Assembly (NCBI GenBank): GCA_018829465.1
Contig: JAHJTN010000007.1
Coordinates: forward strand, 1-64,000
Length of the DNA stretch: 64,000 bases
Direction of reading: 5' to 3'
DNA from: Bacteroidota bacterium
Lineage (GTDB): Bacteria; Bacteroidota; Bacteroidia; Flavobacteriales; Flavobacteriaceae
The notes below the pieces were generated by a model. It was not told the DNA's origin and ran no database searches. It was given only the letters and a program-made list of their open reading frames with translations. Every line of letters starts with the position of its first letter. The stretch's first letter is position 1. A program made the translations under genes and the position numbers. Shown piece by piece: positions 1 through 64,000 of this stretch.

Positions 1-198
1 CAGTTTTTGTTCCATTTGAAAAGCCTCTTTACGTGACTCAAAACAGCCATACCAAACCAAATTCCACGGCTTGAACTTGGAGGTGTACTTTTCCATACCC
101 TTGTTGTGCCTGCCCAACCTGGCAGACAAGTCTTGTGTTTGACCGATGTAAAAACTTCCGTTTTGTTGGCTCTGCAAGATGTAAGTAAAATATCTCAT
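1..198 (-). CDS. GIY-YIG nuclease domain protein, C-terminus off the window
   Basis: Sixty-six codons read from an ATG at 198 down to the window edge with no stop, so the gene is cut by the window and not broken. The start MRYFTYILQS and the later FYIGQT form the two halves of the GIY-YIG nuclease core, followed by the usual LSARLGRHN and YTSKFKPWNLVWY segments of the short UvrC/URI-like family. Members of this family are small single-domain proteins whose cellular role is mostly unknown. The ATG lies only a few bases beyond the terminator that ends the tRNA-Pro transcript, so it is probably expressed by read-through or by a weak promoter I cannot see. Confidence 0.85.
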   Translation of the reverse strand, partial: MRYFTYILQSQQNGSFYIGQTQDLSARLGRHNKGMEKYTSKFKPWNLVWYGCFESRKEAFQMEQKL

Positions 199-201
199 AA
201 C

Positions 202-224
202 AAAAAACAGCCCTTTTGAGGCTG
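202..224 (-). terminator. Rho-independent terminator after tRNA-Pro
   Basis: On the minus strand a CAGCC/GGCTG stem with a seven-base loop is followed by six T. It starts 7 bases after the tRNA-Pro discriminator base, and its T-run ends just before the GIY-YIG start codon. Confidence 0.6.
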
Positions 225-230
225 AATTTG

Positions 231-304
231 TCGGGGTGACTGGACTCGAACCAGCGACCTCACGCCCCCCAGACGTGTACGCTAACCAACTGCGCTACAC
301 CCCG
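231..304 (-). tRNA. tRNA-Pro (anticodon GGG)
   Basis: The minus strand folds into a full cloverleaf. The 7-bp acceptor is CGGGGTG/CACCCCG, the anticodon stem is CACGT/GCGTG with loop CTGGGGG, and the T loop is TTCGAGT. The anticodon is GGG. The discriminator is A and CCA is not encoded. Confidence 0.93.
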
Positions 305-314
305 ATTTAAAAAA

Positions 315-348
315 TCAAAAAAACCACTTCATCTCTACTGAAGTGGTT
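315..348 (-). terminator. Terminator hairpin between tRNA-Asn and tRNA-Pro
   Basis: On the minus strand a 10-bp stem AACCACTTCA/TGAAGTGGTT with a 7-base loop is followed by a run of T. It lies 13 bases downstream of tRNA-Asn. tRNA-Pro therefore depends on read-through or on its own weak promoter, or the hairpin serves as a processing signal. Confidence 0.7.
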
Positions 349-360
349 CTCTCAATGTTG

Positions 361-434
361 CTCCCCCTCTTGGGCTCGAACCAAGGACCCTCTGATTAAC
401 AGTCAGATGCTCTAACCAACTGAGCTAAGGAGGA
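361..434 (-). tRNA. tRNA-Asn (anticodon GTT)
   Basis: The minus strand gives a cloverleaf with acceptor TCCTCCT/AGGGGGA, anticodon stem TCTGA/TCAGA around loop CTGTTAA, and T loop TTCGAGC. The anticodon is GTT, for asparagine. The discriminator is G and CCA is not encoded. Confidence 0.95.
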
Positions 435-456
435 GTGTTTTGCTTTTTAGCGGTTG

Positions 457-486
457 CAAATATAATTTATTTTTTAATGTTCCAAA
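457..486 (-). promoter_or_regulatory. Flavobacterial promoter for tRNA-Asn
   Basis: The minus strand carries TTTG, an 18-base spacer and TATATTTG, an exact match to the Bacteroidota -7 consensus TAnnTTTG. It is about 20 bases upstream of tRNA-Asn. Confidence 0.75.
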
Positions 487-500
487 ACGGAATATCAAAT

Positions 501-1838
501 TTATTTTTGAAAAAAAGCCCGATAAATATCATTCCCATTGGCGTACAAAACCAGTGATATCAATAAGACAAAACCTACTACTTGTGCGTACTCCAGTACT
601 TTTTCGTTCGGTTTGCGCCCGCTTACCATTTCGTAAAGCAGAAACACCACGTGGCCACCATCAAGAGCCGGTATGGGCAAAATATTCATAAAAGCAAGGA
701 TGATGGAAATAAAAGCGGTGCTCATCCAAAAGGCTTGCCAGTCCCACGTTGGTGGAAACATATTGCCTATGGCACCAAAACCACCCAATTCGGACGCTCC
801 TTTTTTAGTGAAAATGTATTTGAACTGACCCACATAATCTTTAAGCGTATTAATGCCAAAAGAGATTCCCGCCGGAATGCTCTCTGCAAGGCCATACGAT
901 TTGTGGTTTCTCTCGATAACAGACATATCTACAAGATTGCCTACCCCAATTTTACCGTTTGCGTCCGGTGTTATCGCCAACTGAAGCGTGTCGCGGTTTC
1001 TCAACACTTCAAATACGATGTCTTCATCGTTTGCACTGCTTTTTTTAATCTGTGTTTTCACTTCATCCCAAAACTTGACTTTTTGGTTGTTTACAGACAA
1101 AATTTTATCAGTTCCCAGCAAACCCGCTTTTTCGGCCGGACTGTTAGGTGTGATGGAGTCAAATTGAATGGGCATGCGGGGGACAAAAGCGCTCAGCTCA
1201 CCCGATTTGAACAATTGTTCGCCTAGGTCATCGGGGAGTTGAATGGTTTCTGTGTTGCCCGATGTATGCTCCACGGTCACGGTTTTCGGACTTCGCAAGA
1301 AGAGTAAACCGTTGATGCGCATCACGTCATCAGGGATTTTTCCATCTATGGAAACAATCTTATCACCGTCCTGAAAGCCTAGCTTTTCTAGTGTTTCGCT
1401 GGTGATTTCAAACCCATATTTAATATCGTCTTTGGTAGAATAATCCGATCCCCAAGTAAATAGAATAAGGATGTATATTAAAATACCCAAAAGCAAGTTA
1501 ACAGTGACACCACCTACCATGATAATGAGGCGTTGCCAAGCCGGTTTGGAACGAAATTCCCAAGGCTGGGGTGGTTGAGCCATTTGCTCTTTGTCCATGC
1601 TCTCGTCTATCATGCCGGATATTTTTACATAACCACCAAGTGGCAACCAACCAATACCGTAAACCGTTTCGCCTATTTTCTTTTTAAACAAAGAAAATTT
1701 GACGTCAAAAAAGAGGTAAAATTTTTCTACGCGGGTTTTAAAAATTTTAGCCGGAATAAAGTGCCCAAGCTCGTGCAACACTATTAATATGGATAAACTC
1801 AAGATGAGTTGGATCGCTTTAATAATAAAATCGTTCAT
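501..1838 (-). CDS. rseP: RseP/site-2 family intramembrane metalloprotease (M50)
   Basis: The 445-residue protein is an inner-membrane zinc protease of the site-2 class, which cuts membrane-embedded substrates such as anti-sigma factors and leftover signal peptides. The zinc motif HELGH is at residues 22-26 inside the first membrane helix. PDZ-like regions occupy the middle (around 130-310), and the third zinc ligand lies in the conserved NILPIPALDGGH stretch near residue 390, between the last helices. Length and order match full RseP. In Bacteroidota the exact substrate is not settled. It is transcribed away from the SCO gene. Confidence 0.93.
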   Translation of the reverse strand: MNDFIIKAIQLILSLSILIVLHELGHFIPAKIFKTRVEKFYLFFDVKFSLFKKKIGETVYGIGWLPLGGYVKISGMIDESMDKEQMAQPPQPWEFRSKPAWQRLIIMVGGVTVNLLLGILIYILILFTWGSDYSTKDDIKYGFEITSETLEKLGFQDGDKIVSIDGKIPDDVMRINGLLFLRSPKTVTVEHTSGNTETIQLPDDLGEQLFKSGELSAFVPRMPIQFDSITPNSPAEKAGLLGTDKILSVNNQKVKFWDEVKTQIKKSSANDEDIVFEVLRNRDTLQLAITPDANGKIGVGNLVDMSVIERNHKSYGLAESIPAGISFGINTLKDYVGQFKYIFTKKGASELGGFGAIGNMFPPTWDWQAFWMSTAFISIILAFMNILPIPALDGGHVVFLLYEMVSGRKPNEKVLEYAQVVGFVLLISLVLYANGNDIYRAFFQK

Positions 1839-1866
1839 TGTCAGTTAGTTCTCAATTTTTGAAATG

Positions 1867-1874
1867 CAAATGTA
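1867..1874 (-). promoter_or_regulatory. -7 element upstream of rseP
   Basis: TACATTTG on the minus strand matches TAnnTTTG exactly, about 30 bases before the rseP ATG. The only -33 candidate is TTTC twenty bases further upstream, so the call is moderate. Confidence 0.5.
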
Positions 1875-1952
1875 AGTCTTACAAACGGATTATTGAAAAC
1901 GATTTTATGAGCTTTAGCAATGTTTTAAGTTTTTTTAGCAAAAGGAAATGGG

Positions 1953-1960
1953 TAAATTTG
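1953..1960 (+). promoter_or_regulatory. -7 element upstream of the SCO gene
   Basis: TAAATTTG matches TAnnTTTG exactly, 14 bases before the ATG at 1975, which implies a very short leader. No clear -33 TTG is visible. Confidence 0.45.
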
Positions 1961-1974
1961 CCAAAAACAGATAG

Positions 1975-2646
1975 ATGCTTCATTTCTTCGCCAAGTTTAA
2001 GCTTTTGTTTGCCGTTTTGGCGGTGTTGTCTGTTTTTATTCTGTGGGCTATCTATAGCTTGATGAAACCGGAGGTAAGACTGCCCGTTTATCAACCCGCC
2101 GAGGTGAATGTTGAACTGGTGGACAGCAGCATACAACACGTCAAAAGGTATCACAAAATTGACGACTTTCAGCTGGTCAATCAAAACGGCGATACCATTA
2201 CACAGGCAGATTATGACGGACGTATCTATATAGCTGATTTTTTCTTCACCACTTGCCCGTCTATCTGCCCCAAAATGACTGCGAATATGCTTGTGTTGCA
2301 ACACAAACTGGCCGATCAAAAAGACGTTTTATTACTCTCACATACCGTGACACCCGAAATAGACAGTGTAGCGGTTTTAAAAGCCTATGCCACCAAGCAC
2401 GGAGTAGATGAAAACCGATGGAATTTGGTCACCGGTTCCAAAAAAGAAATTTACAGACTGGCTCGAAAATCCTATTTGGCAGCCAAAACAGATGGCGACG
2501 GTGGCCCGCTCGACATGATACATACCGAGAATTTTGTATTGGTGGACAAGGAACGCCGCATCAGAGGATTTTATGACGGCACCAAACCCGAAGAAGTTGA
2601 CAAGATTCTAGCAGATATCAAAATCTTAAGACAAGAATATCCTTGA
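1975..2646 (+). CDS. SCO1/SenC family copper chaperone
   Basis: The 223-residue protein has an N-terminal membrane anchor (about residues 8-30) and a periplasmic thioredoxin-fold SCO domain. The copper ligands are visible: the CPSIC motif gives Cys94 and Cys98, and His183 lies in the MIHTENFVLVD segment. SCO proteins deliver copper to the CuA site of cytochrome c oxidase or act as thiol-disulfide reductases. No oxidase genes are nearby, so the partner is inferred from the family only. The ATG at 1975 directly precedes the membrane helix. Confidence 0.9.
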   Translation: MLHFFAKFKLLFAVLAVLSVFILWAIYSLMKPEVRLPVYQPAEVNVELVDSSIQHVKRYHKIDDFQLVNQNGDTITQADYDGRIYIADFFFTTCPSICPKMTANMLVLQHKLADQKDVLLLSHTVTPEIDSVAVLKAYATKHGVDENRWNLVTGSKKEIYRLARKSYLAAKTDGDGGPLDMIHTENFVLVDKERRIRGFYDGTKPEEVDKILADIKILRQEYP

Positions 2647-2664
2647 GAATTTTTAAGTTATTTT

Positions 2665-2698
2665 TTTGAACGAATTTTCCAAATAATTTGTAATTTCG
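2665..2698 (+). promoter_or_regulatory. Probable promoter of the feoAB operon
   Basis: TTTG is followed after 22 bases by TAATTTCG, one mismatch from TAnnTTTG, ending 34 bases before the feoA ATG. No clear Fur-box palindrome was found, although an iron-responsive operator would be expected. Confidence 0.5.
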
Positions 2699-2732
2699 CA
2701 CATATTAAATTCAATCTAAATAAAAATTGCTG

Positions 2733-2957
2733 ATGACTCTGTCGGATTTAAAAAGAGGAGAACGCGGTGTAATCAAGAGTTTTCAGTTGGAAATGATTCC
2801 GCTTAAGCTTATAGAGATGGGATGTCTGCCGGGCAGTGAAGTAGAGATGATTCATTTTGCGCCTTTTTCAGATCCTATGTATATAAATATAAACGGTACC
2901 CATTTGGCCATTCGCAAAGAAACGGCTGTGTGTATAGAAGTTACGCAAATTTATTGA
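2733..2957 (+). CDS. feoA: FeoA, SH3-like ferrous iron transport accessory protein
   Basis: This is a 74-residue single-domain FeoA protein of normal length. The signature LKRGERGVIKSF ... LKLIEMGCLPGSEVEMIHFAPFSDP is present, with the glycine turn after the EMG segment. FeoA is a small cytoplasmic protein that supports FeoB-mediated Fe(II) uptake. An in-frame TTG lies two codons upstream, but I chose the ATG at 2733 because homologues begin at MTLSDLK-like sequence. The stop is 6 bases before feoB, so the two genes form an operon. Confidence 0.93.
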   Translation: MTLSDLKRGERGVIKSFQLEMIPLKLIEMGCLPGSEVEMIHFAPFSDPMYININGTHLAIRKETAVCIEVTQIY

Positions 2958-2963
2958 TTCCAT

Positions 2964-5066
2964 ATGGCCGAATCCCTCATCAAAGTAGCACTCATCGGGA
3001 ATCCCAATACCGGAAAAACCTCAGTATTTAATCGCCTCACGGGTCTCAATCAAAAAGTGGGTAATTATCCCGGCATCACAGTTGAGAAAAAAACCGGTAT
3101 GGCTGTTTTGGATGGAAAAACAAAGGCCAGTATTTTAGATTTGCCCGGAACCTACAGCCTCAACGCGAGTTCAATGGACGAAAGCGTGGTGATAGAGCTG
3201 TTACTAAACAAAAACGACCCCGATTTTCCCGATGTGGTTATAGTCGTCTCAGATGTTGAAAGTTTAAAGCGAAACCTACTGCTGTTTACCCAAATCAAAG
3301 ACCTGGAAATTCCCACGATTTTGGTAGTGAATATGGCCGATCAAATGAAGCGTCGTGCCATTAGCTTAGATGTGGCCTTGCTCGAAGAAAGACTCAACAC
3401 CCGCGTAGTATTGGTCAGTACCCGAAAAAACACAGGTATAGACCAACTCAAAGCATCTATTTTAGATTACAAATCCCTCCCAACCGTTCCCTGCATCAAT
3501 GCCTCTGTGATAGATCCGGAGTATTTTGCCAAACTCAAAAAGGCTTTTCCCAAGCAGCTGTTGTATAAATTGTGGCTGGTCATCTCACAAGATGTCAATT
3601 TTGCTAATGTCAACAGAAAGGAAATTGAGGATGTGTCTTTTGAGACTAAAAACACCAACGAACTTAAAAAATTGCAGCATAAGGAGACCGTATTTAGGTA
3701 TCAATTCATCAATGGTGTGCTCAAAGAAACCTATAGTGTTGATGTGAATTCAGCCAAGGATCTTAGGTCTCGGCTCGATCGCATTTTAATGCATAAAGTT
3801 TGGGGCTATGTGATATTCCTTTTTATTTTGCTCACCATTTTTCAAGCCATTTTTGATTGGTCCTCCGTGCCGATGGATTTTATAGACCAGCTGTTTGCTT
3901 CGTTTAGCAATCTTGTAAAAACGAGTCTTGCACCGGGTGATTTTACCAATCTGATAGCCGAAGGCATTATTCCCGGTTTGGGCGGCATCCTGATTTTTAT
4001 CCCACAAATTGCCTTTTTGTTTTTCTTTATAGCCATCTTGGAGGAAAGCGGCTATATGAGCCGTGTGGTTTTTTTGATGGACAGAATTATGCGTCGCTAT
4101 GGCTTAAGCGGCAAAAGCGTCGTCCCGCTGATTTCCGGAACTGCCTGTGCCATTCCGGCTATTTTGGCCACACGTAACATTGAAAATTGGCGCGAACGAT
4201 TGATTACCATTTTGGTGACACCTTTTGTAACTTGCTCTGCCCGTTTGCCCGTTTACTTGATTATTATCTCCCTTGTGATTCCGGACGAACGCTTTTTGGG
4301 GATGAGTTATCAGGGTTTGGCTCTTTTGGTTTTATATCTTTTGGGCTTTTTTATGGCTATTTTTTCAGCCCGGTTGCTCAATTCATTTTTGAAGATTTCC
4401 AGCAAGACGTATTTTGTGATAGAAATGCCCGGCTATAAAATGCCGCTATGGCAAAATGTGGGGCTGACTGTGGTTGAGAAGACCAAAACCTTTGTGACGG
4501 AGGCCGGAAAAATCATACTTTCTATCTCCATTATTTTGTGGGTATTGGCGTCTTACGGGCCCGGCGATAATTTTAGCAATGCAGAAGCAAACATCAAAGC
4601 AAGTGTGGAAGCGATGCAATTGTCTGAAGCCGAAATAGACCAGTTAATATCTACAGAGAAACTGGAGAATTCCTATATTGGAATCCTTGGCAAAACCATA
4701 GAGCCGGCACTCAAACCTTTAGGATACGATTGGAAAATAGGCATTGCCATTATTAGTTCGTTTGCTGCACGTGAGGTTTTTGTGGGTACGCTGGCCACCA
4801 TTTATTCGGTGGGAAACGAAGACGAGGTAGATACCATTAAAAACCGTATGAAAATGGAAGTTTTTCCCAAATCCAATATGCCGGTATATAACCTGGCTTC
4901 GGGTATTTCACTGCTGCTTTTTTATGCTTTTGCCATGCAATGCATGAGCACATTGGCCGTTGTAAAGAAAGAAACAAACGGCTGGAAATGGCCTATGATT
5001 CAGCTCTCCGTGATGAGCACTTTTGCCTACGTAGTCGCTTTGGTAGCCTTTCAATTAATCAAGTAA
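2964..5066 (+). CDS. feoB: FeoB, ferrous iron transporter with G-protein domain
   Basis: The 700-residue inner-membrane Fe(II) transporter is complete. It opens with a GTPase domain: G1 is GNPNTGKT at residues 12-19, G3 is in LDLPGTYSL, and G4 is NMAD. A helical linker follows, then two Gate domains containing SGTACAIPAI and FVTCSARLPVY, the conserved cysteine-bearing pore motifs. Length is typical for Bacteroidota FeoB. It follows feoA by 6 bases and precedes a small Cys-rich membrane protein. Iron-regulated expression is expected from the family but not shown by the sequence. Confidence 0.97.
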   Translation: MAESLIKVALIGNPNTGKTSVFNRLTGLNQKVGNYPGITVEKKTGMAVLDGKTKASILDLPGTYSLNASSMDESVVIELLLNKNDPDFPDVVIVVSDVESLKRNLLLFTQIKDLEIPTILVVNMADQMKRRAISLDVALLEERLNTRVVLVSTRKNTGIDQLKASILDYKSLPTVPCINASVIDPEYFAKLKKAFPKQLLYKLWLVISQDVNFANVNRKEIEDVSFETKNTNELKKLQHKETVFRYQFINGVLKETYSVDVNSAKDLRSRLDRILMHKVWGYVIFLFILLTIFQAIFDWSSVPMDFIDQLFASFSNLVKTSLAPGDFTNLIAEGIIPGLGGILIFIPQIAFLFFFIAILEESGYMSRVVFLMDRIMRRYGLSGKSVVPLISGTACAIPAILATRNIENWRERLITILVTPFVTCSARLPVYLIIISLVIPDERFLGMSYQGLALLVLYLLGFFMAIFSARLLNSFLKISSKTYFVIEMPGYKMPLWQNVGLTVVEKTKTFVTEAGKIILSISIILWVLASYGPGDNFSNAEANIKASVEAMQLSEAEIDQLISTEKLENSYIGILGKTIEPALKPLGYDWKIGIAIISSFAAREVFVGTLATIYSVGNEDEVDTIKNRMKMEVFPKSNMPVYNLASGISLLLFYAFAMQCMSTLAVVKKETNGWKWPMIQLSVMSTFAYVVALVAFQLIK

Positions 5067-5096
5067 TTAAAACAGTCGTTTTTCGACAAAGAAAAA

Positions 5097-5219
5097 ATGC
5101 AACAAGCTTTAGTCTTCATCATATTTTGTTTGGCCGTTGGGTTTTTGATCAGAAAATTTTTTTGGCCCAAATCGGCATCCAAAAAATCGTGTGGTTCGGA
5201 TGATTGCCACTGCGGATAA
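5097..5219 (+). CDS. FeoB-associated Cys-rich membrane protein (40 aa)
   Basis: This small ORF begins 30 bases after feoB and encodes one membrane helix (residues 4-18), a basic stretch and a tail CGSDDCHCG with three cysteines. That layout, and its place after feoB, match the FeoB-associated cysteine-rich membrane protein family, which is thought to assist FeoB at the membrane. The molecular role is not established. The stop codon lies one base from the murF stop on the opposite strand, so the two transcripts converge with no room for a separate terminator. Confidence 0.85.
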   Translation: MQQALVFIIFCLAVGFLIRKFFWPKSASKKSCGSDDCHCG

Positions 5220-5220
5220 G

Positions 5221-6507
5221 CTACAACAAAGGCAAAACATTTTCCAGTGCCATACCGCGCGAACCTTTGATTAGGATTTCTTTATCCAAAAATGTGATAT
5301 CTTGCAGGTGGTTCATCAGTGATTTTGTGCTATCAAAAACAAGTATTTTTGGGTTAGAAAATTTTGTGTTTTTAAAATGATTTCCGGCCAAATACGCCTT
5401 TGCTATTTGCATTTCAGAGATATAGTCAACCAACTTTTGATGTTCTTCTGCAGCGGTTTTTCCCAATTCAAACATATCACCTAGAATTAATATCTTTTCC
5501 GAAGATTGTCTTTTGTCAAAGTGGGAGAGGGCTGCCATCATGCTGCTGGGATTCGCATTATAGGCATCCATAAAAATGCGATTGGAATTTTGTTCAATAA
5601 TTTGAGATCTGTTGTTTTCAGATGCATAACTGCTAACGGCTTCAGCTATGTCTTCATCTCCAACACCAAAATAGGTTCCGATGGCAATGGCATAGGCGAT
5701 ATTTGTAAAATTATACGCACCGTATATGTTGCAAATGACTTCTCTATTTTTAAAAGTTAGGACAAGTTTTGGTTCGGAAGCCAACAGGCAGATATGCAAG
5801 TCTGCAAGCTTAGATGCGTTTTGGCTGAATGTAAATTTTTTTGCCAAAGCAGCTTTCTCCATTTGTAAGGGGTCGTCGGCATTTACAAACAACAAACCCT
5901 TTCTCGATTGAACGGCCGTGTACATTTCAGATTTACCTTTGATGACACCCGCCACACCGCCAAACCCTTCTAAGTGTGCTTTACCGTAGTTTGTTATCAA
6001 TCCGAAATCGGGTTTCGCTATTTCACAGAGATGAGCAATTTCTCCCTGGTGGTTGGCACCCATTTCTATTACTGCAAAGTCGTGGGATGGTTTGATGCTC
6101 AAAATCGTTAAGGGCACGCCGAGGTGGTTGTTCAAGTTTCCTTGGGTGGCCAATGTGTTATATTTTTTGGAAAGCACGCGATGTATGAGTTCTTTAGTGG
6201 TTGTTTTGCCGTTGCTTCCTGTGAGCCCAAGTACGGGAATCTGTAATTGTTCTCGATGATATTTGGCCAAGTTTTGCAGGGTAGTTTCCGCATTTTCAAC
6301 AAGGATGGTTTTCTCGCAGGTCTTGTATTTTGGATTGTCAATCACTGCGAATGATGCACCGTTTTGCAGCGCCTTCTCTGCGTACAGGTTTCCATCGGTG
6401 TTTTCTCCTCGAAGCCCGAAAAAGAGTTGCCCGATTTTAACTTTTCGAGAGTCTATACAGACACCGATACATTGTTTGTAAAGTGAATAGATTTCTGCTA
6501 TGGTCAT
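5221..6507 (-). CDS. murF: MurF, UDP-MurNAc-tripeptide--D-Ala-D-Ala ligase
   Basis: The 428-residue cytoplasmic ATP-dependent ligase adds D-Ala-D-Ala to UDP-MurNAc-tripeptide, completing the pentapeptide precursor. Mur ligase N-terminal, central (P-loop GSNGKTTTKE, then VIEMGANHQGEI) and C-terminal (ILGDMFELG) domains occur in order. The reading frame stays open 23 codons upstream, but that extension is not MurF-like and MTIAEIYSLYKQC is the natural start. murF sits beside gldJ, about 11 kb from the dcw cluster that holds the other ligases. Confidence 0.95.
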   Translation of the reverse strand: MTIAEIYSLYKQCIGVCIDSRKVKIGQLFFGLRGENTDGNLYAEKALQNGASFAVIDNPKYKTCEKTILVENAETTLQNLAKYHREQLQIPVLGLTGSNGKTTTKELIHRVLSKKYNTLATQGNLNNHLGVPLTILSIKPSHDFAVIEMGANHQGEIAHLCEIAKPDFGLITNYGKAHLEGFGGVAGVIKGKSEMYTAVQSRKGLLFVNADDPLQMEKAALAKKFTFSQNASKLADLHICLLASEPKLVLTFKNREVICNIYGAYNFTNIAYAIAIGTYFGVGDEDIAEAVSSYASENNRSQIIEQNSNRIFMDAYNANPSSMMAALSHFDKRQSSEKILILGDMFELGKTAAEEHQKLVDYISEMQIAKAYLAGNHFKNTKFSNPKILVFDSTKSLMNHLQDITFLDKEILIKGSRGMALENVLPLL

Positions 6508-6550
6508 CACAAAGCGTTTTTTTAATGAAATATCAAAACGGGTCACAAAT

Positions 6551-6591
6551 AAAAAAATCAAACCCCGAATACACAAATGTAATCGAGGTTT
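6551..6591 (-). terminator. Terminator after gldJ
   Basis: On the minus strand a 9-bp stem (AAACCTCGA/TCGGGGTTT, one G-T pair) with a 14-base loop is followed by GATTTTTTT, starting 28 bases past the gldJ stop. The loop holds TACATTTG, an exact -7 match that could serve murF, but no -33 element fits. Confidence 0.6.
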
Positions 6592-6618
6592 GTGGAATTT
6601 AAAAAAAACGTTGACAAT

Positions 6619-8265
6619 TTAATTAACGGCCTTTTTACGAGTCATTTGTGATTTTGAACCTACTCTCGACATCGCCAAACGGAAACCGATGTAGTCATTG
6701 GCCATGTCTTGCGGGAAAAATCTTCTTTGGGCCGGATCTAGCCAATAGGCCCTGTCTTTCCAAGAACCTCCTTTGTAAACCCGCGCTTCATTACTAATAA
6801 GTGTGGTGCGTTTGTTAGACTCGTCATAACCAGCGATAATGTTCCCCAAAGAATCTCTTTTAACTTCATATTCGGGAGAATTGTACATTCTGCGACCTTC
6901 GTTAAAAGCCCTGTAATATCGGCTCGAAATTTTATCACCATCTCTGTAATCGCGGTTGTCACTACTCGTAAAATTAGTGCGCAAATAGGTGTCGTTACCT
7001 TGTATAGGCTCTTTGGCCAATTGCCCGGGCAAGGTTCGCGCTACGATGCGCCCGTTGCTGAGTGTGTCAAACTGTATGTTATCTTGGTTCACCATAACCA
7101 ACTTACCGTCATCGCCAATCATGTTTTTAAAATACACATTGCCTCTGTAGTAGTTAAAGTCATTAAACTCATCGTCCACTATGGGTCTGTACACATCTGC
7201 GACCCATTCAGCCACGTTCCCTGCCATATCGTATAAGCCGTATTCATTTGGCGGAAACGATTTTACTTTTGCCGTGATGTCTGCGCCGTCATCAGAAAAT
7301 TGTGCAATGCCTCCGTAATCACCTTTGGCTTGTTTGAAATTTGCCAATTGATCACCAGCGTTGGAACGTTTTTGAGAACGGGTACTGCTACCGGTCCAAG
7401 GATATTTTTTTCTACCAAGATAATTGTTGTAAAGCCTGATTTCACTCAATCCAACAGCGGCAAATTCCCACTCGGTTTCGGTTGGCAATCTGTATTCAGG
7501 CAAAATCACACCACTTGACAAGGTTGCGTAATTGGGTGTTGTATCGTTTCTAGAACGCCTTCTGCCTTCCAATGCAGTTGCATCACCACCATAAGTTTTG
7601 GATGGTGCGTACAAATAGGTCTCTGTACTGAACAGGCTGTCTGCTTGAATTTTTTCTTGCCGGGCTCCTCTACTGATATAGCCATTTTTCTCCAGATAGA
7701 GTTGGTTGACCATGTCTGTACGCCATTCGGCATACTCAGTAGCCTGAAGCCAATTGACACCCACAACCGGATATTCGCCGTATGCAGGATGTCTCAAGTA
7801 ATTGTTCACCATCACTTCGTTGTATCCCAAACGGTTTCTCCAAACCAAGGTGTCCGGTAAAGCGCCGTTGTAAATATTCTTGTATTCTTCTTGATCCGGA
7901 GGAAAAACAGCTTTCAAAAACTCCAAATATTCCATGTACATCTTGTTGGTTACCTCGGTTTCATCCATGTAAAAAGATTGCACATGTTGTTGCGAAGGCG
8001 TGTTGTTCCAATCCCGCATTACATCGTCTTGAACGCGTCCTTTGGTGAAAGTCCCACCTTCAATAAAAACCATACCCGGAGGGGTAGGTTGATCGGTGTA
8101 TTTGGTGTTGTATTGAAAATAGCCATCGGGGTCGTTTATCCGCCAACCGGTAGCCCTAGAAACATTCGGATTGTCTCTGTTGTTTCTACAACTTGTCAAA
8201 ACAAGAAAACCAAATATAACAAGAAGACTTGGGGCTAAGTACTTTCTCATATTTCGCATTTGCAT
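6619..8265 (-). CDS. gldJ: GldJ, gliding motility lipoprotein
   Basis: The 548-residue lipoprotein has a signal peptide ending in the lipobox LTSC (Cys26) and a formylglycine-generating-enzyme-like (SUMF1) fold. Landmarks include GMVFIEGGTFTKG, DETEVTN, PVVGVNWLQATEYAEWR, YRLPTETEWEFAA, YDMAGNVAEWVADVY and the terminal VYKGGSWKDRAYWLDPAQRRF ... IGFRLA. In flavobacteria GldJ is needed for gliding and stabilises GldK of the type IX secretion machinery. The FGE catalytic cysteines are not evident, as expected for a structural paralogue. The neighbours murF, porU and porV match the flavobacterial gene order. The start could also be Met3 or Met6. Confidence 0.93.
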   Translation of the reverse strand: MQMRNMRKYLAPSLLVIFGFLVLTSCRNNRDNPNVSRATGWRINDPDGYFQYNTKYTDQPTPPGMVFIEGGTFTKGRVQDDVMRDWNNTPSQQHVQSFYMDETEVTNKMYMEYLEFLKAVFPPDQEEYKNIYNGALPDTLVWRNRLGYNEVMVNNYLRHPAYGEYPVVGVNWLQATEYAEWRTDMVNQLYLEKNGYISRGARQEKIQADSLFSTETYLYAPSKTYGGDATALEGRRRSRNDTTPNYATLSSGVILPEYRLPTETEWEFAAVGLSEIRLYNNYLGRKKYPWTGSSTRSQKRSNAGDQLANFKQAKGDYGGIAQFSDDGADITAKVKSFPPNEYGLYDMAGNVAEWVADVYRPIVDDEFNDFNYYRGNVYFKNMIGDDGKLVMVNQDNIQFDTLSNGRIVARTLPGQLAKEPIQGNDTYLRTNFTSSDNRDYRDGDKISSRYYRAFNEGRRMYNSPEYEVKRDSLGNIIAGYDESNKRTTLISNEARVYKGGSWKDRAYWLDPAQRRFFPQDMANDYIGFRLAMSRVGSKSQMTRKKAVN

Positions 8266-8341
8266 AGATAATTATTTTAGTGGTGCAATATATAAAAAGA
8301 TTCGATTCATGCCTATATTAGGCCACAATTATTGTTAGTTA

Positions 8342-8369
8342 TTGTCATTGCAATAACGATGTATTTTTG
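8342..8369 (+). promoter_or_regulatory. Promoter of porU
   Basis: TTG, a 17-base spacer and TATTTTTG (exact TAnnTTTG). It overlaps the upstream end of the open frame, so translation cannot begin at the first possible TTG near 8367. This favours the ATG at 8442 (or 8418). Confidence 0.65.
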
Positions 8370-8441
8370 ATTTTATTTCACAAAAACACAAGCAGTTTTG
8401 AAGTTGGTATAATAAGGATGCAAAATCATCGTTTTTTAGTC

Positions 8442-11400
8442 ATGATTAAAAAGTTACTTTTTTCAATTTTTTTACTAATCAATTTCGGCTTATTTTCTCA
8501 AAATAAGTCGTTTACCGTTACGTGGGACGACGTTAAAACCTACGCAACCAACACGGCTACTTTTAATATTCCGCATTTTGAAGAAAAATTTTACAGGTTA
8601 AATCCGGACATGAGCCTCACTTTTACAGCCCAATGGACTGATTTTCGTTTGCCGGATGTAAACTCGGTCACCCTGTCAAATGTCCAATACGAGGCTGTCA
8701 GTCGACAAGATTTGGGAGATTTGGATGTCAATCTTATTCCCAATTCACCCGAGGTCAAACTTTTTTCAGCCAAAGCGCGAAATGAAAATTATACCATCCT
8801 TGAATTGAGTCCGATTGTCAGCAATGGCAATAGCTTTCAAAAAATAACAGCTTTTACGGTTAACTATCAGACTGCTTCGCCCAACAGCCTGGCGGCGGTT
8901 CGCGCTGCAGGCTCAAGCACCCAAATGACGGGTCTCACCAATTCGGTCTTGGGCAGTGGTGTTTTCTACAAATTTTACGTCGATAAAACCGGCATTTTTA
9001 AAATAACGCGTCGAGACCTGCAAAATATGGGACTCAACCCAGGCAGTATAGATCCTCGGAACATCAAAGTTTACGGCCATGGCGGGCGCATGCTACCACT
9101 TCGCAACAGTGAACCGCAACCTTTTGACGTACCCGAAAATGCTATTTTTGTATCCGGTGAAGCGGATGGTTCTTTTGATGCCGATGACTTTATCTTGTTT
9201 TACGCAGAAGGTCCTTTTAGTTGGAATCAGGAGAGCAATACCAATATCAATCTTTACACTGAAGAAATAGCCTATTTTATAACCGCTGACGGCGGTGCCG
9301 GGAAAAGGATTGTACAAGCAGTCGAACCCACGACACCTGCCACATTAGTCGTTACTGATTTTGACGAATTCCAGTTTCACGAACAGGATTTGGTGTCTGT
9401 AGCAAATGTTGGCAGACAATGGCATGGCGAAAAATTTGATGTAGAAAGCGAACAGACCTTTATTTTCGATTTTCCGAATTTAGTGTCCTCAGTACCGATT
9501 CAGTTTGCTGTAGATGTTGCTGCGGCGGCCGAGAACCTCACATCCATGTCTGTGGCAGTCAACGGCCAAAACCTGACCACCTTGGGCTTTACAGCAGTTA
9601 ACGACCCCACAGTAGGATCGGGACGGAGTTTCTCTACGGCCATCAATGCCAATTCGGGTGAAATTACTGTCACACTCACCTACAACAATCAGGGAAATCC
9701 GGCTGCCATCGGTTTTTTAAATTTTATAAATATCGAAGCTACTTCTCGGCTCACAGGCTCAGACAAGCAATTTGCATTCACCAAGAAAAGCACTACTTTG
9801 CAAGGCGGTGTGGCGGAATACCAAATCCAAAACGCACAAAACATCTCACAGGTATGGGATGTAAGCAACCGAGAAAATATTCGGTTTTACCAAAACAACG
9901 ACAATGCCGTTTTTTCGTTTAAATCAAACATGGGGTCGCCCAAAAATTTTGTCGCCCTTGTCGATTCAGATGTTTACGAACCCATTGTAAAGTCCAGAAG
10001 TCAAGTCGTGCCTCAGGATTTGAAGGGCACGGTTTTTTTGAATGCACAGCGCCAATTTCAAGACGTCGATTATTTAGTTATAGCCCCCGATAGATTTATG
10101 AGTCAGGCGCAGCGACTCGCAGATTACCACTTCAACCAATTTGGCCGGGTCACCAAAGCCATTTCACTCGAGCAAATCTACAACGAGTTTAGCACTTCCA
10201 ATCCCGATATTGCAGCCATCCGAAATTTTGTGAGATACGTATATCTGAATGCCTCATCGCCGGACAAACGCGTCAAGTATTTGTGTCTGCTTGGCGATTC
10301 CTCTTTTGACTACAAAAACAGATTGGAAGGCAACAACAACGTCATGCCCACCTTTCACGCATTGCCGAGTTTTTCTCTTACAGGTTCTTTTATGTCCGAT
10401 GATTTTTTTGTCGCGATGGATGAAAACGAAGGAACAGTTTCAAATACGGATAGAATTGATATTGCCGTGGGCAGATTGGTGGCTGACACACCTCAAGTGA
10501 TGGATGCCGTGATTGAAAAAATTATCCGATACAACGATCGCAGCAAATTTGGACGTTGGCGTAACAACTTCACCTTGCTTTCCGACGATGTAGATGCCAA
10601 TTGGGAAGGCATCATTCAAGAATCTTTAGACATATTGGGCAATCAAATCTCTGCTAACAAACCTTTTATCAATGTAACCAAACTCCATTCCGACGCTTTT
10701 CTGCAAGAATTGGTAGCCGGTGGCGAAAGATACCCACAAGTCAATGAAGCCATCAAAAATGCGATGGAAGTTGGTACCGTGGTGCTCAATTATTTCGGAC
10801 ATGGTGGCGAAGCCGGATTGGCCGGTGAGCGGCTGATTACGCAGGCAGATGCCATCAATTTTGGCAATCGAGACTTGCAACCGGTTTTTGTGACCGTTAC
10901 CTGCGAATATACCCGGTTCGACAACCCGCTCAGGCCCACTGCCGGCGAGTTTACATTTTGGAATCCAAATGGAGGAGCTGTGGGGTTGATTACCACAACC
11001 CGACAGGTTTTTGTGCAATTCGGATTGACTTTTAACTTGACCCTGCAAAACTATCTGTTTTCTTTTGCCTCTGACGATTTTCCAACCCTTGGCGAATCGT
11101 TGATGTTCGCCAAAAATGAGTTTAACAACAACCAAAAAAGGGTGGTTTTCTTGGTGGGCGATCCCGCAATGACGCTGGCCGTTCCAAAACCCCGAATTCA
11201 ACTCACGCAAATCAATGATAGGCCAGTCAATTTGCAAGCATTGGATACCATAAAATCCTTAGGGAAAGTAAAAATATCTGGTGAAGTCGGTGACGAAAAC
11301 GGACAACGCATCAGCGACTTTAACGGAACGGTCTTTGTTACGGTTTACGACAAAAACCTCCAAAGACAAACCCTCGCCAATGATGGAACCCGCGACGTTT

Positions 11401-12293
11401 TTAACCAAATTATTCGATTGAACTTTGAAACCCTTGGCGAAATTGTCTATCGCGGAAAAGCATCGGTAACCAACGGGCTTTTCAATTTTGAATTTCGTGC
11501 CCCGCGAGACATTCGCGTGCCCATTGGGAGAGGTCGCATCAGTTTTTATGCGGAACGCACCGGCACCTTCGAGGACCGGACCGGATTTAGCAACGACATA
11601 CTGGTTGGCGGCATAGATGAAACAGCACCGGCTGACAACCAGGGCCCGCTGGTTCGCCTGTTTATGAACGATGAAAATTTTGTCTCCGGCGAAATCACCA
11701 ACAGTTCCCCCTTTATTTTAGCCCTAATGGAAGACGAAAACGGAATCAATACGGCTTCCGGAATTGGCCATGACATCGTAGCCATACTCGATGGTGATGA
11801 AGCCAATCCTATTATCATGAACGATTTTTACGAGACGGAACTCGACGACTTTACCAGGGGAAGGGTGCGTTTTCCGCTAAGAGACCTAGAGCCCGGCTTG
11901 CACACCCTGAAAGTGATTGCTTGGGATGTGTACAACAACTCCTCTATGACTGAAATTCAATTTGTAGTGGCAGGCGATGAAGAATTGAAAATTGAGCGCG
12001 TATTGAATTACCCCAATCCTTTTGTGAACTTCACAGAATTTTGGTTTACGCACAACCGCCCCTTTGAGCCTCTAGAAGTTCAGGTGCAGGTGTTTACAGT
12101 TACCGGAAAGCTGGTTTGGACTAAAAATCAAATTGTCAATACGGAAGGTTTTCTCTCCCGAGACATCACTTGGGACGGCAGAGACGACTTCGGAGACCGC
12201 ATAGGTAAAGGCGTGTATGTATATAAACTCACCGTACGCTCGCCTTTTACCAACAAAAGAGTTCAAAAAATCGAAAAACTTGTCATTTTATAA
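8442..12293 (+). CDS. porU: PorU, type IX secretion C-terminal signal peptidase (sortase)
   Basis: The 1283-residue cell-surface cysteine protease removes the C-terminal signal of T9SS cargo and links it to anionic LPS. A signal peptide (MIKKLLFSIFLLINFGLFSQ) is followed by a long beta-rich region and a gingipain-like C25 domain. The probable catalytic pair is His787 in YFGHGGEAG and Cys821 in VTVTCEYTRFDNP. The C-terminus, after about residue 1180, is an Ig-like domain with NYPNPF and GKGVYVYKL motifs, as in T9SS cargo. I chose MIKK as start because the signal peptide begins there and the promoter overlaps the more upstream frame. porV follows directly. Confidence 0.95.
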   Translation: MIKKLLFSIFLLINFGLFSQNKSFTVTWDDVKTYATNTATFNIPHFEEKFYRLNPDMSLTFTAQWTDFRLPDVNSVTLSNVQYEAVSRQDLGDLDVNLIPNSPEVKLFSAKARNENYTILELSPIVSNGNSFQKITAFTVNYQTASPNSLAAVRAAGSSTQMTGLTNSVLGSGVFYKFYVDKTGIFKITRRDLQNMGLNPGSIDPRNIKVYGHGGRMLPLRNSEPQPFDVPENAIFVSGEADGSFDADDFILFYAEGPFSWNQESNTNINLYTEEIAYFITADGGAGKRIVQAVEPTTPATLVVTDFDEFQFHEQDLVSVANVGRQWHGEKFDVESEQTFIFDFPNLVSSVPIQFAVDVAAAAENLTSMSVAVNGQNLTTLGFTAVNDPTVGSGRSFSTAINANSGEITVTLTYNNQGNPAAIGFLNFINIEATSRLTGSDKQFAFTKKSTTLQGGVAEYQIQNAQNISQVWDVSNRENIRFYQNNDNAVFSFKSNMGSPKNFVALVDSDVYEPIVKSRSQVVPQDLKGTVFLNAQRQFQDVDYLVIAPDRFMSQAQRLADYHFNQFGRVTKAISLEQIYNEFSTSNPDIAAIRNFVRYVYLNASSPDKRVKYLCLLGDSSFDYKNRLEGNNNVMPTFHALPSFSLTGSFMSDDFFVAMDENEGTVSNTDRIDIAVGRLVADTPQVMDAVIEKIIRYNDRSKFGRWRNNFTLLSDDVDANWEGIIQESLDILGNQISANKPFINVTKLHSDAFLQELVAGGERYPQVNEAIKNAMEVGTVVLNYFGHGGEAGLAGERLITQADAINFGNRDLQPVFVTVTCEYTRFDNPLRPTAGEFTFWNPNGGAVGLITTTRQVFVQFGLTFNLTLQNYLFSFASDDFPTLGESLMFAKNEFNNNQKRVVFLVGDPAMTLAVPKPRIQLTQINDRPVNLQALDTIKSLGKVKISGEVGDENGQRISDFNGTVFVTVYDKNLQRQTLANDGTRDVFNQIIRLNFETLGEIVYRGKASVTNGLFNFEFRAPRDIRVPIGRGRISFYAERTGTFEDRTGFSNDILVGGIDETAPADNQGPLVRLFMNDENFVSGEITNSSPFILALMEDENGINTASGIGHDIVAILDGDEANPIIMNDFYETELDDFTRGRVRFPLRDLEPGLHTLKVIAWDVYNNSSMTEIQFVVAGDEELKIERVLNYPNPFVNFTEFWFTHNRPFEPLEVQVQVFTVTGKLVWTKNQIVNTEGFLSRDITWDGRDDFGDRIGKGVYVYKLTVRSPFTNKRVQKIEKLVIL

Positions 12294-12309
12294 TTAAAAT
12301 CTATTTTTG
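12280..12309 (+). promoter_or_regulatory. Promoter of porV, overlapping the porU stop
   Basis: TTG, exactly 19 bases, then TATTTTTG (exact TAnnTTTG), 19 bases before the porV ATG. The -33 element lies inside the last porU codons, so porV can be made independently of porU. Confidence 0.75.
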
Positions 12310-12328
12310 TCGAATCCATTCAAAACTT

Positions 12329-13510
12329 ATGAAAAGAATACTCATTTTTTTAGCCGCCCTAATGTTGTCTTTTTCCTTATTTTCTCAAGAAGATACCCGT
12401 GTCATTACCACAGGCGTGCCTTTTCTTCAGATTGCTCCCGATGCCAGATCTGCCGGACTTGGCGATCAAGGTGTTGCTACCTCGCCCGATGCTTTTTCGC
12501 AATTTTGGAATCCGGCCAAATACGCTTTTATGACCACAAAGCAAGGATTCACAGCGAGTTATACACCTTACCTGAGCGATTTGGTGGACGATATTTTTTT
12601 GGGAAGTGCCAGTTATTATAACAGAATCAACGAAAGAAGTGCTATCGGTGTAGGGTTTCGAATTTTTAGTTTGGGCGATATAGAGCTCGTTCAAGATGAA
12701 TTTTCCGATGCTTTGATTGAGCGTCCCAATGAGTTGGCTATAGACGTTTCTTATTCCTTGCGTTTAAGCGATCGCTTCTCTATGGGTGTTGCGCTGCGGT
12801 ATTTGCGATCAGACTTGCGCATTTCGGCTATTGATCCTACTACGGATTCTGCCAATTCATTTGCGGTGGACATAGCCGGTTATTACCAATCTGAAGAGAA
12901 ATTCTACAACAATTTCAACGGCAGGTGGCGCGGGGGGTTTAATATATCTAATATCGGACCAAAAATCGATTTTGGCGACAACACGCGCGAAGACTTTTTA
13001 CCCACCAACTTGCGTTTGGGCGGCGGGTTCGATTTTATTTTTGACTACGACAACAAACTCAGTGTGGGTGCAGAAATCAATAAGCTACTTGTGCCAACAC
13101 CGCCTATCAGAGAAAGGCAAGATACCAACGGGGATGGCGAAATAGACAACAACGACGACATTGTGATCGTAGATGGCGAGGACGATGATGTCAACTTTTT
13201 GACCGGTATTTTTCAATCCTTTGGCGATGCGCCCGACGGATTGAGCGAAGAATTGAAGGAAATCACCTGGTCCCTTTCGGCAGAATATTTGTACAGAGAA
13301 TCTTTTGCATTCAGAGCCGGATACTTTAACGAATCGGACGAGAAAGGTGCGCGTCAATTTTTAACTTTGGGCGCCGGTTTCAAGTACAATGTTGTGAATG
13401 TAGATTTTTCCTATCTCATTTCGACCTCTCAAGTCAGAAATCCTTTAGAAAACACACTCAGATTTTCACTCACCTTTAACTTGGGAGACAATTTTTACCA
13501 AGAATTTTAA
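12329..13510 (+). CDS. porV: PorV (LptO), type IX secretion outer membrane shuttle protein
   Basis: The 393-residue outer-membrane beta-barrel belongs to the PorV/PorQ family. It carries cargo from the SprA translocon to the attachment complex with PorU. A cleaved signal peptide ends at LFSQ, followed by the family signature TGVPFLQIAPDARSAGLGDQGVATSPDAF. The barrel ends NTLRFSLTFNLGDNFYQEF with an aromatic residue near the C-terminus. An Asp/Asn-rich loop (DTNGDGEIDNNDD, about residues 266-278) resembles a calcium-binding dockerin-like loop. Its place next to porU matches the flavobacterial order gldJ-porU-porV. Confidence 0.95.
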   Translation: MKRILIFLAALMLSFSLFSQEDTRVITTGVPFLQIAPDARSAGLGDQGVATSPDAFSQFWNPAKYAFMTTKQGFTASYTPYLSDLVDDIFLGSASYYNRINERSAIGVGFRIFSLGDIELVQDEFSDALIERPNELAIDVSYSLRLSDRFSMGVALRYLRSDLRISAIDPTTDSANSFAVDIAGYYQSEEKFYNNFNGRWRGGFNISNIGPKIDFGDNTREDFLPTNLRLGGGFDFIFDYDNKLSVGAEINKLLVPTPPIRERQDTNGDGEIDNNDDIVIVDGEDDDVNFLTGIFQSFGDAPDGLSEELKEITWSLSAEYLYRESFAFRAGYFNESDEKGARQFLTLGAGFKYNVVNVDFSYLISTSQVRNPLENTLRFSLTFNLGDNFYQEF

Positions 13511-13519
13511 TAAAACTAT

Positions 13520-14005
13520 TTGAAAAAAATAACCTTACAGACAGAAATTGAGGTTTTTGAAAACCTCTTCGAATTGCCAAAAAAAGATGCTTTGCTCATG
13601 CAAGCAGCTTTAAAATCTATGGAAAGTGCCTATGCACCCTATTCAAATTTTAAAGTGGGAGCTGCGCTATTGTTGGATAACGGAGAAATTGTATCCGGAA
13701 ACAATCAGGAAAATGCGGCTTACCCATCCGGTTTGTGCGCAGAAAGAGTGGCGATTTTTTACGCAGGTGCCAAATATCCCAATCAAAAAATATTAAAAAT
13801 GGCCATTGCGGCTTCTTCAGACTCAAAACCTACTCATGTGCCGGTGCCGCCTTGTGGCGCTTGCAGACAGTCTGTTTTGGAATATGAAACCAAGCAAAAA
13901 CAGAAAATAGAAATCCTTTTTATGGGAAAAGAAGGTTCAGTAGCTAAAGCTGCCGGAATGATCGATTTGCTGCCACTTGGTTTCGACAGTACATTTCTTT
14001 CTTGA
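13520..14005 (+). CDS. cdd: Cytidine deaminase
   Basis: The 161-residue cytoplasmic enzyme deaminates cytidine and deoxycytidine in pyrimidine salvage. The zinc site is complete: Cys73-Ala-Glu75 (GLCAERVAIFYA) and PCGACRQ with Cys112 and Cys115. YAPYSNFKVGAALL is the substrate-binding segment. The start is TTG at 13520, giving MKKITLQTEIEVFENL. The next ATG is residue 27 and would remove the first helix, so the TTG is preferred. It lies 9 bases after porV and is probably co-transcribed with it, an order common in flavobacteria. Confidence 0.94.
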   Translation: MKKITLQTEIEVFENLFELPKKDALLMQAALKSMESAYAPYSNFKVGAALLLDNGEIVSGNNQENAAYPSGLCAERVAIFYAGAKYPNQKILKMAIAASSDSKPTHVPVPPCGACRQSVLEYETKQKQKIEILFMGKEGSVAKAAGMIDLLPLGFDSTFLS

Positions 14006-14057
14006 GTTTTTAACAAAAAAATGACGAAGAACAGCCCGACATTTTTTGTGAATGTAG

Positions 14058-14065
14058 TACTTTTG
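14058..14065 (+). promoter_or_regulatory. -7 element upstream of pdhA
   Basis: TACTTTTG matches TAnnTTTG exactly, 40 bases before pdhA. No -33 TTG lies at a suitable distance. Confidence 0.45.
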
Positions 14066-14105
14066 TGGTTCGTAAAATAAGAGCACTCACTAAAAAAAAT
14101 ACTGA

Positions 14106-15104
14106 ATGAAGAAAATAACCAAAGAAACCTATTTGCAGTGGTACGAAGACATGTCCTTTTGGCGAAAGTTTGAAGACAAGTTGGCAGCCGTGTATATTCA
14201 ACAAAAAGTAAGGGGCTTCCTTCACTTGTACAACGGGCAAGAAGCTGTTTTAGCAGGCGCTTTACACGCAATGGATTTGTCTAAAGATAAAATGATTACG
14301 GCTTATCGCAATCACGTGCAGCCTATTGGCATGGGAGTAGATCCGCGAAAAGTAATGGCAGAACTCTATGGAAAAGCCACAGGAACTTCTCACGGACTCG
14401 GCGGTTCTATGCATATTTTTTCAAAAGAACACGGTTTTTATGGTGGTCACGGCATTGTAGGTGGACAAATTCCACTTGGCGCCGGACTTGCCTTTGCCGA
14501 CAAATATTTTAACAGAGAGGCCGTTACCCTTACATTTCTTGGAGACGGCGCCGCTCGTCAGGGTTCACTACACGAAACCCTTAATTTAGCGGCACTTTGG
14601 AAATTGCCCGTCGTCATCATTGTAGAAAACAATGGCTACGCCATGGGAACTTCTGTTGCCAGAACGGCCAGTCATCAAGATATATGGAAATTAGGATTGG
14701 GTTACGAAATTCCTTGTGGGCCTGTAGACGGTATGAATCCTGTAAAAGTTGCAGAAGGACTGACCGAAGCCATCGATCGCGCCAGACGCGGAGACGGCCC
14801 TACTTTTATAGAGATGAAAACCTATCGATATAGAGGCCATTCTATGTCTGATGCGCAACATTACAGAACCAAAGAGGAAGTAGAAGAATACAAAAAGATA
14901 GACCCCATCACCCAGGTGTTGGATGTCATCAAGAAAGAAAAGTATGCAACGGAAGAAGAGATAAAAGCGATTGACAAACGCGTGAAACAATTGGTCAGTG
15001 AATGTGAAAAATTCGCAGAAGATTCTCCCTATCCGGAGATTAATGTGATGTATGACGCAGTTTACGAGCAAAGCGACTATCCCTTTTTACCACATAAATT
15101 ATAA
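14106..15104 (+). CDS. pdhA: Pyruvate dehydrogenase E1 component, alpha subunit
   Basis: The 332-residue protein is the thiamine diphosphate E1 alpha chain, which with E1 beta decarboxylates pyruvate and acetylates the lipoyl group of E2. The ThDP motif GDGAARQGSLHETLNLAALWKLPVVIIVENN is intact, as are GSMHIF and the phosphorylation-loop-like RYRGHSMSDAQHYR segment. The next gene is E2, 5 bases away. No E1 beta gene is present here, so the partner must be encoded elsewhere. Confidence 0.96.
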   Translation: MKKITKETYLQWYEDMSFWRKFEDKLAAVYIQQKVRGFLHLYNGQEAVLAGALHAMDLSKDKMITAYRNHVQPIGMGVDPRKVMAELYGKATGTSHGLGGSMHIFSKEHGFYGGHGIVGGQIPLGAGLAFADKYFNREAVTLTFLGDGAARQGSLHETLNLAALWKLPVVIIVENNGYAMGTSVARTASHQDIWKLGLGYEIPCGPVDGMNPVKVAEGLTEAIDRARRGDGPTFIEMKTYRYRGHSMSDAQHYRTKEEVEEYKKIDPITQVLDVIKKEKYATEEEIKAIDKRVKQLVSECEKFAEDSPYPEINVMYDAVYEQSDYPFLPHKL

Positions 15105-15109
15105 CTGTT

Positions 15110-16708
15110 ATGGCTGAAGTAATAAACATGCCCCGACTCAGTGATACCATGGAAGAAGGTGTCGTGGCAAAATGGTTAAAAAAAGTAGGTGATGAAGTTT
15201 CGGAAGGCGATATTTTGGCTGAAATAGAAACAGACAAAGCCACCATGGAATTTGAAAGTTTTCACTCAGGTGTTTTGCTTCATGTAGGTTTGCAAGAAGG
15301 CGAAACAGCTCCGGTTGATACGTTGCTCGCCATCATAGGTGAAAAAGGAGAGGATATTTCCGGACTATTAAATGAAGCCAAAGATGCTTCAAAACCTGAG
15401 GAAAAAGCTTCAAAGAACGACGAATCCGGCACTAAATCTGAAAAATTAGCTGAAGTGCCCGAAGGTGTTGAAATTGTGACTATGCCCAGATTGAGCGACA
15501 CTATGACAGAAGGTACGGTTGCCACTTGGTTAAAAAAAGTGGGTGACAAAGTAACCGAAGGCGATATTTTAGCAGAAATAGAAACGGACAAAGCTACTAT
15601 GGAATTTGAATCTTTCTATGCCGGTACACTTTTGTACGTTGGTATTCAAGAAGGAGGTTCAGCACCTGTTGACGCTTTGTTGGCCATTATTGGTCCTGCA
15701 GGTCTTGATGTCACGGATATTGCAAAAAATTACAGTACGCCAGGTGATGCTCCCAAAAAAGAAGAAGCCACAGCTGCTCCTGAAAAAACAACAGAAGTTA
15801 AACAAGAGAGTCAAACTTCGTCAGTTGACACCCAAACAGACGGACGCGTATTTGCTTCCCCATTGGCCAAAAAAATCGCTGCCGAAAAAGGATATAATTT
15901 ATCCCAAATTAAAGGCACGGGAGAAAATGGAAGAATTGTAAAAGCAGACGTTGAAAATTTCTCACCGGCTGCCGTTTCAAACGAAGCTTCACAGCCTGCA
16001 GTTGCCGCATACCAGCCTGTTGGTGCAGAACATTTTGAAGAAAAAGCCAATTCGCAGATGCGCAAGACTATTGCCAAAAGGCTTGGTGAATCTAAATTTA
16101 CAGCGCCGCACTACTATCTGACTATTGAAATTTCCATGGATCAGGCTATTGCGTCCAGGCAGTCTATAAATGCCATTCCCGATACCAAAGTTTCCTTTAA
16201 CGATATGGTTATCAAGGCGGTTGCTATGGCTTTGAGAAAGCATCCACAAGTGAATACACAGTGGAAAGACAGTGTGACTCGCTACAACCAACACATCCAT
16301 GTAGGAGTTGCAGTTGCAGTTGAAGACGGTTTAGTAGTGCCAGTGCTTAAGTTTACAGATCAGTTAACGTTGACTCAAATTGGCAGTCAGGTCAAAGACT
16401 TGGCAGGAAAAGCCAGAAATAAAAAACTGCAACCGGCAGAAATGGAAGGCAGTACTTTTACAGTATCCAACTTGGGTATGTTTGGTATTGAAGAATTTAC
16501 TTCCATTATCAACCAACCCAACGCTGCCATATTATCTGTGGGTGCCATTATTGAAAAACCGGTAGTAAAAGAAGGTCAGATTGTTGTTGGCAACCAGATG
16601 AAGCTTACCTTAGCCTGCGACCATCGCACCGTTGATGGTGCCACTGGTGCACAATTTTTGCAAACCTTAAAGTTGTATTTGGAAAATCCGGTTACGATGT
16701 TGGCTTAA
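15110..16708 (+). CDS. pdhC: Pyruvate dehydrogenase E2, dihydrolipoamide acetyltransferase
   Basis: The 532-residue E2 core subunit transfers the acetyl group to CoA. It has two N-terminal lipoyl domains (about 1-80 and 123-205), each with the lipoylation motif EIETDKATMEFESF, joined by Ala/Lys/Glu-rich linkers. The peripheral subunit-binding domain follows (FASPLAKKIAAEKGYNLSQIKGTGENGRI, about 245-285), then the catalytic trimer domain ending with the active-site HRTVDGATGAQFL. The two lipoyl domains are very alike at DNA level and probably arose by duplication. Confidence 0.96.
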   Translation: MAEVINMPRLSDTMEEGVVAKWLKKVGDEVSEGDILAEIETDKATMEFESFHSGVLLHVGLQEGETAPVDTLLAIIGEKGEDISGLLNEAKDASKPEEKASKNDESGTKSEKLAEVPEGVEIVTMPRLSDTMTEGTVATWLKKVGDKVTEGDILAEIETDKATMEFESFYAGTLLYVGIQEGGSAPVDALLAIIGPAGLDVTDIAKNYSTPGDAPKKEEATAAPEKTTEVKQESQTSSVDTQTDGRVFASPLAKKIAAEKGYNLSQIKGTGENGRIVKADVENFSPAAVSNEASQPAVAAYQPVGAEHFEEKANSQMRKTIAKRLGESKFTAPHYYLTIEISMDQAIASRQSINAIPDTKVSFNDMVIKAVAMALRKHPQVNTQWKDSVTRYNQHIHVGVAVAVEDGLVVPVLKFTDQLTLTQIGSQVKDLAGKARNKKLQPAEMEGSTFTVSNLGMFGIEEFTSIINQPNAAILSVGAIIEKPVVKEGQIVVGNQMKLTLACDHRTVDGATGAQFLQTLKLYLENPVTMLA

Positions 16709-16727
16709 ATATTTCCAAAATCTTAAT

Positions 16728-16763
16728 AAAAAGGGCGACAAAAATTAAATTGTCGTCCTTTTG
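16728..16763 (+). terminator. Terminator after pdhC
   Basis: A 12-bp stem AAAGGGCGACAA/TTGTCGTCCTTT (one G-T pair) with a short AT loop, followed by TTGTT, starts 20 bases past the pdhC stop. Confidence 0.65.
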
Positions 16764-16814
16764 TTATGTAGTTGTTTTTGCTTTAAAGAAGGCTTGAGGT
16801 TCAGAAAATCGAAC

Positions 16815-17261
16815 TTATACATTGCATTCGCTGCGGTATTTCAAGCAGGTTTCTAAAAAATATTTGATAATATCTGTAGTGGTGACAATACCTTTTAATT
16901 TGCCGTTCTCTACTACCGGCAAAGCGTGAAATTCCCGAACGGACAACAACTCGCAAACTTCTTTTAGGGTTGTTTTGGGGGAAACCACCACCAATTTGTG
17001 CATCATAATTTGTGACACGGTAAAATGGTCATACATAAAGGTTTCTAAGGTGTCGTCTGCTGAGGCAACGATGTCCACATAACAAAGCCTTAGCAAATCT
17101 GTATAGCTGAGAATACCTACTAGTTTTCTGTCTTTAACCACCGGTAAGTGCCTAATTTTATTTTCTTTAAAAAGGCGTTCGGCTTTGTATAAATCGTCTG
17201 AGATATCCAAAGTAACCAATTCCCGGGTCATTATTTTCGATATGGGAATGTTCTTTTTCAT
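16815..17261 (-). CDS. CBS-pair domain protein
   Basis: The 148-residue protein is essentially two CBS domains (about residues 5-62 and 78-140) with the hallmark segments IRHLPVVKDRKLVGILSYTDLL and FHALPVVENGKLKGIVTTTDIIKYF. CBS pairs bind adenine nucleotides such as AMP or ATP and act as sensors. No effector domain is attached, so the target is unknown. The start codon ATGAAA abuts a copy of the dispersed intergenic repeat, which forms the whole visible 5' leader. Confidence 0.88.
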   Translation of the reverse strand: MKKNIPISKIMTRELVTLDISDDLYKAERLFKENKIRHLPVVKDRKLVGILSYTDLLRLCYVDIVASADDTLETFMYDHFTVSQIMMHKLVVVSPKTTLKEVCELLSVREFHALPVVENGKLKGIVTTTDIIKYFLETCLKYRSECNV

Positions 17262-17374
17262 CTGTTTATATTATTTATTTTTATCGGTCATGCTTCGACT
17301 GCGCTCAGCACAGGAATGGAACGCCCTAGGATAATCATACTCCTATGTGTCAATTTTTTACATCGGCGTTTCAT
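17262..17374 (-). repeat. Dispersed start-codon-linked repeat, copy A1 (upstream of CBS gene)
   Basis: In gene orientation the 113-bp unit begins ATGAAACGCC and contains CTAGGGCGTTCCATTCC. It then has the core TGCTGAGCGCAGTCGAAGCA and ends in an A/T-rich stretch, AAATAATATAAACAG, directly against the CBS ATGAAA. The same unit occurs before ftsQ, twice before engB, and in shortened form before pheT. Near-terminal inverted repeats (ATGAAACGCC and GGGCGTTCCAT) are visible. Confidence 0.9.
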
Positions 17375-17474
17375 GTATCTAAATAATTGATTTTAAACTG
17401 TCATACATCTACAGCGTTCGGCACAGAAGTGAAACACCCTATAAATCATTTTGGTTGGTTTGATGACCATTCAT
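17375..17474 (-). repeat. Diverged tandem copy A2 of the dispersed repeat
   Basis: This copy lies next to A1 in the same orientation. On the plus strand, CAGCGTTCGGCACAGAAGTG and AACACCCTATAAATCAT line up base for base with CTGCGCTCAGCACAGGAATG and AACGCCCTAGGATAATCAT of A1, with many substitutions. It looks like an older unit, and the A1/A2 joint is again at an ATG trinucleotide. Confidence 0.65.
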
Positions 17475-17603
17475 GATATTTAAAATTGCATGATAAAGTT
17501 CGATATTCTAATCTCTTAAAAACCTGATATTTGTCATGTATTCAAAAAAATATGTCCATTTCATTGCCCACAGTCTAAAAGAAAGTTTGTGAGAAGCAAG
17601 CAT

Positions 17604-17640
17604 AAAAAATCCCGAAAAGTTTTAAAAACTTTTCGGGATT
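17604..17640 (-). terminator. Terminator after tRNA-Arg
   Basis: On the minus strand a near-perfect 16-bp stem (AATCCCGAAAAGTTTT paired with AAAACTTTTCGGGATT) is followed by TTTTTT, 12 bases past the tRNA 3' end. Confidence 0.85.
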
Positions 17641-17651
17641 ATATGAATTAG

Positions 17652-17725
17652 TGACCGCGGAGGGATTCGAACCCCCAACCCTCAGAGCCGAAATCTGATA
17701 TTCTATCCAGTTGAACTACGCAGCC
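17652..17725 (-). tRNA. tRNA-Arg (anticodon TCG)
   Basis: The minus strand folds into a cloverleaf with acceptor GGCTGCG/CGCGGTC (G-T pairs at 2-71 and 4-69), anticodon stem TCAGA/TCTGA with loop TTTCGGC, and T loop TTCGAAT. The anticodon is TCG. CCA is not encoded. Confidence 0.92.
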
Positions 17726-17758
17726 GTTTTTATCTTCCTTCGAAGGATAAAGTGGGAG

Positions 17759-17790
17759 CAAAGGTAAACTTAGTTGGGCTAATTTTCAAA
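17759..17790 (-). promoter_or_regulatory. Promoter of tRNA-Arg
   Basis: The minus strand has TTTG, 20 bases, then TACCTTTG (exact TAnnTTTG), 33 bases upstream of the tRNA, in the gap after the yqeY stop. Confidence 0.75.
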
Positions 17791-17800
17791 CCCTTTTTCC

Positions 17801-18244
17801 CTATGCTAAAAGTTTTTTTACAATGCCGGAAATGGTTTTGCCATCTGCCCGACCTGCCAATTTTTGGGAGGCCGCACCCATCACCTTTCCCATATCTTTA
17901 ATACCAGATGCGCCGGTTTGGGTGATGATTTCTTGGATAATAACAGTTATCTCGGCTTCGCTGAGTTGTTTCGGTAAAAAAGTTTCAATTATTGCAATTT
18001 GAGCCAGCTCTGGCGTTGCCAAATCGGATCTGTTTTGTTGTTCGTAAATGGCCGCACTGTCTCTTCGTTGCTTGACCAGCTTCTGCAACAAAGTCATTTC
18101 TTCTGCTTCTGAAACTTCCTTGCTTCCACCGGTTTTCGCCAATAATATAGCCGATTTTATGGCGCGCAAGGCTTCAAGCGCCTGACTGTCTTTGTTTTTC
18201 ATGGCGGTTTTCATAGCCTCCATAACTTTTGATTCTAAACTCAT
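17801..18244 (-). CDS. GatB/YqeY domain protein
   Basis: The 147-residue protein of the YqeY family resembles the C-terminal tail domain of the GatB subunit of tRNA amidotransferase and may bind tRNA. Features are the N-terminal helix MSLESKVMEAMKTAMKNKDSQALEALRAIKSAI, the TFLPKQLSEAEI segment, and the conserved MGKVMGAASQKLAGRADGKTISGIVKKLL end. I chose MSLES as the start because the nine residues before it are not family-like. It follows ftsZ by 54 bases and probably shares the dcw transcript. Confidence 0.88.
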   Translation of the reverse strand: MSLESKVMEAMKTAMKNKDSQALEALRAIKSAILLAKTGGSKEVSEAEEMTLLQKLVKQRRDSAAIYEQQNRSDLATPELAQIAIIETFLPKQLSEAEITVIIQEIITQTGASGIKDMGKVMGAASQKLAGRADGKTISGIVKKLLA

Positions 18245-18298
18245 AAACTGTCTTTTTTTTTGTAGTGGCAAAGATACCTTTTTTAAAAGTATTCAACA

Positions 18299-20248
18299 CT
18301 AATCCACGTTGTCGTGCAAAAAGGAATTGTTTGTTTTTAAATTGATCTCCTTATTCTCATCTACAGATAGGCTGGTTCTGGAGAGGTTGTGTTGAGATGA
18401 AATTCTTTGTTCCAATTCAACACCCATGCGCTTGTATGCCGGTTCTTTTTCATACTCTTCGATGCGTGCAGAACTGTGGTTAAATTTGTAATTGAATTCC
18501 TTCATTTTTCTACGACGTTCATCTGCACGGGCTTTTAAAACATGGCTGATGGGGCCGTCAAATGGATCTGCATGTTCATCAGCCGGTTTTGAGTCGGTTG
18601 AGGTTTCTTTCTCCATCACCGTTTTTTTGAAATCCGTTTCCGGGTCTGCCACCTCAGCCTTCTTTTCTTGAGGCGCTTTAGAATTGACCAAAGCATTTTC
18701 AAAATCCATATAATCTTCCAAACTGTATTTCTTCATTCCTGTTTCATCCGAAGCTTCAAACGGAATAAACTCTTTGGCTTCGTTTACTTCAATTTCGTGA
18801 ATGTCGTGTCTGACTTTATCGTCATCTTTGTTTATAGACAAGTGCTCTGTCTGTTCTTTTTCTGTGCGCCGTTCTTTAGGCAAATCAAAAGTTAAAGTAA
18901 CTTGCTTTTCGTCATAAATGTTGTGCGAAAGGTCATCTTGAGTCGCTTTTGTCGTGGTGTCAAATTCCTCGTTAGGGGTGTCTTCCATTTCATGAATGAC
19001 AAATGTGTCTGTTTCTAGTGATTTGATTTCTTCGTAATCAACCACTATCGTGTTACGAATGGAATCATCGGTTTTAATTAATACGTTTTCCTCAATATTG
19101 TTTTCCAAATTATTGCTTTGGATGTTTTCCTTTGGTACTTTCTTTTCAAAGTTGTGCTCAAGGGTAGAAAATGACGCTTTGGGTGTCAGATCTTGTTCGG
19201 CTTTTTGCTCTTCTTCAAGCGTGTGGATGATTTTTTTAGATTCTGTATGTACAATTTCGTTTTGCTGTTCCGGATGAAAGCCGGTGGCTATGACCGTAAC
19301 CGATATGGCGTCTTCAAGTGTTTCATCTTCGCCTACCCCCATGATGATGTTAGCGCCATTTCCGGCTTCAGATTGAATGTGGTCGTTGATTTCGCCGATT
19401 TCATCCAGCGTGATTTCATCCGACCCGAAAACAATGAGCAACAAGACGTTTTTAGCTCCGGTGATTTTGTTGTCGTTGAGTAGGGGTGAATCAAGTGCTT
19501 TGATGATGGCTTCTTGGGCGCGGTTTTCGCCTTTTGCTTTGGCAGAGCCCATAATGGCTGTACCGCTGTTAGACAAAACGGTTTTGGCATCGTGCAAGTC
19601 GATATTTTGGGTGTAGTGATGTGTGATGACTTCGGCTATGCCTCTCGAAGCGGTGGAAAGTACTTCGTCTGCTTTGGAAAATCCGGCTTTGAATCCCAAG
19701 TTGCCATAGACTTCTCTCAACTTGTTGTTGTTGATAATCACGATAGAATCTACATTTCTCCGAAGGTTTTCCAAGCCTTTTTGGGCTTGTTCATTTCGGA
19801 GTTTTCCTTCAAATGAGAATGGCATGGTGACGATGCCTACCGTAAGGATGTTCATGTCCTTGGCCATTTTGGCGATGATGGGTGCGGCTCCGGTGCCCGT
19901 GCCACCGCCCATGCCGGCTGTAATAAACAGCATTTTGGTCTGATGCATCAAAAGTTTTTTGATGTCTTCTACACTTTCCAATGCAGCCCTTTCTCCAATT
20001 TCCGGATTGGCACCTGCGCCCATGCCTTCGGTGAGTGAAACGCCGAGTTGGATTTTGTTGGGCACCGGACTGTTTTCCAGCGCTTGAGCATCGGTGTTGC
20101 AAATAATAAAGTCAACGCCTTTGATGCCTTGTTTGTACATAAAATTGATTGCGTTGCTGCCTCCGCCGCCCACACCAATTACTTTGATGACATGAGATTG
20201 ATTTTTAGGTAAATCAAATGAAATGTTGCCGAATTCTGTATTGTTCAT
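18299..20248 (-). CDS. ftsZ: FtsZ, tubulin-like cell division GTPase
   Basis: The 649-residue protein polymerises into the Z ring at midcell. The GTPase domain (about 1-320) has GVGGGGSNA (26-34) and the tubulin signature MGGGTGTGAAP (113-123). After it comes an unusually long, acidic, low-complexity linker of roughly 300 residues. The C-terminal region (HVLKARADERRRKMKEFNYKFN, then RMGVELEQRI) probably includes the partner-binding end. Long FtsZ tails are typical of Bacteroidota. It follows ftsA by 11 bases, at the end of the dcw cluster. Confidence 0.97.
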   Translation of the reverse strand: MNNTEFGNISFDLPKNQSHVIKVIGVGGGGSNAINFMYKQGIKGVDFIICNTDAQALENSPVPNKIQLGVSLTEGMGAGANPEIGERAALESVEDIKKLLMHQTKMLFITAGMGGGTGTGAAPIIAKMAKDMNILTVGIVTMPFSFEGKLRNEQAQKGLENLRRNVDSIVIINNNKLREVYGNLGFKAGFSKADEVLSTASRGIAEVITHHYTQNIDLHDAKTVLSNSGTAIMGSAKAKGENRAQEAIIKALDSPLLNDNKITGAKNVLLLIVFGSDEITLDEIGEINDHIQSEAGNGANIIMGVGEDETLEDAISVTVIATGFHPEQQNEIVHTESKKIIHTLEEEQKAEQDLTPKASFSTLEHNFEKKVPKENIQSNNLENNIEENVLIKTDDSIRNTIVVDYEEIKSLETDTFVIHEMEDTPNEEFDTTTKATQDDLSHNIYDEKQVTLTFDLPKERRTEKEQTEHLSINKDDDKVRHDIHEIEVNEAKEFIPFEASDETGMKKYSLEDYMDFENALVNSKAPQEKKAEVADPETDFKKTVMEKETSTDSKPADEHADPFDGPISHVLKARADERRRKMKEFNYKFNHSSARIEEYEKEPAYKRMGVELEQRISSQHNLSRTSLSVDENKEINLKTNNSFLHDNVD

Positions 20249-20259
20249 AACGTTGTATT

Positions 20260-21579
20260 TTATTCTGCGTTGTCTAAAAAGTCTCTAAATTTTTCTGACC
20301 ATCTTTCCAAAAAGTTTCTCCGGATGGGTTTCTGTGGTTCGTGCTCCACTTTGGTCAATGGTTTTTCTTCTGCGGATTGGGGCGATTCCTTACCTGGAAT
20401 TTCTACGTATTTGTGTCTGCTGTTTTCCAATGCGTTCATCAACAAACCTACGGCTGTGGCATACACCGGACTCGTAGCCTCCGAATCCGAATCTCCGGCC
20501 AAATGCTCGTTTGGAAAACCGATACGGGTGTCCATCCCCGTGATGTATTCCACCAATTGCTTGAGGTGTTTCAATTGTGCACCGCCACCGGTGAGGACAA
20601 TTCCTGCAATGAGTTTCTTCTTTTGCTCTTCGTGTCCGTAGTTTTTGATTTCTAAATATACCTGCTCAATGATTTCCACCACCCGAGCATGAATGATTTT
20701 TGAAAGGTTTTTTAGGGTAATTTCTTTAGGATCGCGTCCTCTTAAACCGGGTATGGACACAATTTCATTCTCTTTGTTTTCGCCGGGCCAGGCAGAACCA
20801 AATTTAATTTTCAACAACTCGGCTTGTTTTTCAATAATAGAACAACCTTCTTTGATGTCTTCGGTAATCACGTTACCGCCAAACGGAATGACAGCCGTGT
20901 GCCGAATAATTCCATCTTTAAAAATTGCCAGATCTGTAGTGCCGCCGCCTATGTCGATGAGTGCCACACCGGCTTCTTTTTCCTCCTGACTGAGTACCGC
21001 GTCTGCCGAAGCAAGCGGCTCTAAGGTGATCTCTGCCAGTTCTAAGCCGGCACTTTTAATACATCGCCCCACATTGCGAATAGAGGATAACTGACCCACA
21101 ACAACGTGGAAATTTGCTTCTAACCGCCCGCCATACATCCCGATAGGTTCTTTGATTTCGGGCTGCCCATCTACCTTGTATTCTTGTGGCAGTACGTGGA
21201 TGATTTCTTCGCCGGGCAACATGGCCAATTTATACACCTGACTCACCAGTTTTTCGATGTCTTTTGGGTCTATAACCGCTTCTGAATTGCTTCGGGTAAT
21301 GTAATCGCTGTGTTGCAAACTGCGAATATGTTGGCCTGCAATTCCCACAACTACCTCTTTGATTTTCATGCTGGTTTGCGTTTCCGCATCTTGCACAGCC
21401 GCTTGTATAGATTGAATGGTTTGCGTGATGTTGTTTACAACACCTCTGTGAACGCCTAAGCTTTTGGCTCGGCCAATGCCCAAAATTTCAACCTTGCCGT
21501 ATTCGTTGTAGGCACCTATCATTGCCACAATTTTTGTGGTACCGATATCGAGCCCGACTGCTATGTTTTTATATTCCAT
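20260..21579 (-). CDS. ftsA: FtsA, actin-like division protein
   Basis: The 439-residue actin-fold ATPase tethers FtsZ to the inner membrane. The nucleotide-binding signatures are present: GLDIGTTKIVAMIG at the N-terminus, ALIDIGGGTTDLAIF in the middle, and GIVLTGGGAQLKHL. The SHS2/1C domain lies around 85-165. The end RRNFLERWSEKFRDFLDNAE is a basic amphipathic helix, the usual membrane-targeting element. The start overlaps the ftsQ end by 11 bases, which points to translational coupling. Confidence 0.96.
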   Translation of the reverse strand: MEYKNIAVGLDIGTTKIVAMIGAYNEYGKVEILGIGRAKSLGVHRGVVNNITQTIQSIQAAVQDAETQTSMKIKEVVVGIAGQHIRSLQHSDYITRSNSEAVIDPKDIEKLVSQVYKLAMLPGEEIIHVLPQEYKVDGQPEIKEPIGMYGGRLEANFHVVVGQLSSIRNVGRCIKSAGLELAEITLEPLASADAVLSQEEKEAGVALIDIGGGTTDLAIFKDGIIRHTAVIPFGGNVITEDIKEGCSIIEKQAELLKIKFGSAWPGENKENEIVSIPGLRGRDPKEITLKNLSKIIHARVVEIIEQVYLEIKNYGHEEQKKKLIAGIVLTGGGAQLKHLKQLVEYITGMDTRIGFPNEHLAGDSDSEATSPVYATAVGLLMNALENSRHKYVEIPGKESPQSAEEKPLTKVEHEPQKPIRRNFLERWSEKFRDFLDNAE

Positions 21580-22303
21580 TTTCCGTTTTTTTTGTACAAA
21601 CCAATTGATTGGGATATTGAAGGTTTATTTTTTCATACATTTCGTGAAGCCCGTGTTTGTCTGCATAGACCATAAAGGACTTTAAATTCATCAATTTATT
21701 GTGCATATTTGTCGCGTCACCCATTTCAATTTTGTAATCATATAATCTTGTAGAAAGTTCAAACTTTCCATTTTCTAAATATTCAATTGACACTATGCTT
21801 TTTTCCAATACTTTATCTTTTTGTATCCAAAGCAGCATTTGTCTTACGGTTTCCTTAGTGTCTCCGTCCAAAAGACCTTTTACCAAGGGAACGCGTGCCG
21901 AGTGTAAACCGGAAAGTGGCATGACACCGCCTCGATTGTCCAAGTAAAACGGATTGTCGTTAACCACCCGTGCCAACGGTGTTTTTTGTTCAATGACTAC
22001 CTCAATTTGCTTATCAACAGTTAAATAGACATTGGCGTCCTGCACAAACGGATTGGCTTTTACCCTTTTTTCCAAGGTATTCAAATCTACTTCAGAAATC
22101 ACAAATGATAAGGAATTGCCGTTTTTTTGTATTAACAATTTATTAACCATAGAGTCTGTCAAATACGCTGTGGTAAGTCCTTTAAAGTGTACCTGAATGC
22201 CTTGGGTCTCTTGTCTGTCAAATCGTTGGTTGGTAAAAGCAACCAATCCGAGTGCTATGCCCGAAATAAAAATGTTACCTATAAATAACCAATTGATTTT
22301 CAT
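21569..22303 (-). CDS. ftsQ: FtsQ, bitopic division protein
   Basis: The 244-residue protein has a short cytoplasmic tail, one membrane helix (about 4-24) and a periplasmic POTRA-like region starting around residue 36, then the segment VVIEQKTPLARV and YLDNRGGVMPLSG typical of FtsQ. It links early and late divisome proteins. Sequence conservation is low, so the call rests on topology and position between murC and ftsA. Its ATGAAA start is preceded directly by the dispersed repeat, which separates it from murC. Confidence 0.88.
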   Translation of the reverse strand: MKINWLFIGNIFISGIALGLVAFTNQRFDRQETQGIQVHFKGLTTAYLTDSMVNKLLIQKNGNSLSFVISEVDLNTLEKRVKANPFVQDANVYLTVDKQIEVVIEQKTPLARVVNDNPFYLDNRGGVMPLSGLHSARVPLVKGLLDGDTKETVRQMLLWIQKDKVLEKSIVSIEYLENGKFELSTRLYDYKIEMGDATNMHNKLMNLKSFMVYADKHGLHEMYEKINLQYPNQLVCTKKTENGI

Positions 22304-22419
22304 TTGTTTATATTTATTGTTTTTTAATCGGTCATGTTTCGACTGCGCTCAGCACAGGCATGGAACGCCCTAGTATAATCATACTTCTGTGTGTCAATAA
22401 TTTTACTTGGGCGTTTCAT
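22304..22419 (-). repeat. Dispersed start-codon-linked repeat, copy B (between murC and ftsQ)
   Basis: This 116-bp unit is the same as A1: ATGAAACGCCC start, TAGGGCGTTCCATGCC, core TGCTGAGCGCAGTCGAAACA, and an A/T-rich end ATAAATATAAACAA abutting the ftsQ ATGAAA. Its first bases overlap the murC stop (TCATGA). Removing one unit would recreate a direct ATGA overlap between murC and ftsQ. Confidence 0.92.
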
Positions 22420-23762
22420 GATAATAAAATATTTTTGATGGGTTCTACAAGTGTCGAAATGTCACCGGCTCCTAGGGTAATCAAAATTTCTGTAGTGTCT
22501 TTTTTAATGTTTTGTAATAAGGCTTCTTTTGTCAGGATTTTTTTATGAGTGTGGTCTATTTTATCAAGTAACCATTTGGCATCAATACCGGGGATAGGAT
22601 GCTCACGAGCCGGATAAATTTCCAGTAAAATAACTTGATTAAATGCGGCCAACTCTCGTGCAAAAGCATCTCCAAAATCTTGGGTTCGGCTAAACAGATG
22701 CGGTTGAAAAATGACGGTTTTGACTTTGTTCGGATAAAAACTTTCCAGTGCTTCCCTCACAGCTGCAATTTCGCTCGGATGGTGTGCATAATCGTCAATA
22801 TAGATTTGATTCGCTGTTTTTATGTGAAAGGCAAACCGCCTTTCTACGCCTTTAAAACTTTGGATGCCATCGCGCAATTTGTCTGCTGAAACACCCCATT
22901 CATAAGCCATGGCGAAGGCTAACAAGGTGTTGAGCAAATTGTGCTTGCCTGGTAGCTGTGATTTGAAATTTGTGTGAATTTTATCAGGTGTTTGTATGTC
23001 AAATTGATAGATGCCTTCTTGAATGCTAAGGTTTGCGATTCGGTAGTCAGCATTTTCACCAAAGCCGTATCGAATTCCAGAAAGCGACAGGTCTTCGTGA
23101 ACAAACACTTTTCCACCTGCAACTATTTTGGCCGTAAATTGCTGAAAGGCTTTTTGGAGTTCGTCGTCGGTTTTATAGATGTCTAAATGATCGGCATCTG
23201 TGGAGGTAACCGCTGCATAATAGGGATGCAATCTTAAAAAAGACCTATCGTATTCGTCTGCTTCTACAACCAAAGCGTCCGTGCCATCCAAAATCAAATT
23301 GGTGTCGTAGTTCTGGCTGATGCCACCCAAAATAGCTGTAATTTTCATTCCGCTGTGCTTCAAAAGATGCGCCAATAGGGTGGAGGTGGTTGTTTTGCCA
23401 TGTGTGCCGCCTACTGCCAAACATTTGGTTTCCGCAGATAGTCGCCCCAATAGTTCCGAACGCTTAAGTATCTCAAATCCTTCCGATTTAAAATAGTTCA
23501 ACAAATTTGAACTTTCAGGAATAGCAGGTGTAAACACGACCAAGGTTTCTTTCGGATTCAAAAACTGAGCATCTACCAGGGCAATTTCATCCTTGTAAAT
23601 CACCGTGATTCCTTTTGCCGATAATTTTTGTGTAAGCTGCGTCTCTGTTTTGTCGTAGCCCGCCACTTTGTGTCCTGTCTCTTTTGCATAAAATGCCAAT
23701 GCACTCATGCCGATGCCGCCGATGCCTATAAAATAGATATAATGTTTGTTTAGCGGATTCAT
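22416..23762 (-). CDS. murC: MurC, UDP-MurNAc--L-alanine ligase
   Basis: The 448-residue cytoplasmic ligase adds L-Ala to UDP-MurNAc, the first step of stem peptide synthesis. The N-terminal Rossmann motif is [14 protein letters not shown] (14-27), the P-loop is [23 protein letters not shown] is the metal and substrate segment, and [10 protein letters not shown] is the MurC-specific motif. It overlaps the murG stop by 4 bases (ATGA). The 3' end runs into repeat copy B. Confidence 0.96.
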
Positions 23763-24856
23763 GTTTTTTTGGAGATCAGTTTTTCGACTTCTGCTACAAT
23801 CATTTCTGTTGCATGTGGTTTTGCCAGTTTTTTAATGGCTTTTCCCAATTTCTCTCTCGCTTCTTTTGATGTCAGAAGCGGAGCGATTACCTTTTCAAAA
23901 TTCTGTGAGGCTTCAGATTCCTTCAATACCAATGCCGCCTCCTGTTTGGCAATGGCCCATGCGTTTTTAGTTTGATGGTCTTCAGCTACATTGGGCGATG
24001 GAATGAAAATCACCGGTTTTCCTGCCAAACAAAGTTCCGAAACGGTCAGTGCGCCGGATCTTGACAGTATAAGATGGGCCGTTTCATAGGCTTTGTCCAT
24101 CTCCACAATAAACGGAACCACACGTACAGCATCGCTGTTGTACTTTTTGTAAGCTTCATAGTATAATTTACCTGTCTGCCATAGGATTTGTACACCCTCT
24201 TTTTGCAGAAAATCTAGTTTTTCTTCGATGAGTAAGTTTATGTTGCGGGCGCCCAAACTTCCGCCTAAAACCAACAGTGTGGTTTTATTTTCATCGAGTT
24301 CGAAATGTGAGAAGGCCTCTTTTTTGTTTTCTGATGAAACCATCAAATCTCTCCGAACCGGATTTCCTGTTAATACAATTTTTTCTGCCGGGAAAAACGT
24401 CTCTAAACCTTCATAAGCCACACAAATCGTATCCACCCGCGATCCCAATATCTTGTTTGTGATGCCCGGATAGGAATTTTGCTCTTGTATCAGTGTCGGT
24501 ATTTTCTGCTGTGTGGCAGCGTATAAAAGAGGCCCGCTGGCAAACCCGCCTGTACCGATGACCACATCGGGTTGGAATTTTTTGATGATTTTCTTCGATT
24601 TTTGTAAACTTGAAATTAGTTTTAATGGAAAGTTTAGGTTTTTGAGTGTTAATTTTCGTTGCAAACCCGATATCCAAAGACCTTCTATCTCAAATCCCGA
24701 TTGGGGTACTTTTTCCATCTCCATTTTGTCTTTTGCACCTACAAATAAGAATTGGGCATCACTGTATTTTTGACGAAGAGCCTGCGCTACAGCAATGGCC
24801 GGATAAATATGTCCGCCCGTTCCGCCTCCCGATAAAATAAATTTTAAAGGTTCCAT
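23759..24856 (-). CDS. murG: MurG, lipid II synthase (GlcNAc transferase)
   Basis: The 365-residue peripheral membrane glycosyltransferase (GT28) moves GlcNAc from UDP-GlcNAc to lipid I. It begins with the glycine-rich loop [15 protein letters not shown], contains [14 protein letters not shown] and the donor-site [10 protein letters not shown], and has the late [22 protein letters not shown] segment. The frame extends 11 codons upstream, but [12 protein letters not shown] is the natural start and is preceded by an A-rich CAACAG. A 136-base gap to the ftsW stop is unusual for this otherwise compact cluster. Confidence 0.95.
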
Positions 24857-24992
24857 CTGTTGATATTTACTTCTTTCTACCACTTTCAATACAAGTATTT
24901 TTTAGGTCACTCTTCAATGATATGCTTGAATGCTCGATCTTATTATTCTTTTTTATAGGTTTTTAAAATTTGAGATTGGACATTTTAAACTT

Positions 24993-26228
24993 TCATACAT
25001 TTATAGTTTCTTCTTTGCTTAATACTTCTATCGGATTGGTGCCTTCTGTCACTTCATTTTGTAGATCTTCATTTTCAACCATCTTGTTCCTAGAGGAAAT
25101 GCGGTTGGCACTCACGCTGAGAATGATCCCCAAAGACACACAAGTCATCCAAAGCGATGTGCCGCCGGCACTGAGCAGTGGCAAGGTTTGTCCGGTAACC
25201 GGAAACAAGCCTACGGCCACGCCCATATTGATAAAGGCTTGTAGAATAATAGATAATCCCAGTCCGATGACAATCAATTTGCCGAAATTAGTCGATGCTC
25301 GCCGGGCTATAATTAGGATTCTGAAAAGGATAAACATATAAAGTAGCAATAAGAAAACAGCACCCACTATACCAAATTCTTCAGCGATTATGGCGTAGAT
25401 AAAATCGGAAGAAGATTGCGGTAGAAAGTTCTTTTGGATGCTTTTACCGGGTCCCAAACCAATCAATCCGCCGGTTGCAATGGCAGTTTTTGCCTTGTCT
25501 GCTTGGTAATCGTCTTGGTTGTTTTCATCTGATACAAAATTTTCAATCCGACTGATCCAAGTGTCAACCCGATTGGGCAACATATCAGGAAACGCCTTGG
25601 CAACCAAAATAAAGAAAGTAAGTCCAAGACAGGCAAAGCCCATAATTTTCGCAATGTGTCTTATGGGATGGTTGCCAATGTATGCCAGAACGACAATCAA
25701 CAAAAACGCAATGGCCGTGGTAGAAAAATTAGCCGGAAGCACAAAAGCCAGCATTAACCCGACGGGAAACCAAAGCGTTATTAAAGCCCTTCTGAAAGTG
25801 ATTTCTGTATGAATGTGCCTTGACAAAAATCGCGCTACAAAACTGATGAGTACAATGATGGCAAAGGTTGAAGTTTGAAAACTGATGCCCACATACGGAA
25901 TTTGAATCCACCGGCTGGCATTGGCTCCTGCGATGGTGTTCCCTTGTGTGGCCGTGTAGATGAGTAGCAACAAAGCCACCGGATAGACGATGACCGAAAG
26001 CCCGCTAAAATAGTGATACGGTATCTTGTGGATGCCATACATCATCGTAAAACCAATAAATAAAAGTGAAGCGTGTTTAAATAAATAAGAAAGCGTACTG
26101 CTTTGCCCGTACAAAAACACGAGATTGCTACTCGCGCTATATACAGGCAAAAAAGAAATAAGACCCAACAATGCGACCGCAGCCCACAGTGCTTTGTCTC
26201 CTTCCACATATTTAAACAGGTTTGGCAT
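24993..26228 (-). CDS. ftsW: FtsW, SEDS peptidoglycan glycosyltransferase
   Basis: The 411-residue polytopic membrane protein of the SEDS family polymerises lipid II at the septum together with FtsI. About ten hydrophobic helices are visible. Conserved segments are NASRWIQIPYVGISFQTSTFA, the loop GGLIGLGPGKSIQKNFLPQSSSDFIYAIIAEEFG, and TGQTLPLLSAGGTSLW near the C-terminus. It starts one base past the murD stop. The stop codon forms GTATGAAAG, an ATGAAA-containing joint before the murG gap. Confidence 0.95.
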   Translation of the reverse strand: MPNLFKYVEGDKALWAAVALLGLISFLPVYSASSNLVFLYGQSSTLSYLFKHASLLFIGFTMMYGIHKIPYHYFSGLSVIVYPVALLLLIYTATQGNTIAGANASRWIQIPYVGISFQTSTFAIIVLISFVARFLSRHIHTEITFRRALITLWFPVGLMLAFVLPANFSTTAIAFLLIVVLAYIGNHPIRHIAKIMGFACLGLTFFILVAKAFPDMLPNRVDTWISRIENFVSDENNQDDYQADKAKTAIATGGLIGLGPGKSIQKNFLPQSSSDFIYAIIAEEFGIVGAVFLLLLYMFILFRILIIARRASTNFGKLIVIGLGLSIILQAFINMGVAVGLFPVTGQTLPLLSAGGTSLWMTCVSLGIILSVSANRISSRNKMVENEDLQNEVTEGTNPIEVLSKEETINV

Positions 26229-26229
26229 C

Positions 26230-27564
26230 TTATAATTTGTTTACGGCTTCTTTAAACTGATTCCCACGGTCTTCATAATTTTTAAACAGATCAAAACTGG
26301 CACACGCTGGCGACAGCAAAACGGTGTCTCCTTTCTCTGCAAGTTGATAAGCCATTCGCACGGCTTCTTCCATAGATTGGGTTTCTACCATCAAATCGAT
26401 TATGTTCTGATAGGCATTTATTATCTTCGAATTGTCTAAGCCCAAGCAAATGATGGCTTTCACTTTTTCGTTTACCAACGGCAGCAGTTCGTGATAGTCG
26501 TTTCCTTTGTCTTGACCGCCAACAATCCATACGGCTTGTCCGTTTACGGAGTCTAAGGCGTAAAAAGTTGAATTGATATTGGTTGCTTTTGAATCGTTGA
26601 TATAGGTCACGCCCCCAATTTTAGAAACTTTTTCCATACGATGTGGCACATTTTCAAAATACATCATGCTTTCGCGGATGTTTTCTTTTCGTATTTTGAG
26701 CAAATGTGCTGCTGTGGCTGCAGCCATGGCATTTTTCAGGTTGTGTTTGCCTTCAAGAGAAATGTCTTCTTGTGGAATCGTCAGGATGTTTTCTGAGGTT
26801 TGGATCATCATGTTTTGTTTATCTAAATAGGTTCCGTAATTGAGTTTTTTTTTAATGGAAAATGGTACTTTTATCGCACGTACTTGGTGTTTTTCGAGAC
26901 CGGCTCTTATCACTTCATCGTCTGCGTCGTATATAAAAAAATCTGTTTCTGTTTGGTTCATGGCAATCCTGAATTTGGATGCGATGTACTTGTCAAACTG
27001 ATAGTCGTATCGGTCTAAATGATCGGGTGTGATGTTGGTAAGAACAGCAATGTGCGGCTTAAATGTTTTGATGCCGTCAAGCTGAAAGCTGCTGACTTCC
27101 AACACCGCGTATTCGTGTTTTTTTTCTGCGACACTTTTGGCGTAGCTGTCACCAATATTTCCGGCTAGCGTTACATCGTATCCGGCGTCTTTCAAAATTT
27201 TGTGAATGAGCAAGGTTGTGGTGGTTTTGCCATTGCTGCCGGTGATGGCTACAATTTTTTCATCAGATTCGGTTGCGGCAAATTCTATCTCCGAAATAAT
27301 TGGAATGTGATGTGCCAATATTTTCTGCACCAACGGGCTTTTATCCGGAATTCCGGGACTTTTGACTACCAAATCGGCGTTTAAAATCATCAATTCGCTG
27401 TGTTGACCGCTCTCAAAGGGAATCTTATTTTTTTGAAGTTGTTTTTTGAAAATTTCTGCAATTTCACCTTTGTCAGATACAAACACCTGGTAACCCTTTT
27501 GCATACCCAAAAGCGCAGCTCCTACACCACTTTCTCCTGCTCCTAAAATCACTAATCTGTTCAT
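26230..27564 (-). CDS. murD: MurD, UDP-MurNAc-L-Ala--D-glutamate ligase
   Basis: The 444-residue ATP-dependent ligase adds D-Glu to UDP-MurNAc-L-Ala. The N-terminal Rossmann-like ILGAGESGVGAALL, the P-loop ITGSNGKTTTTLLIHK, VLEVSSFQLDGI, the NITPDHLDRY motif, NDSKATNINST and the late LLSPACASFDLFKNYEDRGNQF all match MurD specifically. It lies between mraY and ftsW with only 1-2 bases between genes. Confidence 0.96.
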   Translation of the reverse strand: MNRLVILGAGESGVGAALLGMQKGYQVFVSDKGEIAEIFKKQLQKNKIPFESGQHSELMILNADLVVKSPGIPDKSPLVQKILAHHIPIISEIEFAATESDEKIVAITGSNGKTTTTLLIHKILKDAGYDVTLAGNIGDSYAKSVAEKKHEYAVLEVSSFQLDGIKTFKPHIAVLTNITPDHLDRYDYQFDKYIASKFRIAMNQTETDFFIYDADDEVIRAGLEKHQVRAIKVPFSIKKKLNYGTYLDKQNMMIQTSENILTIPQEDISLEGKHNLKNAMAAATAAHLLKIRKENIRESMMYFENVPHRMEKVSKIGGVTYINDSKATNINSTFYALDSVNGQAVWIVGGQDKGNDYHELLPLVNEKVKAIICLGLDNSKIINAYQNIIDLMVETQSMEEAVRMAYQLAEKGDTVLLSPACASFDLFKNYEDRGNQFKEAVNKL

Positions 27565-27566
27565 AT

Positions 27567-28784
27567 CTATCTAACTTTTAGTGTGACGATGCTCAAAATG
27601 GCCAACACGATGCCAACTATCCAAAATCGGGTCACAATTTTGCTCTCGTGAAATCCTGATTTTTGGTAGTGGTGGTGCAAAGGCGACATTTTAAAAATAC
27701 GACGGCCTTCGCCGTACTTCTTTTTGGTGTATTTGAAATAAGAAACTTGCATGACTACAGACAGATTTTCTGCCAAAAAAATGCCACACAACAATGGAAT
27801 CAGTAACTCTTTTCTGCTTGCAATTGCGATAACGGCAATCACTCCGCCTATGGTGAGGCTGCCTGTGTCGCCCATAAACACTTGAGCCGGATAGCTGTTG
27901 TACCACAAAAAACCAATCAGCGCTCCGGCAAATGCACTGATGTACACAGTCATTTCTCCCGCATTCGGGATGTACATAATGTTGAGATAATCCGAAAAAA
28001 TCACGTTACCCGACACCCACGCAAATACACCCAAGGCAAATACAATAATCGCCGAACTTCCTGCGGCCAACCCGTCTATACCATCTGTGAGGTTGGCACC
28101 ATTGGAAACCGCAGTGACCACAAAAATCACCAAGGGTATAAAAATGAGCCAGGCATAGGGTGCTAAATCTTTATCAATCCAAGTGATAAAGTCGGCGTAA
28201 TCTAATTCGTTATTTTTAAAGAAAGGGATGGTCGTACGGGTAGATTTGATGTCTTTTTTCTCAACTTTTTCAATGCTTGTCTGAAAACTTGCAGTAGTGC
28301 TGTTTTCACGAACAGTGACATCCGGATGAAAATAGAGTACCCAACCCACAATCAGACCGAGACCAATTTGCCCCACCACTTTAAACTTACCTTTAAGACC
28401 CTCTTTGTCTTTTTTGAATATTTTGATATAATCGTCCACAAAACCAATAGATCCCATCCATAAGGTGGTGACAATCAGTAGTAATATGTAAATATTGTCG
28501 AGTTTTGCCAATAACAACACAGGTATCAATGTAGCCATAATGATGATGATGCCACCCATAGTAGGTGTACCGGCTTTTTGGTTTTGACCTGCCAAGCCCA
28601 AATCGCGAACAGTTTCACCTATTTGTTTTTTTCTCAAAAAATCGATGATTTTGCGTCCGAAAAAGGCAGAAATTAAAACCGAAAGCAAGGCTGCCAAACC
28701 GGAGCGAAATGACAAAAACTGAAACAGTCCGCCGCCGGGCAAATCAAAATGCTTTTCCAAATATTCAAAAAGGTAGTACAGCAT
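27567..28784 (-). CDS. mraY: MraY, phospho-MurNAc-pentapeptide transferase
   Basis: The 405-residue membrane enzyme makes lipid I from UDP-MurNAc-pentapeptide and undecaprenyl phosphate. The catalytic Asp pair is in GFVDDYIKI, with [13 protein letters not shown] and FMGDTGSL following, and the HHHYQ motif near the C-terminus. It is longer than the usual 320-360 residues because of a hydrophilic insert of about 65 residues (around 165-230, from HPDVTVREN to DKDLAPYAW) between two membrane helices, a known feature of Bacteroidota MraY. Confidence 0.96.
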
Positions 28785-28787
28785 GCC

Positions 28788-30251
28788 TCATTGGTTTAGT
28801 TGCGTTAGTATTTCCTTTGCTATTTTTAAATCGTCAAAATCCGTTCGCACACCTTTTATTTCCTGATAGGTTTCGTGTCCTTTTCCTGCAATCAAAATAA
28901 TGTCGTCTGGTTTTGCCATGCTACAAGCGGCCTTGATGGCCTGATACCGGTCTGTAATAGACAGTGTTTTTTTATAATCCTGCGGTGCAACCCCTTTTTC
29001 TATGTCGTGTATAATGAGTTCCGGTTCTTCGTTTCGCGGATTGTCACTCGTAAAAATGACTTGGTTGCTCAGTTTGGCCGCTACATGACCCATCACGGGT
29101 CTTTTTTGCTTGTCGCGGTTGCCTCCACAGCCCACCACGGTGATGAGTTGCTCATTGCCCGTTCTTATTTCATTGATGGTTTCTAAAATATTTTCCAAAG
29201 CATCCGGCGTATGCGCATAGTCAATTATGGCTTTCACACGGTTCTCAGTGCTAAAAAATTGAAACCTGCCTCGGGCGGTCTGCAGCTGGCTGAGTAAACG
29301 CAATGCCTCTGGTTTTTCAATACCACTGAGGATTGCGGTAGCATAGATAGCCGTGAGGTTGTAGGCATTAAACCTGCCTATCAGTTTGGTGTAAATTTCC
29401 TGTTGATCTATTTTGAGTACCAAGCCTTCAAAGGTGTTTTCCAACACGGATGTCTTAAAATCGGCATGTGTTTTTAGGGCATAAGTATATTTTTTTGCAC
29501 GGGTATTTTGAAGCATAAATTGCCCGTTTTTATCATCTATGTTGGTGAGTGCAAAAGCTGACGGAGTCAACAAATCAAAAAAACTTTTTTTGACATCACG
29601 ATAGTCGGCAAAAGTTTTGTGATAGTCTAAGTGGTCGTGCGTAATATTGGTAAACACGCCTCCAAAAAATCGAATGCCATGTGCGCGTTTTTGATGAATG
29701 CCGTGCGAACTTACCTCCATAAAACAGAAATCTACACCTGCCTCGGCCATTTGGTGTAAGTACTGTTGTATGTGGATGGAATCGGGTGTGGTATGTGTAG
29801 CTGAAATTTCAAAACCGTCAATTTTGACAACAATCGTGGAAAGCAAACCCACTTTAAATCCTGCGTTTTTAAACAAATCATAGCATAGCGTGGCAAAAGT
29901 AGTTTTACCGTTGGTGCCGGTCACCCCAATTACCCTGATTTTTTCGGATGGATGGTCATAGAAATTGGCTGCCATTTCGGCCAAAGCCAATTGCGAATCT
30001 GTTACTTCTACATAGGTCACTTCCGGATGCAGCTTGGCGGGAATGTTCTCACAAATGATGGCCACCGCACCTTTTTTAATCGCAGCTTCAATGTATTCAT
30101 GGCCATCGGTAACACTCCCTTTTATCGCTATAAATGCTGAACCGTTGCTAGATTTATTAGAATCAAAACACAACGCACGAATGCTGATGCCCGTATCGCC
30201 CTTCACGCTTTCGAGGCGCACTTTATACAGAATGTCTCTCAGTACTTTCAT
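28788..30251 (-). CDS. murE: MurE, UDP-MurNAc-tripeptide synthetase (meso-DAP type)
   Basis: The 487-residue ligase adds the third stem amino acid. The P-loop is GVTGTNGKTTFATL, followed by TTPDS and NITHDHLDYHKT. The motif SDNPRNEEP contains DNPR, the residue pattern of meso-diaminopimelate-adding enzymes, so the peptidoglycan is probably the DAP type. The start overlaps the ftsI stop by 4 bases (ATGA). Confidence 0.96.
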   Translation of the reverse strand: MKVLRDILYKVRLESVKGDTGISIRALCFDSNKSSNGSAFIAIKGSVTDGHEYIEAAIKKGAVAIICENIPAKLHPEVTYVEVTDSQLALAEMAANFYDHPSEKIRVIGVTGTNGKTTFATLCYDLFKNAGFKVGLLSTIVVKIDGFEISATHTTPDSIHIQQYLHQMAEAGVDFCFMEVSSHGIHQKRAHGIRFFGGVFTNITHDHLDYHKTFADYRDVKKSFFDLLTPSAFALTNIDDKNGQFMLQNTRAKKYTYALKTHADFKTSVLENTFEGLVLKIDQQEIYTKLIGRFNAYNLTAIYATAILSGIEKPEALRLLSQLQTARGRFQFFSTENRVKAIIDYAHTPDALENILETINEIRTGNEQLITVVGCGGNRDKQKRPVMGHVAAKLSNQVIFTSDNPRNEEPELIIHDIEKGVAPQDYKKTLSITDRYQAIKAACSMAKPDDIILIAGKGHETYQEIKGVRTDFDDLKIAKEILTQLNQ

Positions 30252-32236
30252 TGTAAAGTGAGTTTTACGGTTTCATTTTTTTGAATAGGCGTCCCTGCTT
30301 CGGGTGACTGTTTGATTACTTTACCCAAACCCTCTACTTCCACAGTAAATCCTTCGTTTTCTAGCAGGGCCACGGCGTCCATGCCGGTCACGCCTGTCAA
30401 ATCAGTCATGACATTTTTTTCTTGGCGTAAAAGTGAAAAATACCTGTTGTACGATTTGTTGAGGCTGTCCGAAACTTTATCTGTCCACTGCAAGGATTCT
30501 GCACGAACAGATTGCACATGAATTTTTTGTGCAATTTTTTTAAACACAGGGCCTGCAACATCGGCACCGTAGTAACCGATTTTTTTCTCGGGCTTGTGAA
30601 TGACCACAATAACAGAAAATTTGGGGCTTTGGGCAGGAAAGTAACCGACAAAACTCGAAATATAACTCAGACTATCGGTCCAGTAGTCCGTTTGACAAGT
30701 ACCGGTTTTGCCGGCCAATGAAAAATCCGGATTATAGAGCGATTTTCCGGTGCCGTATGTTACGGTGTTTTCTAGTATTTTTTGAACCTTTTTGATGTTT
30801 TCAGGGCTGGCAATCTGTGGATTGATGATTTCAGGCGCCACCCGATGCACCACTTGATCCCATTCGCGAATTTCTTCCACAAAACGCGGTTTTACCATGA
30901 TACCATTGTTGCCAATGGCATTGTAAAAAGTAAGTGTTTGCAGGGGTGTCAACGAAACACCATAGCCGAAAGCCATCCATGGCAACGAAAGTCCGTTCCA
31001 TCCTTTTTTGCTTGGATTGGGTATTTTTGGTGTGCCCTCACCTTCGAGAAGAATGCCGGTTTTTTGATCAACATTCATGGCGTGCAGTCGGTCTGTGAAT
31101 TTGCTCGGGTTGTCGCCGTAACTGTCTGTAATCATCCGTGCGAATGCCGTATTTGATGAGACCACGGTTGCTTCGGCTATTGAAATTTTCCCATAACCCT
31201 TGCGGTTAGAATCTCTCACTTTTCTTCCGTAAAAACTGATAATGCCGTTTTCGGTATCTACCACATCGCTGGTGTCTATAACTTTGTCTTCCAACGCGGC
31301 CAAAAGTCCCATGATTTTGAAAGTAGAACCCGGTTCGTGCGATTCGCCTATGGCATAATTAAAAGATTCAATGTATTTGCCCGATTTGGTTCTGCCCAAA
31401 TTTGAAACCGCTTTGATGTCGCCTGTTGCGGTTTCCATTACCATCACGGTGCCGTGTTCTGCCTGATATGTAATGAGTTGTTCCAAAAGTGCATGGTGGG
31501 CAATGTCTTGTATGGTTACATCTATGGTGGTAACCAAATCAAAACCGTCTTTGGGTTCAATTTCATTGACGTCGTTGACGGGTTTCCATTGGTTGTGCGC
31601 AATTTTTTGTTTGAGTCTTTGGCCTTGTTTACCTGCCAAAAAATGGGTGTAGGCACCTTCTATACCAAGCTTTACTTCTTCGTCTCCCGATGCGTTTCGG
31701 TGATATCCTATGGTTCTGGAGGCTATGTCACCCAAGGGATGTTCCCTAACGGTTTCTTGTTCTGTGACAAAACCACCCTTGTAGGGTCCGTGTTTAAAAA
31801 TTGGAAAGGCTTTGATGCGGATATAAGATTCGTAGTCCAAATTTTTGGCGATGAGTAGGTATCGATTTTTTGAGAGGCGCGCCCGGTCTAATTTCTTTTT
31901 AATGGATGACGGACTGGTTTTTAGAAAATCTGCCAATGAATCGGCCAGCATTTTGATTTCTTTTCGGTAGATTTCCTCGGGAACGGTCACTGCATCAAAA
32001 CGCACCTCGTATTCTGGCACAGATGAGGCCAACAATTGGTTGTTGGCGCCAAATATGTTTCCCCTATTGGGTGCTATAGTAAAATTTTTAAGCGTAGCAG
32101 CCTCAGCCTTTTCCCGATACGCATCGCCTTCCACAAGCTGCAAATCAACCAACCTGACGGCTATACAAACGGCTATCAGCAACATGATGGCAGACACCCA
32201 GTAAAACTTCTTCAATATGGAGGCTTCTTTTTCCAA
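30248..32236 (-). CDS. ftsI: FtsI/PBP3, septal transpeptidase with PASTA domain
   Basis: The 662-residue inner-membrane penicillin-binding protein crosslinks septal peptidoglycan. It has one N-terminal membrane helix (about 13-33), a dimerisation domain, and a transpeptidase domain with Ser304-Thr-Phe-Lys307 (EPGSTFK), the SSN motif at 360-362 and the KTGT motif at 510-513. The last 60 residues form one PASTA domain (VTGMDAVALLENEGFTVEVEG ... PIQKNETVKLTLQ). PASTA on FtsI is not found in E. coli but is usual in Bacteroidota. Confidence 0.95.
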   Translation of the reverse strand: MEKEASILKKFYWVSAIMLLIAVCIAVRLVDLQLVEGDAYREKAEAATLKNFTIAPNRGNIFGANNQLLASSVPEYEVRFDAVTVPEEIYRKEIKMLADSLADFLKTSPSSIKKKLDRARLSKNRYLLIAKNLDYESYIRIKAFPIFKHGPYKGGFVTEQETVREHPLGDIASRTIGYHRNASGDEEVKLGIEGAYTHFLAGKQGQRLKQKIAHNQWKPVNDVNEIEPKDGFDLVTTIDVTIQDIAHHALLEQLITYQAEHGTVMVMETATGDIKAVSNLGRTKSGKYIESFNYAIGESHEPGSTFKIMGLLAALEDKVIDTSDVVDTENGIISFYGRKVRDSNRKGYGKISIAEATVVSSNTAFARMITDSYGDNPSKFTDRLHAMNVDQKTGILLEGEGTPKIPNPSKKGWNGLSLPWMAFGYGVSLTPLQTLTFYNAIGNNGIMVKPRFVEEIREWDQVVHRVAPEIINPQIASPENIKKVQKILENTVTYGTGKSLYNPDFSLAGKTGTCQTDYWTDSLSYISSFVGYFPAQSPKFSVIVVIHKPEKKIGYYGADVAGPVFKKIAQKIHVQSVRAESLQWTDKVSDSLNKSYNRYFSLLRQEKNVMTDLTGVTGMDAVALLENEGFTVEVEGLGKVIKQSPEAGTPIQKNETVKLTLQ

Positions 32237-32239
32237 GGA

Positions 32240-32605
32240 TTATTGCTTTTGAAATATGGCTAACCAAGTTTTAGCTGATTTTTCTTTATTTAGGTTGCGC
32301 ACTACTTTTATTTTTTTTGGCGGATTTTCAGGCGGTTTGATGCCCCTTTTCTCCATTTTGGGGCGAATGGTAGATTCAAGTTGAAGTGTCATCAATTTTC
32401 CTTTTAATGCCACATACTCTGAGCGAAGCGATTTCACTTCACGGTTGAGTTCAGATATTTTCATCACCTTTCTGTCGGCTCTGTGTGCGCTGGAAATCAT
32501 CACGATGGACAATGCAGATAGAAACAGGATAAAGCCCCAATTTTTGGAAGCGTCACTGTCGGTAAGGAAAGTGCCTTTGAGCAGGCTGTAGAACTGTTTC
32601 TTCAT
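32240..32605 (-). CDS. FtsL-like cell division protein
   Basis: The 121-residue bitopic protein has a cytoplasmic segment, one membrane helix (about 20-38), a periplasmic coiled coil (ISELNREVKSLRSEYVALKGKLMTLQLES) and a Lys/Pro-rich tail. It has FtsL topology and sits between rsmH and ftsI, where FtsL belongs, though sequence similarity to proteobacterial FtsL is slight. A TTG five codons upstream is possible, but the ATG giving MKKQFYSLLKG is preferred. It probably works with FtsQ and FtsI/FtsW. Confidence 0.82.
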   Translation of the reverse strand: MKKQFYSLLKGTFLTDSDASKNWGFILFLSALSIVMISSAHRADRKVMKISELNREVKSLRSEYVALKGKLMTLQLESTIRPKMEKRGIKPPENPPKKIKVVRNLNKEKSAKTWLAIFQKQ

Positions 32606-32647
32606 GAACGATTTTTTCAAATATGTTTTATATGAAAATCATTTACT

Positions 32648-33553
32648 TTATAGTTTTTCTGCAATTCGGAGTTTGGCACTGCGTGCGCGACTGTTTTCTT
32701 GAATTTCACTTTCTGTGGGCACTGTAAATTTGCCGATGGGTTTCATAGGAACCGTAAAATTTCCAAACATATCTCTTTCAGGTTCTCCTTCAAATTGGCC
32801 GTTTCGCATATACCTTTTTACGAGTCTGTCTTCCAGAGAATGGTAGGAAATAACCACCAACCGACCTTCTTTTTTGAGAAGTTCACCCGCTTGAACAAGC
32901 ATTTTTTTGAGCGCTTCCAATTCTTGATTGACTTCAATGCGTATGGCTTGAAAAATCTGAGCCATCACTTTATTTTGGACGTGACCCGGCAGAAATTTTG
33001 CCAAGGCCGTTTTAAGATCTTCTGTCGTATCTATGGGTTTCGTTTTTCTAAAATGTATTATTGTGGCAGCCATGCCTTTGGCGTTTCGTAACTCTCCGTA
33101 TTGAAACAAGATGTTTTGCAAAGATTTTTCGTCGTATTCATTGAGAATATGTCTTGCAGTCATGGCATTTTTTCTGTCCATACGCATGTCTAACACGGCA
33201 TCGAATCGGGTAGAAAAACCGCGATCTGCCTCGTCAAATTGATGCGATGACACGCCCAAATCGGCTAGCAAACCATCGATTTCAGACACGCCGTAGAGGC
33301 GTAAGAAATTCTTTAAAAAACCAAAATTTTCATTGATAAGCACAAACCGCGAATCTTCGATGTTGTTTTGTAGAGCCGATTCGTCCTGGTCAAAAGCAAA
33401 TAATTTTCCGGAGCCGTCTAGGGCATCTAAAATAGCCTTGCTATGGCCCCCACCGCCAAAAGTGACATCTACGTAGGTGCCGTTGGGCTTAATGTTGAGT
33501 CCCGAAATGGCCTCGTTGAGCAAAACCGGTCTATGGTAAGTGAACTCATTCAT
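32648..33553 (-). CDS. rsmH: RsmH (MraW), 16S rRNA C1402 N4-methyltransferase
   Basis: The 301-residue SAM-dependent enzyme methylates N4 of C1402 in 16S rRNA. It begins YHRPVLLNEAISGL, followed by the SAM-binding VDVTFGGGGHS, FAFDQDESA, and DGLLADLGVSSHQFDEADRGFS. The end SRARSAKLRIAEKL is the usual RsmH C-terminus. Its start overlaps the mraZ stop by 8 bases, so it is the second gene of the dcw transcript. Confidence 0.96.
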   Translation of the reverse strand: MNEFTYHRPVLLNEAISGLNIKPNGTYVDVTFGGGGHSKAILDALDGSGKLFAFDQDESALQNNIEDSRFVLINENFGFLKNFLRLYGVSEIDGLLADLGVSSHQFDEADRGFSTRFDAVLDMRMDRKNAMTARHILNEYDEKSLQNILFQYGELRNAKGMAATIIHFRKTKPIDTTEDLKTALAKFLPGHVQNKVMAQIFQAIRIEVNQELEALKKMLVQAGELLKKEGRLVVISYHSLEDRLVKRYMRNGQFEGEPERDMFGNFTVPMKPIGKFTVPTESEIQENSRARSAKLRIAEKL

Positions 33554-34004
33554 TGGGTTCGTCTTTCATCACTTCTTCTGCAAGGTCGGCGAAGTCGAGC
33601 GCGGCATCGTCTATGGCTGCTTCGTAGCGGTCTTTATCCCAAATCTCTATAATATTGATGGCGGAAGAAAGCACCACGTCTTTTGTAATGCCCGAAAATT
33701 GCTGTAAGTCTTTTGGAATCAGTAATCTTCCGGTTTGGTCCAATTCCAGTATTTTGACCCCAGCGGTAAAGCGCCTTATAAAATCATTGTTTTTTTTGTT
33801 GAATCGGTTGAGCTTGTTGATTTTTTCCATCAACAACTCCCATTGCTCCATCGGATAAATTTCTAGGCAGGGTTGAAAAACGGCGCGCTTGATCACAAAG
33901 TTTTGATGAATGACGGATTCCATTTGTTTTTTTAACGCATTGGGAACCATCAGCCTGCCTTTGCTGTCTGCTTTACATTCGTATGTGCCAATGAAATTTA
34001 CCAC
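33546..34004 (-). CDS. mraZ: MraZ, transcriptional regulator of the dcw cluster
   Basis: The 152-residue protein has two SpoVT/AbrB-like repeats: FIGTYECKADSKGRLMVPNALKKQ and VKILELDQTGRLLIPKDLQQF. MraZ forms a ring and binds direct repeats before its own gene to repress the dcw operon. The start is GTG at 34004. The only ATG just upstream is followed at once by a stop, so GTG is the only reasonable choice. The start itself reads GTGGTAAAT, like the upstream MraZ boxes. Confidence 0.95.
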   Translation of the reverse strand: MVNFIGTYECKADSKGRLMVPNALKKQMESVIHQNFVIKRAVFQPCLEIYPMEQWELLMEKINKLNRFNKKNNDFIRRFTAGVKILELDQTGRLLIPKDLQQFSGITKDVVLSSAINIIEIWDKDRYEAAIDDAALDFADLAEEVMKDEPNE

Positions 34005-34023
34005 CTCGCTTTACATGTTTGTT

Positions 34024-34070
34024 CAAAAGTAAAAATATTTTACCACTTTTTACCACTTTTTACCACTTTG
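34024..34070 (-). promoter_or_regulatory. mraZ promoter with three MraZ boxes
   Basis: On the minus strand three head-to-tail copies of AGTGGTAAAA with an exact 10-bp period (34041-34070) lie just upstream of TACTTTTG (34024-34031), an exact -7 element. The boxes therefore cover the -33 position, where bound MraZ would block RNA polymerase. MraZ is known to bind phased direct repeats of this kind. A fourth GTGGTAAA coincides with the start codon. Confidence 0.85.
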
Positions 34071-34278
34071 TTGATAAATTCTTCTAAAAACGTCTTAAAG
34101 CGTTGTATTATCTTGGTGTGTAGGATGTTGATAAACCATGATAGGTAGGTTTTTGCAAGGAAAAATGCTGCACTTTCATTGGCATAGAATGCAGTATTAA
34201 ATGAAAGTTAAGCTGCTTTTTTTATTATGATATACGGTGATATTATCTATATTTGTTTCCGATTAACCTAGAAGCCGA

Positions 34279-35043
34279 ATGAATCTCGAAGTTATTAAAG
34301 AAGGAAAATATAAATACATTGAAAAAGGTGAAGGAACGCCTATTGTCATCCTTCATGGACTGATGGGTGGACTGAGCAATTTTGATGGGGTGATGGGTTA
34401 TTTTCCGGAAAGAGGATACCGAGTAATTATACCCGAGTTGCCGCTGTATTCATTGATGCTGATCAATACCAACGTCAGAAATTTTGCCAAACATCTCAAT
34501 GGTTTTTTGCGTCATAAAAAGCTAGACGAAGTCATTCTTTTGGGTAACTCCTTGGGCGGACACATCGCCTTGTTGTTTACCAAAATGTACCCGGAAAAGG
34601 TAAAAGCACTCATCATCACGGGCAGTTCAGGTTTGTATGAAAATGCTATGGGTGAATCTTACCCCAAACGTGGCGACTATGAGTACATTAAGAAAAAAAG
34701 TCAGGATGTTTTTTACGATCCGGAAGTAGCTACCAAAGAGATTGTTGATGAAGTTTTTGCAACCGTCAATGACCGCAACAAACTGCTAAAAACCTTGGCT
34801 ATTGCCAAAAGTGCCATCCGCCACAACATGGCAAAAGACCTGCCTGCCATGACCACGCCTACTTGTATTATTTGGGGAAAAAATGACAATGTTACACCGC
34901 CTCAGGTGGCGGTTGATTTTCAGAAATTCTTACCCGATTCGGAACTGTTTTGGATAGACAAATGTGGACATGCAGCTATGATGGAACACCCAAATACCTT
35001 TAACGAGTTGATGCATGCTTGGTTAGAAAAACGTGGGTTTTGA
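34279..35043 (+). CDS. Alpha/beta hydrolase
   Basis: The 254-residue alpha/beta-hydrolase fold protein has no signal peptide. The oxyanion loop is HGLMGGLSNFDG and the nucleophile elbow is GNSLGGH (Ser about 94). The acid is probably in CIIWGKNDNVTPP and the base is His in DKCGHAAMMEHP. The catalytic triad looks complete. The substrate cannot be read from sequence; this family includes esterases, lipases and C-C hydrolases. It is divergent from mraZ across 274 bases. Confidence 0.88.
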   Translation: MNLEVIKEGKYKYIEKGEGTPIVILHGLMGGLSNFDGVMGYFPERGYRVIIPELPLYSLMLINTNVRNFAKHLNGFLRHKKLDEVILLGNSLGGHIALLFTKMYPEKVKALIITGSSGLYENAMGESYPKRGDYEYIKKKSQDVFYDPEVATKEIVDEVFATVNDRNKLLKTLAIAKSAIRHNMAKDLPAMTTPTCIIWGKNDNVTPPQVAVDFQKFLPDSELFWIDKCGHAAMMEHPNTFNELMHAWLEKRGF

Positions 35044-35147
35044 TATGGAATGGGGTGTCGCCTTGAGAAAACAAGTAATATTCTTCAAGTACGCACAAGA
35101 CGCGAGCCTTAGCACAGTTTCAAGCTAAGATTGTTCGATCTTTTTGG

Positions 35148-35192
35148 ATGAATCGCGCATGTAAAAAGAGTGACACACAGGCGGATGATTAT
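35148..35192 (+). repeat. Partial copy C0 of the dispersed repeat
   Basis: Only the left half of the unit is recognisable: ATGAATCGCGCATGTAAAAA followed by a GACACACAGGCGGATGATTAT-like stretch. It matches the start of unit C2 (ATGAAACGCCCATGTAAAAA) with few changes and then runs into unrelated A/T-rich sequence. It is in the same orientation as C1 and C2. Confidence 0.6.
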
Positions 35193-35298
35193 ATTTAATT
35201 AAATATCAATTATTTAATAAACACAGACAGATAAAAATTCCAATACACCGATGCAGTTTCAGTTTGGGAGAAGGTATTTGTTTTAGAAATTAAGGTTA

Positions 35299-35331
35299 AA
35301 ACCTCACAGGTTTTCAAAACCTGTGAGGTTT
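35299..35331. repeat. Perfect 33-base palindrome upstream of engB
   Basis: A 16-bp perfect inverted repeat (left arm AAACCTCACAGGTTTT in part, centre C at 35315) is followed by ten A. It lacks a T-run on the plus strand, and on the minus strand T lies before the hairpin and not after it. It is therefore not a standard terminator on either strand. It may be a palindromic repeat unit or an operator. Confidence 0.7.
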
Positions 35332-35376
35332 AAAAAAAAAATAGTTTTTTAGGTTTAATTGATAAAGCTAACTTTT

Positions 35377-35478
35377 ATGCATAATAATAAAAAACAGGAG
35401 TATGACTATCCTAGGGCGTTCCGTGCCTATGCTGGGCGCAGTCGAAGTATGACCGCTGAAAACAAATAATATTAACAG
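35377..35478 (+). repeat. Dispersed start-codon-linked repeat, copy C1 (upstream of engB)
   Basis: The 102-bp unit contains CAGGAGTATGACTATCCTAG, GGGCGTTCC, the core variant TGCTGGGCGCAGTCGAAGTA and the A/T-rich end AAATAATATTAACAG. Its left end (ATGCATAATAAT) has diverged from ATGAAACGCC. It joins unit C2 at ATGAAA. Confidence 0.85.
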
Positions 35479-35590
35479 ATGAAACGCCCATGTAAAAATT
35501 TTGGACACAGGGGCATGATGAGTTAGGGTGTTCCATTCCTGTGCTGAGCGCAGTCGAAGCATGACCGATAAAAATTAATAATATAAGCAG
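35479..35590 (+). repeat. Dispersed start-codon-linked repeat, copy C2 (abuts engB)
   Basis: This 112-bp unit begins ATGAAACGCCCATG, carries GGTGTTCCATTCC and the core TGCTGAGCGCAGTCGAAGCA, and ends AATAATATAAGCAG directly against the engB ATGAAA. It follows C1 head to tail with no spacer, so the C1/C2 joint and the C2/gene joint are the same sequence. Confidence 0.92.
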
Positions 35591-36193
35591 ATGAAAATAA
35601 CCTCAGCCAAATTTGTGGTGAGCAATGCAGAAGTAGCGAGCTGTCCAAACAGTCCTTTACCCGAATATGCCTTTATCGGTCGGTCTAATGTGGGTAAATC
35701 TTCACTTATCAATATGCTGACCCACAGAAAAGATTTGGCCAAAACTTCTTCACGTCCCGGTAAAACACAGCTTATCAATCATTTTTTGATCAATGAAAAC
35801 TGGCATTTGGTTGATTTGCCCGGATATGGCTACGCTAAAGTTTCGGCAACAGCCAAAAAGAAATTTCAACAATTTATCACCGATTATTTTGCTGCACGCG
35901 AACAATTGGTCGCTGCTTTCGTTCTGATTGACATCCGGCTTCCTCCACAAAAAATAGACCTCGAATTTTTGGAATGGTTGGGCGAAAACCAGGTGCCATT
36001 TTTTATTGTTTTTACCAAGGTCGACAAGTTGAGCGTTTCTAAAGCCAACATTCAAGTAGCAAATTACAAAAAAGCTTTGTTGGAAGAAACTTGGGAAACC
36101 CTTCCTGAAATCTTTATTACTTCGGCTACCAATGGCAGCGGGAGGGAAGATTTGTTGCAAAAAATAGCTGAAATCAACAGCACTTTGCGATAA
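35591..36193 (+). CDS. engB: EngB (YsxC/YihA), ribosome biogenesis GTPase
   Basis: The 200-residue TRAFAC GTPase is needed for assembly of the large ribosomal subunit. G1 is GRSNVGKSSLI, G2 lies in TSSRPGKTQLINHF, G3 is VDLPGYGYA, G4 is FTKVDK and G5 is ITSATNGSG, all intact. The ATG is set by family length and by the repeat boundary. It converges with the unknown gene at 36198 with only 4 bases between stops. Confidence 0.95.
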   Translation: MKITSAKFVVSNAEVASCPNSPLPEYAFIGRSNVGKSSLINMLTHRKDLAKTSSRPGKTQLINHFLINENWHLVDLPGYGYAKVSATAKKKFQQFITDYFAAREQLVAAFVLIDIRLPPQKIDLEFLEWLGENQVPFFIVFTKVDKLSVSKANIQVANYKKALLEETWETLPEIFITSATNGSGREDLLQKIAEINSTLR

Positions 36194-36197
36194 CAAA

Positions 36198-36566
36198 TTA
36201 CGGATTTTCTTCCAACACTATTTTAATCAAAGCTTCTACACTGTCAATTTTTTCAAAATTTTCAGCACTGATAAATTCCGTAAAAGTATGGTCTTCCATT
36301 TCTTTCAACACACAGGGAAACTTAAAGTTTTGGTCAACCAAAAACGGATAGGCTTTGGCAAACTCATCGGTGTGTAAAAACTCCATTGGGATATCTGTGT
36401 TTTTCCGAAAGGCTTTCCAATGCTCGTTTTCTGTGAGAATACCATAAGTGAGCGCACACAACTTACAAGCGTAAGTGTTCGGACTCAACAGTTTGTGTGC
36501 AGCGTCGAGATAGCCGTTCCACCGTCCCGATTTGGCATTGTAAACGAAGAGAAGTTTTGAAGGCAT
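36198..36566 (-). CDS. Conserved protein of unknown function
   Basis: I do not recognise a named family for this 122-residue cytoplasmic protein. It starts SKLLFVYNAKSGRWNGYLDAAHKLLSP, has a CKLC pair (CKLCALTYGILTENEHW), then MEFLHTDEFAKAYPF and a mixed alpha/beta end. Similar short proteins are common in flavobacteria and sometimes carry the label GTPase, but no G motifs are present here, so that label is not supported. The Cys pair could bind metal or form a disulfide. Confidence 0.75.
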   Translation of the reverse strand: MPSKLLFVYNAKSGRWNGYLDAAHKLLSPNTYACKLCALTYGILTENEHWKAFRKNTDIPMEFLHTDEFAKAYPFLVDQNFKFPCVLKEMEDHTFTEFISAENFEKIDSVEALIKIVLEENP

Positions 36567-36718
36567 TTCTTACGATTTTCAGCTAAAATAATCAAACTTT
36601 TCTAACATTCGCAGCTAAGAATTTTATCGTTTTAAAGAAAAGGTTTTGCAAGATGTTTTTTGTAAATTTATACCTTGAATTTCTGATTGGAATTACCTTT
36701 ACCACAAGATTTTAAAAA

Positions 36719-37471
36719 ATGTCACAAACGGTTCTCATTACAGGTGCTACCTCCGGAATAGGGGAAGCCACCGCCCAAAAATATGCTGATGCCGGCTGCC
36801 GTCTTATTCTCTGTGGGCGCAACGAAAACAAATTGCAAGCCTTGCAAAAATCGTTGACTTCCGCAATTGGCATACACACCTTGCGTTTTGATGTTGCAGA
36901 CAAACAGGCCGTTTTTAAAGCTATCCAAACATTGCCCGCCGCCTTTTCAGACATTGATATTTTAATCAACAATGCAGGAAATGCCCACGGATGGGACACT
37001 TTTCAAGAGGCTTCTCTGGACGATTGGGAACAAATGATGGACATCAACGTTAAAGGATTGCTTTATGTCACCAAGGCTGTACTTCCTGTTTTTATTAAAA
37101 AAGGCAGTGGACACATTGTCAATATAGGCTCTACAGCTGCCAAGGAAGTGTATCCAAAAGGCAATGTGTATTGCGCTTCAAAGCACGCCGTAGATGCCAT
37201 CAATCAAGCGCTGAGAATAGATCTCAACGGCTTAAATATCAGGGTTGGCGCAGTGCATCCCGGATTGGTACAAACCCATTTTTCGGCAGTTCGATTTAAA
37301 GGAGATTTGGCACGTGCCGAGCAGGTTTACAAAGGATTTTCACCCTTGCAAGCTTCAGATATCGCAGATATTATCTACTTTGTCACCCAAGCGCCACCCC
37401 ATGTCAATATCGCCGATTTGGTTGTAATGCCTACGGCACAAGCATCGAGTACCATCGTCTCAAAAAAATAA
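36719..37471 (+). CDS. Short-chain dehydrogenase/reductase, YdfG-like
   Basis: The 250-residue classical SDR has the cofactor motif TGATSGIGEATA (7-18), NNAGNAHG, a catalytic Ser in NIGSTAAKEVYP, and Tyr-Ala-Ser-Lys-type YCASKHAV. An Arg in CGRNENK after the second strand favours NADP. It resembles the YdfG group (3-hydroxy acid and serine dehydrogenases), also seen in the ending HVNIADLVVMPTAQASS. The substrate is not certain. Confidence 0.9.
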   Translation: MSQTVLITGATSGIGEATAQKYADAGCRLILCGRNENKLQALQKSLTSAIGIHTLRFDVADKQAVFKAIQTLPAAFSDIDILINNAGNAHGWDTFQEASLDDWEQMMDINVKGLLYVTKAVLPVFIKKGSGHIVNIGSTAAKEVYPKGNVYCASKHAVDAINQALRIDLNGLNIRVGAVHPGLVQTHFSAVRFKGDLARAEQVYKGFSPLQASDIADIIYFVTQAPPHVNIADLVVMPTAQASSTIVSKK

Positions 37472-37487
37472 AATGATTTGGCCATCA

Positions 37488-38492
37488 TTAAATGATGATA
37501 CGCGCCAACAACTCTTTAAATAGCTCTTCCTGTGAAACCTGTCCTGCGCCGAGTCCTTTGCTTTTGAGGTCAATGTCTCGCAATACAGAGATGACATGGC
37601 TGGCTTGTTTCATCGTATAGTTTCTGGAAGCCAACTGATATTCGCCAACAAAATAAGGGTTAATTTTCAGCACAGAAGCCACCTGCGCTGCACTTTTGTC
37701 CTCCAGCCCGTGATATTGCAGCAGTTGCGAAAAGAAACTAAAAAGCAAACCTACACTGACCACAATAGGATGCTCCTTCGGACTTTGAACGAAGTATCGC
37801 ACAATTTGAGCTGCTTTTTTATAGTTGCGTTCCCCGATGGCTTTTCTGAGTTCAAAATTGTTAAAATCTTTGCTCAGCCCAATGTGCGACTCGATAATTT
37901 CCGGACTGATTTTTTTTTCGTCCGTTACACTCAAAAAAAGTTTGTTCAGTTCGTTAGCCACCAGTGTGAGTTCGGTGCCTAAAAACTCGATGAGCATCGC
38001 TGTTGCCTTGGGTGTGATTTCGTAACCTTTTTGATGTAAAAAAGATTGAATCCATGTTCCAACCTGATTTTCATAGAGGCGTTTGCTTTCAAACAGCACA
38101 CCGTTTTTTTGTATGGTTTTGTACAGTTTTTTGCGTTTGTCTAGGGTTTTGTATTTGTAGAGCAACACCAAAAGGGTAGAAGGCATGGGATTTTCGGCGT
38201 AGGCGAGGAGGCTTTCTATGTTTCTTGAGAGTTCTTGCGCTTCGCGAACAATTACCACCTGATAGTCAGACATCATCGGGTATCTTTTGGATTGCGAAAC
38301 AATTTCATCAACAGTGGTTTCTTTGCCATACATGACCAATTGGTTGAAGCTTTTCTCTGCTTCATCCAGTACATTTTCCGCTATATAGTTTGCTATTTCG
38401 TCTATAAAATAGGGTTCGTCACCCGTCAAAAAATAGATAGGTTTATATTTTTTATTTTTTAAATCAATCAACAGACTTTGTGAGGTTTGCAT
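37488..38492 (-). CDS. holA: DNA polymerase III delta subunit
   Basis: The 334-residue protein is the delta subunit, the wrench that opens the beta clamp during loading. It has the N-terminal AAA-like region with YFLTGDEPYFIDEIANYI, the clamp-contact segment, and the C-terminal helical collar (LASRNYTMKQASHVISVLRDIDLKSKGLG). Sequence conservation in this family is low but the pattern is characteristic. Its start lies head-to-head with the small HsdR_N-like gene. Confidence 0.9.
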   Translation of the reverse strand: MQTSQSLLIDLKNKKYKPIYFLTGDEPYFIDEIANYIAENVLDEAEKSFNQLVMYGKETTVDEIVSQSKRYPMMSDYQVVIVREAQELSRNIESLLAYAENPMPSTLLVLLYKYKTLDKRKKLYKTIQKNGVLFESKRLYENQVGTWIQSFLHQKGYEITPKATAMLIEFLGTELTLVANELNKLFLSVTDEKKISPEIIESHIGLSKDFNNFELRKAIGERNYKKAAQIVRYFVQSPKEHPIVVSVGLLFSFFSQLLQYHGLEDKSAAQVASVLKINPYFVGEYQLASRNYTMKQASHVISVLRDIDLKSKGLGAGQVSQEELFKELLARIII

Positions 38493-38535
38493 GCAAGAAT
38501 TTTTTACATTAGGCGAAAAACAGCATCTTTGCGGT

Positions 38536-38982
38536 ATGCAAAAGATCCATTTTCCGGCCTATGACTTTCGATACAAATCTAAAGAAAATCAGCGCTATGT
38601 CTTTGATATTATCCGTAAAAAGTTTGTGGTGCTCACCCCCGAAGAGTGGGTGCGGCAACATGCCCTTTGGTATTTGATATCCGATAAGCACTATCCGGCC
38701 TCTTTGGTCAATGTAGAAAAGAAACTTGTAGTGGGACAAATGACCAAGCGATATGACATAGCCGTTTATGACAATTCGGGACGTCTTAGTTTGTTGGTGG
38801 AGTGCAAACGCCCTGATGTGCCTGTCACTCAATACACTTTTGACCAAGCGGCGCGCTACAACATGGTGTTGGAAGCTCCTTTTCTGTGGCTGACCAATGG
38901 ATTGACACATTATTATTGCCACGTGGATACCGTCAACAAAAAGTACGATTTTCTAAAAGAAATTCCTGAATATATCCGTTAA
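38536..38982 (+). CDS. Small HsdR_N-type PD-(D/E)XK domain protein
   Basis: The 148-residue protein resembles the N-terminal nuclease domain of type I restriction HsdR subunits. The probable catalytic motif is D-(X)n-ECK: MTKRYDIAVYDNSGRLSLLVECKRPDV. A QAARYN motif follows, as in RecB-like nucleases. There is no helicase, HsdM or HsdS nearby, so it is a stand-alone domain and not a restriction system. The ATG at 38536 (MQKIHFPAYDF) is preferred over one 15 codons upstream, which overlaps holA. CATCTTTG just before it resembles a -7 element. Confidence 0.82.
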   Translation: MQKIHFPAYDFRYKSKENQRYVFDIIRKKFVVLTPEEWVRQHALWYLISDKHYPASLVNVEKKLVVGQMTKRYDIAVYDNSGRLSLLVECKRPDVPVTQYTFDQAARYNMVLEAPFLWLTNGLTHYYCHVDTVNKKYDFLKEIPEYIR

Positions 38983-39009
38983 TTTGCATTCCTTATAAAA
39001 TATGCTTAG

Positions 39010-40005
39010 GTGAAGGTAGCCATAGTGATACTCAATTGGAATGGAAAGCAGCTGTTGGAGACGTTTTTGCCTCTTGTAGTAGCACATAGCCGTGATGAAG
39101 CTTCTATTTTTGTTGCTGATAATGCCTCTACTGACGGTTCCATTTCTTATGTCAGTTCTCATTTTCCTAATGTAGGCATCATTAAAATGAATGAAAACCG
39201 CGGTTATGCCGGCGGTTACAATGAGGCACTTCAACATGTAGATGCGGATATTTTTGTTTTGATGAATTCGGATATTGCTACCACGGAAGGATGGTTGCAA
39301 CCGATAGTGCGACATTTTAAAACCCAACCAAAAACCGGAATTTTACAGCCTAAGTTGTTGGATTACAAACGAAAAACGCATTTTGAATATGCCGGTGCGG
39401 CCGGTGGTTTTATCGACCGTTTGGGCTATCCGTTTTGTAGGGGGCGTATTTTTAACCAGCTTGAGGCCGACCTCGGCCAATATGATGACGAAGCGCATAT
39501 TTTTTGGGCTTCGGGGGCTTGTTTGTGCATCAGACGGGATGTTTTTTGGCAACTCGGCGGGCTCGACGAAGATTTTTTTGCCCATCAGGAAGAGATAGAC
39601 CTTTGTTGGCGCGCGCACAAAGCCGGATTTGAGGTTAAATATATTGGCGACAGCCATGTATATCATGTGGGTGGTGCTACGCTGGGCAGCATGAGTCCGC
39701 AAAAAACTTTCTACAATTTTCGCAACACGCTTTTGGCTTTGCTCAAAAACGCTCCCAAAAGGTTTGTACCTTTTTTAGTACTGACGCGTTTGGTTTTGGA
39801 TGGCGTAGCCGGGTTAAAATTTATGGTAGAAGGAAAGTTTATACACACTTGGGCGATATTTCGCGCACATGGCAGTTTTTATAAATTAGCCGCGAAGATG
39901 TTGAAAAAAAGGCAAGAAACACCAACTTACAAGCCTTATTACAAAACACAGTCTATTGTATTTCTGCACTTCGTTTTGGGGATTCGCAAGTTTAAAGATT
40001 TATAG
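39010..40005 (+). CDS. Glycosyltransferase family 2
   Basis: The 331-residue GT2 enzyme has the GT-A fold. VAIVILNWNGKQLLETFLP starts the domain, VADNASTDGS binds nucleotide, and FVLMNSDIA is the DxD-like metal site. FFAHQEEIDLCWRAHKAGF carries the ED motif of rhamnosyltransferase-like members. A hydrophobic or basic C-terminal segment may attach it to the membrane. The start is GTG; an ATG 6 bases upstream is in another frame and ends at once. It probably extends a surface polysaccharide. Confidence 0.9.
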   Translation: MKVAIVILNWNGKQLLETFLPLVVAHSRDEASIFVADNASTDGSISYVSSHFPNVGIIKMNENRGYAGGYNEALQHVDADIFVLMNSDIATTEGWLQPIVRHFKTQPKTGILQPKLLDYKRKTHFEYAGAAGGFIDRLGYPFCRGRIFNQLEADLGQYDDEAHIFWASGACLCIRRDVFWQLGGLDEDFFAHQEEIDLCWRAHKAGFEVKYIGDSHVYHVGGATLGSMSPQKTFYNFRNTLLALLKNAPKRFVPFLVLTRLVLDGVAGLKFMVEGKFIHTWAIFRAHGSFYKLAAKMLKKRQETPTYKPYYKTQSIVFLHFVLGIRKFKDL

Positions 40006-40041
40006 TGAGCCACTCAATTGGTTTATTTTAGAAAAAGTCAC

Positions 40042-40599
40042 TTACAGCAAATCGTTTATATCGCGAGAGCCGGCGCGGGCGCGCTTTTCTTTTTCTTTGG
40101 CTTTGAGTTCGTCGAGGCGGTCTATTTTTTCTAACTCTTTGTCGATATCGTCATCGAGGTTGATGATTTCGACGTTACTTTTTATATTTCTCTTTAAATA
40201 ATAAAGCAAAAAAAGTACTACACCAACTAAAGGCACGGTAAAATATATATCCATCTCATCTTGTTCTTTAAAATCCAAAAGAAAAAGATTAATGAATTGA
40301 AAAATGTACATGCCTAAGGGTACAATTATAGCGTGATACCACCAATGCTTACAGGTAGTAAACCAAAGAGATAATAAAAAAATCATCATGATTTTACCTG
40401 CCAAAGTCCAAACGTACGTTTGGACATTTTGAAAATACAAACTCTTAAATGTAAAAAAAGGCGTCTCCCAAACATCAGTTGCAGGAAATACCTTATAAGA
40501 ATAAAAAATAAGAGGTGATAGCACTATGGCTACCATTATGTATTTACCCCATCGGAGGGATTCTAATTGTCGTCCTGTCCACTGCGATTGTTTGGTCAT
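40042..40599 (-). CDS. Four-helix membrane protein of unknown function
   Basis: The 185-residue protein has four predicted membrane helices (about 20-38, 62-82, 85-106 and 120-135), then a long charged tail (NLDDDIDKELEKIDRLDELKAKEKEKRARAGSRDINDLL) that is probably a cytoplasmic coiled coil. I do not recognise the family. The first 56 bases overlap the small exported-peptide gene in another frame. A start at Met22 (40536) would remove the overlap but also the basic residues before helix 1, so I keep the longer form. It is probably co-transcribed with that small gene. Confidence 0.75.
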   Translation of the reverse strand: MTKQSQWTGRQLESLRWGKYIMVAIVLSPLIFYSYKVFPATDVWETPFFTFKSLYFQNVQTYVWTLAGKIMMIFLLSLWFTTCKHWWYHAIIVPLGMYIFQFINLFLLDFKEQDEMDIYFTVPLVGVVLFLLYYLKRNIKSNVEIINLDDDIDKELEKIDRLDELKAKEKEKRARAGSRDINDLL

Positions 40600-40687
40600 C
40601 TTGGATACTTGAAACGTTTGATGCTACCAAAGCTACGAAAAAAATGGTTACTAATGCAATTGCGGTTAAAAATTTAGGAGTTTTCAT
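40544..40687 (-). CDS. Small exported peptide (47 aa), previously untracked
   Basis: ATGAAA opens a 47-codon frame with a clear signal-peptide-like N-terminus (MKTPKFLTAIALVTIFFVAL), then VASNVSSIQDDQ and the short mature end VDRTTIRIPPMG. A near-ideal flavobacterial promoter lies 48 bases upstream, and the reading frame ends inside the start of the 185-residue membrane protein gene. I do not recognise a family with confidence. The Lys/Arg-x-(I/V)-Pro-Pro/x-Gly ending recalls other tiny exported Bacteroidota peptides, but that is only an impression. Confidence 0.6.
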   Translation of the reverse strand: MKTPKFLTAIALVTIFFVALVASNVSSIQDDQTIAVDRTTIRIPPMG

Positions 40688-40734
40688 GGTCTTAATATTT
40701 AGGTTAATAATTTATTTCGTTTTTAAATCTGATA

Positions 40735-40765
40735 CAAACCTAAACACTATTTTTGTAACCGCAAA
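40735..40765 (-). promoter_or_regulatory. Strong promoter for the small exported peptide gene
   Basis: On the minus strand TTTG, exactly 19 bases, then TAGGTTTG, a full match to TTTG-N19-TAnnTTTG. It fixes the start of the transcript about 40 bases before the ATG at 40687. Confidence 0.82.
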
Positions 40766-41243
40766 GCCCTGATAGTCATTCAAATATAGTCTATTTAAAA
40801 ATAACGTTTAATTATTCTAAATATAAATTACAATTTTTCGAGTTAATTAATTGTAACAAAGTTGGTTAAACGACACGTGAAGAACATAATTATTAGTCAT
40901 ATCTAACCTGAATTCCTTACTAGCTTACGCAAATATATGTTAATTTCAGTAAATCCAAACATTTAATCGGATTTTTTTACATTTTATCGGTTGACTTTCA
41001 TCTGTTTATCGATTATTTAGACACATATACAAGCCTCATTTTAAACCCAATGAGAACACTAGATACATTTTAAATAATTGGTAATCAATTTATTGAAAGA
41101 ATTATAGTTCTTTTATTAAATTCCACATGTGTATTCTAAAAATAACATATGTATTTATTTCCAAGTTTTTTCAGATTTGTATTACTTTCGTTTGCTCATA
41201 AATGGTAACTGTTTACTTGGTTACCTTATAATAAGAAAATGTT
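40766..41243. other. AT-rich intergenic region, no gene seen
   Basis: These 478 bases are very A/T-rich, with stops in every frame and no RNA gene. TACTTTCG at 41183-41190, one mismatch from TAnnTTTG, may be the -7 element of the aminotransferase gene. No -33 element is evident. Confidence 0.6.
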
Positions 41244-42392
41244 ATGGCCAATCTATTATCGAAAATTTGGTTGTCATCTCCGCACATGGGTGGAGAAGAG
41301 GTGCGTTTTGTGCAAGAAGCTTTTGATACGAACTGGGTGGCGCCTCTTGGCCCAAACGTATCGGGTTTGGAAACGGACCTTGAAAAGTATCTCGCCGATT
41401 CGGACAGTCCGTTATTTGTAGCAGCACTCAGTTCAGGAACAGCGGCCCTGCATTTGGCTTTAATTTTAGCTGGCGTGGAGCCGGGCGATGAAGTTTTGTG
41501 TCAAAGCATGACTTTTTCTGCCTCAGCCAATCCTATTCGGTATCAGTATGCCACACCTGTTTTTATTGACAGTGAAGCCCAGACTTGGAATTTATGTCCG
41601 GATGCTTTAGAAGCGGCTATACAAGACCGGATCAAAAAAGGAAAAAAGCCGAAAGCATTGGTAGCTGTGCACTTGTATGGCACGCCTTATCAAGTGGATG
41701 CCGTTCATGCCATCTGCAAAAAATATAATATCATCCTTATAGAAGACAGCGCTGAGGCATTGGGGAGCACCTACAAAGGCAAAGCATGCGGTACTTTTGG
41801 CGATTTTGGTATTTTGTCTTTCAACGGAAACAAAATTATCACCACTTCGGGTGGCGGCGCTTTGGTTTGCAAAACAAAAGCACATCAGGAAAAAGCCGTT
41901 TTTTTAGCTACGCAGGCCAGAGATGCAGCCCCACATTACCAACACAGCCATATAGGTTATAATTATCGTATGAGTAATATTTGTGCCGGTATCGGACGCG
42001 GGCAGATGCGGGTATTGCCCGACAGGGTAAACCAACGCCGTGCCATGCATACTTTTTACAAGGAAATACTGAAAGATATCCCCGCTGTCAAAGTTTTTGA
42101 AACACCCTCATCGGACTATGTATCAAACTATTGGTTGAGTTGTATTACTGTAAATCCGGAAAGCGGTAAAACCCGCGAAGGTTTACGGCTTTTTTTGGAG
42201 ACTTTGAATATAGAGAGCAGGCCGCTTTGGAAACCGATGCACTTGCAACCTGTTTTTAATTCCTATCCTTATTACGGCAATCGGGTGGCGGAAAGCTTAT
42301 TCGAAAACGGTTTGTGTTTGCCGTCGGGATCAAATCTTTCTGATGCTGATAGAAACAGAATTAAAGAAGCACTACAAACCTACTTTGCTTAA
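41244..42392 (+). CDS. DegT/DnrJ/EryC1 family PLP aminotransferase, PglE-like
   Basis: The 382-residue fold type I PLP enzyme transfers an amino group to a nucleotide-linked 4-keto sugar. The PLP lysine is Lys197 in GILSFNGNKIITTSGGGAL; the cofactor Asp is in IEDSAEALGS, and LSSGTAALHLAL is the phosphate loop. The N-terminus IWLSSPHMGGEEVRFVQEAF DTNWVAPLG is the hallmark of the PglE group (UDP-4-keto to UDP-4-amino sugar). The dehydratase that would make its substrate is the next gene. No PglD-like acetyltransferase is adjacent. Confidence 0.9.
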   Translation: MANLLSKIWLSSPHMGGEEVRFVQEAFDTNWVAPLGPNVSGLETDLEKYLADSDSPLFVAALSSGTAALHLALILAGVEPGDEVLCQSMTFSASANPIRYQYATPVFIDSEAQTWNLCPDALEAAIQDRIKKGKKPKALVAVHLYGTPYQVDAVHAICKKYNIILIEDSAEALGSTYKGKACGTFGDFGILSFNGNKIITTSGGGALVCKTKAHQEKAVFLATQARDAAPHYQHSHIGYNYRMSNICAGIGRGQMRVLPDRVNQRRAMHTFYKEILKDIPAVKVFETPSSDYVSNYWLSCITVNPESGKTREGLRLFLETLNIESRPLWKPMHLQPVFNSYPYYGNRVAESLFENGLCLPSGSNLSDADRNRIKEALQTYFA

Positions 42393-42744
42393 AATACCCG
42401 TATTTAGGTATTTTTTTTTAAAATTCATTGGCGATTTTTGGGCATTAATTGCAAGCCTTCAATTTATTCAGCATAAGGAGCTAAAAAGTTTGTTGCGCAT
42501 AGATCTATGATGTTTTCACAAGTAAATTCTATTGAATGGGTAGGGTACATTTTCTTTGATTTGTTATATATATTAAAAAGGGCATCATCAAATTGTTAAA
42601 AAAAATGGAATTTCATTAACAATCGTTTAATTCACTATTTTTGCAGCGTAATATAAATAGGCATCAAAGCTTTATATTTACATTTTATAAGAAATTCGGA
42701 AGTATTTTTTTCAGGATTAGGTTTTAAAGATTAAAAAAATACAG
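42393..42744 (+). promoter_or_regulatory. Intergenic region with -7 element for the dehydratase gene
   Basis: The 352-base gap contains TATTTTTG at 42636-42643 (exact TAnnTTTG), about 100 bases before the dehydratase ATG, suggesting a long leader. No -33 TTG is at the right spacing. A 30-codon ORF at 42507-42599 has no support. No repeat copy is present. Confidence 0.5.
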
Positions 42745-44697
42745 ATGAGAAGAATTTACAAATTAAGTCACTTTTTAAAATTCTTTAGTCACCGATTGCT
42801 GCAGCGATTTGGTTTTTTACCACGTTGGATTGTTTTTGGTATTGACCTTATGCTGTTATTGTTTGCTTGTGTGATTACTTTCTTTATTATCAACACGCTT
42901 TCTTTTGATCCCACTTCGAGTCTGGGCGAACTGGTGAACAAGTTTACCTTGTTAATGTCTGTGACGGCAGTGTTCTTTCTGGTTTTTAGAACTTACAGTG
43001 GTCTTATCAGACATGCAACCATTATTGATGTCGGCAGGTTGCTTTTGGCTACAGTATCATCTTTCGCTGTTTTGGTTTCTATCAACATGGGCTGTTTGAT
43101 GTTTACAGGACAGTACTACTTCAGAACCGCAACACTAATCATTTATACAATGATGGCTTTCAGTCTGTTGCTGTTTTTTAGAATATTTGTAAAGCAAACC
43201 TATGATTACATCTATTCTTTTAACTCAAAAAACGTGCAACGCCTTGCCATTTTGGGTGTAAACGACAGTTCCATTTCTATGGGATCTGCTTTGTTGTCTG
43301 AAAAACCGAGGCGGTTTCGGCTAGTCACTTTTTTAGACACCAGAAAAAAAAACCAGTCTAAAAGGATTTTAAACCTACCCATAACCTATGTGGGAGAAGA
43401 AGATTTTGAGGGTTTAAGTCAACTAAAAGTAGAGGCGATTTTAATTCCAAGTATTTTACCTAAAGGTATAAATCGCAAATTATTTTTAAATATCTGTATT
43501 GAAAACGGTTTTAAAGTTTATGTGGCTCCGGTTATAGAGGATATCAACACCGAGAAACCCTTGTCAACCCAAATCACCAACATTGAAATTGAAGATCTAC
43601 TCGAGCGTAAGCCCATTGTTTTGGACACCAAGCTCATAAAGAAGAAAATCAAGAAGAAAACGGTTTTGGTAACCGGCGCTGCAGGTTCTATTGGGAGTGA
43701 GTTAGCCCATCAGTTGGCTACTTTCAAACCTTACGAATTGATTTTGCTGGACCAAGCAGAATCGCCCATGTTTGAATTGGGGAATAAATTGAATGCAGAA
43801 TTCCCTGACTTAAAAATCAGACAAATTTTGGCTGACATCACCAATTATGACCGTATGCATCATGTCTTTGAGCAATTCAGACCGGAGATTGTTTGCCACG
43901 CAGCTGCCTACAAGCATGTGCCACTCATGGAGATGAATCCGTATGAAGCGCTTATGACCAATGTTTTCGGTACCAAAAATTTAGCAGACCTGTCCATCAA
44001 ATTTTTGGTAGATCGCTTTGTGATGGTTTCTACCGACAAAGCTGTTCGGCCCAGCAACGTCATGGGAGCCTCTAAGCGCATAGCCGAAATTTATGTACAG
44101 TCGCTCAACTCCAGGTCAATAGACCATCACACAAAATTTATCACCACGCGTTTTGGAAATGTATTGGGTTCAAACGGATCCGTGGTGCCCATTTTTAAAG
44201 AGCAAATTACCCAAGGCGGTCCGGTAACCATCACCCATCCGGACATTATCCGCTATTTTATGACCATCAAAGAAGCTTGCCAATTAGTATTGGAAGCCGG
44301 TGCCATGGGAAGTGGTGGGGAAATTTTTATTTTTGATATGGGCGAACCTGTTAGAATTATGGATTTGGCAGAAAAGATGATCAGATTATCCGGTTACAAA
44401 CCCTTTGTTGACATTGATATTAAAATCACGGGACTCCGACCTGGTGAGAAACTTTATGAAGAACTGCTCAACGACAAAGCCACCACACATCCTACGTATA
44501 ATGAAAAGATAATGATAGCGACTGAGCGGAGTTATGGTTTTGATGAAGTCACAAACCAAATACAAGAACTATACGCCTTAGTGTCATCGCATCAGGATTT
44601 GGTTAAAATGGTATCCAAAATGAAGGAAATTGTCCCGGAATTTATCAGTCAAAATTCAGTTTTTCAATCCCTTGATCTAAAAAATACGGATTTGTAG
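42745..44697 (+). CDS. Membrane nucleotide-sugar 4,6-dehydratase, PglF/CapD/FlaA1-like
   Basis: The 650-residue protein has four N-terminal membrane helices (about 25-145), a CoA-binding-like domain, and a C-terminal extended SDR domain. That domain has TGAAGSIGSE (310-319), AAAYKHVPLME and the catalytic segment STDKAVRPSNVMGASKR, where MxxxK replaces YxxxK as in UDP-GlcNAc C6 dehydratases. It should convert UDP-GlcNAc to the 4-keto-6-deoxy sugar used by the adjacent aminotransferase. Overall length and order match PglF and CapD. Confidence 0.93.
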   Translation: MRRIYKLSHFLKFFSHRLLQRFGFLPRWIVFGIDLMLLLFACVITFFIINTLSFDPTSSLGELVNKFTLLMSVTAVFFLVFRTYSGLIRHATIIDVGRLLLATVSSFAVLVSINMGCLMFTGQYYFRTATLIIYTMMAFSLLLFFRIFVKQTYDYIYSFNSKNVQRLAILGVNDSSISMGSALLSEKPRRFRLVTFLDTRKKNQSKRILNLPITYVGEEDFEGLSQLKVEAILIPSILPKGINRKLFLNICIENGFKVYVAPVIEDINTEKPLSTQITNIEIEDLLERKPIVLDTKLIKKKIKKKTVLVTGAAGSIGSELAHQLATFKPYELILLDQAESPMFELGNKLNAEFPDLKIRQILADITNYDRMHHVFEQFRPEIVCHAAAYKHVPLMEMNPYEALMTNVFGTKNLADLSIKFLVDRFVMVSTDKAVRPSNVMGASKRIAEIYVQSLNSRSIDHHTKFITTRFGNVLGSNGSVVPIFKEQITQGGPVTITHPDIIRYFMTIKEACQLVLEAGAMGSGGEIFIFDMGEPVRIMDLAEKMIRLSGYKPFVDIDIKITGLRPGEKLYEELLNDKATTHPTYNEKIMIATERSYGFDEVTNQIQELYALVSSHQDLVKMVSKMKEIVPEFISQNSVFQSLDLKNTDL

Positions 44698-44739
44698 TAT
44701 CTATCAACCGTAAAAACATTTTCTTAAAAAAGGAGTTGT

Positions 44740-44747
44740 TATATTTG
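44740..44747 (+). promoter_or_regulatory. -7 element upstream of the export lipoprotein gene
   Basis: TATATTTG, an exact TAnnTTTG, lies 41 bases before the ATG at 44788. The expected -33 position holds ATTTTC, not TTG. It probably starts the wza-wzc transcript. Confidence 0.5.
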
Positions 44748-44787
44748 CAAGCTTATTAATATGTAGAACATGCCCGAAAAACTAACT

Positions 44788-45555
44788 ATGCATCACCTAA
44801 CTAAGCTGTTGAGCTTGTTTTTTATAATAACTATCTTTTCGTGTAAGTCATCCAAAGATATCGCCTATTTTCAAGGAGATGAGTCGATAACTTCATCAAT
44901 TCCCATTCAATACGACCTGAAAATTGCCCCCGATGACATACTCTCTATAACGGTTTCGGCTTTAAACTTAGAATCTGTTACACCTTTTAACCTTCCCATT
45001 GCTGCACAGAGCAGTATAGACGGCAGGGCGACAGGCCAACCCATGCTGCAAACGTATTTGGTAAACTCGGACGGAACCATCAACTATCCCATATTGGGAA
45101 GGATAGAAGTTGCAGGCAAAACCCGCAGAGAATTGGTGGATATGTTGACGGAGAAAATCAGTATATATGTAAAAGAACCCATCATTACGGTCCGGATTAT
45201 GAACTTCAAGGTCACCGTGTTGGGTGATGTGCAGCGTCCGGGAAGTTTTGTCATACAAAACGAACGCATATCTTTGCCAGAGGCTTTAGGATTGGCCGGC
45301 GACATGACCATACAAGGAAAAAGAGATAACGTAAAAGTCATTAGAGAGGAGGATGGTTTCAGAAAAGAATACGTGATTGACTTGACCCAAAAAGACGTTT
45401 TCGCTTCGCCGGCATATTTCTTAAAGCAGAATGATATTGTTTATGTAGAACCCAACAAAGCCAAAATACGGTCGGCATCCGTAAGTACTGCAACTACTTT
45501 TTGGCTTTCCTTAACTTCTACTTTGATCACCCTTATAGCCGTGATTACGCGCTAA
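44788..45555 (+). CDS. Wza-like polysaccharide export outer membrane lipoprotein
   Basis: The 255-residue lipoprotein has a lipobox IFSC (Cys19 from this start). The Poly_export domain (YDLKIAPDDILSITVSAL) and SLBB-like domain (FKVTVLGDVQRPGSF ... ISLPEALGLAGDMTIQGKRDNVKVIREEDG) follow, and a C-terminal membrane-length segment (STATTFWLSLTSTLITLIAVITR) ends the protein. It should form the outer-membrane export channel for capsule or exopolysaccharide with the Wzc-like partner encoded 13 bases downstream. The start was moved to MHHLTKLL because the signal peptide begins there. Confidence 0.92.
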   Translation: MHHLTKLLSLFFIITIFSCKSSKDIAYFQGDESITSSIPIQYDLKIAPDDILSITVSALNLESVTPFNLPIAAQSSIDGRATGQPMLQTYLVNSDGTINYPILGRIEVAGKTRRELVDMLTEKISIYVKEPIITVRIMNFKVTVLGDVQRPGSFVIQNERISLPEALGLAGDMTIQGKRDNVKVIREEDGFRKEYVIDLTQKDVFASPAYFLKQNDIVYVEPNKAKIRSASVSTATTFWLSLTSTLITLIAVITR

Positions 45556-45568
45556 GAAACGATTTATT

Positions 45569-47968
45569 ATGAACACAACTCCGGAACATCAATATACGAA
45601 TATGGAAGACGCCATTTCTATCAGGGCTTTGGTAGAAAAATATCTGATGCATTGGAAATGGTTTGTGATATCTGTTTTTTTAGCACTCGTCATTACTTTT
45701 TTATACCTCAGATATTCAGCCACACCCATATATCAAGCAACTTCCACCATTTTAGTTAAGGATAAAAAAGCCGGATCGGGCATTTCTGAACTCAGTGCTT
45801 TTGAAGATTTGGGCTTGTTGGGAAACAGTACCAACTCTGTAGAAAACGAAATTGAAGTTTTAAAGTCGCGATCGCTGATGCGCAAAGTGGTCCAGAAATT
45901 GAAGCTCGATATCAGAATGTTTTCTGTTGGAAATGTCAGAACTTCCGAAATTTACGGATACCAAAATCCTGTTGTTGTCAATTTTAGACCTTATGACACC
46001 GTAGCCATTACTGTACCTGTCAATTTCGAATTGGTGATTGATTCTCCCGAGCGTTTTACCTTTCTCAACTTCGGAAAGGATAGTCAATCGGTTTCTTTTG
46101 GTTTCGGCGATCCGGTCGCTACTGAAATAGGAATATTGACACTTTTGCCAGATTTTTTAGAGAATCCCTTTGAAGACATTCACAAAAAATACCTCATTCA
46201 AATCGGTTCAGTAGAAAGAGCCGTTCAAGCCTACAGCGCTGCACTCAATGTAAATATTGTGGCAAAAGGAACCTCCGTACTTCAAGTTTCACTGCAGGAT
46301 CCTGTCAGAGATAAAGCGATAGATATCATCGACACGCTAATCAAATTTTACAATTCAGAAGGAATCGAAGAAAAAAACTTGGTTTCTTCAAATACGTTGA
46401 GGTTTATAGAAGAACGCCTTAGTGTCATTGAAAAAGAGTTGACGGAGGTTGAAAAAGATGTGGAAGATTTTAAAAAAGAAAACAGGCTTACCGATATTGA
46501 GTCTGAAGCCAAGCTTTTTGTAGAAGCCTCCGGGAGTTATACACTGAAAATTGCCGATGTAGAAAATCAAATCAGCTTGGTCAATTTTCTTCAGGAATAT
46601 TTGAATAAGGAAGAAAACAGAAATGGTCTTTTGCCAGCAAATATTGGTATAGAAGACAATACCATCAATAGTTTTATAGCCCAATACAACGAATTGGTCA
46701 TCCAAAGAAACCGCATTTTATCAAGTTCGACTCCCGAAAATCCGGTGATACAAAATCTAAATGCCCAACTCAATCAGTTTAGAGGCAACATCATGGAAAG
46801 TATCCAAAATGTGTTGTCATCGTTAGAAATCACGAAGAAAAACCTTATTATAAACGAACGTATCATTGACGGTCAAATAGCCTCCGTGCCAAGGCAAGAA
46901 AGAATTTTTAGGAGTATTGGACGGCAGCAACTTATAAAAGCTACTTTGTATGAATACCTGCTTCAAAAACGAGAAGAAACGGCTATATCTCTTAATGTTA
47001 CAGCGCCTATTGCCAAAGTAATTGACAGTGCTTATGGCAGTAACAGACCGGTCGCTCCCAAAAAAAACATCATTTATCTGGCAGGTCTTTTGTTGGGACT
47101 TCTGTTCCCCTTTGGATTCATCTATCTCAAAGATTTGCTTGATACCAAAGTGAATTCCAGACAAGATTTGGAAAAACTTGTGGGAGCACCCATTATTGGT
47201 GATATTCCCAAAAGCGTATCAAGTGATGCACTCGTTGTTTCTGCTTCAGACCGGAGCTCAACCTCTGAAGCTTTCCGGTTACTCAGAACCAATCTGAACT
47301 TTATTCTCACCGAAAATAACTACCAGTTTACAAAAACCATTTTTGTTACTTCCACCACCAAAGGCGAAGGAAAATCCTTTGTTTCACTCAATTTGGCTAG
47401 TGTTTTGTCACTTTCAAACAAAAAAGTACTCCTTGTGGGTGCCGATGTCAGAAACCCCAAAGTGGCTGAATATCTATCTATAAAGGATGGAAAAGGATTT
47501 GTGCACTTTCTTGTAGATGAAAAAATAAAGATTGAAGACATTATCACGAAAGATAAGTCACTTAATTTTGACATCATCACCTCCGGCGTGATTCCGCCCA
47601 ACCCTTCCGAATTGCTTTTGAACAATAGGGTGGCTCATTTCTTTTCTGAAATCAAATCGCTTAAATACGATTATATCATTGTGGATACCGCACCGGTGAG
47701 TTTGGTAACCGATACGATGTTGCTGGCCAAATATGCAGATATGTTTATCTATGTGACACGCGTACACTTTTTAGACAAGCGAATGCTCCAAGTGGCAAAG
47801 GATATATACCAAACCAAAAAGTTGCCACGAATGACCATGTTGCTTAACGATACCGATTATGAGAAGGGTTACGGCTATGGCTACGGTTACGGTTACGGCT
47901 ATGGTTACGGCTATGAAAATGATGCAAACCACAAAAAACCGCTGTGGAAAAAGTTGCTGCGTATCTAA
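45569..47968 (+). CDS. Wzc-like polysaccharide co-polymerase and tyrosine autokinase
   Basis: The 799-residue inner-membrane protein has a Wzz domain between two membrane helices (about 34-54 and 500-520) and long periplasmic coiled coils (residues 275-350 and 375-460). The cytoplasmic BY-kinase domain has Walker A TSTTKGEGKS, A' LLVGADVRNPK and Walker B YDYIIVDTAP. It ends with a Tyr cluster of eight Gly-Tyr pairs, the autophosphorylation tail, before ENDANHKK. It regulates chain length and export with the Wza-like lipoprotein. Its stop touches the stop of the convergent lactonase gene. Confidence 0.94.
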   Translation: MNTTPEHQYTNMEDAISIRALVEKYLMHWKWFVISVFLALVITFLYLRYSATPIYQATSTILVKDKKAGSGISELSAFEDLGLLGNSTNSVENEIEVLKSRSLMRKVVQKLKLDIRMFSVGNVRTSEIYGYQNPVVVNFRPYDTVAITVPVNFELVIDSPERFTFLNFGKDSQSVSFGFGDPVATEIGILTLLPDFLENPFEDIHKKYLIQIGSVERAVQAYSAALNVNIVAKGTSVLQVSLQDPVRDKAIDIIDTLIKFYNSEGIEEKNLVSSNTLRFIEERLSVIEKELTEVEKDVEDFKKENRLTDIESEAKLFVEASGSYTLKIADVENQISLVNFLQEYLNKEENRNGLLPANIGIEDNTINSFIAQYNELVIQRNRILSSSTPENPVIQNLNAQLNQFRGNIMESIQNVLSSLEITKKNLIINERIIDGQIASVPRQERIFRSIGRQQLIKATLYEYLLQKREETAISLNVTAPIAKVIDSAYGSNRPVAPKKNIIYLAGLLLGLLFPFGFIYLKDLLDTKVNSRQDLEKLVGAPIIGDIPKSVSSDALVVSASDRSSTSEAFRLLRTNLNFILTENNYQFTKTIFVTSTTKGEGKSFVSLNLASVLSLSNKKVLLVGADVRNPKVAEYLSIKDGKGFVHFLVDEKIKIEDIITKDKSLNFDIITSGVIPPNPSELLLNNRVAHFFSEIKSLKYDYIIVDTAPVSLVTDTMLLAKYADMFIYVTRVHFLDKRMLQVAKDIYQTKKLPRMTMLLNDTDYEKGYGYGYGYGYGYGYGYENDANHKKPLWKKLLRI
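47867..47914 (+). repeat. In-frame Gly-Tyr hexanucleotide repeat in the kinase tail
   Basis: Eight tandem GGY-TAY units encode the GYGY tail of the tyrosine kinase. Synonymous third bases alternate (GGC/GGT, TAT/TAC), so the repeat is imperfect at DNA level, yet it could still change length in 6-base steps without a frameshift. Confidence 0.9.
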
Positions 47969-49078
47969 CTAAGGTTTAAACACCAAACATACCGGGCGGG
48001 GCATTTTAACATCCCATAAAAATGAGGGTAAACCGGAGTTTGTATCTATTTTATAGACTGAAATATTATCCGAGAGTTGGTTGGCCACCAACATATACTT
48101 GCCCGATGGATCTAAAGTGAAATTTCTAGGCCAATTGCCTCTAGTTGATACAAAACCGCTGTATGACAGACCGCCGTCTTCAAAGGTTTTAAAAATGGCT
48201 ATGGAGTTTTCGCCCCTGTTAGAAACGTATAAAAATTGTTCGTCTAAAGACAAGTGAATATCTGCGCTCTGGCTTTTTCCTTTAAAATTTGGTGAAAGTG
48301 AAGAAACCTCTAATGTTTTTTCCCATCCGTTTGCGCTTCTTTTTAAAACGGTAACTGAGGATGTCAACTCGTTCAAAACATATATATATCGATGATCTTT
48401 GGTCTGAGCAAAATGCCTCGGACCACGGCCGCCATTCATGTTTACAGTAGCTGTGTGGTCTCTGTTGAATTGTTGTCCGTCCCAATTGTACACCGCAAAA
48501 TTGTCATTTCCCAAGTCGGCTGTCATCAATTGTAATCCGTCCGAAGAAAACTGAGAAGAATGTGGATGCGGACTTTCTTGTCTGTCAACATCCGGACCGT
48601 TTCCTTTGTGTTGTATAACCTGAAAAGCTTCCCCAATTTTTCCATCGGGTAGCTTTTTAAATACAGACACAGTGCCGCCCGAATAATTTGTGGCGGAAAG
48701 CAAATTTTGCTCCGGGTGCATAGCGATATGGCACGGATGCGCCCCTTCACTACTCACACTGTTAAGCCGGGTCAATTGGTTGTCGGAACCTATTTGAAAG
48801 GCACTGATTGCCCCTGAGTTCTGTCCGTTAAAATCATTCGTTTCTTGTACTGCATACAGGTATTTAGAGTCTGCTGATAGCACGAGATAAGAAGGGTTTT
48901 CAATTTCTGCAACCAAGTTTTTTTGAGTCAATTTGCCACTGATCGTGTCAAAATGCATGGTATAAATACCCTTACTTTCTGTATCTGTGTAGGTGCCAAC
49001 AAACAAGGTTTGCGCGTAAAACGGGATCGAAAATACTATAAATAGAAGTATAAATAAGGCTTTTTGGAGTGACTTCAT
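47969..49078 (-). CDS. Exported lactonase family beta-propeller (6-phosphogluconolactonase-like)
   Basis: The 369-residue protein has a signal peptide (MKSLQKALFILLFIVFSIPFYAQ) and a seven-bladed Lactonase (PF10282) propeller. Motifs are VGTYTDTESKGIYTMHFD, the blade repeat AVQETNDFNGQNSGAISAF, GAHPCHIAMHPEQN, PHPHSSQFSSDG and GRGPRHFAQTKDHRYIYVLNEL. The cytoplasmic relative (YbhE) hydrolyses 6-phosphogluconolactone. The export signal here points to a different, periplasmic sugar lactone, so the substrate is uncertain. Confidence 0.88.
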   Translation of the reverse strand: MKSLQKALFILLFIVFSIPFYAQTLFVGTYTDTESKGIYTMHFDTISGKLTQKNLVAEIENPSYLVLSADSKYLYAVQETNDFNGQNSGAISAFQIGSDNQLTRLNSVSSEGAHPCHIAMHPEQNLLSATNYSGGTVSVFKKLPDGKIGEAFQVIQHKGNGPDVDRQESPHPHSSQFSSDGLQLMTADLGNDNFAVYNWDGQQFNRDHTATVNMNGGRGPRHFAQTKDHRYIYVLNELTSSVTVLKRSANGWEKTLEVSSLSPNFKGKSQSADIHLSLDEQFLYVSNRGENSIAIFKTFEDGGLSYSGFVSTRGNWPRNFTLDPSGKYMLVANQLSDNISVYKIDTNSGLPSFLWDVKMPRPVCLVFKP

Positions 49079-49296
49079 GATTTGTTATTTAGCATATTTT
49101 GGTAAAAGTAATAAATGTGATTGGTTAAATTTTCATATAAACAAATCCGTTTCACAGTTTGAGATAGTCACACACACCAACCGTTGGTTGAATCTTGTTT
49201 TTCGTCGATTGGCTAAGGTTGTTTGTAGATTTTTCTACGAATCCTAAAAAATTTGTTATAAGTTTAACCAAATAATCAACCTTAAAGCCCAATACC

Positions 49297-51210
49297 ATGA
49301 AGCATATTGTATTTCTCATTTTTCTATCAGCTATCATGCAAGCAACAGCTCAAACCAAAACACCGGTTTCCATTATACCCGAGCCGGTTTCCATTAAAGA
49401 AAAACTCGGATTTTTCAACCTGCCAAATCCGCTGCTTATTGCTGCACCTGATGCACAAGAAGTTAAAAATGTGACAGACTACTTGTCCAATAAACTTAAA
49501 ACTTCAACAGGCTATGTTGTAACTGTAGATGCTAAAAACAAAAACGCGGCTATTCAGTTTGTAATTTTAAAGCAGCAAGACGCACAATTAGGAACAGAAG
49601 GCTACAGGCTTAATATTAATGACAAAAACGTCTCCATAGAAGCCAACCATCCGCAAGGTCTTTTCTACGGCATGCAATCACTTCTGCAACTATTACCCCC
49701 CGACATTGAAGCAAATCAGAAATCGCCAATCACAGATTGGAAACTACCACAGTTGGAAATTGTCGATTATCCCCGTTTTGAATGGCGGGGTTTGATGTTG
49801 GATGTAGCACGACATTTCTTTACCAAAGAAGAAGTCATGCAATATATTGATGTGATGGCCAAGTACAAGTACAACTTGTTGCATTGGCATCTTACCGAAG
49901 ATGAAGGCTGGCGTATCGAAATCAAAAGTTTTCCCAAACTCACAGAAGTTGGGGCTTGGCGAATAGACAGAACAGGTACTTTTGGTAATTTTAAACCCAT
50001 ACAGCCCGGCGAAAAACCCACTTATGGTGGTTTTTATACCCAGGAAGACATCAAAGAAGTAGTGGCTTATGCCAAAAAGCAATTTGTGGATATTCTACCC
50101 GAAATTGATGTACCCGGACATAGTTTGGCAGCTGTAGTAGCATATCCGGAACTCTCTTGTACCAAAGGCGTGGAAAACTATCACGTACGTTACGGAGAAC
50201 GTATCATGGACTGGTCTCAAGGCCATCCGCCCATTGCAATGGTTGACAACACACTTTGTCCCGCCAACGAAAAAGTATATGAATTCATGGAAAAAGTAGT
50301 CACAGAAGTCGCCCAACTGTTTCCTTTTGAATACATCCATTTGGGTGGCGATGAAGCACCCATGAATTTTTGGGAAAAAAGCGAAGCCGTACAAGCACTC
50401 ATGAAGCGAGAAAAATTGACCAATATCAAACAAGCGCAAGGTTATTTTACAAACCGGGTAGAGAAAATAGTTGCTTCCCATGGCAAAAAAATGATGGGTT
50501 GGGATGAAATATTGGAAGGAGGCGTGCCCAAATCCGCAGCGGTCATGAGCTGGCGTGGTATGAAAGGCGGTATTGAAGCCGCTAAAGAAGGACACGAAGT
50601 GGTGATGAGTCCAACTACCTTTACATACATAGATTATATGCAAGCAGACCGAATAACCGAACCACCGGTTTATGCTACACTCAGGCTCAATAAAACCTAC
50701 GAATTTGACCCCCTGCCCGATGGTGTGGAAGCAAAATACATAAAAGGGGGCCAGGCAAACCTTTGGACGGAACAAATCTATAACATCCGTCAAGCAGAAT
50801 ACATGACGTGGCCACGTGGCTTAGCAATTGCAGAATCTGTTTGGTCTCTTAAAGAGAAAAAGAATTGGCAAGCGTTTACCAAAAAAGTTGAAGCACATTT
50901 TCCACGTTTCGACGCAGCAGAAACCAAATATGCGAGGGCCATGTTCGACCCCGATTTTAGACCTCGAAAAAACGCACTAGGCAGGATGGAAGTGGTTTTA
51001 AGAACAGAATTAGACGACCTGACCATTCACTACAGTTTCGACAATTCTGAGCCGGATCATTTTTATCCGAGCTATCAGGAGCCACTTTTAGTGCCTATTG
51101 ATGCTTACCGTTTGCGAGTGGTGACCTATCGCGGAAAAGAAAAAGTAGGACGCGTATTGACCATGCCAATTGCAGAACTGGAGAGACGCCTGGATGCTCC
51201 GGATGAATAA
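49297..51210 (+). CDS. Exported beta-N-acetylhexosaminidase (GH20)
   Basis: The 637-residue glycosidase has a signal peptide (MKHIVFLIFLSAIMQATAQ), a GH20 N-terminal domain (residues 25-150) and a TIM-barrel catalytic domain. GLMLDVARHFF and YNLLHWHLTEDEGWRIEIKS are followed by the catalytic Asp-Glu pair in YIHLGGDEAPMNFW; LPEIDVPGHS and GGQANLWTEQ line the site. It releases terminal GlcNAc or GalNAc from glycans such as chitin fragments or glycoproteins. The end (LDDLTIHYSFDNSEPDHF) is a chitobiase C-terminal-like domain. No sus genes are nearby. Confidence 0.94.
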   Translation: MKHIVFLIFLSAIMQATAQTKTPVSIIPEPVSIKEKLGFFNLPNPLLIAAPDAQEVKNVTDYLSNKLKTSTGYVVTVDAKNKNAAIQFVILKQQDAQLGTEGYRLNINDKNVSIEANHPQGLFYGMQSLLQLLPPDIEANQKSPITDWKLPQLEIVDYPRFEWRGLMLDVARHFFTKEEVMQYIDVMAKYKYNLLHWHLTEDEGWRIEIKSFPKLTEVGAWRIDRTGTFGNFKPIQPGEKPTYGGFYTQEDIKEVVAYAKKQFVDILPEIDVPGHSLAAVVAYPELSCTKGVENYHVRYGERIMDWSQGHPPIAMVDNTLCPANEKVYEFMEKVVTEVAQLFPFEYIHLGGDEAPMNFWEKSEAVQALMKREKLTNIKQAQGYFTNRVEKIVASHGKKMMGWDEILEGGVPKSAAVMSWRGMKGGIEAAKEGHEVVMSPTTFTYIDYMQADRITEPPVYATLRLNKTYEFDPLPDGVEAKYIKGGQANLWTEQIYNIRQAEYMTWPRGLAIAESVWSLKEKKNWQAFTKKVEAHFPRFDAAETKYARAMFDPDFRPRKNALGRMEVVLRTELDDLTIHYSFDNSEPDHFYPSYQEPLLVPIDAYRLRVVTYRGKEKVGRVLTMPIAELERRLDAPDE

Positions 51211-51338
51211 AGTAGCGGTTTCACGATTCAAGAAATTCAAGCATTTTTCACCTTCAAATCAGCTTTTTTCTGCCGTTTTTAAGTTTTTTAAATCCTAGGT
51301 TTTTGGTTTGTGTGAGTGAGTTCCGGATATTTCGCGTA

Positions 51339-51376
51339 CAAAAAAGTCATTTCACCAGCTTGAAATGACTTTTTTT
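51339..51376 (+). terminator. Terminator after the hexosaminidase gene
   Basis: A 14-bp stem AAAAAGTCATTTCA/TGAAATGACTTTTT with a 6-base loop ends in TTTTTTT, about 130 bases past the stop. The remaining gap up to oxyR is A/T-rich with no other gene. Confidence 0.8.
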
Positions 51377-51533
51377 AGTTCCGTTGGGACGATATAACAA
51401 GTATTCGACTTTTATCGCACAAAAGTGTTTAAAAATTTATCACACAACAAACTTAACTTATAATTTTAATGATTTTGTATAAGTTTTATTGATATAATTA
51501 ATACTTTTATCACCGCAATTAATACCAATTTTT

Positions 51534-52481
51534 ATGACAATTACCCAACTCCAATACGTTTTGGCTATTGCGGAATACAGAAACTTTACAATCGCTGCCG
51601 AAAAGTGTTTTGTAACGCAGCCAACCATGAGTATGCAAGTGCAAAAGCTGGAAGACGAACTCGATGTTCTAATTTTTGACAGAAAGAAAAAGCCCATAGA
51701 GTTGACAGCAGTTGGTAAAAAAATCATTGAGCAAGCACGCAACATTGTCAATGAATCTCACCGCATTAAGGATATAGTTGACCAACAAAAGGGATTTATT
51801 GGGGGTGAGTTCAGATTGGGAATTATCCCAACTGTGACGCCCACATTGCTTCCTATGTTTTTGAAATTGTTTTTGAAAAAATATCCCAATGTGCAACTCA
51901 AAATTGAAGAAATTAACACGAGTCAAATCATCAAAAAACTCAAAGATGGCCATTTGGATGCGGCCATTGCCGTAACGCCGCTTGAAGTTCCGGAATTAAA
52001 AGAACGCGTTTTATACTACGAGCCTTTTGTGTGTTATATTCCAAAAGAGCACAGGCTGTTTTCTAAGAAAAAAATTAACACAGACGATTTAGATTTCCAT
52101 GAATTGTTACTGTTGGAGGATGGCCATTGCTTTAGAAACGGCGTGGTAAATTTATGTCCGTCATCCCAAAAGAATAAAGAAAAATTGCAATTGGAAAGTG
52201 GTAGTTTCGAAACTTTAATCAAGCTCACCAACGAAGGTTTAGGCATGACCCTGCTACCTTTTTTACATACCTTAGATATAAAACCTGATACGCAAAATCA
52301 ACTTAGATTTTTTGAAGAACCTTCTCCGGCACGTGCAGTGAGCTTGGTCTATCACGAATCAGAACTGAAAAGCCACATTACCAATGCTTTGAGAGATGTC
52401 ATTGTTGGTGTAGTCAAAGGTGCCATCGCTTTTCACGATGTGAAAATCATCAGTCCTCTTAAAAACAAAAACTTAAACTAA
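51534..52481 (+). CDS. oxyR: OxyR, hydrogen peroxide-sensing LysR regulator
   Basis: The 315-residue LysR-type regulator has an N-terminal winged helix-turn-helix (MTITQLQYVLAIAEYRNFTIAAEKCFVTQPTMSMQVQKLE, residues 1-60) and a substrate-binding-like sensor domain. Cys199 and Cys208 (DGHCF ... VNLCP) have the nine-residue spacing and even the numbering of the redox pair of E. coli OxyR. It should activate peroxide defence genes when oxidised. The stop overlaps the convergent small gene by 4 bases. Confidence 0.94.
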   Translation: MTITQLQYVLAIAEYRNFTIAAEKCFVTQPTMSMQVQKLEDELDVLIFDRKKKPIELTAVGKKIIEQARNIVNESHRIKDIVDQQKGFIGGEFRLGIIPTVTPTLLPMFLKLFLKKYPNVQLKIEEINTSQIIKKLKDGHLDAAIAVTPLEVPELKERVLYYEPFVCYIPKEHRLFSKKKINTDDLDFHELLLLEDGHCFRNGVVNLCPSSQKNKEKLQLESGSFETLIKLTNEGLGMTLLPFLHTLDIKPDTQNQLRFFEEPSPARAVSLVYHESELKSHITNALRDVIVGVVKGAIAFHDVKIISPLKNKNLN

Positions 52482-52672
52482 TTGAAATACACCATGCAAC
52501 TGCCCAAATGCGGATTCAAAAAAACCATTTTGCGCATCCACAATTTTAGTTCTTCTCGTTCGTGAGGAAGCAAATAGGCTATTGCTTTTTTGACTTCTCT
52601 GCAAAACAAATCGGTATCAAAACTGACGCTTTGCAAAACTTTAATGGTGTAGGAATACATCGCTCTAGGCAT
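52478..52672 (-). CDS. Small conserved-looking protein of unknown function
   Basis: This 64-residue protein (or 60 from Met5) is basic, has no signal peptide or membrane helix, and reads SYTIKVLQSVSFDTDLFCREVKKAIAYLLPHEREELKLWMRKMVFLNP. It looks like a folded helical domain and not random sequence. It converges with oxyR, overlapping by 4 bases. I cannot assign a function. Confidence 0.65.
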   Translation of the reverse strand: MPRAMYSYTIKVLQSVSFDTDLFCREVKKAIAYLLPHEREELKLWMRKMVFLNPHLGSCMVYFN

Positions 52673-52764
52673 AACGATTGATTTTGAATTCGAACTATAA
52701 CGTTGTAGTGCCGTATTATATTTTTGAAGTTTTCAATATTAGCTTTTTTTTAACTTGACATCTT

Positions 52765-52811
52765 AAAAAAGAAAAACCGATTTGTCCTGTACACACAGGA
52801 CAAATCGGTTT
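52765..52811 (-). terminator. Terminator after dnaK
   Basis: On the minus strand a perfect 17-bp stem, with ACCGATTTGTCCTGT in the left arm, a GTGT loop and TTTTTC plus TTTTTT after it, starts about 20 bases past the dnaK stop. Confidence 0.92.
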
Positions 52812-52832
52812 AAAATTTACGGAACAAATTCC

Positions 52833-54743
52833 TTATTTTACTTCTTCGTAATCAACGTCTTGCACGTCATTGCCATTTTGAGAGGCAGTAGCGCCATCAG
52901 CCGTTTGGCCAGGTTGGGCGGGCTCGCCTTGCTGTGCTTCGGCTTGCGCTTTGTACATTTCCTCAGAAGCGTGTTTCCAAGCTTCGTTGATGGTCTCTAG
53001 CGCTTTGTCTATATTGTCTAAATCTTGAGACTCATGTGCTTTTTTGAGGTTAGCCAAGGCATCTTCTATCGGTTGTTTTTTCTCAACGGAGAGTTTGTCA
53101 CCAAATTCTTTTAACTGTTGTTCAGTTTGGAAAATCATGGCATCAGCACTGTTGAGTTTTTCCACACGTTCTTTCGCTTTTTTGTCTGCTTCCGCATTGA
53201 CTTCTGCCTCTTTTTTCATTTTTTCAATTTCTTCTTGGGTCAGTCCCGAAGAGGCTTCAATGCGAATGTTCTGTGTTTTTCCGGTTGCTTTGTCAGAAGC
53301 CGTTACGTGAATAATTCCGTTGGCATCAATGTCAAAAGTTACCTCAATTTGTGGCACACCCCTTGGAGCCGGAGGGATGCCGTCCAAATGAAACCTTCCA
53401 ATGGTTTTGTTGTCTTTTGCCATTGGTCGTTCGCCTTGTAGTACGTGAATTTCCACAGAAGGCTGGTTGTCGGCAGCTGTAGAGAACACTTGCGATTTTT
53501 TGGTAGGAATGGTCGTGTTAGACTCTATAAGCTTTGTAAGCACGCCTCCCATAGTTTCTATTCCAAGGGATAGCGGTGTCACATCTAGCAACAGAACATC
53601 TTTGACGTCACCGGTAAGCACTCCACCTTGGATGCCGGCACCTATGGCAACCACCTCATCAGGATTTACGCCTTTTGAAGGTTTTTTACCAAAGAATTTT
53701 TCAACTTCTTCCTGTATTTTTGGAATTCGTGTAGAGCCACCTACCAAAATTACTTCGTCTATGTCTGAGGTAGAAAGACCTGCATCTTTAAGGGCTTTTT
53801 CGCATGGCTTCATCGAGCGTTTTACCAATTCGTCTGAAAGTTGCTCAAACTTGGCTCGTGTCAAGGTTTTGACGAGGTGTTTGGGTCCGGAAGCGGTAGC
53901 CGTAACGTAGGGCAGATTAACTTCTGTTTGTGAGCTGGATGAAAGCTCGATTTTAGCTTTTTCAGCGGCTTCTTTTAGTCTTTGAAGTGCCATCGGATCT
54001 TTTCTCAAGTCAATATCTTCGGCGGCTTTAAACTCGTCTGCCAACCAGTCTATAATGACTTGGTCAAAATCGTCGCCGCCCAAATGGGTGTCGCCGTTGG
54101 TAGAAAGTACTTCAAATACACCGTCTCCCAATTCTAAAATAGAAATGTCAAAAGTACCACCACCCAAGTCATAGACAGCAACTTTTTGTTCCTTGCCACT
54201 TTTGTCCAAACCATAGGCTAGGGCAGCAGCAGTGGGCTCGTTGATGATTCTTCGAACTGTCAAACCCGCAATTTCACCGGCTTCTTTAGTGGCCTGGCGT
54301 TGGGAGTCGTTGAAATAGGCCGGAACGGTTATCACGGCTTCTTTTACTTCAGTGCCTAAGTAATCTTCAGCTGTTTTCTTCATTTTTTGAAGAATCATGG
54401 CCGAGAGTTCTTGAGGTGTGTACATCCTGCCGTCAATCTCTACACGCGGTGTGTCGTTGTCTCCTTTCACAACTTTATAGGCTACATTTCCGGCTTCTTT
54501 TGAAGACTCAGAATATTTATTACCCATAAAACGCTTGATGGAGCTTATGGTTTTAGTAGGATTTGTGACCGCTTGTCGTTTGGCCGGATCTCCCACTTTG
54601 ATTTCACCGCCTTCTACAAAAGCAATCACAGACGGGGTTGTTCTTTTTCCTTCTGCGTTGGGGATTACTACCGGTTCGTTGCCTTCCATAACAGACACGC
54701 AAGAGTTGGTAGTACCCAAATCGATTCCAATTATTTTACTCAT
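52833..54743 (-). CDS. dnaK: DnaK, Hsp70 chaperone
   Basis: The 636-residue ATP-dependent chaperone has the signature [18 protein letters not shown] at the N-terminus, [16 protein letters not shown], and [14 protein letters not shown] in the nucleotide-binding domain. The interdomain linker [19 protein letters not shown] and the substrate-binding domain with an EEVK C-terminus follow. The C-terminal tail is Ala/Gln/Gly-rich. No grpE or dnaJ is adjacent. The upstream region holds a palindrome and a sigma54-like element. Confidence 0.97.
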
Positions 54744-54782
54744 GATAGTGTGTTTTTCGAATTATTATTTTTCTTCCACTTT

Positions 54783-54799
54783 TTCAATCATTATGCCAA
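54783..54799 (-). promoter_or_regulatory. Sigma54-like element upstream of dnaK
   Basis: On the minus strand TTGGCATAATGATTGAA resembles the -24/-12 consensus TTGGCAC-N5-TTGCW. TTGGCA and TTG are correctly spaced, but the -12 C is replaced by A. About 40 bases before the dnaK ATG. It may instead be a different heat-shock promoter. Confidence 0.35.
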
Positions 54800-54850
54800 G
54801 CCCTATTCTGCCCCTTTATTGTCAGTTATGAAGCTAATTGTCTCCAAAAA

Positions 54851-54865
54851 CTGACAAGGTGTCAG
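54851..54865. promoter_or_regulatory. Palindrome CTGACA-N3-TGTCAG between dnaK and ywqE-like gene
   Basis: A perfect 6-bp inverted repeat separated by AGG, 108 bases upstream of dnaK and 84 upstream of the divergent phosphatase gene. Half-sites (TGTCAG, TGACAG) also occur nearby at 54820 and 54885. It looks like an operator; the binding protein is unknown. Confidence 0.5.
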
Positions 54866-54948
54866 AATTGCTGTTACAAACTTTGGTATGACAGATAAAA
54901 TTGAGAACTTAGCACTTTGATTTATTCAGCCATATTTTCTACACTAAA

Positions 54949-55686
54949 ATGTTTTCATTTTTAACCAAAAAACTTCCTATTGCTGAGGTGCTATCCACTG
55001 GTTTTGTCGATATCCACAACCACATTTTACCTGGTATTGATGACGGCGCTAAAGAGACGCATGACAGCCTGAAGATGTTAGCACTCTACAACGATTTGCA
55101 CACAACGCATCTCATAGCCACTCCCCATATTATGGAAGGCGTTTGGGAAAATACAACGGATTCTATACAAACTGCCTTTGACGCATTGCAGACGGCTATG
55201 AAAAACCACGGACTCCAGTCGCCACGGATTCGTTTTGCGGCTGAGTATATGATGGACGAAGGTTTTTTGTATCAGGTTTCCAACAAACAATTATTATGCT
55301 TACAAGGAAATAACGTATTGGTCGAGATGTCGTATTTCCATCCGCCTATCAATTTAAAGGATATCATTTTTGAGATGCAATTGCAAGGTTATGCGCCTGT
55401 TTTGGCACATCCTGAACGCTATATGTTTTACCATAAAAACATGGCCGATTTACTCGATTTAAAAAAAGCGGGCTGTAGCTTCCAACTCAACCTGCTTTCG
55501 CTCACGCCACACTACGGAGAGGAAACCCAAAAAGTTGCCATCGATTTGTTGGAAAAAGGCTATTACGATTTTGTGGGCACCGACGCACACAAAACGGCAC
55601 ATTTATCCAAAATAAAAATGATTGACAAAGCCGGCATCACTCAAAAAATTGGTGCTCTTGCCCAAAACAATAAGCTGCTTGTTTAG
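54949..55686 (+). CDS. YwqE/CpsB-like tyrosine-protein phosphatase (PHP fold)
   Basis: The 245-residue PHP-type metallo-phosphatase removes phosphate from tyrosine kinases of capsule systems. Metal-binding motifs are FVDIHNHILPGIDDG, HLIATPHIMEGVW, AHPERY and VGTDAHKTAHL. It probably acts on the Wzc-like kinase encoded 7 kb away, which lacks an adjacent phosphatase gene. It is divergent from dnaK. Confidence 0.9.
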   Translation: MFSFLTKKLPIAEVLSTGFVDIHNHILPGIDDGAKETHDSLKMLALYNDLHTTHLIATPHIMEGVWENTTDSIQTAFDALQTAMKNHGLQSPRIRFAAEYMMDEGFLYQVSNKQLLCLQGNNVLVEMSYFHPPINLKDIIFEMQLQGYAPVLAHPERYMFYHKNMADLLDLKKAGCSFQLNLLSLTPHYGEETQKVAIDLLEKGYYDFVGTDAHKTAHLSKIKMIDKAGITQKIGALAQNNKLLV

Positions 55687-55689
55687 GTT

Positions 55690-56358
55690 TTATTGGGTTT
55701 CTACTGAGATTCCGGTAAAATAAAGCGTGAAATTTCCATCGGCTCTTTTGTGCGTGGTGGCTATTTTCAACCCCTTATAATCCGAATAACTTTCCCATGT
55801 GGTTGCCAGAGAAGGCTCCGCCTGATTTTCTTTTCTGTACACCCATTCCTGCAGCAAATAATCATCGCCAAAATAGGCATCGTATGCATCGCCGGGTGTG
55901 TAGCCACCCAAATTGGGATAAACGACCGTGAGTTTGTGAAGTTGCTTTTTTGAAATCGGCGCGGTGGCGGTGTCTGTATAGCTGATCGCCAAATCTTTGT
56001 CCCACTTGAGTTGGTAAGGAAACAGCAACCAGAATTTGTCGTTTATAAAGCCACTGTCTGCAGGCTTTAGGCTGTCGTTTAAAAAACCTCTGTTGTAGGT
56101 AACGGTGTCTTGGGCGGTTATGCGGCTTACTTCTTGCGTTGTCGTCTGCCATATCCACGAGCGTTCAAAATGAACAGTATCGCGATCTACGTTAAATGTA
56201 AAATGAATTTTTTTAACGTTTTTCCAATGGTCAAAGCCATGGGCTGTTGCTATTTTTTCCACAACTTGTTGCGCTTGCGGAACAGCAACTTCTTTGGGCG
56301 TTTCTCGGCAGGAACTCAAGGCCAAAAAACAAATCAGAACAAGGGTTGGTTTGTACAT
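55690..56358 (-). CDS. Lipoprotein of unknown function
   Basis: The 222-residue protein has a signal peptide ending in the lipobox LSSC (MYKPTLVLICFLALSSC) and a beta-rich LolA-like domain with repeated strands (KKIHFTFNVDRDTVHFERSWIWQT, then YFGDDYLLQEWVYRKEN). It resembles DUF6503-type flavobacterial lipoproteins, though I am not sure. The start at 56358 is set by the signal peptide; the open frame runs 30 codons further upstream. It lies 4 bases after the dienelactone hydrolase stop, so the two are co-transcribed. Confidence 0.75.
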   Translation of the reverse strand: MYKPTLVLICFLALSSCRETPKEVAVPQAQQVVEKIATAHGFDHWKNVKKIHFTFNVDRDTVHFERSWIWQTTTQEVSRITAQDTVTYNRGFLNDSLKPADSGFINDKFWLLFPYQLKWDKDLAISYTDTATAPISKKQLHKLTVVYPNLGGYTPGDAYDAYFGDDYLLQEWVYRKENQAEPSLATTWESYSDYKGLKIATTHKRADGNFTLYFTGISVETQ

Positions 56359-56362
56359 ACTT

Positions 56363-57226
56363 TTATTGATTAAGCAATTCAATAAGCCTCTTTTTAGCCT
56401 GTTGGTAAGCGTTTTTGTTTTCAGGACTGCCATCTGCGGATGCACCACTTCTCATAAAAGCATGACCTGCGCCCGGGTAAATTACGTATTCGTAGGTGAG
56501 TCCGGCCTCATCCATGATCGCTTTTGTGGGATCAATAGTGGCATTGACGCGGTTGTCGTTGCCACCGTAAAAGCCATATACAGGTATTTGAATTTTTTTG
56601 ATGTCAGTAGCTTCTTGTGGAGCTGTACCGTAAAAGACAAAGGATTTCTCCAGGTTTGGATTGTTGGTGGCGTATCTGAAGCTTTGCGATCCGCCCCAGC
56701 AAAATCCTATTACGGAAACTTTGCAATTAGATGAAGGCGCTTTTTTGATGTACTCGAACACAGCGTTTAAATCTTCTGTGATTTGATCGGGTTTGAGACC
56801 GTACAAAGCCTCCCGCGCAGCGTCTGTTGAGCTAAAATCGGTGGTTTTGGGCACACCCGGGACAGCATTGGAAAGTAAGTCCGGTGCAATGACCAAAAAA
56901 CCTTCAGCGGCCAATTCGTCCGCAAAACTTCGGGCCCAATCGTTCAGGCCTCTGTTTTCGTGTATGAGAATGACAGCGGGGGTGTCGCCCGATTTTTCGG
57001 GGTAGACGACAAAGTTGTACAATTCCCTTCCGCCTACTTCCAGTGTAACCCATTCGTGGTGGCGCGGTGAGCTGTTGAGCTTTTGCAAAAACAGATTGTC
57101 CGATTCTTCTGCCATGACATGGTGGGCGTGAATGTCTTCATTTTCGATGGTTTTGTCTTTGTCTTGATTTTTACAAGAGACCAACACAAATAAAAGTCCG
57201 ATTAGGTAAAATGAGATATTTTTCAT
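56363..57226 (-). CDS. Dienelactone hydrolase family lipoprotein
   Basis: The 287-residue alpha/beta hydrolase has a lipoprotein signal (MKNISFYLIGLLFVLVSC) and a DLH domain. The nucleophile is Cys in GFCWGGSQ, the acid is Asp in GGNDNRV, and His is in PGAGHAFMR, the Cys-Asp-His triad of the family. IHENRGLNDWARSFADELA forms the N-terminal core. The true substrate is unknown; dienelactone is unlikely for a periplasmic lipoprotein. The start was moved 28 codons downstream to the signal peptide. Confidence 0.9.
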   Translation of the reverse strand: MKNISFYLIGLLFVLVSCKNQDKDKTIENEDIHAHHVMAEESDNLFLQKLNSSPRHHEWVTLEVGGRELYNFVVYPEKSGDTPAVILIHENRGLNDWARSFADELAAEGFLVIAPDLLSNAVPGVPKTTDFSSTDAAREALYGLKPDQITEDLNAVFEYIKKAPSSNCKVSVIGFCWGGSQSFRYATNNPNLEKSFVFYGTAPQEATDIKKIQIPVYGFYGGNDNRVNATIDPTKAIMDEAGLTYEYVIYPGAGHAFMRSGASADGSPENKNAYQQAKKRLIELLNQ

Positions 57227-57296
57227 ACAAATTGTTTTTTCAAAGTTAATAAAAAATGTCAGTAATTTTTTGTTTTCAACTTTTTGGTCGATGGTC

Positions 57297-57333
57297 AAAA
57301 AAAAAACCACCTCGGTTTGGAGGTGGTTTTTTT
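57297..57333. terminator. Bidirectional terminator after rplT
   Basis: A stem AAACCACCTC/GAGGTGGTTT with a short loop is flanked by A-runs and T-runs on both sides. It ends the thrS-infC-rpmI-rplT transcript on the minus strand. Confidence 0.88.
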
Positions 57334-57358
57334 GGGTAAGTGAGAAATCGGTTAGAAA

Positions 57359-57703
57359 CTATTTTACTTTGTCAACAATGGCTTTGAAAGCCTCGGGGTG
57401 GTGCATGGCCAAATCGGCAAGGACTTTGCGGTTGAGTTTGATGTCATTCGCTTTGAGTTTTCCCATCAATTGCGAGTAGGAAAGTCCGTGTAGTCTGGCG
57501 CCGGCATTGATTCTGACAATCCACAAAGCGCGAAAGTTTCTCTTTTTGTTTTTGCGGTCTCTGTAGGCGTATTGTAAGCCTTTTTCGACTGCGTTTTTGG
57601 CCACTGTCCAAACGTTTTTACGACGTCCGAAATAGCCTTTGGCCAATTTGAAGATTTTTTTTCTTCTGGCTCTTGATGCGACTGAATTTACTGATCTTGG
57701 CAT
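57359..57703 (-). CDS. rplT: 50S ribosomal protein L20
   Basis: The 114-residue protein has the L20 pattern: the very basic N-terminal helix ([41 protein letters not shown]), [26 protein letters not shown] and [22 protein letters not shown]20 starts 50S assembly and in other bacteria represses translation of its own operon through the leader mRNA. It is the last gene of the operon. Confidence 0.97.
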
Positions 57704-57796
57704 AATTTTTCGTTTTTTTGAAGGAGGCGCTTCAACTGGTGAAGTCTTTCTGAGCCCGCTTCAGGGTTAAATAACTGATTACCGTAAGAACAAGGT

Positions 57797-57994
57797 TTAT
57801 TTTAAACGCAGTTGTTCTTTGACGCTGTTTGTGTCCGCATCACTCACCAAAGTACTGTGCGTCAAGCTGAGCTTGCGCTTTTTAGATTTTTTGGTCAGGA
57901 TGTGGCTTTTAAAAGCGTGCTTCCTTTTGATTTTACCTGAGCCGGTAAGCTTAAAACGCTTTTTGGCTCCGGATTTTGTTTTCATTTTTGGCAT
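57797..57994 (-). CDS. rpmI: 50S ribosomal protein L35
   Basis: The 65-residue L35 begins [40 protein letters not shown], the standard highly basic sequence. It lies between infC and rplT as in most bacteria. Confidence 0.97.
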
Positions 57995-58024
57995 AATTAC
58001 CTGTATTAATGATTCTCACTTATT

Positions 58025-58582
58025 CTATTTTGCTTTTTTTGGAGCGATAAACATGGTCATCCTTTTGCCTTCCAACTTGGGAAGTTGTTCCACTTTTCCA
58101 AAGTCTTCTAAATCTTGTGCCAGACGCAACAGTAAGATTTGTCCTTGTTCTTTATAAATAATGGAACGCCCTTTAAAAAATACAAAAGCTTTCAACTTAG
58201 CGCCGTCTTTCAAAAACTTTTCGGCATTGCGCTTTTTAAATTCGTAATCGTGTTCATCTGTTTGCGGACCGAACCGAATTTCTTTGATTACTACATTGGC
58301 CGATTTCGCCTTGATGATTTTTTCTTTCTTCTTCTGTTCGTAAACAAACTTTTTATAGTCTATGATTTTACAAACAGGAGGTTCTGCATTTGGAGAAATT
58401 TCGACCAAATCCAAACCCAATGCGTCAGCCTTTGATAAAGCTTCGCGCGTGGGATAGACGCCCATTTCAACATTGTCGCCAACTAACCTGACTTCCGGGG
58501 CTTTTATTTTGTTGTTGATGCGGTGTGCATCCTCTTTGATGATTCTCGCCGGTCCGGAAAATCTTTTTCTACGAATTGCTAT
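58025..58582 (-). CDS. infC: Translation initiation factor IF-3 with a non-canonical start
   Basis: The 185-residue factor prevents premature joining of 50S and checks the start codon. The frame from the first ATG (58465) would lack the IF3 N-domain. Reading further upstream gives [20 protein letters not shown] then [18 protein letters not shown], a clear IF3 N-domain. Upstream of that is an in-frame stop and no ATG, GTG or TTG. The best start is ATA at 58580-58582 (M-A-I-R), with ATT two codons later possible. Rare starts in infC are known to give autoregulation by IF3 itself. It lies 17 bases after thrS. Confidence 0.9.
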
Positions 58583-58599
58583 AACTCTAAATATTTAAA

Positions 58600-60546
58600 T
58601 TAAACAATAAATGTCTTTGTCACTTTTTCAAGGTCTTTTTGAACTATCTCTGCAAAAACTTCCAAGGTCATCGAACCTAAGTCCTCACCACCGTGTTTTC
58701 TCACAGAAACCGTTCCCTCTTCATTTTCTTTTTCACCTACAATAATCATGTAGGGGTATTTTTGCATTTCCGCTTCGCGAATCTTCTTGCCAATAGTCTC
58801 GTTCCTCGAATCTTTTAGGGCGCGAATTTCGTAATTTTCAAGGAGATTTAAAATATTTTCGGCATATTTTTCATATTTCTCACTCACATTTAATATAATC
58901 ACTTGTGTGGGCGTGAGCCAGAGCGGAAAGTTACCTCCGGTATGTTCCAGCAATATTGCTACAAATCGTTCCATACTGCCAAATGGCGCACGATGAATCA
59001 TTACGGGTCTATGTAGTTCATTGTCAGTGCCTTTATAGGTCAAATCGAAGCGTTCGGGTAGGTTGTAGTCAACTTGTATGGTGCCCAATTGCCAGCTTCT
59101 TCCCAGGGCGTCTTTTACCATAAAATCTAGCTTTGGCCCGTAGAAGGCAGCTTCGCCATATTCAATTTTGGTCTTCAGATTTTTTTCCTTTGCAGCATTG
59201 ATAATGGCGTTTTCTGCCTTTTCCCAATTTTCATCTGAACCTATGTATTTTTCCGGTTTTTCCGGATCTCGTAAAGATATTTGGGTAGTAAAATCTTCGA
59301 ATCCCAAAGAACCGAAAACATAGAGGACCAAGTCTATAACTTTTTTAAATTCATCATCGAGTTGGTCTGGTGTACAAAATATGTGGGCATCGTCTTGCGT
59401 AAATCCGCGAACCCTGGTTAGGCCGTGTAGCTCACCGCTTTGTTCGTATCTGTAAACAGTGCCAAACTCAGCATATCGCTTGGGCAAATCTTTGTAGCTC
59501 CAAGGTCTGACGTTGTAGATTTCGCAGTGGTGGGGGCAGTTCATCGGCTTTAGCATAAACAACTCGCCTTCGTTAGGCGTGTGTATGGGCTGAAAACTAT
59601 CCGCACCGTACTTGGCAAAATGGCCTGATGTTTCGTACAATTCTTTTTGTCCGATATGCGGTGAAACGACCATTTCGTAGCCCGCTTTTTTCTGTGCTAT
59701 TTTTAAGAAATTCTCGAGTCTTTCGCGAAGTGCTGCACCTTTGGGCAACCACAATGGCAAACCTTGGCCTACTTTGGGCGAAAAGGCAAAAAGTTCGAGT
59801 TCCTTTCCCAATTTTCTATGGTCTCTTTGCTTGGCTTGTTCTAGTAATTCGAGATATTCATTCAAGTCTTTTTGTTTGGGAAAAGAGATGCCGTAGATGC
59901 GGGTGAGTTGTTTGTTTTTTTCATCGCCACGCCAATAAGCTCCGGCAATACTGAGCAGTTTTACCGCTTTAATGGGACCTGTGTTGGGCAAATGTCCGCC
60001 GCGACAAAGATCTGTAAACGTATGATGGTCGCAGAAAGTGATGGTGCCGTCTTCGAGGTTCTCTATGAGTTCTACTTTAAATTCGTTGCCCAGATTTTGA
60101 TAATATGAAAGGGCCTCAGACTTTGAACTGCTTCTGATTGAAAAGTTGTGTTTGCCGCGCGCTATTTCCAACATTTTATTTTCAATGGCGGGAAAATCTT
60201 TATCTGAAATGCTGTGTCCGTTTGGATCAATGTCGTAGTAAAAGCCGTTTTCGATAGCCGGACCAATAGTGAGTTTGATGCCGGGATATAACATTTCCAA
60301 AGCCTCTGCCAATACGTGTGCAGATGAGTGCCAAAATGCTTTTTTGCCTTCCGGATCGTTCCAAGTGTAAAGCACGAGGCTTCCGTCATGCGTGAGTGGC
60401 GTGGTGATTTCGACAGTTTGCTTGTCAAAGGCAGCAGAAATGACATTTCGGGCCAATCCTTCACTGATGGATTGCGCGACTTCAAAGGGTGTAACCCCTA
60501 CTGCATAAGACCGTGACGAGCCGTCCGGAAAGGAAATTGAAATCAT
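58600..60546 (-). CDS. thrS: Threonyl-tRNA synthetase
   Basis: The 648-residue class II enzyme charges tRNA-Thr. It has a TGS domain (1-60), the editing domain with [11 protein letters not shown] and [10 protein letters not shown], and a catalytic core with [39 protein letters not shown] and [13 protein letters not shown]. The anticodon-binding domain is at the end. Cys in NCPHH and the later histidines provide the zinc site. First gene of the thrS-infC-rpmI-rplT operon. Confidence 0.97.
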
Positions 60547-60569
60547 ACGTATTTTTTTTTAACGAACTG

Positions 60570-60600
60570 CAAAGATAAGCCGTAATAGTTGCACAAACAA
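60570..60600 (-). promoter_or_regulatory. Promoter of the thrS operon
   Basis: On the minus strand TTG, 20 bases, then TATCTTTG (exact TAnnTTTG). The leader to thrS would be under 25 bases, so no long attenuator or thrS operator-like structure precedes the gene. Confidence 0.72.
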
Positions 60601-60664
60601 GCTGATTTTTTTGCAGTTTTGCAGTGGGTATTTTCCTGCTTATGATTGAATATTGCTGACAAAA

Positions 60665-61519
60665 ATGACCTTAAACGCCTTTAGAATCCTTTTTTTTGAA
60701 ACTTTAGAAAGCTTGTATGACCGGGAAGAAGTACAAGGTTTTTACGCGTTTTTGTTGCGAGAACAATTAGGCATCAGTAGGGTAGAAGCGGTACTTCAGT
60801 CAGAAACTGTGTTGGAGGCATCGATGGAAATTGCATGTAAAGACATACTAAAAAGACTGCAAAATCACGAACCCATTCAGTATATATTCAATCGAACCGA
60901 TTTCTGCGATTTGCCATTTGTTTTAAACAGCAACGTATTGATTCCGAGACCTGAAACCGAAGCGTTGGTTTATTGGATTGTGTCACATTTTGAAAGTGCT
61001 GCACCGCAAAGCCTCAAAGTTTTGGATATTGGGACAGGCAGTGGCTGCATTGCGGTCTCTTTAGCTACATTGCTGCCCAAGGCGGAAGTCAGTGCGATGG
61101 ATATTTCGGGGGAAGCCTTGCAAACCGCACAAGAAAATGCAAGAAGCAACCAAGTGTCAATTCATTTTATGGAGGCAGATATTTTAAAAACGGATTGCTT
61201 AGAAACCGCTTTTGACATTATCGTGAGCAATCCGCCTTATGTCTTAGATCGTGAGCAATCAAAAATGCGAAAAAATGTTTTGCATTTTGAACCACATCGG
61301 GCTTTGTTTGTACCCGATACCAATCCCTTGATTTTTTACGAGAAAATAACCGATTTAGCCCGTAAACACTTAAAGGAAAACGGCCTTCTTTTTTTCGAAA
61401 TCAATGAGGCTTACGGTAATGAAGTCAGCAATTTATTGGCCGTAAATGGGTTTGTAAATATCGAACTCAAAGTCGATTTTTATGGGAAATTCAGGATGAT
61501 AAAAGGATCAAAAAGCTGA
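60665..61519 (+). CDS. prmC: PrmC (HemK), release factor glutamine methyltransferase
   Basis: The 284-residue SAM-dependent enzyme methylates the Gln of the GGQ motif in release factors. It has an N-terminal helical domain, then IPRPETEALV, the SAM loop VLDIGTGSGCIAVSLA and the catalytic SNPPY. A TTG four codons upstream is possible, but the ATG at 60665 fits the family. It converges on pheT with 5 bases between stops. Confidence 0.95.
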   Translation: MTLNAFRILFFETLESLYDREEVQGFYAFLLREQLGISRVEAVLQSETVLEASMEIACKDILKRLQNHEPIQYIFNRTDFCDLPFVLNSNVLIPRPETEALVYWIVSHFESAAPQSLKVLDIGTGSGCIAVSLATLLPKAEVSAMDISGEALQTAQENARSNQVSIHFMEADILKTDCLETAFDIIVSNPPYVLDREQSKMRKNVLHFEPHRALFVPDTNPLIFYEKITDLARKHLKENGLLFFEINEAYGNEVSNLLAVNGFVNIELKVDFYGKFRMIKGSKS

Positions 61520-61524
61520 GCAAA

Positions 61525-63954
61525 TCAACGCAAAACCGCACCAAATTCGGTTTCAAACAAAGTTTGAATCTTTTTCATGATTTTGTCTATCTGTTTGTCT
61601 TCTAAGGTTTTATTTTCGTCTTGCAAAATAAAACTCAACGCATAACTCTTTTTGCCTTCGGGCAGGTTCTTGCCTTCATAAACATCAAACAAATCAACCG
61701 ATTTCAACAGTTTTTTTTCTTGCTTTTTGGCCGTTTCGTAGAGGGCTTGGTAAGAAACAGATTTATCGAGTAGAAGCGCTAGGTCTCTTCTGACTTCAGG
61801 GTATTTTGGTGGTTCGGAAAAAACGAGTTGATTTTTTCCAACCCATGCCATGATGGTATCCCAATTGAAGCTGGCATAATACACGGTTTGCTTGATGCCG
61901 AAATGCTTGCAGACTTTTGCGTGGACTTCACCTATAGTGGCCAAATCTTCTCCGTTTTGCGAAGCTAAAACCAGTGAATCTGAAAACAAACTGCTGTGGC
62001 AAGGCCTGCTTTCCGGTTTGTGAATGCCAAGTTTTTCAAGGCAGGCATGTACCACACCTTTTAAGTAAAAAAAGTGACTTTCTTGTCTTTTTTGAGACCA
62101 ATTTTCCGGAGATATGGCACCGGTTACAAACAATCCTAAACATTTATTTTCGATGTATGCACCGTTTTTTCTTTGGTATTTTTTTCCAAATTCAAAAAGT
62201 TTCAGGTCATTTCGTCTTCTGTTCAGGTTATGTGCTACAGATTCCAAACCGGTAAAAAGCAAATCTTGTCGCATCACTGAAAGGTCTTGACTCAGCGGAT
62301 TTAGTATGTTTACCGCTGAATGATCCTCAAAAGCGGGGTCGAGTTTGTGATATTCGGGGCTGCTGAGCGAATTGGTCATGATTTCGAAGAAACCTTGTGC
62401 CACCAACTGTTGCGCAATGAGATCTTGTATCTTGTAATCTTCAAATTTGCCAACAGTTGCCACAGATGCATTGAGTTTTTCCGAAAACTGAATGTTGTTG
62501 TAACCGTAAATTCTCAGGATTTCTTCGATTACATCCGCCTCTCGGGTTACATCTACGCGATAAGGCGGAATGCTGAGTCCCATGCCAGATTCGGTGACGT
62601 TGATGACTTTGATATCGAGATAGGAAAGTATTTTTTTAATGGTGTCTTCAGGTAAATTTTCACCGATGAGTTTGTTCACTTTTTCGTAAGTGAGAAAAAC
62701 TTTAAAATCTTCTACTTTCTTGGGGTAAAAATCCACAATGTCTGAGGAGATTTTAGCGCCTGAGAGTTCAGAAATGAGAATAGCAGCTCTCTTGAGTGCA
62801 TAATCTACCAAGTTGATATCGATACCGCGCTCAAACCTAAAAGAAGCGTCTGTGTTCAGGTTGTGCCTTTTAGAAGTTTTCCTGACGCTAACCGGATCAA
62901 AATAAGCACTTTCCAGAAAAATGCGTGTGGTTTGTTCTGTTACGCCTGAGTCGAGTCCGCCAAAAACACCGGCTATGCAAAGGGGTTTGTTCTCGTCGCA
63001 AATCATCAAATCTTCAGCGTGCAGTTTTCGCACTACACCGTCAAGCGTGACGAATTCTGTGTTTTCCGGCAGTGTTTTGACAACGATTTTTTTGCTTTTA
63101 ATTTTATCTGCGTCGAAGGCATGCAAGGGCTGTCCAAGTTCGTGAAGCACGTAATTAGTAGCATCAACGACGTTGTTTTTGGGTGTCAAGCCAATGGCTT
63201 TTAGCCTGTTTTTAAGCCAATTGGGCGATTCTTTTACGCTGACATCTGTCAACGAAACGCCGCAATACCGAGGTGCCAATAGTTTGTCTGCGACTTCAAC
63301 ATCTATTTTTAGCGCCCTGTTGTCCACGTTAAAACTGCTGACGGAAGGCGTGATGAGTTCGAGTAATTTTTCTCGCTGAGCAATACCGGCGCGCAGATCT
63401 CTGGCAACTCCCAAATGGCTCATAGCGTCTGCGCGGTTGGGTGTGAGGCCAATTTCATAGACGGTGTCTTCTTCTACCTGATAAACCTTTGAAAGCAGAG
63501 CGCCTGGCGCTAGTTTTTCATCCAAAATTAAAATTCCGTCATGGCTGTTGCCCAATCCAATTTCGTCTTCGGCACAAATCATGCCCTCACTGACTTGCCC
63601 TCTGATTTTTCCTTGTTTGATGACCCAGGGTTTATTCTCTTTATCGAACAATTGTGTCCCCACCGTGGCAACGGGTACTTTTTGACCTACTGCTACATTG
63701 GGCGCTCCGCAAACTATATGAAGCGGTTTTTCTAGGCCAATATCAACGGTTGTCACTTTGAGTCTGTCTGCATCCGGATGCTTATCGCATGTCAAAACTT
63801 GCCCAACTAAGATGCCTTTTAGACCACCTCTAACAGAAGAGAAACTTTCCACGCCTTCTACCTCAAGACCTAAATCCGTCAGTATTTCAGCAATTCTGTC
63901 GGGTGATTCGGTTGTTTTTATAAATTGTTTTAACCAATTATGTGAAATTTTCAT
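61525..63954 (-). CDS. pheT: Phenylalanyl-tRNA synthetase beta subunit
   Basis: The 809-residue beta chain of the heterotetrameric PheRS is complete. It has a tRNA-binding OB domain (about 40-150, GQVLTCDKHPDADRLKVTTVDIG), the B3/4 editing domain, the B5 domain, the catalytic-like core with SLSSPEYHKLDPAFE, and the C-terminal FDX-ACB anticodon domain (FSEPPKYPEVRRDLALLLD). pheS is not in this window. The ATGAAA start is preceded directly by a shortened copy of the dispersed repeat. Confidence 0.96.
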   Translation of the reverse strand: MKISHNWLKQFIKTTESPDRIAEILTDLGLEVEGVESFSSVRGGLKGILVGQVLTCDKHPDADRLKVTTVDIGLEKPLHIVCGAPNVAVGQKVPVATVGTQLFDKENKPWVIKQGKIRGQVSEGMICAEDEIGLGNSHDGILILDEKLAPGALLSKVYQVEEDTVYEIGLTPNRADAMSHLGVARDLRAGIAQREKLLELITPSVSSFNVDNRALKIDVEVADKLLAPRYCGVSLTDVSVKESPNWLKNRLKAIGLTPKNNVVDATNYVLHELGQPLHAFDADKIKSKKIVVKTLPENTEFVTLDGVVRKLHAEDLMICDENKPLCIAGVFGGLDSGVTEQTTRIFLESAYFDPVSVRKTSKRHNLNTDASFRFERGIDINLVDYALKRAAILISELSGAKISSDIVDFYPKKVEDFKVFLTYEKVNKLIGENLPEDTIKKILSYLDIKVINVTESGMGLSIPPYRVDVTREADVIEEILRIYGYNNIQFSEKLNASVATVGKFEDYKIQDLIAQQLVAQGFFEIMTNSLSSPEYHKLDPAFEDHSAVNILNPLSQDLSVMRQDLLFTGLESVAHNLNRRRNDLKLFEFGKKYQRKNGAYIENKCLGLFVTGAISPENWSQKRQESHFFYLKGVVHACLEKLGIHKPESRPCHSSLFSDSLVLASQNGEDLATIGEVHAKVCKHFGIKQTVYYASFNWDTIMAWVGKNQLVFSEPPKYPEVRRDLALLLDKSVSYQALYETAKKQEKKLLKSVDLFDVYEGKNLPEGKKSYALSFILQDENKTLEDKQIDKIMKKIQTLFETEFGAVLR

Positions 63955-64000
63955 GTGTTTATTTTATTTATTTTTATCTGTCACACGGAACGCCCTACGA
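63955..64000 (-). repeat. Dispersed start-codon-linked repeat, shortened copy D (upstream of pheT), cut by window edge
   Basis: In gene orientation GTAGGGCGTTCCGTG runs directly into TGACAGATAAAAATAAATAA and ends AATAAACAC against the pheT ATGAAA. The central segment with the GCTGAGCGCAGTCGAAGC core (about 28 bases) is missing compared with copies A1 and B. The left end lies outside the window. Confidence 0.78.

Follow-up and report, generated by a model that had tools for sequence, protein, structure and literature searches.

A dispersed repeat with ATGAAA at both ends is inserted at gene starts in a member of the Flavobacteriaceae

Repeat copies and their host genes

Four copies of a dispersed repeat lie in a window of 64,000 nucleotides, the whole stretch of DNA analysed here, from a genome assigned, through its named relatives, to the family Flavobacteriaceae. 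As the first-pass annotation of this stretch had proposed, the copies directly abut the ATGAAA start codons of a CBS-domain gene, ftsQ, engB and pheT, and both their places and their orientation are confirmed. Pfam domains confirm the identities of host and neighbouring genes (CBS, GTPase, PheT and Mur-ligase). The ftsQ protein gave no Pfam match, and its name rests on the earlier reading and on its position after murC.

Upstream of the CBS-domain gene, whose start codon is at 17261, a complete long-form unit occupies 17262..17374 on the minus strand. An older partial unit (about 17375..17449, minus strand) precedes it in tandem, and the two have one ATGAAA in common. A second complete long-form unit lies between murC and ftsQ (22304..22419, minus strand), where the TGA stop of murC falls inside the left ATGAAA of the unit. 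Both genes are open here, with the unit exactly at the ftsQ start. A tandem array precedes engB: a complete long-form unit (35479..35590, plus strand) sits directly 5′ of the start at 35591, and the outer unit (35148..35478, plus strand) is broken by foreign DNA that carries a CCTCACAGG..CCTGTGAGG palindrome. This insert spans window positions 35194-35387, is about 200 bp long and ends in the CCTCACAGG palindrome; similar inserts occur at about the same unit position at C36:273446 and C50:248672. The pheT copy (63955..64000, minus strand; gene start at 63954) is a short-form unit without TGCTGAGCGCAGTCGAAGCA. It is cut by the end of the window and is complete on contig C18, where it extends to 64043. 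Elsewhere in the window, positions 15115-15694 hold two copies of a 226-nt direct repeat, 72% identical and 354 nt apart from start to start, inside an open reading frame (ORF) at 15110-16708.

The size of roughly 112 bp first given to the repeat is that of the long form, whereas the core unit measures about 89 bp. The CBS, ftsQ and engB copies are full-length at the larger size, and the pheT copy, which had been counted with them, belongs to the short form of about 89 bp.

Anatomy of the unit

The short form reads ATGAAA-CGCCC...GGGCG-TTCCATCTG-ACC-(A/T-rich)-AAACAG-ATGAAA. The long form (112 bp) has a 24-bp insert relative to the core of about 89 bp and carries TCCTGTGCTGAGCGCAGTCGAAGCA instead of C after TTCCAT. 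Among 116 complete units, 75 are short and 41 are long. On the transcript-sense strand the order of elements is ATGAAA, a first hairpin (hairpin 1) with arms such as CGCCC/GGGCG, the segment TTMCATCTG, an A/T-rich stretch and (C/G)ATGAAA. The TTMCATCTG segment is complementary to CAGATGAAA with one conserved mismatch. Inspection by eye revealed no terminal inverted repeats, the ends CGCCC.. and ..AACAG appearing unrelated, and no Rfam 15 covariance model matched over the unit.

We considered whether the left ATG opens a conserved small peptide. This was rejected, since many units of relatives stop at codon 3 (ATGAAATGA). In 57 of 75 short units of the genome under study, frame 0 from the left ATG either ends no more than 31 nt from the right ATG or continues beyond it.

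Genome-wide register with start codons

The source genome comprises 3.07 Mb in 55 contigs. BLAST searches of it returned 54 matches with the long unit and 77 with the short unit, and a pattern search found 149 left ends, compared with 8 for the reversed control. A profile search (E ≤ 0.01) of 366 kb of this genome's sequence identified 147 units; the census is incomplete, so the genome holds at least this number, and the profile includes both ATGAAA ends, so that units lacking them are harder to detect. Forty-five of the 147 run into a next unit, with one ATGAAA core common to both in 41 of these 45 cases; a further 11 are 3′-truncated or nested, and 91 have an intact right end.

These 91 array ends show a strong register with gene starts. 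ATGAAA terminates 85 of them, an ORF of at least 60 codons begins there in 80, and both hold for 78; 11 of the 91 open no ORF of 60 codons. As background, of 353 ORF starts without a unit, sampled from the window and 20 chosen stretches of 20 kb, 53 are ATGAAA (Fisher p about 2e-46, with related copies treated as independent). It was also the commonest start hexamer in one sample, at 21 of 168 non-unit ORFs. The expectation of the first-pass annotation that copies throughout the genome would adjoin start codons, keep one orientation and precede ATGAAA genes above background therefore holds, at 85 of 91 ends against 53 of 353 in this incomplete census. The host genes belong to unrelated kinds. 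In one relative (locus L086, genome G037) a stop codon directly follows the right ATGAAA, which therefore does not serve as the start in every case; the likely start of the gene there, ribE-like by eye, lies a few bases further on.

Empty sites in relatives

Comparison of orthologous loci, suggested along with the initial description of the repeat, showed the unit to be absent at ftsQ from all 80 relatives, at engB from 2 of 2 and at pheT from 29 of 29 read. Because relatives lack the unit at these three sites, we conclude that it is mobile and was inserted, with ATGAAA at both ends.

In 78 of 80 relatives the ftsQ start lies within an upstream ORF (60 codons or more), taken as murC, which ends at the same offset in 76 of those 78; therefore no spare sequence exists there. 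The ftsQ gene starts with ATGAAA in only 25 of the 80, including a close relative (L182). In the genome under study, the left hexamer of 10 first-in-array units provides the TGA stop of an upstream ORF that has 60 codons or more.

At engB, both same-genus genomes (G001 and G002) have an empty site and an ATGAAA start. Among the 29 pheT loci read of 39 found, all are empty and 9 start with ATGAAA. The pheT start is ATGAAG in both same-genus genomes, so the right hexamer at this copy may be either native or element-borne. No CBS orthologue for such a comparison was found in the stretches that were searched. Pattern matches within the genus number 85, 6 and 2, and copy number is thus widely variable.

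The target word

At C16:174731-174825 one copy interrupts a lipoprotein gene, at an internal ATGAAA that reads in frame as Met-Lys, and the homologue in G001 aligns straight over the insertion junction. The left flanks of 81 first units have an exact ATGAAA in 73 cases and little else in common, and the right end is the same hexamer. The base at -1 of the left ATGAAA is C or G in 64 of the 81. When 7 left flanks resembling old unit ends were dropped, C or G remained at -1 in 57 of 74, versus 18 of 53 ATGAAA starts without a unit (p 1.5e-6) and 4 of 21 in a sample taken near units.

It had been supposed that the element inserts at the ATGAAA of gene starts. The hexamer, the prevalence of starts and the fixed orientation are all borne out, but the target is (C/G)ATGAAA itself rather than the start codon as such, because one copy splits an internal Met-Lys and 11 of 91 ends open no 60-codon ORF. 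Nonetheless, arrays lie at starts versus elsewhere in a ratio of 80:11, compared with 24:43 for (C/G)ATGAAA sites at starts versus other intergenic positions, an excess that is an estimate since gene calls were rough (ORFs of at least 100 codons). Six of the 24 such sites at starts are occupied. The hexamer does not by itself explain the excess, which would follow either from a preference of insertion for starts or from better persistence of the copies located at them.

The unit presumably ends on ATGAAA because this hexamer is the target or cleavage sequence. With the same hexamer at both ends, a target duplication is indistinguishable from a cleavage site at the right end.

Hairpins and the complementary segment

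Structural conservation was assessed in an alignment of 29 sequences. Of 41 matches from relatives, 21 had at least 9 of 14 stem positions paired, as the filter required, and 17 of these were used, with L094, L267, L274 and L279 left out; 12 short units from the genome under study were added. In hairpin 1, 31 alignment cells are changed on both sides of the stem, compared with 8.8 after shuffling (none of 500 shuffles reached 31) and 0-5 when the stem was slid as a control, in a set of related sequences whose filter favours pairing in this hairpin. Two of five measures were not above shuffles (124 and 178 of 500). Hairpin 1 shows compensatory change.

The base preceding the right ATGAAA forms a Watson-Crick pair with the base following TTCCAT in 68 of 75 short units, 8 of these being C-G. 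Among the 67 short units caught by a stricter pattern, the -1 base has its Watson-Crick partner in 64, a value equalled by 0 of 20000 shuffles. Long units have a Watson-Crick pair here in 9 of 41 only, and G-T prevails. The signal in the cross-genome alignment depends on a single double change; the pair is missing from 5 of the 29 rows, and 58 of 500 shuffles score as well. The covariation at -1 may trace to one or two events. A separate idea, that the left -1 base covaries with the complementary segment and so proves target choice, was rejected, as no such covariation is seen in short forms.

Two adjacent hairpins are predicted for all 4 short forms folded as RNA (z -1.12 in one, -2.87 to -3.52 in the others) and for all 3 folded as DNA (z -2.66 to -3.28). 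The second predicted hairpin of the folded short forms contains the start codon. The one long form that was folded did no better than shuffles (z +1.05) and lacked the two-hairpin fold.

Occurrence in the Flavobacteriaceae

Matches to the pattern GACC..AAAA..AACAGATGAAA are present in 78 of 397 genomes of the family versus 4 of 397 for the reversed control, some of them by chance. When 30 loci from relatives were read, four (L266, L272, L280 and L281) were judged chance coding matches. Of the other 26, 24 are followed by an ORF of 100 codons or more, and three of these (L264, L276 and L289) are without a clear hairpin. Six genomes supplied forty further places. Behind 28 of these lies an ORF that either has at least 80 codons or is still open where the stretch ends, and in the remainder three appear to enter another unit and three a second kind of unit. 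A stem with at least 9 of 14 positions paired is found in 28 of the 40. Two loci from uncultured Flavobacteriaceae (L209 and L211) carry a typical unit, and some other lineages have a different hairpin in the same place. DNA matches reach another family of the order, with 8 of 59 relatives matched. Diverged units occur across the family Flavobacteriaceae.

A second leader unit of about 190 bp was seen in genome G187 (L424, L428 and L430), running ATGAAACGAACATTAATAAATTTTAAG...TTTAAACG before the next start. It sits between a hairpin unit and genes named by eye as cas2-like and bshA-like, and its first 17 codons are similar to the beginning of the gene behind L430, which gives the impression of a captured gene start.

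Search for a mobilising enzyme

Transposases of the Y1 type (PF01797) were examined as possible carriers. Of 12 Y1 loci read in detail, 11 lack any unit end and one, L305 in G001, has a right end only. This unit-like right end (CTGACCATTAAAAAACC...AACAGATGAAA) lies about 145 bp behind the tnpA stop, beside the gene's own palindrome. It has neither TTMCATCTG nor a recognisable left end and is not scored by the unit profile, and is a lead, no proof. The stretch (about 1207-2243 of L305, minus strand) holds the unit-like right end and an IS200-like tnpA with its own palindromes, situated before a start that is rlmB-like by eye, and about 46 bp of the leader and start of the rlmB-like gene are repeated on both sides.

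Four of 16 unit-bearing genomes gave no PF01797 match. The genome under study has a single match (L081 1474-2025, contig C36), between trpF and trpB in the trp operon (trpB and trpC identified by eye). The gene is flanked by CCTCACAGGTTTTCAAAACCTGTGAGG palindromes, carrying the CCTCACAGG word and distinct from the unit, and from these palindromes we take it to be RAYT-like. The unit nearest to it is 5′ of trpF, about 810 bp upstream. A Y1 transposase as carrier is thus not supported, with L305 as a partial exception. An IS110 or bridge-RNA element was also considered and set aside: PF01548 (DEDD) has no match in this genome and one in 3 of 9 unit genomes.

Discussion

Several known systems resemble the unit in part. 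IS200/IS605 elements such as IS608 (PMC5934647), together with their non-autonomous derivatives, likewise have no terminal inverted repeats and carry hairpins near their ends. They also lie in fixed orientation beside a fixed short word and contain sequence complementary to the cleavage or target site; IS608 inserts 3′ of the tetranucleotide TTAC, chosen by base pairing with guides (PMC5934647). In contrast, the unit has a six-base ATGAAA core preceded by C or G, with the same hexamer at both ends, and its single candidate guide is between the hairpins, whereas in IS608 a guide lies 5′ of each hairpin. Moreover, no TnpA gene with both unit ends was found. We do not file the unit as a member of IS200/IS605 because none of the 12 Y1 loci read carries both unit ends, 4 of 16 unit-bearing genomes lack a Y1 match and the guide position differs.

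REP and BIME sequences with their RAYT (TnpA-REP) enzymes are also short, palindromic, high-copy repeats, and the tetranucleotide at the foot of a REP hairpin could hold a place equivalent to the guide (PMC8266576). The unit, by contrast, has no GTAG foot and registers to start codons, and the Y1 gene of its genome is flanked by another palindrome. For repeats of the pneumococcal BOX/RUP type we know of no register with start codons. These are, like the unit, small, non-coding and likely mobilised in trans (PMC3049150). The TAACTGA heptamer repeats of Beggiatoaceae, Cyanobacteria and some Bacteroidetes are also dispersed, forward-oriented and end beside the starts of unrelated genes; they are nevertheless seven-base tandem repeats, and the accessible text describes no ATGAAA register or insertion site (PMC4679880). 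In the literature searched, which was short on subscription journals, no description of the ATGAAA unit was found, and the heptamers came nearest.

We judge, with slightly better than even confidence, that each unit, about 89 bp long (112 bp with its insert), is an asymmetric, non-autonomous element with hairpins, mobilised in trans by IS200/IS605-like single-strand insertion into (C/G)ATGAAA. A single strand would fold into two adjacent hairpins, TTMCATCTG would act as a guide by pairing with (C/G)ATGAAA, and an enzyme of the HUH type or similar would cut and join beside the hexamer. Cutting and joining next to a guide-paired hexamer would make insertion specific for both site and strand. Because the right end repeats the ATGAAA of the target, an element entering at a start codon would leave intact both the end of the upstream gene and the start codon of the downstream one. 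With both genes preserved, copies at starts would survive, and those within genes would mostly be lost. The empty sites, the register, the target word, the fixed orientation and the covariation of hairpin 1 are direct results, and the guide role, the single-strand chemistry and the enzyme are inferred from them. Several observations weigh against this reading: besides the Y1 results, the guide position and the mixed covariation and folding results, the left -1 base of first units does not track the guide base of the same unit, starts are more heavily occupied than targeting of the hexamer would lead one to expect, ftsQ begins with ATGAAA in a minority of relatives, and pheT begins with ATGAAG in both same-genus genomes.

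Four other explanations deserve consideration. The unit could be an RNA regulatory leader in which the start codon lies in the 3′ arm of a CAUCUG/CAGAUG hairpin, the left AUGAAA competes for CAU to switch translation, and useful copies are kept. The predicted pairing covers the AUG, copies are in excess at starts over other intergenic ATGAAA, and in Flavobacterium johnsoniae initiation is tuned by structure close to the start (PMC6847099). However, the host genes are unrelated, copies are also present at non-starts and inside a gene, relatives are without the unit at the same genes, and copy numbers within the genus are very uneven; in addition, Rfam yielded no match and the long form did not fold in this manner. 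We therefore regard a regulatory leader as unlikely. The notion that the units are native leaders, convergent or duplicated and spread without insertion by gene conversion or tandem duplication, draws on the frequency of ATGAAA at AT-rich starts, where it led one sample, and on the tandem arrays. It is already contradicted by empty sites without spare sequence, and further by the split gene and unrelated flanks, and we give it almost no credence.

The six-base core at both ends, the fixed orientation and the tandem arrays (45 of 147 units lead on, 41 with a common core) would also be expected from site-specific recombination with a six-base overlap, such as a tyrosine-recombinase or Xer-like capture in which ATGAAA is the crossover core of circle and target, leaving one core between units. 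Recombinases of these kinds usually need arm sequences beside the core, but none are present on the left side of the target, and such a process gives no reason for a covarying hairpin; we consider it quite unlikely. A conventional transposase with six-base duplication of a preferred target, the unit being a MITE of a DDE element, would agree with the direct repeat at both ends, the high copy number and the short non-coding sequence. Yet terminal inverted repeats were not seen by eye, and the duplicated word is nearly always one hexamer (73 of 81) and always in one orientation to the unit, which makes this origin improbable.

Under the favoured reading, a mobile element inserted at (C/G)ATGAAA, the unit also alters what lies before its host gene. 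Because insertion is at the start, the element supplies the sequence directly 5′ of the gene, as the first-pass annotation had foreseen and as the units adjoining starts bear out. In F. johnsoniae, initiation is favoured by A at -3, -6, -12 and -13 and by low structure (PMC6847099). The right end of the unit provides A at -6 and C at -3. The unit may thus lower translation of its host gene, by way of the C at -3 and, in short forms, the predicted hairpin over the AUG.

Mobile elements in need of a safe insertion site usually settle in tRNA genes, terminators or fixed attachment sites; a start codon in this role is not described in anything known to us, and the literature searched yielded nothing like it. 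It is possible, at somewhat less than an even chance, that the units represent mobile DNA found throughout the Flavobacteriaceae that homes to gene starts. Such an element would use a DNA guide for (C/G)ATGAAA and an end that recreates ATGAAA, would enter even overlapping gene junctions without breaking them and would become the 5′ leader of the gene behind it, the enzyme being either new or a known one with a new target rule. If so, this would explain the repeat leaders in a family without Shine-Dalgarno sites and would be a naturally occurring example of a six-base word targeted by a DNA guide. It would also offer a direct way to test the effect of an AUG-covering hairpin on translation, for example at ftsQ and pheT.
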